Of a DNA stretch of 35,519 nucleotides, positions 1-35,519 are shown piece by piece. This DNA is from a virus. The number at the start of each line of letters is the position of its first letter. Within the stretch, counting starts at the first letter, position 1. The notes below the pieces were generated by a model. It saw nothing but the letters and a program-made list of their open reading frames with translations, did no database searches and was not told the origin of the DNA. Location of the stretch: positions 1-35,519 of IMG/VR virus record IMGVR_UViG_3300034374_007660, one strand, 5' to 3'. A program made the translations under genes and the position numbers.

Positions 1-42
1 ACGGTCATTTGACTGACCGTTTTGTTGTCATCTACACTGGTC

Positions 43-114
43 TTAAATTTTACAAGACTCACAATCTTCCTCCTCTATTAAATTTAACTCTAACAAAAAC
101 TTCGCACATTCTAT
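43..114 (-). pseudogene. Second, orphan copy of the NrdA C-terminal tail
   Basis: Reading the minus strand in frame gives about 23 codons ending in EEEDCESCKI and a TAA stop, preceded by an in-frame TAA at 115-117. The intact nrdA ends AEDDCESCKI at 897. The two tails share the redox-active CxxC and a run of 13 identical bases, but differ at third codon positions, so this is not a fresh duplication. There is no upstream ATG in frame. It most likely is the original 3' end of nrdA, cut off when the homing endonuclease arrived with its own copy of the tail. Translation is unlikely. Confidence 0.75.
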
Positions 115-154
115 TTAACCTTGCAAAATATTTGATTTTCATCATACTCCAAGA

Positions 155-844
155 TTATGGTTTTGTCCACCCATAACTCCACTTGTATCCTTTACAGTGC
201 TTAAATTTTCCCTCACAAGTATATTTGATATTAGAAGGAGTTGTTCCTACAAATTTAGAAGCATCACTAATAGATTGAAACTCTCTTAAAAAGTTTCCTT
301 CAATATCATACTGAAATACTTTAGTTCTTTTTACATTTGGATTATTTTTGAGTGTTTGAGATGTTTTACTTTTGCTTTCTTCTTTGTGAGATTTTCCAGC
401 AAATCCACAAGGAGATGGTTGTCCTTTTCTCATCTTACTCCATTTTTCTTTTTGTTCTTTTGTGTGTGTTTTATTATAGAATGAATTTTCTTCTCCAATA
501 AATTTGCCTTTTCTTTTTGATGATAAAAGTTCCTTTGTTTCTTCTGTATGAGAATATCCAAGAATTCCGCCATCACCACCAAGAGTTTGGTTATATTCTG
601 GTTTTAATGAAGAAATCCATTCAATTTCTTTTTCACCAAGAATATCAACATCATATCTATCTAATTCCTCAATAATAAAATTATCCTCACCATACTTTCT
701 TAATGCTTTATGGAGGTAAGTTGTTGAACCATTTTTAGAAGCATATAAGTGATTATAAAATCTTGTTGGTAAAGATTTTATGGTTTTCCCAACATATTTT
801 TTATTATTAATTTTATTGGTTATTAGATAGATGCAACCATACAT
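155..844 (-). CDS. GIY-YIG homing endonuclease, free-standing, inserted at the nrdA 3' end
   Basis: The 229-aa product begins with a GIY-YIG nuclease module: CIYLI near residue 5, KYVGKT near 16, a conserved Arg near 28, and Glu/Asn further on in EKEIEW and EYNQTLGG. It continues with NUMOD3-like repeats (GYSHTEETKELLS, NKTHTKEQKEKWS, GKSHKEESKSKTS). It ends with a NUMOD1/IENR-like DNA-binding module (residues about 172-226, ending GYKWSYGW). This is the layout of phage Seg/Mob and I-TevI-related enzymes, which cut a cognate allele and spread by recombination. It lies between intact nrdA and a duplicate nrdA tail. A TATAAATA late promoter lies 23 nt upstream, within a hairpin. No clear ribosome binding site precedes the ATG, so expression is probably low. 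The reading frame is intact. Confidence 0.9.
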   Translation of the reverse strand: MYGCIYLITNKINNKKYVGKTIKSLPTRFYNHLYASKNGSTTYLHKALRKYGEDNFIIEELDRYDVDILGEKEIEWISSLKPEYNQTLGGDGGILGYSHTEETKELLSSKRKGKFIGEENSFYNKTHTKEQKEKWSKMRKGQPSPCGFAGKSHKEESKSKTSQTLKNNPNVKRTKVFQYDIEGNFLREFQSISDASKFVGTTPSNIKYTCEGKFKHCKGYKWSYGWTKP

Positions 845-854
845 AAGATTTATT

Positions 855-882
855 AAAACCTATTACTATTTATAATAATAGG
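855..882 (-). terminator. Hairpin after nrdA with short U-run
   Basis: The 7-bp inverted repeat CCTATTA/TAATAGG (882-876 with 865-859) encloses a 10-nt loop and is followed on the minus strand by TTTT. It lies 15 nt past the nrdA stop. The stem is AT-rich, so it would be a weak terminator. It may instead be an mRNA structure limiting endonuclease translation. A late promoter lies within the loop. Confidence 0.5.
867..874 (-). promoter_or_regulatory. T4-type late promoter TATAAATA
   Basis: Exact match to the T4 late -10 consensus TATAAATA, read by gp55 sigma. It is centred about 26 nt upstream of the endonuclease ATG at 844. It occupies the loop of the hairpin at 859-882. T4 homing endonuclease genes are often preceded by late promoters, so the arrangement is familiar. 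Confidence 0.7.
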
Positions 883-896
883 TCTTTACACTTTCG

Positions 897-3194
897 TCAA
901 ATTTTACAAGATTCGCAATCATCCTCCGCTGTGTTTTCAATGTCAGAAATTAAATTATCTAGTGTTGAATTTGTCTCTTCAATTTCGTCGTTTTTATTGT
1001 CGTATGTGTTTTGATAATATGCTGTTTTCCAACCATAACGATAACAAGTCAAAAGATCTTGTGCCCATAAAGAAATAGGAATCTCATTGTCAGGAAACTT
1101 AGTTGGATTATAACTCCAGTTACCAGAAATTGCCTGATCAAAGAACTTTTGCATCACAGCAACAACATTAATATAACCACGATTGGACTCCATATCCCAA
1201 AGAAGCGTATAATTGCTCTTAAGACTGCTATATTGTGGGACAATCTGCTTGAGAACTCCTTTCTTGGACTTCTTAACGGACAGAAAGGCACGAGGTGGTT
1301 CGATTCCATTTGTTGCGTTTGACACAACGGAACTGCTCTCTGAAGGCATTTGTGCGGACAATGTTGAGTTCCGTACTCCGTACTTCTTGACATCCTCTCT
1401 AAGACCGTCCCAATCGTAATGAAGCTCATTTGGTACGATCTCATCTACATCCTTCTTGTATGTATCAATCGGCAGAATTCCATGTCCATACTTGGTACGA
1501 TGGCTGAATTCACATGATCCTTTTTCTTTGGCAAGATTTACTGTAGCACGAATCAGATAATATTGGAATGCCTCTGAAAGATCATGAATCAGTTTCCAGG
1601 CATTAGGATCGTCATAGAACCACCCGTGCTTGGCAAGATAGTGTGCCAGACCAATATAACCTACTCCAAGGGAACGGCGTGCTTTGGTGGCGCGTTCTGC
1701 TGCTCTGACGGGATATTGCTGAAAATCAATAAGTTCGTCAAGACTCCTAACTGCAAGATCGCACAGAACATCAAGATCCTCCAAAGACCTGATTTTACCA
1801 ATATTAATAGCAGAAAGGATACACAGAGCAATTTCCCCATCTTCATCGTCAATATGCTTGATTGGTTTGGTTGGAAGCGTAATCTCCTGACACAGATTGC
1901 TCATCTCAACTTTATCCATGAAGGAAGAGTGAGAGTTACAATGGTCGATATTCATGATGTAGAGACGACCAGTTTCTGCCCTCTGTTTCAGGATGTCCAG
2001 AATGAGTTCTTGAGCACCAATAGTTTTTCTTGGAATAGACTCATCTTGTTCATAGCCCACATAGAGATCATCAAATGAATCAGTACCAAAAGCATCATAG
2101 AGTCCTGGAACATCATGCGGTGAGAACAGGCTAATCTCTCCATTCTGGATGAAACGCTCATAGAAAAGTTTTGAAATTTGGATGGAGTAGTCAAGTTTTC
2201 TTACTCGATTGTCTTCTGTTCCTTTATTGTTTTTGAGAACAATAATGTCTTCTATTTCTTGGTGCCAGATGGGGAAGTGGACAGTTGCTGATCCACCTCG
2301 TATGCCATTTTGAGTGCAACATCTGACAGTTGCTTCAAACTTTTTGAGAAATGGGACAACACCTGTATGCTGCACTTCTCCACCTCTGATTTTGCTGTTG
2401 ATGCCACGGATTCTACCTGCGTTGATACCGATTCCCGCCCTTTGTGCAACGTATTTACCGATAGCCATATCAGAACTAAAGATGCTATCGAGGGAGTCAT
2501 CAACATCAACAAGAACACAGCTAGCATATTGTCGAAGTGGAGTTCGCACTCCTGCCATGATAGGTGTGGGAATGTTGATTCGGTGTTTTGAGATTGCGTC
2601 ATAATACTTCTTTACGTAATCGAGACGGGTCTCTTTAGGATACTTCGAAAAGATAGTTGCGGCAATCAGAAGATACATGAACTGTGGTGTTTCGTAAAGA
2701 GCACCACTACTTCTGTCTTGCACTAGGTATTTATCCACAACCTGCCGCAATCCGGCATATGTAAACAAAAAGTCACGATCATGATCAATAAATGATTGTA
2801 GTTTATCAAACTCTTCATCAGTGTAAAGGTCCGCAATTTCTGCATCGTAAACACCTTTTTTAATGCATTGGTCCACGTGCTGTTTTACAGTTGGTGTTTC
2901 GTGCATACGACCATACAACTGTTTGCGAAGAGAAAACAGAAGAAGACGTGCTGCCACAAACTGATAGTTGGGATGGTCAAGATCAATCAAATCACTTGCG
3001 GCACGAATCAAAATTTCTTGAATCTTTGCCGTTGGAATGCCATCATAAAACTGAATACCTGATTGAATTTCGACCTGACTTGCAGAGACCCCGGCAAGGT
3101 CTTTACATGCCTCATCAACCATTTTATGAAGTTTATTCAAATCAAGAGGTTCAATAGACCCATTTCTCTTGACAACTTTTGTTCCGTTCGTCAT
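897..3194 (-). CDS. nrdA: Ribonucleoside-diphosphate reductase, large (alpha) subunit, class Ia
   Basis: The 765-aa protein reduces ribonucleoside diphosphates to deoxy forms for phage DNA synthesis, working with NrdB. An ATP-cone-like region is at the N-terminus (VKRNGSIEPLDLNKL). Catalytic positions are visible: C226 (YASCVLVD), N433/C435/E437 (SNLCQEI), C458 (ALCIL), the Tyr pair of the radical path in AYYQNTYD, and the C-terminal redox pair C760/C763 (CESCKI). Length fits the family. The ATG at 3194 overlaps the primase stop as ATGA, so I chose it over a TTG at 3206. The last residues were probably supplied with the endonuclease insertion downstream. nrdB would be expected to the left of the window. 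Confidence 0.97.
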   Translation of the reverse strand: MTNGTKVVKRNGSIEPLDLNKLHKMVDEACKDLAGVSASQVEIQSGIQFYDGIPTAKIQEILIRAASDLIDLDHPNYQFVAARLLLFSLRKQLYGRMHETPTVKQHVDQCIKKGVYDAEIADLYTDEEFDKLQSFIDHDRDFLFTYAGLRQVVDKYLVQDRSSGALYETPQFMYLLIAATIFSKYPKETRLDYVKKYYDAISKHRINIPTPIMAGVRTPLRQYASCVLVDVDDSLDSIFSSDMAIGKYVAQRAGIGINAGRIRGINSKIRGGEVQHTGVVPFLKKFEATVRCCTQNGIRGGSATVHFPIWHQEIEDIIVLKNNKGTEDNRVRKLDYSIQISKLFYERFIQNGEISLFSPHDVPGLYDAFGTDSFDDLYVGYEQDESIPRKTIGAQELILDILKQRAETGRLYIMNIDHCNSHSSFMDKVEMSNLCQEITLPTKPIKHIDDEDGEIALCILSAINIGKIRSLEDLDVLCDLAVRSLDELIDFQQYPVRAAERATKARRSLGVGYIGLAHYLAKHGWFYDDPNAWKLIHDLSEAFQYYLIRATVNLAKEKGSCEFSHRTKYGHGILPIDTYKKDVDEIVPNELHYDWDGLREDVKKYGVRNSTLSAQMPSESSSVVSNATNGIEPPRAFLSVKKSKKGVLKQIVPQYSSLKSNYTLLWDMESNRGYINVVAVMQKFFDQAISGNWSYNPTKFPDNEIPISLWAQDLLTCYRYGWKTAYYQNTYDNKNDEIEETNSTLDNLISDIENTAEDDCESCKI

Positions 3195-4162
3195 ATCTTT
3201 TTCCAATTGTTAAATTTGATCTTTGCTTCCAAACCAGAGTAGGTATTCGATTCTAGCACAGACTGAACATCATGTCCAGCAAGAATCATATCGTTTATAT
3301 CTTTTTCTTTTACGTTGCTTGGCCAGATGACGACGCTTTCATTTCGTTCGATACATCTTTCAATCCTTCCAACAATCTCTCGATTGCGGGGCTCGTTATC
3401 ATAAACAAAAATAATACTGCTTCCTTCAAGACAACGAATGTCACCGTCACTGCCACACAAAGCCACACTATTAGAGACGAAAGTGCTGTCAAAGGGTCCT
3501 TCGACCAAGTAGATAGGTAAGTCTCTATTGATTTTTTCCAGTCCATATATCTTCGGTGCCTCCTCCTGAATCATAATGGTGATATATTTATTGGGAGACT
3601 TATCTAGTGCTCTTCCCTGAAACCCAATCAAATTTTTATCTTCATCGTACATTGGAATGATGATACGCGGTTCATCTCTACCTATGGTGCTAAAAGTCTT
3701 TTTTTGTGTATTTGTCCACCGCTTGAATCCTTCCGCATAGTAAAATTTATCCGGGTCCAATTTTCTATTTTCAAGATATTTCTTCGCAACAGAATTACTT
3801 GATGCCTTTGGAAGATCAATAGATTGTTTGAATACAGGTTTCTTAAAATCAAACTTTGGTTCTTCAACCACAAAGTTTTTGCCAGTGTGCCCTTCCTTGA
3901 ACTTCTCAAGTGTATACTGCTTATGCAGCGTAGTATCCATCTGCTTGAGAAAATTATTCAATGACATACTCGCGCCACAATTATGACACTTAAAGTTTGT
4001 GTTATTTTTGACCTGGTAGAGATATCCCCTTGTCTTATTTTTGTTCTTTTGCGAATCTCCGCAAATAGGACACCGAAAGTTATAGAGATCTGTTTTGACC
4101 TTTTTGAACTTTTGTAGGCGTGAAGAAATCAGACCAATATACTTGGAGTCAACTAGATCCAT
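3191..4162 (-). CDS. 61: DNA primase, T4 gp61-like
   Basis: The 323-aa protein makes the RNA primers for lagging-strand synthesis together with helicase gp41. An N-terminal zinc-binding site is visible: CPIC at 31-34, then CHNC at 59-62. A Toprim-type catalytic core follows, with E221 and D225 in LVEGPFDS and acidic residues near D255 in IFVYDNEP. Length agrees with T4 gp61 (about 340 aa). Its stop overlaps the nrdA start (ATGA), coupling the two genes. In this phage it is separated from gp41 by about 7 kb. Confidence 0.93.
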   Translation of the reverse strand: MDLVDSKYIGLISSRLQKFKKVKTDLYNFRCPICGDSQKNKNKTRGYLYQVKNNTNFKCHNCGASMSLNNFLKQMDTTLHKQYTLEKFKEGHTGKNFVVEEPKFDFKKPVFKQSIDLPKASSNSVAKKYLENRKLDPDKFYYAEGFKRWTNTQKKTFSTIGRDEPRIIIPMYDEDKNLIGFQGRALDKSPNKYITIMIQEEAPKIYGLEKINRDLPIYLVEGPFDSTFVSNSVALCGSDGDIRCLEGSSIIFVYDNEPRNREIVGRIERCIERNESVVIWPSNVKEKDINDMILAGHDVQSVLESNTYSGLEAKIKFNNWKKI

Positions 4163-4175
4163 TACAGAGACAATA

Positions 4176-4583
4176 CTATCGTCTCTCCATTATAACCTGT
4201 GGTGCCTGTTGGGTCAAGGAAAGTGGAAGAATAGTACCGGCACTAATGAGAAGTGCTACAACTACCAAGACTCCACCGATTTGCCAACGAAACTTTGAGA
4301 ATGCTTTTATTTCTGTTTCTATCTTATCAATTCTTTCATGTAAAATCTTATGATCTTTCTCGCTATCTTCCTTTAACTCATCAATCATTTTAATAATGAG
4401 AGAATCAGTCTTCATACTCTGCTCAATTCTCTCATCATGTTTCGTGAGAATTTGAGCAATACGATTATTACCTTCTGATATCTTTTCTACTGCTGATTCT
4501 AGTTTCGAAAGCATCTCTCTCGAAAGATCTTCATAGATTCCAAGCTTTGATTCCAGAACAGCAACTTTTGAATCTGAAAACAT
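4176..4583 (-). CDS. Coiled-coil protein with one C-terminal membrane segment
   Basis: The 135-aa protein has a long charged helix (residues about 5-95) with heptad-like spacing, then one hydrophobic segment (about 101-124, GGVLVVVALLISAG) and a short tail. This layout resembles XhlA-type and other tail-anchored phage membrane proteins, but sequence alone does not establish a lysis or membrane role. It starts 1 nt after the previous ORF stops and ends 13 nt before the primase. I cannot assign a function. Confidence 0.7.
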   Translation of the reverse strand: MFSDSKVAVLESKLGIYEDLSREMLSKLESAVEKISEGNNRIAQILTKHDERIEQSMKTDSLIIKMIDELKEDSEKDHKILHERIDKIETEIKAFSKFRWQIGGVLVVVALLISAGTILPLSLTQQAPQVIMERR

Positions 4584-4584
4584 T

Positions 4585-4788
4585 TTACTTATTGCTCCAA
4601 CGTTTCCTTGCTCCTGGCATCAAACCTCTGGCAATTATGGGAGGTCTTTTTTTCTTTTTATTTAAATAAACAGGAGGAGTTTCTGTTTCTGGATTAAACC
4701 CCAAAGAACTTGCTCCACTCACATTAGCAATTGAAGATCCTTCTTCCTTTAGTTCTCTAACAATTTTAATAATTTTTTCTATGTCCAT
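4585..4788 (-). CDS. Small basic hypothetical protein, 67 aa
   Basis: The ATG at 4788 shares its A with the TAA stop of the upstream gene (TAATG), which favours it over a TTG at 4815. The product has an acidic helix at the N-terminus, a middle section GFNPETETPPV, and a basic tail (NKKKKRPPI, GARKRWSNK) that could bind nucleic acid or membrane. No family is recognised. Confidence 0.65.
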   Translation of the reverse strand: MDIEKIIKIVRELKEEGSSIANVSGASSLGFNPETETPPVYLNKKKKRPPIIARGLMPGARKRWSNK

Positions 4789-5159
4789 TAGAGTTTCTTT
4801 AATTTCAGGAGACAAGTTGAATCTTCTTCTATATCATGTATCTGAGTTTTTGGATACTCGGGAATTCTATTCAAATAGACCAAAAAACTTTTTAATGGTG
4901 ACCACAATTCTTTTTCCAAATTATAGAATAATAAAGGAACAGCAGCATCATTAAAAACATTAAAGAGAACAATTAAATGATTCAAAATAAGGTGTATTTT
5001 AATTTCACCAGTACTTTGATACCTTTTCAAAAGTCTCTTTATATAACGTATTCTTTTTAAATCGTTCTCAAAATCTTCCATTGTAACTGCTTGGGGATTA
5101 TCGTAGAATTTTATGGCGAAGAGTAAATAATTACCCTCATTCAATTCATCAAATTTCAT
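4788..5159 (-). CDS. Conserved phage hypothetical protein, 123 aa
   Basis: The sequence is predicted largely alpha-helical. It has the pattern RIRYIKRLLKRYQSTGEIKI followed by a hydrophobic helix (LILNHLIVLFNVFND). Proteins with this pattern are common and uncharacterised in T4-like marine phages. A ribosome binding site (AAAGGG) precedes the ATG. It is coupled to the next gene by TAATG. The hydrophobic stretch is interrupted by charged or polar residues and looks like a buried core helix rather than a membrane span. Confidence 0.7.
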   Translation of the reverse strand: MKFDELNEGNYLLFAIKFYDNPQAVTMEDFENDLKRIRYIKRLLKRYQSTGEIKIHLILNHLIVLFNVFNDAAVPLLFYNLEKELWSPLKSFLVYLNRIPEYPKTQIHDIEEDSTCLLKLKKL

Positions 5160-5175
5160 ACATCACCCTTTAATA

Positions 5176-5817
5176 TCAGCTAGCAGTATCTGGATATTGA
5201 GTATCGTCAGCAATAATAGAACCATCAGCATCATTCTGAATACCGCCATTACCATCGGCATCGGCACTCATTGCAACAAATGTTTCAGTCTTAACTCTGA
5301 GATTGCCATGCATATCCATGTAAGTTGTAACACCAACCCAACCAGCATGTGCAGGAGCATACTTGCGTGCATCGCCAGTTGCAGTATTAGCAACTCCAAC
5401 TTCTGTAGTATCTACACCATAAATGGATGATGTGAAAAGTTTTGTATATCCATCTGGTCCAGTCTTTGTTGCATCAGCAGCTGCTTTTGCCTCTGGAGCA
5501 ATATATCCAGAATCAGTTATTGTATAAAGAGGTTCTTCAGAAATAGCATATGATGCTCCGGCAGGAACAGTTGTAAGTCCAACAACAAAACCACTAGTGC
5601 TATCAATATTCATAGTGGTAGAAGTAATACCACCAGTAATTACGGCATAACCATATGTTGCTCCAGCACCAACAGTAATTACGGCACCAGTATTAATTCC
5701 TGAACTTGAAGTAGTAAAGGTAACTACACCTACCGTTCCAGTTACTTGCTTTGTATCGAAATTGACGGCAATAGTACCATCATTATAAACCAAATCTTTA
5801 TTGCCCCAAAGAGCCAT
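5176..5817 (-). CDS. Probable virion structural protein (Gly/Thr/Val-rich)
   Basis: The 213-aa protein is beta-rich and almost free of Cys, with repeated TGAVITVGAG/TGGITSTT-type strands and a C-terminal HAGWVGVTTYMDMHGNLRVK section. I recognise this MALWGNKDLVY-type protein as recurring in cyanomyoviruses, where I understand it to be virion-associated; that is recall, not a search. An exact late promoter about 32 nt upstream and a strong ribosome binding site (AAGGG) fit abundant late expression. The tail is Asp-rich (DADGNGG, NDADGS), which might bind calcium. Exact position in the particle is unknown. Confidence 0.75.
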   Translation of the reverse strand: MALWGNKDLVYNDGTIAVNFDTKQVTGTVGVVTFTTSSSGINTGAVITVGAGATYGYAVITGGITSTTMNIDSTSGFVVGLTTVPAGASYAISEEPLYTITDSGYIAPEAKAAADATKTGPDGYTKLFTSSIYGVDTTEVGVANTATGDARKYAPAHAGWVGVTTYMDMHGNLRVKTETFVAMSADADGNGGIQNDADGSIIADDTQYPDTAS

Positions 5818-5848
5818 GTTCCCTTACCTATAATTCTTTTTATACAGA

Positions 5849-5856
5849 TATTTATA
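5849..5856 (-). promoter_or_regulatory. T4-type late promoter TATAAATA
   Basis: Exact TATAAATA about 32 nt upstream of the ATG at 5817. Its first T is the last T of the U-run of the terminator at 5856-5880, so stop and restart signals are fused. Confidence 0.8.
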
Positions 5857-5880
5857 AAAAAAGGAGACCCTAAGGTCTCC
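5856..5880 (-). terminator. Rho-independent terminator after the 66-aa ORF
   Basis: Perfect 7-bp stem GGAGACC/GGTCTCC (5863-5869 with 5874-5880), 4-nt loop, followed on the minus strand by seven T residues. It lies 5 nt past the stop of the gene at 5886. Confidence 0.85.
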
Positions 5881-5885
5881 AAATA

Positions 5886-6086
5886 TCACTCTTCTCTTGC
5901 TTTAATTGCCTTCGTAACAACCTCTAAAAGTTGATCGTCCATATCAGTCTTGGTCAGTTTTACTGCTTTTTCAAGAATAACTAAACAAATATCAATCAGT
6001 TTTTCTCCAAGTTCCTCATTTTCCGGAATCTTGGCAACGGCATCAGAGATAATTTTTGATGCTAATGGAAGAAGAAATGCAAGCAT
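5886..6086 (-). CDS. Small protein with hydrophobic N-terminus, 66 aa
   Basis: The first 15 residues are hydrophobic (MLAFLLPLASKIISD), followed by a charged amphipathic helix and TKTDMDDQLLEVVTKAIKAREE. The hydrophobic part is short for a full membrane span. A holin-like or membrane-associated role is possible but not shown. The start codon lies inside a 10-bp hairpin (6085-6111) in the mRNA. Transcription ends in a clear terminator immediately downstream. Confidence 0.7.
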   Translation of the reverse strand: MLAFLLPLASKIISDAVAKIPENEELGEKLIDICLVILEKAVKLTKTDMDDQLLEVVTKAIKAREE

Positions 6087-6111
6087 AGTAGTAGTGGCAA
6101 CCTACTACTAT
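6085..6111 (-). promoter_or_regulatory. Hairpin enclosing the start codon of the 66-aa gene
   Basis: The arms ATAGTAGTAG and CTACTACTAT (plus strand 6085-6094 and 6102-6111) pair perfectly over 10 bp with a 7-nt loop. Two bases of the ATG (6086-6085) are in the stem. The only AGG that could serve as ribosome binding site is at the edge of the loop. The structure should reduce translation initiation. Confidence 0.5.
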
Positions 6112-6128
6112 ATATCATGCTCTTACTC

Positions 6129-7484
6129 TTATAGGCGGGGAGCCGGATTATTCTTATTTTTGGTATTTATTTTCTTTAGTCTGTCAGCATGATATTTGTC
6201 CAATTTATCCTTGAGAAGTGCGACTGCATCCATTCTCTTTGCCCCTAATCTGGCAAGTTTTTTCTCATCACCTGGATCATCTTTAGATTCTATTATTTTA
6301 TCTTCATCCATACAATCTTTTACAGAACTTGAAGTGGCAATTTTATCAAAATCCTTTTCCAATTTTTGAGGGTCAGTGAGAACCATAGGATTTTTTATCC
6401 CAAGACCAGATCTCAATTTATTTTTAAGCATTTCTCTATACGCTTTATCAGATCTAGCATCTCTTTTTTCTTCCTTTTCTTCTTTCACTTTTTCTGGAAG
6501 ACCTTCATGCTTTGTTTTTGCAAATTTCTTTGCTTCCTTTTCACTCATGCCTTTTGCTGCCTTTTCAACTTCAGGGGATGCTGGTGTTTCACCTTTTTTT
6601 GCCGCATAAACCATACCCATAAATTTTTGTTGTGCTCTACTTAAAGCTTTTTCAGTGATGAAAGGACCTTCCATTTCATTTGAATTCATTTGATAATTAT
6701 TTTTGTTAGATCCTGGAGCATTGGGCATCACGGTAACATTATTTTTTCCTTTCATAATTTTTATTTCTTTTCTATCATTCTCAGTCTCTGACTCAGCTTC
6801 ATGAATAAATTCTTCTTTGGCAATTTCCTTGCCAATTTTTTCGCGACGATTCTTGAGATATGAATCTGTCTTATCTACCTTACCATCATTATTAACATCT
6901 GAATCCTCTTTACCTACAGGATCTAAACCTCCAGACTTTTTCTTTTTTCCCTCATATGGTTCACCATAACCAGTCATTTCAACTTCAGAAATATTTGGAT
7001 TTTGGCGAAGATCATTTATTTTTTGGCGAGTTGCCATTCTAACATAAGTACGACCATCCTTTCCTGTTACTCTTACTTTATATTTCTTCTCTCCAGTGTT
7101 TTGCATCTCTTGCTCATAAACTAAACTTACTTCATCATCAATAACCTCATTATCAACAAAAACCTTATACAACGCACTTGCAACACTTAAAGATGCTGTT
7201 TCTTGAATTTGATAATCTTCTCTCATACCATTTTTTCCAAACAACATCCCCTTTACAACTTCTCTTTCTTGCTGACTTAAACTACTATTTTGAAGATATT
7301 GTGAATATGCCTGACGAAGGGGAATTTCTTCTCTTCTTGCTCTGTAACGAATATCATAAACTGCCTGCTTTGCTTTTTTGGCAGGATCTGTTTGTTTTCT
7401 ATTTTCCAATTCTTTTCCTTTAGAACTTGAAGCACCTGCAGGATGCTTTCTTGCAGGAAGTTCTTCGGCAATATTCCTTTTCAT
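6129..7484 (-). CDS. Probable virion/prohead protein with Ca-binding loop and DUF3008-like module
   Basis: The 451-aa protein is highly charged. Residues 196-207 ([12 protein letters not shown]) form a dockerin/EF-hand type calcium loop. Residues about 280-333 ([42 protein letters not shown]) match the DUF3008 pattern. A section EEFIHEA at 224-230 resembles the I-x-E|A site cut by T4 prohead protease gp21. The C-terminus is Lys/Asp-rich. Together with neighbours this suggests an internal or scaffold-type head protein, but that is inference. A weak late-promoter variant lies 30 nt upstream of the start. Confidence 0.72.
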
Positions 7485-7500
7485 GAGAAAATTTTACTTC

Positions 7501-8034
7501 TTACTTTTTTCTATATTTATTTAGGAATTTGATTGCGTCCTCTGCATTCTTACGATATCCATCCGTTCCAATTAACATATTTGGTTTACCGGGAAGACGA
7601 TATTTATCATCCATCTTAACTTCACTATATTCTATCAGATCTTTAATCCAAGACTTAAACATATCACCATCTTCAGTAACACAAATAAGGTAATTTGTCC
7701 CTCTACGAATAATTTTTCCCACCTTTTCAGTTACTATGCTTTTTACCCAATCATTTTCATTAAAAATTTCTTTGTTTATATATTGTTCTCTTAATCTATT
7801 AGGATCTCTATAACCAGGAGATGCTATAGTTTTTTCCTTTTCAGTTTGTCTTGGATCCTTACGACCCACTACTTGCATTTTATTATAAAATACAAGTCTT
7901 CCACCAACGCTTTTTGCGGTAAACTCTCCTCTTCCATCATAATATCCACCATGACCATCGCTTTTAAGATTTAGAAGTCTGGCAGTTTCTTTCGGACTTC
8001 TAATCTCACTTAAGAATTGGGAAAAATTTTTCAT
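7501..8034 (-). CDS. Hypothetical protein with capsid-targeting-like N-terminus, 177 aa
   Basis: The N-terminus MKNFSQFLSE resembles the capsid targeting sequence of T4 internal proteins (MKTYQEFIAE), which is removed by protease gp21 after L/I-x-E. Cleavage here would follow LSE at residue 10. The body is basic (DGRGEFTAKSVGGRLVFYN; KVGKIIRRGTNYLI) and ends FLNKYRKK. No enzymatic family is recognised. If the N-terminal reading is right, the protein would be packed inside the head and delivered with DNA. It sits among other probable late genes. Confidence 0.7.
   Translation of the reverse strand: MKNFSQFLSEIRSPKETARLLNLKSDGHGGYYDGRGEFTAKSVGGRLVFYNKMQVVGRKDPRQTEKEKTIASPGYRDPNRLREQYINKEIFNENDWVKSIVTEKVGKIIRRGTNYLICVTEDGDMFKSWIKDLIEYSEVKMDDKYRLPGKPNMLIGTDGYRKNAEDAIKFLNKYRKK
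7514..7521 (-). promoter_or_regulatory. Possible late promoter variant AATAAATA
   Basis: Seven of eight bases match TATAAATA, 30 nt upstream of the ATG at 7484. It lies within the last codons of the preceding gene, so it could be chance in AT-rich DNA. Confidence 0.3.
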
Positions 8035-8040
8035 TATTTT

Positions 8041-8259
8041 TTATTTTCTTTTTCTATTAAGTTCTGCCGTTATTGTTTTTTCATTCGCAATAACATAATT
8101 CAGAATACTTTTTCTTATCTTTATATATTTATCTTTGATTTCTTTCCTACTTATAGAATCTATTTTTTTAGTAAAAATTTTATAAACATAGGAAAAAAAA
8201 TCTTTATACGATCCGTTAAAATCAGATAGTAAATCTTTTACAAATTTTTCTGTTTCCAT
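8041..8259 (-). CDS. Lys-rich hypothetical protein, 72 aa
   Basis: A helical, basic protein (METEKFVKDLLSDF at the start, AELNRKRK at the end) with a very AT-rich coding sequence. It lies 6 nt from each neighbouring gene in the same direction. No family is recognised. Confidence 0.55.
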   Translation of the reverse strand: METEKFVKDLLSDFNGSYKDFFSYVYKIFTKKIDSISRKEIKDKYIKIRKSILNYVIANEKTITAELNRKRK

Positions 8260-8264
8260 TTTTC

Positions 8265-9194
8265 TTATACATATTGCTTAATTGTTCTTCCGCCAATTGG
8301 CTGAATGATTACTCTTGCACCTCTTATTCCATGATCACTTCTATCTCCTTTATAAACTCCTAAAAACACAGGTTCATAATTTCCAGTTATTCTATCTCCA
8401 TTATTCAGTTTATGTCCTGTAGAAGTTAATTCATAATATCTACCTTTGTTTCGAATATTCAAAACTCCTTGCATAGTAATATCAACATTATTTTCCCCTC
8501 TTATCCCACCATACTGACTACCATATACTGCCATCTTTTTTAAATTATCATCCTGAATTCTTCTACCAACAGTTGTTGCTGGAGGCATACCATTAGGGTA
8601 CAGTTCTTTTAAAGTATTGATAAACGCTTGAGTTTCTGGGTGATTAAAAATATTTGGTTCTACTCTTTGGGATGTTCCTGCCCATTGTTGAAATGCTCTG
8701 GCACCATCACCAGCTTTATGAGAAACATGCCCAGCATATTGTCCCGCTACAGTTCCTTTAAAGTGAAAGTCACATTTTGGAGTACCAGGGGTACTTTCGC
8801 AAAAACCAACCTGATAGGTAGTATTGCCAACTTTTAATAAAGTAAAATCCGTACCAGTTTTATCAAATATCTCCCGAAGTTGCTGATTAACTCTTATAAT
8901 TTGAGCATCTTCTTGTGCTGTAGTTGCCTGAGTTCTACCAGAAAACTCAGAATCTTTATATATTTGAGCCAGTCTGACCATATACCCATTATCAGTTGGT
9001 AACATAATAGATTGACCAACTTTATAATTATTAAGACTATTTACACTGGTCAAAGATTTTAAAATAGATTTATCCAATCTAATTTTCACACCTTTCGATT
9101 CAGTCAATACAAATTCTTTACCGGATCGAACCCTCGTCAAAAATATATTAAAATTATTTCTTTTTGCAAGTTCATTTGCGGACAAATTTGCCAT
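8265..9194 (-). CDS. Conserved marine-phage hypothetical protein, 309 aa
   Basis: The N-terminus (SANELAKRNNFNIFLTRVRS, then KGVKIRLDKS) and the motif YKDSEFSGRT followed by a Gln/Ala-rich helix recall a family found repeatedly in marine phage genomes without known function. The middle has Cys151/Cys160-type residues in CESTPGTPKCDFHF and a His-containing GHVSHKAGDGARAFQQW. The C-terminal half is probably beta-rich (NGDRITGNYEPVFLGVYKGD). Its start is 18 nt after the tRNA-Ala. I cannot name an activity. Confidence 0.68.
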   Translation of the reverse strand: MANLSANELAKRNNFNIFLTRVRSGKEFVLTESKGVKIRLDKSILKSLTSVNSLNNYKVGQSIMLPTDNGYMVRLAQIYKDSEFSGRTQATTAQEDAQIIRVNQQLREIFDKTGTDFTLLKVGNTTYQVGFCESTPGTPKCDFHFKGTVAGQYAGHVSHKAGDGARAFQQWAGTSQRVEPNIFNHPETQAFINTLKELYPNGMPPATTVGRRIQDDNLKKMAVYGSQYGGIRGENNVDITMQGVLNIRNKGRYYELTSTGHKLNNGDRITGNYEPVFLGVYKGDRSDHGIRGARVIIQPIGGRTIKQYV

Positions 9195-9212
9195 TTTTAT
9201 TTTTATTTAGAA

Positions 9213-9283
9213 TGGAGAATAGGAGAATCGAACTCCTAATAAGTGCTTGCAAAGCACCCGTTATACCGTTTAACTAATTCCCC
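9213..9283 (-). tRNA. tRNA-Ala (anticodon UGC)
   Basis: The minus strand folds into a full cloverleaf. The acceptor stem is GGGGAAT/ATTCTCC, the D stem GTTA/TAAC, the anticodon stem GGTGC/GCACT with loop TTTGCAA, and the T stem AGGAG/CTCCT with loop TTCGATT. The anticodon is TGC. The acceptor contains the G3:U70 pair that marks alanine tRNAs, supporting the identity independently of the anticodon. CCA is not encoded. It lies 13 nt after the stop of the preceding gene and is presumably processed from the same transcript. Confidence 0.95.
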
Positions 9284-9296
9284 AGAAAAGACGGCA

Positions 9297-9518
9297 TCAA
9301 AGTTTGCCGCCAACAACACCGTCATTAATAACACGATTATTTTCTTCTGCCCAACCTTCCTGTTTTCCCTTCAAATAAAATCGTGTTGCTGTAATACATT
9401 CTTCTTTTGTAAGAGATGTTACTAGTGCTTCACGGTCTTTAGATACGCTAATCCAAAGACCAAATCGCTCCTCAATAAAGAAGCAGTCATCATACATTAC
9501 GATTTCGGGTTCATTCAT
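9297..9518 (-). CDS. Small conserved hypothetical protein, 73 aa
   Basis: The product is acidic and aromatic (FFIEERFGLWISVSKDREAL), then a helix ending in KGKQEGWAEENNR. Start and upstream stop overlap as ATGAATGA. It is the last protein gene before the tRNA. No function is recognised. Confidence 0.65.
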   Translation of the reverse strand: MNEPEIVMYDDCFFIEERFGLWISVSKDREALVTSLTKEECITATRFYLKGKQEGWAEENNRVINDGVVGGKL

Positions 9519-9723
9519 CGTTAGTTTCCTTGTTAAATCCCAGAGAAACTTTTTTCTTTTCTGCTCGTTTTTTCATTACCAGACCAGCAAGAGATTCCAT
9601 AACTTTTAGAATGTCTTCTGGTTTGGCACCCTCACCAATGTTTTGTGCCACATAATCAAACTTTGACCAAAACTGCTCACCGACTTCTTTATATTCTTCA
9701 ACTGTAATAGGTTTATCATTCAT
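9511..9723 (-). CDS. Small hypothetical protein, 70 aa
   Basis: Predicted helical (VEEYKEVGEQFWSKFDYVAQ), with a basic section VMKKRAEKKKVSLGF near the end. Coupled on both sides by short overlaps. The pattern is reminiscent of small uncharacterised cyanophage proteins. Confidence 0.62.
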   Translation of the reverse strand: MNDKPITVEEYKEVGEQFWSKFDYVAQNIGEGAKPEDILKVMESLAGLVMKKRAEKKKVSLGFNKETNDE

Positions 9724-9892
9724 CGACTACTTCTCCAATCTTTTCATCAAGTGCTTTTACTACATCACGAATAACAGTGATTCGTTGAGGAGGATATTCA
9801 TAACTATATCCTTTCTGCGCCTCAAAAAGAATTTGTCTTACCGTTGCGGCAGAGACTACATCAAGTTCGATTGTAACAGTTTTGTCAGTCAT
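9716..9892 (-). CDS. Small hypothetical protein, 58 aa
   Basis: Starts MTDKTVTIELDVVSAATVRQ and ends KIGEVVDE. Its ATG overlaps the upstream stop (ATGA) and its own stop overlaps the next start (ATGAATGA), which supports it as a real gene despite its size. Contains QKGYSYEYPPQRITVIRDVV, probably strand then helix. Function unknown. Confidence 0.65.
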   Translation of the reverse strand: MTDKTVTIELDVVSAATVRQILFEAQKGYSYEYPPQRITVIRDVVKALDEKIGEVVDE

Positions 9893-10077
9893 TTTCCACT
9901 CGTATCATAGTTCATTTTATCGTCTTGTGCTTTCAACTTGCGAATGTCTTCGTGAAGACGATTGGTTGCATTTGTTTGGGAAGTTTCATGCAATTTTTTT
10001 AGTGCTTCAATGGTTTCAGGAGTTTCTTCCCAAGTCCATGTTTCACCACCCTTTCCAGTAAATTCTCTTTTAGTCAT
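9889..10077 (-). CDS. Small hypothetical protein, 62 aa
   Basis: A compact start (GKGGETWTWEETPETIEALK) followed by a charged helix. Both ends overlap neighbours by ATGA. Function unknown. Confidence 0.63.
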   Translation of the reverse strand: MTKREFTGKGGETWTWEETPETIEALKKLHETSQTNATNRLHEDIRKLKAQDDKMNYDTSGK

Positions 10078-10250
10078 ATGGCATCATTAATAGTGTATTT
10101 ATTTTTTCTCAATCCATATCGTTTTATATGTTTGGTTCTATGATCTTCTGTTTGGAAGTGACAAACTCGTTTATCTTTTCCATCCATATATTCTAAACGA
10201 TATGGAAATGTAGGAAATGGATGGAGATCTTCGTTTGATTTTTTTGGCAT
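10074..10250 (-). CDS. Small conserved hypothetical protein, 58 aa
   Basis: The sequence contains HPFPTFPYRLEYMDGKDKRV, then CHF and KRYGLRKN. This HPxPTFPYR pattern is one I associate with small cyanophage ORFs of unknown function. The ATG lies 3 nt after the mazG stop, and its stop overlaps the next ATG as ATGA. One Cys and several His residues are present but do not make a clear metal site. Confidence 0.66.
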   Translation of the reverse strand: MPKKSNEDLHPFPTFPYRLEYMDGKDKRVCHFQTEDHRTKHIKRYGLRKNKYTINDAI

Positions 10251-10253
10251 CAA

Positions 10254-10670
10254 TTAGCGATCATCAGCAGCACGATTTTCGGAGAAGTAAATGTCAAAAG
10301 TGCCTTCGGGATAACGCTTACCCAGTTTCTTGACATTACCTGCGATTACATCATCAAAAGAAACTTCAAGTGCCATACATGCTTGTGCAACATACCACAT
10401 CACATCTCCCAATTCAATAATCAGGTGCTCACGATTATCTTCACTCCAAGGTTTGCCTTGAAAAATCATCTTCTTAACAATCTCCATAAACTCACCACCT
10501 TCGGCATTAATACCAACGGCAGATGTCAGGAGACGCTCAATGTTAGCACCTTTTTCATCAAGTTCGACCATGCGGTCGGCAAGAGCAACAAAGTCCTTGG
10601 AGGCATCGGAGGTGACGGCATCCACAAACTCGGTGTATCGCTCAAATTGAATATGTTTTTGTTCAGTCAT
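10254..10670 (-). CDS. mazG: MazG-like nucleoside triphosphate pyrophosphohydrolase
   Basis: The 138-aa protein belongs to the all-alpha NTP pyrophosphatase group, which hydrolyses (d)NTPs to monophosphates and pyrophosphate. The metal-binding acidic residues are visible: E57/E60/E63 in AEGGEFMEI, and E86/D89 in IIELGDVMWY. NVKKLGKRYP follows, typical of the fold. Phage MazG is shorter than the two-domain bacterial enzyme. In cyanophages it has been proposed to affect host ppGpp or nucleotide pools. It sits directly after the helicase cluster. Confidence 0.9.
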   Translation of the reverse strand: MTEQKHIQFERYTEFVDAVTSDASKDFVALADRMVELDEKGANIERLLTSAVGINAEGGEFMEIVKKMIFQGKPWSEDNREHLIIELGDVMWYVAQACMALEVSFDDVIAGNVKKLGKRYPEGTFDIYFSENRAADDR

Positions 10671-10672
10671 TT

Positions 10673-10939
10673 TTATACTTCAAAAGGTTGTTGTTTGTTT
10701 TCATCTAGTTGTGGACTTTCGACAGTCCATGAACCACCGACACCACCATCCATATTTACAATAATATCTTTGGTAGGTAATTCAAGTTTAGAAGTTTCTA
10801 CATCAATAGTCCGATTCCATTCAAGTCGGTTGGTCTTATAAGTGCCCTTACGCAACTCTGCCAACCATTTGGCATCATTCTCTCCCCCACAATCGGCAAG
10901 TTTATTGCCATTTTTATCGTAAACTGTATAGTAAATCAA
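10673..10939 (-). CDS. Hypothetical protein, 88 aa, TTG start
   Basis: Begins at a TTG overlapping the gp41 stop (TTGA); there is no early ATG, so the start rests on coupling and on the compact sequence IYYTVYDKNGNKLADCG. Later NMDGGVGGSWTVESPQL. Probably beta-rich. Between helicase gp41 and mazG. Function unknown. Confidence 0.62.
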   Translation of the reverse strand: MIYYTVYDKNGNKLADCGGENDAKWLAELRKGTYKTNRLEWNRTIDVETSKLELPTKDIIVNMDGGVGGSWTVESPQLDENKQQPFEV

Positions 10940-12309
10940 AACTTGAATCCTTCAAATGATTTCTTGGGTTTCTCCTCGTAATTATACTCCTCTTCCTGAC
11001 CAGAGTCAAGTATGTCGTTCTGCGCTCTTTGCTCACAATCATAGAGTCGCATCTTGGCACGATCAACACCAACAATAAATCGCTTGTTCATTGTCGGATC
11101 ATTATATCGATTTTTCAACTGCTTCACCATAATTTGTCCAAGTTGTTCAAGCTCATCAGTTGAAATAAGGGCAAACATAAGATCAGCAGTAGCAGGGAGA
11201 CCAAAGGATTCACTAGTGTCAGTGATATCAACATCGCTGCTAGAATAACCAGAACGAGTGGTCTGGGTGGCAGATACGATAGGGACTTCTTTCTCGACAG
11301 CCAATCCTCTAAGTTCTTCAGCAATAGCCTTGATATAGCTATATGAATTGATAGAAACGCCTGACTTATAGCGGGAGGAAGCACATATATTAAGGTAATC
11401 AATGAAAATAATATCAGGCTTAAATGACTTCTTAAGTGCAAGTTCATTAAGCAGTGCTTTAAAATGTCCACTATGTGCCGATGCAGTGGGATATTCTTTA
11501 ATTATAAGTGTTCCCTGAGTCTTCTTTGAAAGACTAGTTACCTTGTTTTCAAATGTTGACTTTGGCAAATCAGTCAGATTTTGAATGGGAACATTCAATA
11601 AGTTTGCGTCAATTCGTTCAGCAATTTTTTCTTCTGCCATCTCCATTGTAATATAGAGAACGTTCCGTCCTTGGAGCAGCACGGAGCTAGCAACATGGCA
11701 CATGAATAGAGACTTGCCGACACCTGTACCAGCGAGCGCGATGTTAAGAGTCTTAGGAGGTAAACCGCCTTTGGTAATTTTATTGAAATATTCGAGATCA
11801 AATTCAATTTTTTCTTCCTTCCGATGATAGTACTCATACCTTTCCTGATAGTTTTCTAAGTAGTCGTGACCGATATTATTATCAAAAGAAACTGCCAGAG
11901 CATCTGACAGAATACTTGGAATTGCATCACGGTTCTTATTCTCATCATTACCATCGGCAATACCAATGGCTTCCATAAGAGCAAGATAAATGGCTCGGTC
12001 ACGACACCATTTTTCTGTTGTATCCAGCAACCATTGATAGTCTACTGGGGCATCATGAAGAGCATCTACAATATCACGAACTTCCCTTACTTCTGTTTCG
12101 GTAAGATCTATACGATTTTCAAGTTCAATCGTCAGTGCTTCTTTTGTGATGCCCGAGTTATATTTAACAATAAAATGAACAATTTCCTGAAAGATTACTT
12201 TTTCAGACCTTTGCTCAAAATAATCTGGTTGAATGAAAGGAATTACCTTTCGTGAATAGTTTTCATTGTATAGAAGATTGCGCAGAATTGTAAGTTCAAT
12301 TCGCTCCAT
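10936..12309 (-). CDS. 41: Replicative DNA helicase, T4 gp41-like (DnaB family)
   Basis: The 457-aa hexameric helicase unwinds the fork 5' to 3' and recruits primase. The N-terminal helical domain covers about residues 1-140. The RecA-like core contains Walker A GTGVGKS at 194-200, Walker B IIFIDYLNI with D304, and the ATQTTRSG and TSESFGLPATADL motifs. The acidic C-terminus ends FEGFKF. It overlaps uvsX by 14 nt and belongs to the gp43-uvsX-gp41 operon. Confidence 0.96.
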   Translation of the reverse strand: MERIELTILRNLLYNENYSRKVIPFIQPDYFEQRSEKVIFQEIVHFIVKYNSGITKEALTIELENRIDLTETEVREVRDIVDALHDAPVDYQWLLDTTEKWCRDRAIYLALMEAIGIADGNDENKNRDAIPSILSDALAVSFDNNIGHDYLENYQERYEYYHRKEEKIEFDLEYFNKITKGGLPPKTLNIALAGTGVGKSLFMCHVASSVLLQGRNVLYITMEMAEEKIAERIDANLLNVPIQNLTDLPKSTFENKVTSLSKKTQGTLIIKEYPTASAHSGHFKALLNELALKKSFKPDIIFIDYLNICASSRYKSGVSINSYSYIKAIAEELRGLAVEKEVPIVSATQTTRSGYSSSDVDITDTSESFGLPATADLMFALISTDELEQLGQIMVKQLKNRYNDPTMNKRFIVGVDRAKMRLYDCEQRAQNDILDSGQEEEYNYEEKPKKSFEGFKF

Positions 12310-13315
12310 AACTAAATTCCTTCCTCGCTATTTCGTCAAGTTTCTGCATTACTTCTTCTGTGAAGTAGGTTTCTGGTTCTTTGAGAATCGCTTTGGCATA
12401 GACCTTTTTGGTTTCGCCATTAACATTCATTTCATAACGTCCAGCAACATTCTTCCAAAGTCCTCCAATCTCACCCAACTCCAGAAGACCATAATATCGA
12501 TCAAGCCCACGCTCATCATAATAGAGACGTATCTCAACATCCTTATTCTCCTTACTTAGACGCGACTTAGCAGTCTTTGCCTTAATAATGTTTCCGATAA
12601 TTTCTGTTCCGTCTTTTTCTTTTTTCTTGCTGAGATATATGATGGTACTGGCAGCATACTTAAGACCAGAACCACCGCCCATCTCTTTAGTAGGAACATA
12701 AGAACCGATGACATCATAGGTATGGTTGGTTACTATCATTGGAATGTTAGCCTGCCCCAACTTCAATGTCAACATCCTGAAAGCACCTTTGATAAGTTGA
12801 GATTTCGTCATGTCACGAACCTGCTTATCGTTCAGGGCATCAGTAATTTCCTTTTCTGTTGAGAGCATTCCCAGAGAGTCTAACACAAACATACAAGGTT
12901 TGCGCTCCTCTACAGGTTTTTTTAGGTATATGTCTACTGCCTTAAGTGCCTTACTACGAAACTCTTCTACTGTGACAACATTAACCACGACAAACCGTGA
13001 AACGTCAATGCCTCTTGAGTCCAAGAGTGACTTAGTAATGGCAGCCTCAGTATCAAAGTAGAGACAATAACCATCGGGGTTAGAATTAAGAAAATTCTTA
13101 ACCACAGCGAGAGAGAAGAAAGTTTTTCCAGTAGAAGACTCTCCAGCAATAGCAGTAATCTTATTCCCAGATACACCACCAAAAATACTACCTGACACAA
13201 GTCCATTAAAAATGTACGAACCCGTGTCAACATATGTTTCAGTCTCGTCAATATCTGCGGCGAGTTTTGTGTAGTCATCTCCAATCTCTTTTACGATATC
13301 TTTTAAGAAGTCCAT
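12296..13315 (-). CDS. uvsX: UvsX recombinase (RecA/Rad51 family)
   Basis: The 339-aa protein forms filaments on single-stranded DNA and drives strand exchange for recombination-dependent replication and repair. Walker A is GESSTGKT at 58-65. Walker B is CMFVLDSLG with D146. NHTYDVIGSYVPTKEMGGGS matches the L2 region. The ATG overlaps the gp43 stop as TAATG. Confidence 0.96.
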   Translation of the reverse strand: MDFLKDIVKEIGDDYTKLAADIDETETYVDTGSYIFNGLVSGSIFGGVSGNKITAIAGESSTGKTFFSLAVVKNFLNSNPDGYCLYFDTEAAITKSLLDSRGIDVSRFVVVNVVTVEEFRSKALKAVDIYLKKPVEERKPCMFVLDSLGMLSTEKEITDALNDKQVRDMTKSQLIKGAFRMLTLKLGQANIPMIVTNHTYDVIGSYVPTKEMGGGSGLKYAASTIIYLSKKKEKDGTEIIGNIIKAKTAKSRLSKENKDVEIRLYYDERGLDRYYGLLELGEIGGLWKNVAGRYEMNVNGETKKVYAKAILKEPETYFTEEVMQKLDEIARKEFSYGAN

Positions 13316-15816
13316 TATCCAAAAAATAGTTCAAGGTTTACATTTTTTTCCACAGACCATCCGATGGCATCTAGAATTGCTTTGAAAGGTTCAAGGAAAC
13401 TCTTTTCAAATTGTAGGTCATAGTCAATATACCTGTCAAGACCAAGTTCTTTTGGAAAGTCCTGAATAAAAGAAATAATATTCTCCTGAATAATATTTGG
13501 TTTCTTCAGATACAAGAACTTGATTTTTTCACCATTGGCAATAAGTGAATATTTATTTGTCAACTTCTTCTCTTTAATATAATGATTAAAAAGAAGTGCT
13601 CCACGAATATGAATAGGAGTGCCCTTCGAATAAATGTCAGCGTGAGAATGATACTTTTTCACATCAGAGGCAGATCGTGGAAAAGCAATCTGTTCTGGTG
13701 GAAGTTTTCTAAATTCCTTACGACACTTATCAATATACTCAATTACCTCATCCTCTGTTCCATTCATCATGAGTTTAAGACCATCTTTAATCATTGTCCG
13801 ACAAGGAGCTGGTGTCGATGATTTGACTGCCTCAATACCCATCATTTTAAGTTTTGGTTCGGTATATTGAACACCCTCACTATTCCATACGTTGAGAATA
13901 TAACGCTTCTTTGCTGTCCAAATACCACGTTCTGCGATATTCTCACGCTTCATTTGCATTTTTTGGTCATACGCTTGTACGTAGTCCGCAAGTTTCTGGT
14001 ATGAACGTTCGATAAAAGGTTCCAGTTTCTCTTGGCAGATCTTGTCAAGTATCCCCACAATTGCTGTTTTGTCGCTAGACTTATTAGCAAAAAATTTACT
14101 AACAAGAGGTCCAAGGTTAAGATAGATGCTGTCAGTGTCGGATGCGATAACATAATCGACCTCCTCCGTTTGCAATAGTTTATTTAGGTATTCGTTCATA
14201 CGGTTTTCGATCCAGCGAATCGAAACTTGACCCGAGAGAGTGATTGCTTCAGCATTTGCAAGTTTATAATACCTAAAATACTGATTACCAATCGCACCGT
14301 AAGCAGAGTTAAGTTGAATCTTTCTTGCCATCTGGATGTTGTTGCAACGGGCAATTTCTTTTTCCAGTGCCTTCGTTGGAGTTTTTTCATAATCTTGTTT
14401 TGCTTTCAACATCTTCTTTTTGAAGATCTTTCTTTCATTATAAATCCTCTCCATCAATTCTGGAAGAAAACCGCGAACATCTTTACGATACATGGCACCA
14501 TTGGCACATACCGCATAGTCCTTATACATCTCAAATGTTATCTCCTCATTGAGGATTCGATCAACACTCGCACGGGGATGTCTTTCATCAAGAAGAGTCT
14601 CTGGTGAGATATTATATTGCATAATGAGATGAGGATACAGAGAGTTAAGGTCAAAAGACACCACCCAGTCATACTTTCCAGGAATCGGTTCCTTAACATA
14701 TGCGCCTGCGTATTTTTCACTTTTGGAAGAATCCTCCTTTGGCGGAATAACAATATTTCGCTTCTTCAGGTAGTTGTAGATAATGGCATCCCACATCCTT
14801 ACCTGATAAAACACATCGACAAAGTTTACCTTTGCGTCATATGCCATTGTAATAGCAAGTTCGATGAGTTTCATCTTGTCTTCCAGACGGTCAACAAGTT
14901 CCACGTCAATGATATTGTATTCTACAAACTTCTGCCACCCATTTGTGTAGAAGTCTTTAAAAGTATCAAATTCGCTGTGATCTAACTTCTTCTGCCCCAA
15001 TTCAACACTGGCAATATAATCCAGGCGATATGATTCCTGTGCTTTATAAGTAAACTTCTTATAAAGGTTCAAATAATCAAGTTGAGTAATGCCACCTACA
15101 TCATAAGAAATATGCTTTCGTCCCATGATAAAAGTTTCCTTCTCAGTCACCAGTCCCCACGGAGACATACGCTTCATCAACTTTTCGCCAAGAACACGAT
15201 CAATACGACGAACCAAATATGGCATATCATAGAGTTCACTATTCCATCCAGTCACAACTTCAGGACAATTTTCTTCAATCATCCACCAGTGAATGAAACT
15301 ATTGAGTAATTCATACTCTGTATCAAATCCTTTGTAGATAACATTCTGCTGTTTATTATTGAAAGAACCTTTACCCCAAGTACGGATCTGCTTAGTAGCA
15401 TAATCCTGAACAGTAATAAGAAGAACTTCCTCTGCAGCAGATTCTACATCAGGAAATCCATTCTCAGAAGCAACCTCAATATCAATCGTAGAAATTTTAA
15501 TTTTGTTGGTATCAAACTTAATTTCTTCTTCAGGATACTTATCAGAAATATACTGATAGATGTATCGATCATTTCCGTAAATACTAAAGTTCTCTACACC
15601 CTCATACTTTTTAATGAAGTCCCGACAATCTCTCACAGATCCTGGTTGAATTGCTTCAACATAGTCCCCATTAAGAGTTTTGTATTTTGTTTTATTTGAA
15701 GAAGGCACAAAAAGAGTCGGGTCAAACCTCTCTTTGATCATGAAATGTTTTCCATTTTCATGACCGCGAACAAGGAAGTTATCCCCGACCATCTGAACAT
15801 TAGTATAAAAGCGCAT
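13315..15816 (-). CDS. 43: DNA polymerase, T4 gp43-like (family B)
   Basis: The 833-aa replicative polymerase has 3'-5' exonuclease motifs: D112/E114 in STIDIEVAS and D304 in YNIIDVELVDRL. Its polymerase motifs are SLYP at 392-395 with D389, the ARKIQLNSAYG helix near 500, and DTDS at 560-563. A KKRY motif follows. The C-terminus ends NLELFFG, a likely clamp-binding tail like that of T4 gp43. It is somewhat shorter than the 898-aa T4 protein. No intein or split is seen. Its start overlaps the preceding Sm-like gene as TAATG. Confidence 0.97.
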   Translation of the reverse strand: MRFYTNVQMVGDNFLVRGHENGKHFMIKERFDPTLFVPSSNKTKYKTLNGDYVEAIQPGSVRDCRDFIKKYEGVENFSIYGNDRYIYQYISDKYPEEEIKFDTNKIKISTIDIEVASENGFPDVESAAEEVLLITVQDYATKQIRTWGKGSFNNKQQNVIYKGFDTEYELLNSFIHWWMIEENCPEVVTGWNSELYDMPYLVRRIDRVLGEKLMKRMSPWGLVTEKETFIMGRKHISYDVGGITQLDYLNLYKKFTYKAQESYRLDYIASVELGQKKLDHSEFDTFKDFYTNGWQKFVEYNIIDVELVDRLEDKMKLIELAITMAYDAKVNFVDVFYQVRMWDAIIYNYLKKRNIVIPPKEDSSKSEKYAGAYVKEPIPGKYDWVVSFDLNSLYPHLIMQYNISPETLLDERHPRASVDRILNEEITFEMYKDYAVCANGAMYRKDVRGFLPELMERIYNERKIFKKKMLKAKQDYEKTPTKALEKEIARCNNIQMARKIQLNSAYGAIGNQYFRYYKLANAEAITLSGQVSIRWIENRMNEYLNKLLQTEEVDYVIASDTDSIYLNLGPLVSKFFANKSSDKTAIVGILDKICQEKLEPFIERSYQKLADYVQAYDQKMQMKRENIAERGIWTAKKRYILNVWNSEGVQYTEPKLKMMGIEAVKSSTPAPCRTMIKDGLKLMMNGTEDEVIEYIDKCRKEFRKLPPEQIAFPRSASDVKKYHSHADIYSKGTPIHIRGALLFNHYIKEKKLTNKYSLIANGEKIKFLYLKKPNIIQENIISFIQDFPKELGLDRYIDYDLQFEKSFLEPFKAILDAIGWSVEKNVNLELFFG

Positions 15817-16070
15817 TAGGAAGTTAACTCAAGATACTTGTCAATAATTTCTTTTTTTGGATCAACAATAGTTAAAATACTATCAGAATGAATCATAAGT
15901 TCTTTTTGATCCGTAATCTCTGGCCATGGTTTCAAGTTTCCATCAACATCAATCTCGTATGGATTAATAAGTTTACAATCTGGTTCACCAAGTTCAGATC
16001 CAACTTCAATAATTTCTGTAACAATTACGTTATCAACCTTCAGAAGAAGGCACTTCACTGATTTTTCCAT
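15816..16070 (-). CDS. Sm-like protein 1, upstream of gp43
   Basis: The 84-aa product shares a pattern with the next gene and with the gene at 31277: a first strand pair with KxxxxVIVTEI, then INPYEI, then PWPEITDQKELMI, then SILTIVDPKKEIIDKYLEL. A small Sm/LSm-like fold has been described for a protein of putative cyanophage origin, and I infer that fold here. I chose the ATG at 16070 because GAGGA precedes it; a longer frame to 16097 lacks such support. Its stop overlaps the gp43 start (TAATG). RNA binding, as in Hfq/LSm proteins, is possible but unproven. Confidence 0.75.
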   Translation of the reverse strand: MEKSVKCLLLKVDNVIVTEIIEVGSELGEPDCKLINPYEIDVDGNLKPWPEITDQKELMIHSDSILTIVDPKKEIIDKYLELTS

Positions 16071-16365
16071 TAACTTTTTCCTCATACATTTCTGCAATAG
16101 TATCTATTGGATCTACAATAGTTACAATCCAATCAGGACGAACAGGAATTTTATCATCTTTTGTCAAAATAATCCAAGGAGCGATTGCAATTTCAATGTC
16201 TCTACCATTTTGCTCATTATCTTCGGCAAGAAATATTGATGCTCTTTCGCGAATAACATGAGGGTTTTCAAAAAGATATCCACATACTTTATCATCAGAA
16301 ATTAATTCTTTAATTTCTGCAACGACCGTTTCCCCAGATTTTAAAATAGCAAGTTTTACAGACAT
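16033..16365 (-). CDS. Sm-like protein 2, first gene of the gp43 operon
   Basis: The 110-aa product has LAILKSGETVVAEIKEL, ENPHVI, APWIILTKDDKIPVRP and DWIVTIVDPIDTIAEMYEE, parallel to its neighbour. The ATG at 16365 follows GGAGGA; an upstream frame to 16443 runs back through the terminator and is rejected. It is transcribed from the extended -10 promoter at 16387-16395 and overlaps the next gene by 38 nt. The C-terminal tail is polar. Function unknown. Confidence 0.77.
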   Translation of the reverse strand: MSVKLAILKSGETVVAEIKELISDDKVCGYLFENPHVIRERASIFLAEDNEQNGRDIEIAIAPWIILTKDDKIPVRPDWIVTIVDPIDTIAEMYEEKVNGKISEVPSSEG

Positions 16366-16386
16366 GATACTATAGTTCCTCCATAT

Positions 16387-16395
16387 ATTATAGCA
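16387..16395 (-). promoter_or_regulatory. Extended -10 promoter TGCTATAAT
   Basis: TGn-TATAAT with a perfect -10, 22 nt upstream of the Sm-like ATG. No good -35 can be placed because the upstream DNA is the terminator. Extended -10 promoters can work without a -35. This would be a host-polymerase promoter for the gp43 operon. Confidence 0.65.
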
Positions 16396-16396
16396 T

Positions 16397-16435
16397 AAAA
16401 AAAAGGGGATGTTGCTGGATTGTGCCAGTATCCCC
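16397..16435 (-). terminator. Strong rho-independent terminator after hsp20
   Basis: Outer stem GGGGAT/ATCCCC (16405-16410 with 16430-16435), an inner CTGG/CCAG stem, then eight T residues on the minus strand. It lies 26 nt past the hsp20 stop. Confidence 0.9.
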
Positions 16436-16461
16436 TCTGTCATGCGACGACGACCTTCTAT

Positions 16462-16896
16462 TTAGAGATAATCTTTACGTGCATGATGCTCTGGGACTAT
16501 TTTCCCCAAGGTAATGGTGAGTAACCCGTCCTCAAAGATGACTTCCTTAACTTCTGTGTCGTCGGATAAAGTCCATGCTCGTTTAAAACTTCTGCTAGCC
16601 ACTCCCTTGTGGACATATGTCCTGTCTGACTCAGTATCTTCTTTTTGTCCTTCGACAAAAAGTTTTCCATACTCTGTGAACGCATTTACTTCTCCTTTCT
16701 TAAACCCTGCGAGTGCTATTTCTAATCTAGACTCAACATTATTTACCTGAATAAGATTGTATGGAGGATAATTCTTTGAAGTTTCATGTAGGTTAAAAAG
16801 GCGATCAAAATATTCATCCATTCCAATAGAATTGCGCGTGATTCTTTCCATCAATTCAGGAAGATCCGCAGCAGTATACCTTGTGAGGTTAGTCAT
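16462..16896 (-). CDS. hsp20: Small heat shock protein, Hsp20/alpha-crystallin family
   Basis: The 144-aa ATP-independent chaperone prevents aggregation of unfolded proteins, and is widespread in T4-like cyanophages. The alpha-crystallin domain covers about residues 46-132: YNLIQVNNVESRLEIALAGF, later GVASRSFKRAWTLSDDTEV and EDGLLTITLGK. A short C-terminal extension, IVPEHHARKDYL, follows. A clear ribosome binding site (AAGGAG) lies 8 nt before the ATG. The gene is a single-gene unit: terminators lie on both sides, and an inverted-repeat leader lies upstream. Confidence 0.94.
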   Translation of the reverse strand: MTNLTRYTAADLPELMERITRNSIGMDEYFDRLFNLHETSKNYPPYNLIQVNNVESRLEIALAGFKKGEVNAFTEYGKLFVEGQKEDTESDRTYVHKGVASRSFKRAWTLSDDTEVKEVIFEDGLLTITLGKIVPEHHARKDYL

Positions 16897-16922
16897 TATT
16901 GTAGCTCCTTAAAAAAGCGAGT

Positions 16923-16970
16923 TTGTGTTTTGTGGACCCTTACGGCATCCACAAGTATATATTAACACAA
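16923..16970 (-). promoter_or_regulatory. Nested inverted repeats in the hsp20 upstream region
   Basis: The 109 nt between regA and hsp20 hold the regA terminator and two nested inverted repeats. The inner one is ttgtgga/tccacaa (16930-16936 with 16948-16954). The outer one is ttgtgtt/aacacaa (16923-16929 with 16964-16970). A -10-like TATACT (16959-16954, minus) overlaps the right arm; no convincing -35 is seen. The repeats could be an operator or an mRNA leader structure. Confidence 0.45.
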
Positions 16971-16975
16971 GGCAC

Positions 16976-17000
16976 AAAAAAGCGGGTGTGGAAACCCGCT
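16976..17000 (-). terminator. Rho-independent terminator after regA
   Basis: Stem AGCGGG/CCCGCT (16981-16986 with 16995-17000) with an 8-nt loop, followed by six T residues on the minus strand. It begins 5 nt past the regA stop and ends the long cobS-to-regA operon. Confidence 0.88.
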
Positions 17001-17005
17001 CCTAT

Positions 17006-17446
17006 TTATTCGGTTTCCTCTGTCCTTTTCTTCTTGGAACCAATATTGTATTTGGTCTCAAGAATCCATTCTCCCTTATCCTTATAAGAAAGAACCTTAA
17101 TTTGATTCAATGGAGCAATATCCTGAATCAAATCAACATTCACAATTTCAATAAGTCCCCAGTCGGCAAGTAACTGTACAATACGATTGCGTCTCTGAAT
17201 ATCGTTTACAGTTAGATTTGCGTGCTTACCATCCAGTGCAAATAGTTCCTTAAAATGCACCAGATAATAACGACCTTGCTTGTGCAAAATATGGCACGAT
17301 TGATAAATCTTTTTTTCTTTGCGTGATGCGACACCAATACGTGTCAGCGTCTCACGAACCTTAAGAAAATCGTCCGGTTCTCCCAGAATCACTTCCACCA
17401 TTTTATCTGGCGACCATTTCACTTCAGGCTCTCTAACAACGCTCAT
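17006..17446 (-). CDS. regA: RegA translational repressor
   Basis: The 146-aa RNA-binding protein represses translation of many early T4 messages, including its own and clamp-loader messages, by binding near start codons. Residues from about 16 follow T4 RegA closely: VEVILGEPDDFLKVRETLTR, YQSCHILHKQGRYYLVHFKE, LLADWGLIEIV. Compared with the 122-aa T4 protein it has a short N-terminal addition and a Lys/Glu-rich C-terminal tail (GSKKKRTEETE). The start overlaps the gp62 stop (ATGA). Gene order gp44, gp62, regA follows T4, with an insertion between gp44 and gp62. Confidence 0.95.
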   Translation of the reverse strand: MSVVREPEVKWSPDKMVEVILGEPDDFLKVRETLTRIGVASRKEKKIYQSCHILHKQGRYYLVHFKELFALDGKHANLTVNDIQRRNRIVQLLADWGLIEIVNVDLIQDIAPLNQIKVLSYKDKGEWILETKYNIGSKKKRTEETE

Positions 17447-17823
17447 GCTTTTCCTCCAGTATCAAATTTAGATTTAATGAACTTCAGTTGTTCCTTTGTT
17501 AGTATCTTCAGAGCTTGCTTTGCCTTTTCATTACTATAACCATAATAACGTTTGACATAATCAAGATCTTGGATTTTATCTTGTCGGATCCAGGGAGAGA
17601 ATCTCTTCTTTTTCCTCACAATATTTATAAAGAAATCGTATTGAAGTCTCTTTGGAAGAAAGTGATACTTATTCATCTCATTGGCAAACATCAAGGTATC
17701 GATGTGTCCAGAGAAACATCGATTTATAATGTATGGAGGATATTCCTTCTCAAGTGAACGGTCTTCATCAATTAGATGTTTCTTTGTCTGATTGATACTG
17801 TTCAACCAATCCTTCAATTCCAT
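17443..17823 (-). CDS. 62: Clamp loader small subunit, T4 gp62-like
   Basis: The 126-aa product starts MELKDWLNSINQTKKHLIDE and contains INRCFSGHIDTLMFANEMN, the region I recognise from cyanophage gp62. It pairs with gp44 to load the gp45 clamp. It is shorter than T4 gp62 (187 aa), as in other cyanophages. The ATG at 17823 is preferred over a GTG at 17862. It overlaps the end of the methylase gene by 56 nt and regA by 4 nt. Confidence 0.85.
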   Translation of the reverse strand: MELKDWLNSINQTKKHLIDEDRSLEKEYPPYIINRCFSGHIDTLMFANEMNKYHFLPKRLQYDFFINIVRKKKRFSPWIRQDKIQDLDYVKRYYGYSNEKAKQALKILTKEQLKFIKSKFDTGGKA

Positions 17824-18640
17824 AATTAAAAAGCAGTAATTCTTTACGTTGTTTTTGATCACGCATATATTCGCCTACCGATCGCATCGTGTATGTAAGA
17901 TCAAACTCGGCAGCATTCCAATCTTTAAAACGATCTTTCACAAGTTGATCTGAATTATAACTTACAAGCATTTTACTCTCGTGTGATGAGCAATCTTTGG
18001 CAAACTTATCATGATCAAATCTCTTGTGCATATCACCTTTCTTACCATAAAGATTGTCTTTAATATCATATGGAGGATCTAGATAAGTAAAGACATCTTT
18101 ATCATTCGTGAGCATATTTTCATATGACCCATTGGTAATATGCCATCTCTGAATTAGTTCAGAATATCCAGTAAGTTTGGAAATGCCACGGAGAGAAAAG
18201 TTACTTACAGATGCCTTTGGAGAAAATGAAGAACTTTCTGTCAGTCCACTAAATGAGCATTTATTTACAATATAGAATGCTACGGCACGATCAATATTAC
18301 ATTTAGTTCTATCATTTACCCATTCTTTGGCATTTATAAACAACTCTTTTGCCGATTCTGGATTGGCATGAGTCGATTTATAATCAACTAAAAGATCCTG
18401 AAGTTCTTTTCCATTCTCTTGAAGTTGGATCCAAAAATTTACAAGTGGTTCATACAAGTCATTTACCCAAATACGAATTCGGGGATACATCTTAGTAATA
18501 TGAATTGCCATACTACCGCCACCAAGAAATGGTTCACGATACTGCTTATAATCACGCAAATCAGGAATAAACTTCCCGATTTTCACACATGCACGGGATT
18601 TTCCGCCAGGATATCTGAGACAGGTTTTAAGAGACTTCAT
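17768..18640 (-). CDS. DNA adenine-N6 methyltransferase, Dam/D12 class
   Basis: The 290-aa enzyme transfers methyl groups from S-adenosylmethionine to adenine in DNA. RYPGGKSR at 9-16 and the SAM-binding FLGGGSM at 38-44 are visible. The catalytic DPPY lies at 188-191 (FTYLDPPYD). SFSGLTESSSFSPK matches the target-recognition neighbourhood of D12 enzymes. No cognate nuclease is nearby, so it is an orphan methylase, probably protecting phage DNA from restriction. GATC as target is likely but not provable here. The ATG at 18640 fits the conserved N-terminus; a TTG at 18646 is possible. It lies between the two clamp-loader genes. Confidence 0.92.
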   Translation of the reverse strand: MKSLKTCLRYPGGKSRACVKIGKFIPDLRDYKQYREPFLGGGSMAIHITKMYPRIRIWVNDLYEPLVNFWIQLQENGKELQDLLVDYKSTHANPESAKELFINAKEWVNDRTKCNIDRAVAFYIVNKCSFSGLTESSSFSPKASVSNFSLRGISKLTGYSELIQRWHITNGSYENMLTNDKDVFTYLDPPYDIKDNLYGKKGDMHKRFDHDKFAKDCSSHESKMLVSYNSDQLVKDRFKDWNAAEFDLTYTMRSVGEYMRDQKQRKELLLFNYGIEGLVEQYQSDKETSN

Positions 18641-18836
18641 AATCAATAGGATGATACTTCAAATATTCGAGGAAAGTCATTTTCATTTCCTTTTCAGTCA
18701 TACCACAATGCTTTGCAGCAGCAGGTAAATTCATTTTAGCACGATATAGTGCTTCATTTGCCTCCTGCACATTCTGCGGAGTTGTTTTTATTTTATTTTC
18801 AAATAAAGAGTTTTTATCAATCTTATAGAGACTCAT
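18627..18836 (-). CDS. Small conserved hypothetical protein, 69 aa
   Basis: Mostly helical. The section LPAAAKHCGMTEKEMKMTF resembles the helix-turn-helix spacing of small DNA-binding proteins, followed by LEYLKYHPIDYE. A DNA-binding role is only suggested. It starts at TAATG after the membrane miniprotein and overlaps the methylase by 14 nt. Confidence 0.68.
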   Translation of the reverse strand: MSLYKIDKNSLFENKIKTTPQNVQEANEALYRAKMNLPAAAKHCGMTEKEMKMTFLEYLKYHPIDYEVS

Positions 18837-19006
18837 TAGATTGCCTCCATAAGAGTAATCACTAGTCCAGTAAGACGATTAACACTTCCAGACATTTGTC
18901 GGTATCCACTACCAACATATATTTGTCCACCTACAACAGCGACGGCAATTATACCCCAAAAAATATAATACCATCTAGATTTGAGTTGATGACTTTTATT
19001 TTTCAT
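18836..19006 (-). CDS. Single-pass membrane miniprotein, 56 aa
   Basis: A basic start (MKNKSHQLKSRW) is followed by one membrane segment (about residues 14-33, YIFWGIIAVAVVGGQIYVG), then an amphipathic helix. The positive-inside rule puts the N-terminus in the cytoplasm. The ATG at 19006 overlaps the gp44 stop as ATGA. A similar miniprotein next to gp44 occurs in cyanophages as I recall. Its role among replication genes is unknown; membrane tethering is a guess. Confidence 0.72.
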   Translation of the reverse strand: MKNKSHQLKSRWYYIFWGIIAVAVVGGQIYVGSGYRQMSGSVNRLTGLVITLMEAI

Positions 19007-19947
19007 TTGAAAGTACACTCCACCATTAGTTCTGTCATACAAGCAAGCATATTTATTTCTTGGTCCGCTACGAACGCCCCCTGATACTGATACTTAGCGA
19101 GAACAAGCACAGCAGCAGGAATGGAACCAGGAACCAACGATTCATAAAGAGAATCATAAACACGCCTAAGAAGTACGCTAGTATCATTGTCCAGGTTGGC
19201 GACAATCCATTTACGAACTTCCGGAAAGTTTTTTTCTTTGAGACTTTTAATGAGATCATTTACCGCGACATCCGAAAAGGTTGCAAGAATCCCCGAATCA
19301 ATTTTACCACCCACAGAGTATCTTTGACACTCGTTGAGGACTCGTCGCCAATCGGGGAAGTGTTTGTTGATGAGTTCAATGAGTACTTTGTTATCATACT
19401 CAATTCGTTCTGCGTCAAGAATGTCTTTGAGTCGCTTGAAGAAAAGAGCTGCAATGGATTGTCGCTCTTTTCCTTTGATTCCAAACTCAACGACGGCACA
19501 ACGGGAATGGAGTGGTTCGAGGATTTTGTTTTTATAGTTGCAGGTAAAGATGAATCGACAGTTACCAGCAAACTCCTCAATAAACGCCCGTAGGAGGAGT
19601 TGTACGTCATTGGACGTGTTATCTGCCTCATCAATGATGATGACTTTGTGTTTAGCAGTTGCCGTAAGCGAGACGGTCGAAGCGAAGTTCTTCGCATTGT
19701 TTCTGACAGTATCGAGGAATCTACCCTCGTCGGATCCATTGATGACATAAACATCTACTCCAAGTTCATTGCAAAGTGCCTTTGCTACTGTGGTCTTACC
19801 AATACCAGGAGGACCAGCAAGAAGCATATTAGAAATCTCACCTTTATCTAGGAAACTTTGAAAGGTCTTCTTGGTTGCCTCTGGGAGAATACATTCTTCA
19901 ATTGTCTTTGGGGCATACTTTGCCACCCACAAAAAATCATTATTCAT
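19003..19947 (-). CDS. 44: Clamp loader large subunit, T4 gp44-like AAA+ ATPase
   Basis: The 314-aa ATPase opens and loads the gp45 clamp with gp62. Walker A is GPPGIGKT at 45-52, Walker B is VIIIDEAD with DEAD at 106-109, and the arginine-finger motif SRC is at 148-150. Length matches T4 gp44 (319 aa). The ATG at 19947, 2 nt past the upstream stop, begins MNNDFLWVAKYAP, which fits the family; a TTG at 19959 is less likely. Confidence 0.96.
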   Translation of the reverse strand: MNNDFLWVAKYAPKTIEECILPEATKKTFQSFLDKGEISNMLLAGPPGIGKTTVAKALCNELGVDVYVINGSDEGRFLDTVRNNAKNFASTVSLTATAKHKVIIIDEADNTSNDVQLLLRAFIEEFAGNCRFIFTCNYKNKILEPLHSRCAVVEFGIKGKERQSIAALFFKRLKDILDAERIEYDNKVLIELINKHFPDWRRVLNECQRYSVGGKIDSGILATFSDVAVNDLIKSLKEKNFPEVRKWIVANLDNDTSVLLRRVYDSLYESLVPGSIPAAVLVLAKYQYQGAFVADQEINMLACMTELMVECTFK

Positions 19948-19949
19948 AA

Positions 19950-20468
19950 TCAAATCCAATCAGGTTTACGCTCAGGAAGACGAAGGTAATTATCGCATAC
20001 CCAAGGTTTAGATGCAATATACATCTTATAAGCATCAAAGGTTGAGATGCTTGTATCAAGTTTATATTCGTCAGGCATTGCTCTGGCAAACGGGGTCAAT
20101 TCAGTTCTATGGGCAGCATCAAAAGGAAAAAGTTTATTTGCGTATGCAAGAGTCGCAAGACAAGAATGAATTTTTTTATAACGATTGGAATACTCCTCAC
20201 ACAATGCTAACCCATGACTAATTAACCACCTTGAATTTGCCACTGTTTCATTTGCCCACACGGTGCAGGGATGATTGCGAAAGGCACCCTTCTCCGTAGC
20301 ATAGGGTGTGCCGTCTGCCTTAGGAAGAGTGCCGTATCCGTGCCCCCACTTCTCTGATGCCACGATAGAGAGCATCTGGCAGGTCTCCAAGGGCATCTTG
20401 ACGATGTGTTTGTCTGGGAGCACTTGTGCCGAAACAACGGGATCAGGGTCTGATACAAAAATGTTCAT
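19950..20468 (-). CDS. Conserved phage hypothetical protein, 172 aa
   Basis: The strongly conserved-looking start NIFVSDPDPVVSAQVLPDKH is followed by KMPLETCQML, GAFRNHPCTVWA, SRWLISHGLALCEEY, ARAMPDEY and YLRLPERKPDWI. Proteins with this pattern occur in many T4-like phages. The spacing of the N-terminal acidic and His residues faintly recalls pyrimidine-dimer glycosylases such as T4 DenV, but the resemblance is too weak for a functional name. TAATG couples it to the previous ORF. Confidence 0.72.
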   Translation of the reverse strand: MNIFVSDPDPVVSAQVLPDKHIVKMPLETCQMLSIVASEKWGHGYGTLPKADGTPYATEKGAFRNHPCTVWANETVANSRWLISHGLALCEEYSNRYKKIHSCLATLAYANKLFPFDAAHRTELTPFARAMPDEYKLDTSISTFDAYKMYIASKPWVCDNYLRLPERKPDWI

Positions 20469-20683
20469 TATTCCAGAGTTAGTTTCTTGACTATTTTATC
20501 AGTTTTTTGGAAATTTACTCGTTTGTAACGTTTTCCTTTTGGATCTGGTATCCAATAAGTCTCTTGATACTCAACTTGAACCATAGATAAAAACTTTTCT
20601 AGTGTCATATGGTGTATGCCGGTTTCGACATCTCCATCATGCGTAATAAGTTTCCCCTTTTCTATTTGAACAACGTAGAGCAT
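20468..20683 (-). CDS. Hypothetical protein, 71 aa
   Basis: Starts MLYVVQIEKGKLITHDGDVE and later has YWIPDPKGKRYKRVNF. The upstream stop, a GTG and an ATG lie in TAGTGATG, so the true start may be either codon (20686 or 20683). It is compact and probably beta-rich. Function unknown. Confidence 0.6.
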   Translation of the reverse strand: MLYVVQIEKGKLITHDGDVETGIHHMTLEKFLSMVQVEYQETYWIPDPKGKRYKRVNFQKTDKIVKKLTLE

Positions 20684-20685
20684 CA

Positions 20686-20922
20686 CTAATCAAGCATTGA
20701 CTTTTCTTGTTTGGCAAGTTTGAAATACATCTTGTAGTATCGATTTTTCATATCTTCAAGAGTATTCATATCCTTTTCAAATCCCAAATATTTGAGCATT
20801 TGATAGGCACTTTCCAACTCACTAATGAGTCGAAGAGTATTTGTGGAATGAACTTCCATTCCACCAAAAACATATTTTTTTGCGTCTTTTTCGACAAATT
20901 GAATGTGTTCAGGAAACTGCAT
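20686..20922 (-). CDS. Hypothetical protein, 78 aa
   Basis: A helical protein with FGGMEVHSTNTLRLISELES, then MKNRYYKMYFKLAKQEKS. It overlaps the preceding ORF by 14 nt. No family is recognised. Confidence 0.6.
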   Translation of the reverse strand: MQFPEHIQFVEKDAKKYVFGGMEVHSTNTLRLISELESAYQMLKYLGFEKDMNTLEDMKNRYYKMYFKLAKQEKSMLD

Positions 20923-21052
20923 CAGGATGAGGATAGGTGATGATTACAACTTTTTGAAGATTTTTTTGACTATCATATTTTGTTTGATAGGATATTTCTC
21001 CTCCCAGTTCTTTGGCAACTTCTTCCAAGATTTTAGTATGTTCCTTATTCAT
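20909..21052 (-). CDS. Hypothetical miniprotein, 47 aa
   Basis: Starts MNKEHTKILEEVAKELGGEI directly after the gp45 stop (TGATATG) and ends VVIITYPHPDAVS. A longer frame back to 21112 would overlap gp45 and has no support. Function unknown. Confidence 0.55.
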   Translation of the reverse strand: MNKEHTKILEEVAKELGGEISYQTKYDSQKNLQKVVIITYPHPDAVS

Positions 21053-21053
21053 A

Positions 21054-21740
21054 TCAACTAAATGTGCTGTCGGGTTCAAGAGCAATATAATATTTGAGAT
21101 TATATGCTTCATTGGTAAATTGAGATAAGAGTTTGGATGAGACTACCACATCATAGGCACCAGGAATAATCTTGATATTTTCTACTTTAAAGTTAAAAGT
21201 AAAGTTCTTATCGGTTTCCCCAACAATAATAGAATATTCGTTAGATGTATCATTCTTCTTATCGCGCACAACAAGTTTGACAACACCCGCTTCTCCAACC
21301 GCTGAAAGATCGGGAAGTTGATACACTGCTGCTGCCTTGATAAGTTTTTCCAAAGTTACGCTATCAAGTTGAAAGCAAACATCCTGTGAGGGAAGTTGAA
21401 TCTCTTTATCTGGTGGAGAAATAATCACATTAGGATCGGCAAAGAAATACTTCACACGACGCTTACCCTCACGGATAGTCAAATAAGATTCTTCGGCAAA
21501 ATCAAGATCAGGATCCTGATGAAGACTCAAACCATTGAGAAACTGATTCAAATCATAGATGGCAAAGTCGCGAGAAAACTCTTCATTGATTTGCGCTTCG
21601 GCAAGAATATTCTTTGCCACAGAAATAGTGCGAAGTTTATTACCTTGCTTTACAAGAATCGAATTGTTGATACCAGCAAAGTTTTTGAGAGTCGTCAGAG
21701 TTTTTTCAGAAAGTTTCATAGTTTTTTCGCGGAGTTTCAT
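21054..21740 (-). CDS. 45: Sliding clamp (processivity factor), T4 gp45-like
   Basis: The trimeric clamp holds gp43 on DNA and also activates late transcription through gp55. The sequence follows T4 gp45: KLSEKTLTTLKNFAGINNSI, FAIYDLNQFLNGLSL, FNFKVENIKIIPGAYDVVVS, and an end in ALEPDSTFS. The ATG at 21740 overlaps the upstream stop as ATGA and gives 228 aa. A second ATG at 21719 lies at the point matching the T4 start and gives 221 aa. The two begin copies of an imperfect 21-nt tandem repeat. Either may be used. Confidence 0.93.
   Translation of the reverse strand: MKLREKTMKLSEKTLTTLKNFAGINNSILVKQGNKLRTISVAKNILAEAQINEEFSRDFAIYDLNQFLNGLSLHQDPDLDFAEESYLTIREGKRRVKYFFADPNVIISPPDKEIQLPSQDVCFQLDSVTLEKLIKAAAVYQLPDLSAVGEAGVVKLVVRDKKNDTSNEYSIIVGETDKNFTFNFKVENIKIIPGAYDVVVSSKLLSQFTNEAYNLKYYIALEPDSTFS
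21699..21740 (-). repeat. Imperfect 21-nt tandem repeat carrying two gp45 start codons
   Basis: Two adjacent copies (21740-21720 and 21719-21699) match at 17 of 21 positions and encode MKLREKT and MKLSEKT. The four differences are clustered in the centre. Confidence 0.8.
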
Positions 21741-22204
21741 TGTGGGTAAGAGCTGGTTTGCTTGTGAAGACCAGAAAAATGATAGAGAAGAACACAATAG
21801 TGAATTGCTTTCAGAATGTCAAGTTTTGACTTACCATTCTTCTTACCAAAACGCGAGAGGTATTTGATAGCATTAGATCGACAAAATGCTTCGGCATCCC
21901 CAATACTCTCAATCAAATCAAGAGTTTGTGTCTTCGACTCTTGAGAAGTATAGTGAGATTTATAAGTGCCAGATAGATAATCTTTAATTTCTTTTAGAGT
22001 TTTATCTTCTTCATATTTCCAAAACCCATTGTCGTTTTTAAGGTCTGCCATTGTTGCTCCAGTAATCGTATCCAAATTTACATCAATATCAACATCTTTA
22101 AAAGCTTCGGCAAAGTCAATATGTATTTCAGGAATTTTATCCAAATAGTGATCTGTTTTCATTTTCAAAACCTCATCGTAAAGTAGACTCCATGCGTTAA
22201 TCAT
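21737..22204 (-). CDS. DUF3310-domain protein
   Basis: The 155-aa protein ends in a section RSNAIKYLSRFGKKNGKSKL followed by DILKAIHYCVLLYHF, the signature I associate with DUF3310, found in phage proteins of unknown activity (sometimes called nucleotide-kinase-like without proof). The N-terminal half is acidic. I start at the ATG at 22204, 4 nt past the cobS stop; the longer frame to 22300 would run inside cobS. Confidence 0.75.
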   Translation of the reverse strand: MINAWSLLYDEVLKMKTDHYLDKIPEIHIDFAEAFKDVDIDVNLDTITGATMADLKNDNGFWKYEEDKTLKEIKDYLSGTYKSHYTSQESKTQTLDLIESIGDAEAFCRSNAIKYLSRFGKKNGKSKLDILKAIHYCVLLYHFSGLHKQTSSYPQ

Positions 22205-22208
22205 TCTA

Positions 22209-23300
22209 TCAATTTTGCTCCTGGTTGTCAACGGGCATTTGGAAATCAACATCCACCTTGTCATAAAGTTCCAAGAATGCTTGCTTGGTCTCATCGTCAA
22301 AACGATTCACACAAACTTGAATTGCCTTCGCTTTATCGGCAAAGATGCTGTAAGCACGAATGATGTGAACAAGACGGCGAGTGGAAATGATTTCCTCAAT
22401 ACCCCCATCATAGAAGGTCTTGCGGATAATATCTGCCCAATCGACAAGACGCTTACAGAAATCACGATCTTCAACACCAAGATCTAAGGCAATACCTTCA
22501 AGAATCTTTTGTTCGATAGCAGGGGAAGGATATTCTTGTTCGAAGGTGACAGGGAATCGCTCCAAGAATGCCTCATTGAGCACATTGGTTCCAATAAAGC
22601 GACCGTCATCGCTGCCTTTACCTTTAGTATTTGCAGTCGCAATAACATTGAACCCCTTTGTTGGATTGATAAACTTACCAATTTTTTTCAGAAACACACC
22701 TTTACCTTCAAGAATGGACTGAAGGCAGAGGATTTTATTGCTAGCAAGGTCAATTTCATCGAGTAGCAAGATTGCTCCTCGTTGGAGTGCTTCCACGACA
22801 GGTCCGTTATGCCAAACAGTTGCCCCATCGATAAGACGGAAACCACCAATAAGATCGTCTTCATCAGTCTCAATAGTAATATTTACACGAATCAACTCAC
22901 GACCAAGTTGAGAACAAGCTTGTTCTACGCTGAACGTTTTACCATTTCCAGATAGTCCAGTAATAAACGTTGGGTAGAAAAGGCGGGATTGAATAATCTT
23001 TTTAATATCACCAAAGTTGCCAAAGCGGACGAAAGTGTCATCTTTTTCAGGAATGAGGTTTTGTTCAACGGCAGGAAGAGCGGCAGGTGCCTGATAGTTG
23101 CGCTCAATCTCTTCTACCTTTTGAGGAGTGACTTCAAGATTCCACTTACCGCGACCAACCTTATATTGAGACAATTTGTTGGTCACGGTTTGATAGTTGG
23201 CACCGTTCATGGCACACCAGGCACGGATATCGCCGCTTGCCACAGACTCACCATATAGAGACTGCAAAGAGGTGCGGATGTAATCTGCGGAAAGAGACAT
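22209..23300 (-). CDS. cobS: CobS-like MoxR-type AAA+ ATPase
   Basis: The 363-aa protein is the one usually called CobS in cyanophages, after the ATPase of aerobic cobaltochelatase. Walker A is GLSGNGKT at 115-122, Walker B is LLLDEID at 178-184, and the sensor 1 region is VIATANTKGKG. The N-terminal 90 residues look like a helical adaptor domain. MoxR/CobS ATPases act with VWA partners to remodel a target or insert a metal; the zincin/VWA gene at 23751 is the obvious partner. Start ATG at 23300; a TTG at 23321 lies further up. The leader is only about 25 nt, without a clear ribosome binding site. Confidence 0.9.
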   Translation of the reverse strand: MSLSADYIRTSLQSLYGESVASGDIRAWCAMNGANYQTVTNKLSQYKVGRGKWNLEVTPQKVEEIERNYQAPAALPAVEQNLIPEKDDTFVRFGNFGDIKKIIQSRLFYPTFITGLSGNGKTFSVEQACSQLGRELIRVNITIETDEDDLIGGFRLIDGATVWHNGPVVEALQRGAILLLDEIDLASNKILCLQSILEGKGVFLKKIGKFINPTKGFNVIATANTKGKGSDDGRFIGTNVLNEAFLERFPVTFEQEYPSPAIEQKILEGIALDLGVEDRDFCKRLVDWADIIRKTFYDGGIEEIISTRRLVHIIRAYSIFADKAKAIQVCVNRFDDETKQAFLELYDKVDVDFQMPVDNQEQN

Positions 23301-23329
23301 GATGTAGGTTGGTTGTTTCAACTGAAGTT

Positions 23330-23335
23330 ATTATA
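23330..23335 (-). promoter_or_regulatory. TATAAT promoter for the cobS-gp45-gp44-regA operon
   Basis: Perfect TATAAT 30 nt upstream of the cobS ATG. The -35 region is occupied by GC-rich tandem repeats and has no TTGACA, which suggests a need for an activator. No other obvious promoter was found for the 6-kb operon. Confidence 0.6.
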
Positions 23336-23367
23336 GGGCAGAGTCGGGGCAGAGTGAGGGCAGAGTG
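23335..23367 (-). repeat. Three 11-bp tandem repeats at the cobS promoter
   Basis: Three consecutive 11-bp units (minus strand CACTCTGCCCT, CACTCTGCCCC, GACTCTGCCCT), each sharing ACTCTGCCC. The last base of the third unit is the first T of the TATAAT. The period is close to one DNA helical turn, as expected for binding sites on one face. The region is much richer in GC than its surroundings. Confidence 0.85.
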
Positions 23368-23370
23368 GAC

Positions 23371-23390
23371 GGTTTAGAAACTGTCCTACC
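23371..23390 (-). other. Small imperfect inverted repeat between two operons
   Basis: Around 23368-23387 the sequence ggacggttt/aaactgtcc forms an 8-of-9 inverted repeat separated by 2 nt, just after the 57-aa ORF stop. There is no U-run, so it is a poor terminator; it may be an mRNA end structure or operator. Confidence 0.3.
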
Positions 23391-23392
23391 TA

Positions 23393-23566
23393 TCATTTCC
23401 TACTTCTTCTTTTAGATCTAGTCGGAGCAGGTGCTTCTTCTACTACAGGCGCTTCTTCTACTACGGGAGCAGGTGCTTCTTCTACTACGGGAGCAGGTGC
23501 TTCTTCTACAACAGGTGTTGGAGCAGGAGCGCTTTTACCTCTGATCAAATCTCCAAATCTACTCAT
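23393..23566 (-). CDS. Pro/Ala/Val/Glu repeat miniprotein, 57 aa
   Basis: The product starts MSRFGDLIRGKSAPAP, has repeats of VVEEAPAP (three full copies of an 8-residue, 24-nt unit and one short copy), and ends in a basic tail PTRSKRRSRK. The ATG overlaps the upstream stop as ATGA. I recall longer cyanophage proteins with the same start and repeat, followed by a folded C-terminal domain. This one seems to have lost or never had that domain. Likely disordered linker protein; function unknown. Confidence 0.7.
   Translation of the reverse strand: MSRFGDLIRGKSAPAPTPVVEEAPAPVVEEAPAPVVEEAPVVEEAPAPTRSKRRSRK
23427..23525 (-). repeat. 24-nt coding tandem repeat
   Basis: The unit gcaggtgcttcttctactacggga recurs with few changes on the plus strand and encodes APAPVVEE-type units. 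One short copy lacks the APAP part. Slippage could change copy number without breaking the frame. Confidence 0.75.
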
Positions 23567-23754
23567 TTTCTCAAATACAATTCTTCTCTCTTATTTAGGA
23601 AATACTCTTTAGAAATAATCTTGAGATTATATCCCGGAAAATATTGCTTAGCAATAGCACCAACACCCATAGCGGTGATGGCACTATTGACAACAATCAA
23701 TACTTCTTTTGTTTCTTCTACAACTACGTGTTGAAGAGGAAAATTTTTATTCAT
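23563..23754 (-). CDS. Hypothetical protein, 63 aa
   Basis: A strand-rich start (VVVEETKEVLIVVNS), a small-residue stretch AITAMGVGAIAKQYFPGY, then NLKIISKEYFLNKREEL. Overlaps both neighbours by ATGA. The central segment is hydrophobic but short. Function unknown. Confidence 0.63.
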   Translation of the reverse strand: MNKNFPLQHVVVEETKEVLIVVNSAITAMGVGAIAKQYFPGYNLKIISKEYFLNKREELYLRK

Positions 23755-25829
23755 ACAACTAGATTGATAAATTCTGAAAGGATTTTTTTATTCATTTTTT
23801 TGCCCTTCAAGCTCTTGACAAATGCTTTTTTGATTTGAGTTTTGGTAGCATCTTCTTCAACATCAAATTCAGAAGAACTTGACATTACAGAAGAAGAAAG
23901 GGCAAAGTAGCTATGATAACCGGCATTCTTGAGTACAAATGTCTTTTCTTTTCTCCAGTCTTTCATAGTATTTTCCAAAAGTTCTGGACTTGTTTGACAA
24001 TGGCGACGAATGAATGTTCCAGCATCAGAACCATTATTTAGCACACGAATACCAATAAAGTTAGTGTCTTTGAAATTGTCACGAAGATTGCGAAGAAGCA
24101 CACCCGTAAACTCATCATATCGATTAGTAAGCGTATAAGTTGTGCCCAATTTACGATCACGAAGGAAACAATCTTCTCCAACATAAATGCAACCCAGGTA
24201 AGGTTTGTCATAACGAGAAACTTCCTTATGAAACTTCAAAGGATTTGCCTCGCCATCGGTAAGAATTACACACTGAACTTTTTGAAGAGAATGTTGCTTC
24301 TTAAATTGAGGAATAATTTGATGAAGAGCAATCAGTGTTTCATTTAAAGGAGTGCCAGAAAGATGCATACCACTCGGAATAGAATAATTACAATAGTGAG
24401 CAAAAGAATGAACAATACGATAGATATTGAGCATACTCTCTTCCAATGTCTTGGCATTGACATTACTGGTAAGAATATTCATAAGTGAAAACCACTCACC
24501 AACAGCAATTACTCCATTCTTTTTTTCATAGGCACGTTCGCGAATATTTGCCACACCATTCTCATCATGAACAACATAAGGATATTCGGAAGTAAAGGCA
24601 TAAACATCAAAAGGAATATTTACTTTACGACAGAACCAAATAAGATTAAAGAGTTGTTTGATAGTATCTTCCAAGACATACTGCATTGAACCAGACCAAT
24701 CCAGAATGAAGATAAGACCATGATTCTTACCATCTGCAAAGGTAGTTACTTTTTTGAACAGGTCTTCGTTATATCGGTAAGTGTGAAGGTTAGAGCAATC
24801 TAAGACTCCAGTACGGCTAGTAGTGGCACGAGCATAACTATCAGCAGATTTTCGACATTCAAATTCTTTGACAAGATAATTCACCTCCTTTTGAGCAGAG
24901 CGTTTGAACTCTTTATATTTGCTATCGACATCCCCAAATAAATCAAGATCAGGAGTAGCGTCATCCCAATGATTATTGATTAACTCATGAATTTCTGAAT
25001 TTGGAATAACACATTTTTTTAAATCAAGTTTAGGAATTTCAATATAATTACTCTCACGACTAAACATATCCACCAGGTTTTTGAGACCCTTTTCAAGGGA
25101 CTTCATGGTTTCAACTTCTGGATCTGGATTTGATGCTTCTTTGTTATCTTCTTTTTTCTGCTCAACATTTCCACCACCTTCGGTAGGACCATCACTCTCT
25201 GTCATATCTGGTTGATCATTCTCACCAGTCTGTGTTTCATCAGTATGAGTTTCTTGTTGCTGATGCTGATCAGTCTTGGGAATCTGTTTCTTACAGTAAT
25301 TATAAAGAGCCTCTGCTGCTATAAGAACATCCTCAAAATCTTCACAACCTTCGACCATACGAACTATTGCTTTTTCAATCTCCGTAAACTTAACATTAAT
25401 AAAATTTCCAATCTTGAAGTGAAGATTGATACGATCGGCAAGATTCATCTTCTCAAGATCTTCACCTTCAAGACAGAAGAAGTCTTGGTCAGAAAGTTCT
25501 TTATATCCTTTATAGAAAGTCTTGGCAAGACCCATATAACGACGCTTCATCAGTTTTTCGATGCGAACATCCTCTACCACATTCACAAACTGCGGAGGTG
25601 CTTTGCATTGCTTTGTCCAGTCCTCATCAGGCGTATAGAGGGCATGACCTACCTCATGACCGACAAGCATATCATACACAGTCGAACTCGCTTTCTCCCA
25701 CATAGGAAGCGTTAGAACGCGAGTGTGAACATTAAAACAAGCAGTCTCTACTTTCTTGTGCTCAACCACAAGATCTTCGGTGGCAAGAAGTTTGGCAAGT
25801 TGAGACTTGATTTCGTGATTGACTGCCAT
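23751..25829 (-). CDS. CobT-like protein: zincin motif plus VWA domain
   Basis: The 692-aa protein has a metalloprotease-type HEVGH at 58-62 with a possible third ligand in NVVEDVRIEKL (residues 83-93). An acidic, Gln/Glu-rich linker covers about 186-240. A VWA domain has the metal-ion-dependent adhesion motif DWSGSM at 377-382 and later TDGEANP. CobT of cobaltochelatase and MoxR-partner VWA proteins have the same VWA placement. With the CobS-like ATPase 0.5 kb downstream it likely forms an ATPase/VWA machine. Whether it cuts protein or handles metal is not shown. The ATG at 25829 begins MAVNHEIKSQL; the longer frame starts only at a TTG. Confidence 0.87.
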   Translation of the reverse strand: MAVNHEIKSQLAKLLATEDLVVEHKKVETACFNVHTRVLTLPMWEKASSTVYDMLVGHEVGHALYTPDEDWTKQCKAPPQFVNVVEDVRIEKLMKRRYMGLAKTFYKGYKELSDQDFFCLEGEDLEKMNLADRINLHFKIGNFINVKFTEIEKAIVRMVEGCEDFEDVLIAAEALYNYCKKQIPKTDQHQQQETHTDETQTGENDQPDMTESDGPTEGGGNVEQKKEDNKEASNPDPEVETMKSLEKGLKNLVDMFSRESNYIEIPKLDLKKCVIPNSEIHELINNHWDDATPDLDLFGDVDSKYKEFKRSAQKEVNYLVKEFECRKSADSYARATTSRTGVLDCSNLHTYRYNEDLFKKVTTFADGKNHGLIFILDWSGSMQYVLEDTIKQLFNLIWFCRKVNIPFDVYAFTSEYPYVVHDENGVANIRERAYEKKNGVIAVGEWFSLMNILTSNVNAKTLEESMLNIYRIVHSFAHYCNYSIPSGMHLSGTPLNETLIALHQIIPQFKKQHSLQKVQCVILTDGEANPLKFHKEVSRYDKPYLGCIYVGEDCFLRDRKLGTTYTLTNRYDEFTGVLLRNLRDNFKDTNFIGIRVLNNGSDAGTFIRRHCQTSPELLENTMKDWRKEKTFVLKNAGYHSYFALSSSVMSSSSEFDVEEDATKTQIKKAFVKSLKGKKMNKKILSEFINLVV

Positions 25830-25850
25830 TGATCCGTTGCGTATGGACCT

Positions 25851-25856
25851 ATTATA
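25851..25856 (-). promoter_or_regulatory. TATAAT promoter for the zincin/VWA gene
   Basis: Perfect TATAAT 22 nt upstream of the ATG at 25829, one base after the U-run of the preceding terminator. No -35 can be recognised because the hairpin occupies that place. Confidence 0.6.
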
Positions 25857-25857
25857 C

Positions 25858-25885
25858 AAAAAAAAGAGGGTGGTGAGACCCTCTT
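25858..25885 (-). terminator. Rho-independent terminator after the late 185-aa gene
   Basis: Stem AAGAGGGT/ACCCTCTT (25864-25871 with 25878-25885), 6-nt loop, followed by six or more T residues on the minus strand. It begins 28 nt past the gene stop. Confidence 0.9.
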
Positions 25886-25912
25886 GTATGCCAGTTTTGG
25901 AAAGTTGTCTTC

Positions 25913-26470
25913 TTAGTTACGAAGTGCCTTACGACGTTTCTTCTCAATCTGCTTACGAGTAAGAACTTCTCCTTGACCACGATTAGCATCAGGATCGTAG
26001 TTGCTAGGAGGAGTATAGTTACTTCCGAAAGACTTAATATTAGATCTTACACGTTTTGTATGTTCCTTATTGCTCATACGACGTGAATCTTCATCAAGTA
26101 TTTCTCCAACAATACTCTCTCTCCAATCTTCACTCATATTCACCATAATTGCTTCTGCTGCTTCTTCTGTTTCAGCATATCCTTCATCAAGAAGGTGTGA
26201 GAGGATGATGTCGTAGAGATCTACTTCTTCCTGACGAAGTGCTTTACGACGACGCTTCTCTGCTTGCTTAGCACTTACGGTAGCACCTTGACCTCTGTTT
26301 GCTTCTGGATCCCAGTTTCTAGGTGGAGTATATTCTATTGTGCTACCTTTAAATCTCCTAATGTTGTCTCTTATACGAGCATCGTTCTTACCAGTTTCAT
26401 CAAGTTGCTGTTGATTTTCAACAACTTCCATATATGCTTCTTGAAGATTGTGAAGTTCTTTTGAATCCAT
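25913..26470 (-). CDS. Late protein with internal duplication, probable virion/prohead component
   Basis: The 185-aa protein has two copies of a basic module, at about residues 29-78 and 140-185. Each holds a TPPxNxDPxANRGQG stretch and an EKxRRKALR stretch. They flank a helical module (VDLYDIILSHLLDEGYAETE, later IMVNMSEDWRESIVGEIL). That central module recurs in cyanophage proteins as I recall. The start contains HNLQEA, which fits an L-x-E|A prohead-protease site. An exact late promoter lies 21 nt upstream and a strong terminator follows, so it is a single-gene late unit. Function is not known. Confidence 0.77.
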   Translation of the reverse strand: MDSKELHNLQEAYMEVVENQQQLDETGKNDARIRDNIRRFKGSTIEYTPPRNWDPEANRGQGATVSAKQAEKRRRKALRQEEVDLYDIILSHLLDEGYAETEEAAEAIMVNMSEDWRESIVGEILDEDSRRMSNKEHTKRVRSNIKSFGSNYTPPSNYDPDANRGQGEVLTRKQIEKKRRKALRN

Positions 26471-26490
26471 CTTACGAAATACTTTTTAGT

Positions 26491-26498
26491 TATTTATA
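26491..26498 (-). promoter_or_regulatory. T4-type late promoter TATAAATA
   Basis: Exact TATAAATA 21 nt upstream of the ATG at 26470. The first T is the end of the U-run of the terminator at 26498-26523. Confidence 0.82.
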
Positions 26499-26523
26499 AA
26501 AAAAAGGAAGTCAAAAGACTTCC
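26498..26523 (-). terminator. Rho-independent terminator after the 56-aa ORF
   Basis: Perfect 7-bp stem GGAAGTC/GACTTCC (26506-26512 with 26517-26523), 4-nt loop, followed by eight T residues on the minus strand. Confidence 0.88.
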
Positions 26524-26548
26524 CAGGTGGACACTTTTTAAACTGGAC

Positions 26549-26719
26549 TTATTTAAGCAACTCTACACAGATACGTTGACATACTCCTTTATTTTCGTCA
26601 CATTCAATTAAACAATTAAAATAATCATTAATTTTATCCAGTTGCTCATTACATTCATCAACCGTTTCTTCAAAGTGTTTCCAACCCGCAAGTTGATTAT
26701 ATGAAATTAGATTGTGCAT
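26549..26719 (-). CDS. Small Cys-containing hypothetical protein, 56 aa
   Basis: Starts MHNLISYNQLAGWKHFEETV. Four Cys residues follow (DECNEQL, FNCLIECDE, GVCQRIC region). GGAGG lies 5 nt before the ATG at 26719, which decides this start over the upstream ATGs at 26722 and 26737. It may be the only gene driven by the promoter at 26784-26811 before the terminator. Function unknown. Confidence 0.6.
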   Translation of the reverse strand: MHNLISYNQLAGWKHFEETVDECNEQLDKINDYFNCLIECDENKGVCQRICVELLK

Positions 26720-26737
26720 CATATCCTCCACGCACAT

Positions 26738-26873
26738 AGAATAACATAATCAAAAAATTTCAGATCATTTTGATTACCTCTTTATTCTATCGTATATAGT
26801 GCGGATTTCAAAACATTTCTCGTTTTTAATGAAGTTATATGTTTTTTTAACTTAACTCAAAATCTCTTAACTT
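26738..26873 (-). promoter_or_regulatory. Intergenic leader with sigma70-like promoter
   Basis: TTGAAA (26811-26806) and TAGAAT (26789-26784), each 5 of 6 to consensus, are spaced 16 nt. The leader holds the inverted repeat AATCAAAA/TTTTGATT. The distal part, AT-rich with repeated AGTTAAG, shows nothing else. This is the longest stretch without a gene in this part of the window. Confidence 0.6.
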
Positions 26874-27188
26874 TTAATCACGCTGTCTCCAATCATCACT
26901 GCGGTCTTGCTTAAACCAATCATGAATATCATCAGCACCATTAAACCCCGTTTTGTAATTGGATGGGTCGGGGTCTCCTAATCCCATCCTATTCATAAAA
27001 TCATCCATACTACCCTCCTCAATATCATGAGCAGCATGACGACGGGCTTTGTTTAACATTTCTCTGGCAGAAGTATTTGCTTTTGCAAGTTTTTCTGCCC
27101 ATATCATATCTTCTAGTTTGACTTCCTGTTTATTTGCGATGCACTTACAAATAAACTCTAACCGAAGTCTGTATTGGGTGGAAAGCAT
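26874..27188 (-). CDS. Conserved cyanophage-type hypothetical protein, 104 aa
   Basis: Sequence features are LSTQYRLRLEFICKCIANKQ, LEDMIWAEKLAKANTSAREM, LNKARRHAA, then an acidic linker and LGDPDPSNYKTGFNGADDI. I recognise this pattern from T4-like cyanophages next to gp46, without a known function. It is probably a helical N-terminal domain with a flexible acidic tail. It begins 1 nt after the previous ORF stops. Confidence 0.75.
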   Translation of the reverse strand: MLSTQYRLRLEFICKCIANKQEVKLEDMIWAEKLAKANTSAREMLNKARRHAAHDIEEGSMDDFMNRMGLGDPDPSNYKTGFNGADDIHDWFKQDRSDDWRQRD

Positions 27189-27189
27189 A

Positions 27190-27387
27190 TTATTCTTCCG
27201 AAAGATGGTGCTCTAGTTGATTGATTCTATTGAACTCCTGATAAGCAACTTCAGATCTTACATGAAGTATATGCCTAATATCATTCATGATAGAAGTAGG
27301 TTCTATGCCATCATCTAGATATTTACCTATCGATTCCTTGAGATAACGATATCTATGCCATTCAGGCGAATAAGGTATGTATCCCAT
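27190..27387 (-). CDS. Small hypothetical protein, 65 aa
   Basis: MGYIPYSPEWHRYRYLKESI, then helical IMNDIRHILHVRSEVAYQEF ending HLSEE. It lies 30 nt after gp46 in the same direction. Function unknown. Confidence 0.66.
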   Translation of the reverse strand: MGYIPYSPEWHRYRYLKESIGKYLDDGIEPTSIMNDIRHILHVRSEVAYQEFNRINQLEHHLSEE

Positions 27388-27417
27388 AATTAAAAATGTC
27401 CATAGTACTAATGGTAT

Positions 27418-29127
27418 TTAGATCATTCTACTGAATCCTTTCACTTTGTCAAATCGAATTACTTCCCCAAACTTATCTTCCAATCCCGTCTTATGAGAGA
27501 TGACAAATATATTTGCGTCTTTGATGACAAAGCGAATAATTTTGAGAAACTCATCTGTTCCAAATCCATCCAAAGATGAGTCAAAAACTTCATCCATAAT
27601 AAGAAGGTTTGTATTTACAGAATTCTTCAATCTGGCAACTTCCCGCCAAGTAAAAAGTAGCGCAAGATCAATACGCATCTTTTCACCTTCGCTGAATGAA
27701 GAATATGAAAAATCCTCATGAATAGGAGATTTTATAGTTTCATTGAACTCTTCATCAAGATAAAAGTTGATGTAAAAATCCATCAACTGCAAATATCGAT
27801 TAACCTGTTGATTAATGAAGGGCAAATACTTTTTAATGATTTTAGTCTTGACTCCATCATCTTTAAGGAGGGAATAAGAGAACTCATAGTTTAGCATTTG
27901 CTCCTTCTTATTACTCAGGTCTTCAAACGTTTTTTGAAGACCTTCTTGAAACTCATCTAATTTCTCATGTTCAGTATTTCGGTTTTGTAACTGATTGGTA
28001 ATAGTTTGAATTTCATGTTCAAGATCTCTGATTTGTCTCTGATTGAAACTAATCCGAGTATTGTTTTGAGAAATGCCATTATTGAGTTCAGTAATCTCCT
28101 TTGAAAGTGCAATGAATTGACGCTCTCTCTCCTTTTCAACTTTAATTGCTTCTTCAAGTTCTTTGTATCCTTGTTGAAGCTCCTTTGCTTTATTTTGAGC
28201 GTCTGTAATTCTATTTAATCGAAACTCTTCTTCTATATCCTGAGTGCATGTAGGGCATACCGAATTTTCGGTAAAAAACATGTGTTCTTTGGTAATTGTA
28301 CCTACCTTTTGAGACAATTTACCTTTGAGATTGTTTAGTTTTACTAACTTGTCACCCGCACCAATAACTTCTTCCTGTTCTTTTGTGAGACTATGAATAG
28401 TCTCTTCTGTTCCCGAATTCTCCTCAATATAAATGCCAACTTCTCCATCTAACTTGATAATCTTTTCTTTGTTGGCATTTATATTAGCATTTCCGCGATT
28501 CTCAAGTTCTTCAATAAAGTCTTTCTGCATCTTGACTTTATCTTTTAAGTTTTCTTTCCTCAAATCAAGTGACTTAATCTGCTCCTTAAGATTTCTCATC
28601 TTATCCTTGAGCAAATTATTCATTGCGGAGAATATGCGAATATCCAAGAGATCTTCAATAACCTCTCGACGATTTGTACTATTCAACTGCATGAAGGGAA
28701 CAAAATTGCTACTACCCAAAATCACAATTTGAGTAAATGATTTGTAGTTTACTTTTAGAATGTTCTCTTCAAGAATGCGTTGATTAGCACGATCATCTGC
28801 CTCTTTATGAAGAGCAACTCCGTTGACTTCAATATCAAACACATTTGGTTTGATTCCACGACGAACTAAGTATTCCTTATTGTTTACAATAAACTCAATT
28901 TCTACAAGACAATCTCTTTCATTTGTTGTATTGATAAGTTGGTTTTTATTTATTTTTCTAAACGCCTTGTTGAACAGAACAAATGTAAGTGCATCCAACA
29001 TAGTAGACTTGCCCGCACCATTTGTTCCAATGATTAGGTTTGTAGGACTCTTTTTAAAATCAATCTCTGTCCAGTGATTTCCAGTTGAGAGAAAATTTTT
29101 CCATTTAATCTTCTTGAAGGTTATCAT
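27418..29127 (-). CDS. 46: Recombination endonuclease subunit, T4 gp46-like (Rad50/SbcC)
   Basis: The 569-aa SMC-type ATPase works with gp47 to resect DNA ends for recombination-dependent replication and to degrade host DNA. Walker A is GTNGAGKS at 34-41. Long coiled-coil arms surround a zinc hook CPTC at 291-294. The C-terminal ABC signature is SFSEGEKMRIDLAL and Walker B is LLIMDEVFD. Length fits T4 gp46 (560 aa). It overlaps the DUF3110 gene by 23 nt. Confidence 0.96.
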   Translation of the reverse strand: MITFKKIKWKNFLSTGNHWTEIDFKKSPTNLIIGTNGAGKSTMLDALTFVLFNKAFRKINKNQLINTTNERDCLVEIEFIVNNKEYLVRRGIKPNVFDIEVNGVALHKEADDRANQRILEENILKVNYKSFTQIVILGSSNFVPFMQLNSTNRREVIEDLLDIRIFSAMNNLLKDKMRNLKEQIKSLDLRKENLKDKVKMQKDFIEELENRGNANINANKEKIIKLDGEVGIYIEENSGTEETIHSLTKEQEEVIGAGDKLVKLNNLKGKLSQKVGTITKEHMFFTENSVCPTCTQDIEEEFRLNRITDAQNKAKELQQGYKELEEAIKVEKERERQFIALSKEITELNNGISQNNTRISFNQRQIRDLEHEIQTITNQLQNRNTEHEKLDEFQEGLQKTFEDLSNKKEQMLNYEFSYSLLKDDGVKTKIIKKYLPFINQQVNRYLQLMDFYINFYLDEEFNETIKSPIHEDFSYSSFSEGEKMRIDLALLFTWREVARLKNSVNTNLLIMDEVFDSSLDGFGTDEFLKIIRFVIKDANIFVISHKTGLEDKFGEVIRFDKVKGFSRMI

Positions 29128-29380
29128 TCTTAGGTGGTATCACAATATCATTTGGTGTAATCACCGCATACTTGTAATTATACAATATGCAAGTTTTTAT
29201 GGCAAGTTCGTCATCGACTTCTACGACTTCCATTTCCTTATCTTCATCATCCTCAAGCATTAAAGCATAACGAGTGGCATCATCTTCTTCCTCAAAAAGA
29301 AACAGAACTTTTTCTCCCAAATTATTGTGGACGGCATATGCTCCGTCATCTTTTCTGTCTTTGAGGGTTAGAAGAAACAT
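29105..29380 (-). CDS. DUF3110 protein, 91 aa
   Basis: The sequence (MFLLTLKDRKDDGAYAVHNN, VLFLFEEEDDATRYALMLED, YAVITPNDIVIPP) matches the DUF3110 family of cyanobacteria and their phages. It is acidic and compact; function unknown. It sits exactly between gp47 and gp46, which form one complex. It overlaps gp46 by 23 nt and touches gp47 by TAATG-type overlap. This family is one reason to place the host among cyanobacteria. Confidence 0.85.
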   Translation of the reverse strand: MFLLTLKDRKDDGAYAVHNNLGEKVLFLFEEEDDATRYALMLEDDEDKEMEVVEVDDELAIKTCILYNYKYAVITPNDIVIPPKNDNLQED

Positions 29381-30414
29381 TACTCTACTTCACACGCTTG
29401 TCTATATAAGTCCTCGAATATACCTTTAATTGTTGTCTTATCATATTCGAATTCTGACTCATCAATATATCTATTCAAGATAGAAATTGTATTTTCTTCT
29501 TCACTAATTTCAAAATCTTCAGATTCCTGAATGGCAAAGTTTTCTACAATTTTGAGTTCTTGAACACCTGCAGAATGAATCTTATCAATAAACTTTTCAA
29601 AGTCTTTTGGTTTTGATTTTTTACGAACAATAACCTTTACAATTTTATCTTTAAATTCAGAGGCGTTGAAAAGTTTATAGTTTGTATCCTCATAGTAAAT
29701 ATTATAGAATAACTTATAAGGATTATCAATTGCAATATGCTCTAGAGTTTCTGTATCAAAAATATGAAATCCTCTTGGGTCATTTACATCAGTCCAATAC
29801 ATCTCATAAGGATTTCCTAGATAGAAGACCTTTCCGTCATCCGATCGAGTGTGGTAGTGACCGCTGTAGACTCTGATGAAGTTCTCAAATAACTTGCCGT
29901 CAGTACCATGCTCCATGATGATTTGTCGATTAACTCTAAATCCTTGGAGTTCAAGGTGCCCCATCGCACACTTGCAAGATGTCTTTTGAATAAGTTGATA
30001 GGTTTCATTTTCATTTTCCGAATTAATCCAAGGTAAAAATAGAATATCCAGTCCTCCAATGTTAACTTCCGTTGCTTTGCTGTATGTTTTAACATTTGAA
30101 TAACTTTGAAGAAGAAGGTCTGGAGAATTTACATCATTGGTGTTTTTATAATAAGTATCATGATTACCAATAATCATATGAACATCATACTCTTTAAGTG
30201 GATCAAATACAACTCTTTTTGCCCACTCAAGACTTTGGTAGTCAATTGACTTACGACTATCAAAAGCATCTCCCATATGAATCACAGTTTCTACGCCATG
30301 TTCCTTTAGAGCAGGGAAGAAGACATTTTTGTAGAAAAGTTCAAAGTAATCATGAAGAAACTTTGAACCTTTTCTGGCGCCATAGTGAGTGTCTGTGATT
30401 AAACCGATACGCAT
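29380..30414 (-). CDS. 47: Recombination nuclease subunit, T4 gp47-like (Mre11/SbcD)
   Basis: The 344-aa metallophosphatase-fold nuclease has the metal ligands D8/H10 in DTHYG, D49 in GDAFDSRK, N84/H85/D86 in GNHDTYY, a His in MGHLELQG and His residues in SGHYHTRS. It pairs with gp46. Length matches T4 gp47 (339 aa). Confidence 0.96.
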   Translation of the reverse strand: MRIGLITDTHYGARKGSKFLHDYFELFYKNVFFPALKEHGVETVIHMGDAFDSRKSIDYQSLEWAKRVVFDPLKEYDVHMIIGNHDTYYKNTNDVNSPDLLLQSYSNVKTYSKATEVNIGGLDILFLPWINSENENETYQLIQKTSCKCAMGHLELQGFRVNRQIIMEHGTDGKLFENFIRVYSGHYHTRSDDGKVFYLGNPYEMYWTDVNDPRGFHIFDTETLEHIAIDNPYKLFYNIYYEDTNYKLFNASEFKDKIVKVIVRKKSKPKDFEKFIDKIHSAGVQELKIVENFAIQESEDFEISEEENTISILNRYIDESEFEYDKTTIKGIFEDLYRQACEVE

Positions 30415-30426
30415 AGTAAGTTTTAA

Positions 30427-30645
30427 CTAGATTTCAAGTTTAGAATGGTGTGCTTTAAGTGTCAAATCTGGAGTGCTTTCTTCTCTTGGTCGTTTTTTAT
30501 TGATAACGATGAATTTATCATTCGCAAAAGTTCCTGCGATGTTGATTTCAATTTCTTGATCGTCACTCCAGATGGGTGTGCCATCTTTCTTTCGCATGTC
30601 TAATGCTTTTTCTAGACGAGTAATAATATCTTCGGTAATTTTCAT
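30427..30645 (-). CDS. Small hypothetical protein between gp55 and gp47, 72 aa
   Basis: A helix with TEDIITRLEKALDMRKKDGT, then strands (EIEINIAGTFANDKFIVINK) and a basic tail. It overlaps the gp55 stop by ATGA. A similarly placed small ORF occurs in cyanophages as I recall. Function unknown. Confidence 0.7.
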   Translation of the reverse strand: MKITEDIITRLEKALDMRKKDGTPIWSDDQEIEINIAGTFANDKFIVINKKRPREESTPDLTLKAHHSKLEI

Positions 30646-31166
30646 CGGTTTCTATATTGAATATTATCTTTAATAGTGTTGTAGTCAGAACTGTGTCCCG
30701 AAAGCAAGCTGTCATCAACCATCATAACTTCATCAAATCCAGTCTTCTCAATAATTTTGGTTTTAATGTCAAGTTGCTTTTTCTCTTTTTGGATTCTACG
30801 GAGAAAAGCATAATGAATGATCTGCGTAAAGTAAGCAAAAGGATTTTTGGATTTCTCAGGATCAAAATTATGAATATATTGAACGCAATTTTCGATTCCA
30901 TCTGAAATCATATCCTCACGAAACATATAATTTACAAAGTTTGGTTTATATGATAAGTGAGTTGCGATCTTTAAAAAACAATCTCCAAGATAATTTGGAA
31001 TGGGAGGTTTACCATCCCATCTTCGTGCTCTTTCTTCCTTTGGTTGTTCTCGTAAATCTTTACCGTATATCTCTTTATATTTCTTTTCGACTTTTGTACG
31101 GTAAACGATCATTGCCTCCAACAACTCTTTATTATTTACATAATGTTCTGATTTCTTTTTAGGCAT
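30642..31166 (-). CDS. 55: Late-transcription sigma factor, T4 gp55-like
   Basis: The 174-aa sigma factor directs host RNA polymerase to TATAAATA late promoters, with the gp45 clamp as activator. It contains PPIPNYLGDCFLKIATHLSY, FREDMISDGIENCVQYIHNF and NPFAYFTQIIHYAFLRRIQK, the sigma region-2-like core recognised in T4-like phages. Length is close to T4 gp55 (185 aa). It is the first gene after a good early promoter, as expected for a regulator needed before the late phase. Its target sites are present in this window. Confidence 0.93.
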   Translation of the reverse strand: MPKKKSEHYVNNKELLEAMIVYRTKVEKKYKEIYGKDLREQPKEERARRWDGKPPIPNYLGDCFLKIATHLSYKPNFVNYMFREDMISDGIENCVQYIHNFDPEKSKNPFAYFTQIIHYAFLRRIQKEKKQLDIKTKIIEKTGFDEVMMVDDSLLSGHSSDYNTIKDNIQYRNR

Positions 31167-31198
31167 GACATCGATTACTAATTCTATAAGATATCTTT

Positions 31199-31227
31199 AT
31201 TTTAGCACATCAACAAAGACTTGACAA
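31199..31227 (-). promoter_or_regulatory. Sigma70-like early promoter for gp55-gp47-gp46
   Basis: TTGTCA (31227-31222) and TAAAAT (31204-31199), each 5 of 6 to consensus, spaced exactly 17 nt, with an extended -10 TGC. It lies 33 nt upstream of the gp55 ATG. The rest of the 110-nt intergenic region, 31228-31276, holds no clear terminator. Confidence 0.78.
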
Positions 31228-31276
31228 GGTGCCAGATTAGCAGTAGACTACCTTTGTTAGGGTTGAAGGATGAGCT

Positions 31277-31702
31277 TTAGCTTTCTTTAGTATCTTCTAC
31301 TTCTAACTTAAATATATCTTCCAGTTTCTTACGGGCTTCTTTGACCGTAGAAATATATCCCATCTTTTCAGATGGCTTTACTTTTCCATATTGACTGAAT
31401 TCATCAATGTCTTCATCAGAAGAATCCGTAATATATTGAGTGTAGATATTGATTAACTTCTTATCTGTAGTTTCAGTCATAGTAATAATTTTATCTTGTC
31501 TAACAATAAAGAAATCATCATCAGATAATTCAACCCAAGGTTTCACCTTTATAAAAGATCCATGTTTGTTTTCTGACATTTTAACTACTACTGGATTTTG
31601 GAGAACAAGAATAGGATCACCATCATTCTCATCCACCATTACTAATGACAATACTTCTTCTCCAGATATCATTTTTATGATTGCGTGAAATTCATCTCCC
31701 AT
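31277..31702 (-). CDS. Sm-like protein 3 with C-terminal extension
   Basis: The 141-aa product follows the same pattern as the two Sm-like proteins before gp43: IIKMISGEEVLSLVMVDEND, LQNPVVV, VKPWVELSDDDFFIVRQDKI, ITMTETTDKKLINIYTQYI. It has an added 45-residue acidic/basic tail (SPSEKMGY-like section then EARKKLEDIFKLE). It starts 2 nt after the uvsW stop. Fold by similarity of pattern; function unknown, RNA binding possible. Confidence 0.72.
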   Translation of the reverse strand: MGDEFHAIIKMISGEEVLSLVMVDENDGDPILVLQNPVVVKMSENKHGSFIKVKPWVELSDDDFFIVRQDKIITMTETTDKKLINIYTQYITDSSDEDIDEFSQYGKVKPSEKMGYISTVKEARKKLEDIFKLEVEDTKES

Positions 31703-31703
31703 A

Positions 31704-33167
31704 TTAATTTTTAAGCGGTATGTTTACAATATCATAATTAAAATTTTCTTCGTTATAAATTTTAATTCTTTCGATTAGATGATTTAAAGTATAATTTTTC
31801 CTGGACTTGTAGGAAATGTCGTCAGCAATATCATAGAGTGTTGCTTTTGTTTTGTTATTTCCTTTTCTGAGAACTCTACCAATTGATTGGAGATTCCTAA
31901 TCCTCGACTTGGAAGGAGAAGCAAAAATAACATTGTGTAAGTTTTTAATGTTAATGCCAGTAGAGAATGTTCCATAAGATGCAACAATAATCGCATCATT
32001 CTCTTTCTCTGTAATCTCTCTTACTTTTTCTCTGTCTTCTGTTGCCACTCCACCATGAACAAAAAAGACATGTCGATCATCAATCTTATTGCTATTTATC
32101 ATTTCATATAAAGGTTGACCATGACCTTCTACTCTGGAGAATAGAATAAGAGTATTACCTTTAAGATCGAGAGCAAGATTTCGAATAAATTTATTTCTTC
32201 GTTCATGATTTATGATATACTGAACTTCTTCTTCAAAATTTTCAAATCTATGTGCTGGGTGCTTCAGTAGAAGCACATTAATGTCCAATTGAGCAACATG
32301 CCCTTTCTTCATCAACTCATCAGTTTTAATAATCTTATATGATGGTCCAAATAGACCTTCTAAGACCCACTTATGAGTTTGTGTTCCATCAAGCGTTCCG
32401 GTAAAACCAAAACGATACTTGCAATCTGCAAGCTTTGACATTATAGATATAAGAGATTTTGATTTAAACTGGTGTGCTTCATCTCCAACAACCACATTGA
32501 ATCTTGAAAAATACTTGCGAGGGAGTTTGTAGATGGACTGCCAGGTGGTGATAATCACCTGAGAATCAGTCTCTCTTTCACGTCCCGCATAAATCTTGTG
32601 GCAAAATGAACCTACATCCCAACCATAGTCTGCAAAGTCTTTATACATTTGCTCTACAAGCGAAGTCGTTGGAACAACTATCAGAATATTTTGTTGCTTC
32701 TCAACGTAATATCTCACAAGAGAGTATATCATCAGAGACTTTCCAGAAGCAGTTGGGGATATCAGCAGTCTTCTATTATGTCTTAGAGCGTCGTAGACCC
32801 CTTCTATTTGGTAGTCTCTAGGGGAATACCTACAGATAGCATTTATATAGTCTTTAACGCCTTCCTTAGAGATCATATTGTTCGTCTCAAAAGGAAGTCC
32901 ATAAAATTTATTGTCTACAAACTCATAAGTATAATCATGAGTTTCACAAAATCTTACGACTTTATCCAATAAACCAACATATATCTCACTAGTTTCGGTA
33001 TTGAATAAACGAATTTTTCCATCCCAGTGTCGATTACGAAACTGAGGCATAAACTTTGCACCAGGAACCTCAAACGTGAACTGATCTGCAAGTTCGTAAT
33101 AAACGTGAGGATCTGCCTTTATTGTTAAATATACTTCGTTCTTCTTTTGAATAATCAAATGAGACAT
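31704..33167 (-). CDS. uvsW: UvsW helicase, superfamily 2
   Basis: The 487-aa helicase removes R-loops and rewinds or regresses replication forks, and in T4 switches origin-dependent to recombination-dependent replication. Motif I is SPTASGKS at 137-144, motif II DEAH at 229-232, motif III GFTGTLDG, and motif VI QSIGRVLRKG. The N-terminal domain (residues 1-100) matches the small DNA-binding domain of T4 UvsW. Length fits T4 (503 aa). A possible late-promoter variant and a TATAAT are found just upstream. Confidence 0.95.
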   Translation of the reverse strand: MSHLIIQKKNEVYLTIKADPHVYYELADQFTFEVPGAKFMPQFRNRHWDGKIRLFNTETSEIYVGLLDKVVRFCETHDYTYEFVDNKFYGLPFETNNMISKEGVKDYINAICRYSPRDYQIEGVYDALRHNRRLLISPTASGKSLMIYSLVRYYVEKQQNILIVVPTTSLVEQMYKDFADYGWDVGSFCHKIYAGRERETDSQVIITTWQSIYKLPRKYFSRFNVVVGDEAHQFKSKSLISIMSKLADCKYRFGFTGTLDGTQTHKWVLEGLFGPSYKIIKTDELMKKGHVAQLDINVLLLKHPAHRFENFEEEVQYIINHERRNKFIRNLALDLKGNTLILFSRVEGHGQPLYEMINSNKIDDRHVFFVHGGVATEDREKVREITEKENDAIIVASYGTFSTGINIKNLHNVIFASPSKSRIRNLQSIGRVLRKGNNKTKATLYDIADDISYKSRKNYTLNHLIERIKIYNEENFNYDIVNIPLKN

Positions 33168-33182
33168 ATACTCATAATATTA

Positions 33183-33198
33183 ATTATAAGTATTTATT
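33183..33198 (-). promoter_or_regulatory. Possible overlapping late-variant and TATAAT signals before uvsW
   Basis: AATAAATA (33198-33191), 7 of 8 to the late consensus, and TATAAT (33188-33183) lie 24 and 16 nt upstream of the ATG at 33167. T4 uvsW is a late gene, so the first is the more likely if either is used. Confidence 0.4.
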
Positions 33199-33202
33199 GG
33201 GG

Positions 33203-35422
33203 TTAGTTTGGATAACCTTGCTGTTCTCCGGCAGCGTCCATTCTCTGTCTAGTGTCTGCTCTTTCTGCTTCCGTTCTTTCTCTTTTTCTTTTCTTTGGTT
33301 TAATCTGAACTTCTTGTGGTTGTTGGGGTTGAACTTCTTGTGGTTGTTGGGGTTGAACTTCTTGAGGTTGTTGTGCTTGTTGTGGTTGTTGTGCTTGTTG
33401 TGCTTGTTGAGGTTGTTGAGTTCTTGCAGATTTTTTAATTTGTTGCAAACGCTGCAAACTTCGCTGATGTTTTGATGATGCAGTATCATAATTACTTTGA
33501 GCTGTTGCCAAAGTATTCTGTGCTTGTTGTCTTATTTGATTGTTTGCTTGTGCAATAGGAGAAGTGGGATCCGTTGCAATATGAACCTCTACATTTTTTC
33601 TATGCTGCCTTAATATTGGTTCTCCAGTTTCTGGATTTATGGGAATAGATGCATTTTGCGCATTTACACTTGCTACTTCTAGATCTCTTTCAGTATCAAA
33701 GAATGCTTGTTGTGTTTGTTGCGCCTTTCGTGCAGCATATCTTGCCCGTCTTTCTGCTGCCTGCCTCTCTATCCTTTCTTGTTTTACTGCCTCTCTTTCT
33801 GCTGCTAACCTTTCATCTCTTTCCCTACCAACTCCTTTTGATCTCAATTCGGCAGTTCTTGCTTGTCTATTAAACGTATCCAAGGTCATTGGTCCTTGTT
33901 GTGGTTGTGCTTGATTATCTGGTTTATCTGCATCAGGTTTTGCTGGCCCAACTCTTCCTGCTAAAGCACCAGATCTTTGTATCCTTTGTGGTTCTTCTCC
34001 TCTACGTCTCATTTCAGATGCACGGTATCCATCCTCTGTTTTGCTACTTTTACCCTTTCCAGATCTAGGAGTAAGAGGTTGGTCCAGATCTGCCCTTTGA
34101 GATACTGGTTCAGATTTTGCTCTACTAACAACTTCACCCGTCTTAGGATCTACATAAGTTCCCCTAACAACTTCAGTTGCCTGCCCAGATGGGGAAGACT
34201 TAAGGAAATCTGAGAGAGATTTCATAGTTGGATACTTTGAAAGAATACCTTCAATTCGTTCTCTTTGTCCCTTTTTTAAATCACTTACATCAATTCTTTT
34301 TGTCAATAGTTTATAAGCTTTTTCATATTCTTTTCTTTTTGGATCATCTCTATCCATACCCATATAATCTATCTTAAGTTGTTTTGGATTATTTTTATAT
34401 TTTTTACTATCGGCAATTTTTTTAATTGCTCCAAGTTCACCTACTTCCAAATCTGACTTATCAATTTTATCATTTGGACTTCCTTTACCCCTCAAAAGTC
34501 TCATTGCAGTTAATGCATCTTTAAATTCTTGACTTTCTGGATCTAACTGAGCAGAAACTTCTTTCCCGAATTTTTGTTCACCACCAGCAGCTTCTTTATC
34601 AACTAATCTATCAAATCCGGGATAATTTTTAACAAGAGCATCAACTGCAGATTGAGCAATTGATAATCTTTTCTCACTCTTTTCTTTATTTTCTGTTGGA
34701 CTAATTTTTAAATTCTGTGCTCTAACATATTTTGATATATTAGATTCTAAGTCTGCCTCAAATTTTTTAATTTCTTCCTTTGAGGCACCATCTTTTTTCA
34801 GTTTTTGAATATATTTTTTAGCAGCAGCTTTGAATAATCCTCTAACTTCTTCTGGTTCGGCAGATAGAGTTTGTGATCCTTCTCCCTGCTTTAAACTAAT
34901 TCCTTGTCCAAATTTTTTATCTTTTGTGTCTGCGATAGAAATATCTCTTTTTGATGTATCTGCTTCTTTTCCAACTACATCTTTCCACATTCTTGTAGTG
35001 GGTGGAGTTGCTCCACCTTCAACTTTAGCATAAGCAGTTGATCTATTAGCAGCAGATTTTCCTCTTCTTCCTTTTGTATATGCTACAACACTATCTGGTG
35101 CCAATTTCAATTCGTCATAGTATGTTGATTGACTTTGACTTGCATTAGTATCTTTTCCCTTTTCAAATCCCCGTTTTGCCTTTGCAAAACTTAATGGATG
35201 TTTAGGATCTTGTCTAGCAGCATCAATTTCTTTCTCCATTGCTTGTCTAGCATCATCATATTTTCCAGCATTAATAAGATCTCTTATTTCTCTGCCGTAT
35301 TTTCTATGAGTAATAAAGTGATTCCATACTTTTCTGAATGCATGTTCATCACTATATTTTCCCTCAAATAAAAGGAAACCATATCTATAACATTCAAATA
35401 TAAAATCTCCGAAAGACTTCAT
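33203..35422 (-). CDS. Large probable internal-head protein with Gln-rich C-terminus
   Basis: The 739-aa protein begins MKSFGDFIFECYRYGFLLFE, similar in shape to T4 capsid-targeting sequences; FIFE at 7-10 and LLFE-G at 17-21 are possible gp21 cleavage points. Residues about 155-200 (DTSKRDISI, ISLKQGEGSQTLSAEPEEVR) recall nuclease-fold cores with D160 and K178 in the xD...xxK position. The middle is helical and Lys-rich. A basic Arg/Ala/Glu coiled coil covers about 520-590. The end is a QEVQPQQP repeat followed by KKRKRERTEAERAD. A late-promoter variant lies 28 nt upstream. Head location and nuclease activity are inferences. Confidence 0.72.
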   Translation of the reverse strand: MKSFGDFIFECYRYGFLLFEGKYSDEHAFRKVWNHFITHRKYGREIRDLINAGKYDDARQAMEKEIDAARQDPKHPLSFAKAKRGFEKGKDTNASQSQSTYYDELKLAPDSVVAYTKGRRGKSAANRSTAYAKVEGGATPPTTRMWKDVVGKEADTSKRDISIADTKDKKFGQGISLKQGEGSQTLSAEPEEVRGLFKAAAKKYIQKLKKDGASKEEIKKFEADLESNISKYVRAQNLKISPTENKEKSEKRLSIAQSAVDALVKNYPGFDRLVDKEAAGGEQKFGKEVSAQLDPESQEFKDALTAMRLLRGKGSPNDKIDKSDLEVGELGAIKKIADSKKYKNNPKQLKIDYMGMDRDDPKRKEYEKAYKLLTKRIDVSDLKKGQRERIEGILSKYPTMKSLSDFLKSSPSGQATEVVRGTYVDPKTGEVVSRAKSEPVSQRADLDQPLTPRSGKGKSSKTEDGYRASEMRRRGEEPQRIQRSGALAGRVGPAKPDADKPDNQAQPQQGPMTLDTFNRQARTAELRSKGVGRERDERLAAEREAVKQERIERQAAERRARYAARKAQQTQQAFFDTERDLEVASVNAQNASIPINPETGEPILRQHRKNVEVHIATDPTSPIAQANNQIRQQAQNTLATAQSNYDTASSKHQRSLQRLQQIKKSARTQQPQQAQQAQQPQQAQQPQEVQPQQPQEVQPQQPQEVQIKPKKRKRERTEAERADTRQRMDAAGEQQGYPN
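33307..33420 (-). repeat. 24-nt coding tandem repeats, Gln/Pro-rich
   Basis: Units gaacttcttgtggttgttggggtt at 33307-33330 and 33331-33354 are identical; a third at 33355-33378 differs at three bases. They are followed by shorter gttgtgctt-type repeats to 33420. They encode QEVQPQQP and QQAQQ units. Confidence 0.9.
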
Positions 35423-35449
35423 CTCTATCTTACTTCTATCATTATTAGG

Positions 35450-35457
35450 TATTTATT
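35450..35457 (-). promoter_or_regulatory. Possible late promoter variant AATAAATA
   Basis: Seven of eight bases match TATAAATA, 28 nt upstream of the ATG at 35422, a spacing like that of the exact late promoters here. Confidence 0.4.
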
Positions 35458-35519
35458 ATTCACCACAATTAAACTTGAAATCTAAAACTGCTTTATACAG
35501 TTCAGTTTTAAGATAATGT
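35456..35519 (-). CDS. Partial gene: C-terminal 20 codons
   Basis: The frame is open from the right edge of the window to a TAA at 35456-35458 and reads HYLKTELYKAVLDFKFNCGE. The sequence looks protein-like and the other two minus frames close early. The gene begins outside the window. No identity can be given. Confidence 0.45.
   Translation of the reverse strand, partial: HYLKTELYKAVLDFKFNCGE

Follow-up and report, generated by a model that had tools for sequence, protein, structure and literature searches.

A triple repeat abutting the -10 element of a cyanophage replication-operon promoter: a candidate operator within a widespread viral promoter module

The promoter in front of cobS in a T4-like cyanophage carries three direct repeats at 11-bp pitch, and we lean toward the reading that this array is a triple operator lying over a sigma-70-type promoter core and read by a putative sequence-specific DNA-binding protein. 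The array is a strongly conserved control element, probably a row of docking sites for a regulator, and it belongs to a promoter module that is widespread among viruses rather than being a local curiosity. Unit 3 abuts the -10 element, unit 2 lies over the -35 position, and unit 1 sits between unit 2 and a palindromic box. We found this arrangement, the unit sequence and the number of units to be conserved across many phages and in front of different genes.

The array in the window

The window, by which we mean the whole stretch of DNA analyzed, is a 35,519-bp viral record and is a fragment of a T4-like marine cyanophage. Its minus strand carries three exact copies of the 9-bp core ACTCTGCCC at a pitch of 11 bp, directly abutting TATAAT. 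In minus-strand order the region is GGACAGTTTCTAAACCGTCC-ACTCTGCCC-TC-ACTCTGCCC-CG-ACTCTGCCC-TATAAT-AACTTCAGTTGAAAC...ATG. The elements of the promoter, as read from the sequence, and the neighboring genes are as follows.

21054..21797, minus strand: sliding clamp, T4 gp45-like, downstream of cobS in the same direction (PHROG 223, E 3.1e-85)
22209..23300, minus strand: cobS, a MoxR/CobS-type AAA+ ATPase of 363 aa, first gene of the operon (PHROG 249, E 1.2e-137)
23301..23329, minus strand: leader AACTTCAGTTGAAAC..., conserved at homologous cobS promoters
23330..23335, minus strand: -10 element TATAAT
23336..23344, minus strand: repeat unit 3, ACTCTGCCC, adjoining the -10
23347..23355, minus strand: repeat unit 2, ACTCTGCCC
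23358..23366, minus strand: repeat unit 1, ACTCTGCCC
23367..23386, minus strand: palindromic box GGACAGTTTCTAAACCGTCC
23374-23367, minus strand: conserved right half of the palindromic box, AACCGTCC
23393-23566, minus strand: ORF of a 57-residue repeat protein (MSRFGDLIRGKSAPAPTPVVEEAPAPVVEEAPAP...), upstream of the array
23751-25859: peptidase gene, upstream of the array

The array is real. Tandem Repeats Finder recovered it independently (23335-23367, period 11, 3.0 copies), and in none of 300 shuffles of the window did any 9-mer occur three times at 11-bp spacing. The initial annotation had described three exact 11-bp units ending in the TATAAT. The array and the adjoining TATAAT stand, but exact repetition is limited to the 9-bp core: the 11-mers CACTCTGCCCT, CACTCTGCCCC and GACTCTGCCCT differ at their ends, and the final T assigned to the repeat belongs to TATAAT. 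No second ACTCTGCCC array was found elsewhere in the window, in agreement with the earlier remark that the other promoters here lack one. Judging by the spacing, transcription would start near 23323, and cobS begins with an ATG at 23300. The gene order downstream is cobS, a kinase-like ORF and the sliding clamp gp45, which makes "replication operon" a fair label. The 57-residue ORF, which has the peptidase gene on one side and the cobS promoter on the other, carries tandem VVEEAPAP repeats of its own, with Tandem Repeats Finder arrays at 23424-23517. Nested tandem repeats of 9, 18 and 24 bp also occur at 33306-33420, inside overlapping ORFs at 33184-35422.

Distribution of the module among viruses

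Using the array region alone as the blastn query, we found the cassette directly before cobS in S-CAM4 and S-CAM3, before unrelated (non-cobS) genes in S-SCSM1 and Syn9, and similar matches in ACG-2014e/j and Sf-CH11. Whole-genome scans detected a single array in each of S-CAM4, S-CAM3, S-SCSM1 and Sf-CH11, a pair in Syn9 (44796-44826 at gp61 and 49100-49130 at gp75) of which one is diverged, and only a partial array in S-PM2; the scans did not find the array in P-TIM40, Syn19, P-HM2 or T4. The initial annotation would have been refuted had every relative with this operon lacked the repeats; arrays are in fact found in such relatives.

In IMG/VR, more than 100 distinct promoters share one design, consisting of a palindromic box, three units and a -10 after 0-1 bp, and the cultured cyanophages S-CAM3, S-CAM4, S-SCSM1, Sf-CH11 and Syn9 have it too. 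An exact two-unit pattern that did not demand a promoter matched 65 stretches of viral contigs, nearly all of which are three-unit promoters aimed at a -10, and a looser pattern that included the -10 matched at least 120. After removal of duplicates and chance hits, 92 distinct modules among the matches listed were aligned. The element is practically confined to viruses, because the strict pattern, run against 85,000 species of bacteria and archaea, gave a single chance-like match in a contig context unlike the module. Short matches to the repeat sequence were also seen at 8 places in Pseudomonas phage PV565005.1, under hypothetical proteins.

Unit number, spacing and constraint

Among the matches listed, unit 1 is exact in 64 of the 92 homologous modules and within two mismatches in 86; the looser pattern did not demand this unit, and most of the 92 modules were collected by patterns without it. 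The collecting patterns required CTGCCC in units 2 and 3, and conservation there is therefore inflated. The spacings between units are chiefly 12+10, 11+11 or 12+11 (74 of 92 modules among the matches listed), the window having 11+11. Unit 3 is separated from the -10 by 0 bp in 75 modules and by 1 bp in 17, the pattern permitting only 0-1.

We also counted sites over the pooled loci of all searches, some of which had first been retrieved by a stricter pattern: 131 distinct sites had one exact unit abutting TATANT, and 104 distinct sites were found when units 1 and 3 were demanded and the middle unit and the -10 were left free. Among the 131, three units were present at 105, two units at 2 and one unit at 23, and one site was scored as having four. 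The lone four-unit score reflects a weak extra match, and the 23 single-unit sites are mostly chance matches. The middle unit was within two mismatches in 96 of the 104 pairs of units 1 and 3, and TATANT followed at 0-2 nt in 88 of them with no -10 demanded. The copy number is fixed at three. The initial annotation had offered a promoter switch working through change in copy number, and this finds no support, because 105 of 108 multi-unit promoters have three units, inside a slot of nearly fixed length.

A few loci depart from the common layout. One (L375:7319-7333) has just one unit between the box AGTGTCC and the -10; with the box intact, it may be a contraction of the array or an assembly collapse. 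In two others (L220 and L273), an inverted unit 1 creates the near-perfect palindrome GGGCAGAGTcACTCTGCCC, after which come a single direct unit and the -10; a third (L266) has the same palindrome with one change. At L437 and L030, arrays lie directly before, not after, the start of a palindromic box (CTGTGCCAGTT...).

At array-bearing cobS promoters the unit positions differ by 0.08-0.12 per site at any distance, whereas the fourfold sites of cobS between the genes of these promoters show 0.25-0.57 differences, far above the units, a comparison in which the conservation of units 2 and 3 is partly due to the search patterns. The unit sequence ACTCTGCCC is unchanged even in phages whose CobS identity is only 60-70%. 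When nine cyanophage genomes and T4 were searched for a triple repeat of another sequence abutting a -10, one AT-rich chance match was obtained, and this lack of other triple repeats points to one specific putative recogniser.

The core promoter and the proposed regulator

The initial annotation had placed the array where a -35 box would stand. The position holds, but the array is not a simple stand-in for a -35, for the junction of the linker and unit 2 forms CTGACT or TTGACT in 47 of the 92 modules, mostly 16-17 bp from the -10. The linker between units 1 and 2 ends in G in about 70 of the 92 modules and that between units 2 and 3 in only about 9, an asymmetry that is expected if unit 2 doubles as the -35 and that suggests selection for a -35 at this unit. 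The hexamer in the window is CTCACT, which matches at 3 of 6 positions, and its -10 is perfect. Relatives match at 4 or more of the 6 positions in 57 of 92 cases, although control offsets also score often, not far below. Several framework promoters without an array have TTGAAA, TTGATC or TTGACA at the -35 place. Because about half of the relatives have YTGACT at unit 2, the array appears to overlie a sigma-70 core promoter rather than to replace it.

In the operator reading that we prefer, a sequence-specific protein would bind the units head to tail on one face of the DNA. The earlier proposal of promoter-linked recognition sites at one-turn spacing is supported by these results, and cooperative binding by a regulator is plausible. 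Because the unit sequence is constant between phages and no substitute sequence takes its place, one conserved factor would be likelier than a phage-specific one; a binder conserved across infections would come from the host or be one of the core proteins of the phages. With the -35 and the spacer both covered by the sites, our first choice of effect is occlusion, in which the bound protein would compete with RNA polymerase and thereby keep the replication operon promoter low or set its timing. Next in likelihood would be activation by direct contact. As for the upstream palindromic box, it would be a distinct site of activator type that serves this promoter class more generally. Against the operator reading, a host regulator would need different or looser sites at home, because the strict search of host genomes found no host use. 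A presence/absence comparison of five array-bearing with four array-lacking genomes yielded mostly short or antisense ORFs and no convincing candidate for the regulator gene.

We considered whether an activator of the Pho or OmpR type could instead sit on the array, recruit RNA polymerase and make up for a weak -35. Regulators of the OmpR/PhoB class bind 11-bp repeats, often three, cooperatively (PMC3798270), and cyanobacterial SphR uses at least three 8-bp repeats, its box being CTTAACCT three times (PMC1906773). The array resembles sites of this family (the ArcA box, Pho box and SphR box) in having units of 8-10 bp at a centre-to-centre distance of 11 bp, which often number three and stand near the core promoter; such direct repeats are a hallmark of the family (PMC3798270, PMC1906773), and the poor CTCACT of the window also speaks for an activator. 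However, the Pho boxes of E. coli stand upstream of the -10 at a distance of 10 bp (PMC1906773), whereas unit 3 abuts the -10, the polymerase's own seat, and about half of the relatives retain a -35-like hexamer. We regard an activator of this kind as rather unlikely. The unit ACTCTGCCC is also unrelated to the SphR box CTTAACCT and to the E. coli Pho box (consensus in PMC1906773), the OmpR/PhoB sites at activated promoters stand about 10 bp upstream of the -10, and, unlike theirs, the number of units is fixed at three and the strict search finds none in host chromosomes. The class may serve as the closest working analogue of the array; we do not claim membership, because the array differs both in its sequence and in where it stands relative to the -10.

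A promoter frame with exchangeable fillings

The palindromic box upstream of the array has the consensus GTGnCAnTT-N4-AAnTGnCAC and often spans the stop codon of the preceding gene. Over all collected loci, a box followed by a -10 at 15-45 bp was found in 46 cases, 44 of which have the two at 28-30 bp, and a reversed-sequence control gave 4 scattered cases. The array is thus one filling of a general cyanophage promoter frame, because 29 of these 44 promoters lack it and 15 carry it. The strict cases without an array that come from Syn9 and S-SCSM1 are found chiefly among small ORFs. Genome-wide, the framework is clear in its strict version and only modestly in excess of shuffles with a loose weight matrix; because of this modest excess, the number of framed promoters per genome is uncertain.

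A search with tblastn gave 598 cobS relatives among IMG/VR stretches. The slot could be scored at 132 cobS promoters (24 further ones were not scorable) and held the array in 65, a terminator hairpin with a T tract in 47, another hairpin in 7 and something else in 13, counts in which the ratio of array to terminator is not a frequency because many array loci were retrieved by the array pattern. Mapped onto a maximum-likelihood tree of 101 CobS proteins, the presence or absence of the array changes in 17 steps, of which well-supported branches force at least 12; the number is slightly high because two array-like loci were scored otherwise, L266 as "hairpin" and L173 as "other". We tentatively suggest, as a possibility and no firmer, that the nearly fixed-length slot between the box and the -10 is swapped among phages and is filled either by a terminator or by an invariant triple operator, with one conserved factor present in all infections, and that control of the replication genes is rewired by fillings of about 30 bp. 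The exchange of terminator and triple array at one promoter is a clear natural example of modular promoter evolution.

The swap of array and terminator in one slot could also count against the operator reading, if the slot serves insulation instead of control of initiation. The array would then be a protein-dependent roadblock that replaces an intrinsic terminator and stops read-through from the upstream gene, which is in keeping with both the contents of the scorable cobS slots and the repeated exchanges on the CobS tree. Nevertheless, the array has no hairpin or U tract, and at the window array we found neither the GC-rich hairpin nor the following T run of an intrinsic terminator. The units also lie across the -35 position in strict register with the -10, and in many promoters of the box class the slot contains neither array nor terminator. 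We regard insulation as unlikely.

Two structural candidates were rejected. RNA structure of the array is rejected, since RNA and DNA folding of the array region showed no fold beyond that of shuffles. A G-quadruplex on the complementary strand is a weak candidate, as the window array has only three runs of three or more G with loops of 7-8 bases and the non-G unit positions are equally conserved. A Rho-type site is likewise an improbable candidate, as cyanobacteria are generally considered to be without Rho.

It is highly improbable that the units are iterons of a replication origin beside the replication-operon promoter, usually one set per genome. The single arrays of four cultured phages, the two in Syn9 and the place of the window array at the replication operon are in favor, but arrays stand at different genes in different phages and off the GC-skew extremes in five genomes (skew being a weak guide in these phages), several phages have none, and iterons have no need of a rigid lock to the -10. 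Slippage does produce short tandem repeats, but a functionless chance or slipped-strand repeat can be dismissed in view of the shuffles and of a sequence, number and position common to more than 100 promoters under strong constraint.

Relation to known phage elements

T4 middle promoters have one MotA box near the -35 position and a host-type -10, and stand at replication genes. The array is like them in its phage-specific element near the -35, its host-type -10 and its association with replication genes, and unlike them in having three repeats instead of one MotA box. According to a review (PMC2984593), cyanomyoviruses have no homologues of motA or asiA, and how their early and middle genes are controlled is unclear. 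T4-like cyanophages are abundant ocean viruses that thus lack the T4 middle-promoter factors and whose gene timing is not settled, and a virus-specific, strictly built module before cobS and replication genes would offer an exact DNA bait for the missing regulator.

Doron et al. in 2016 reportedly described a novel early regulatory element in the cyanophages Syn9 and P-TIM40. The palindromic box could be that element; Syn9 and S-SCSM1 have it in their small-ORF regions, and P-HM2 and P-TIM40 have similar sites. The triple array, in contrast to the Syn9 early element, is present once or twice per genome and alone cannot control all early genes. The 2016 account may cover the palindromic box or even the array, which is the main uncertainty on novelty; our literature search, which had the 2016 Syn9 transcriptome study outside its reach, found no description of ACTCTGCCC arrays.

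The window contains two further sites related to the box, both on the minus strand. At 26480-26540, a palindromic box (AAGTGTCCAC from 26536) is followed by a slot with a terminator-like hairpin and T run and then by TATAAATA, the late promoter sequence of the T4 type, and the site appears to be a hybrid that combines the frame with such a promoter. At 16431, a box-like ATACTGGCAC precedes a slot ending in CCCCTTTTTTTTATGC, with TATAAT 29 bp away, and this site is possibly a terminator-filled version of the frame.
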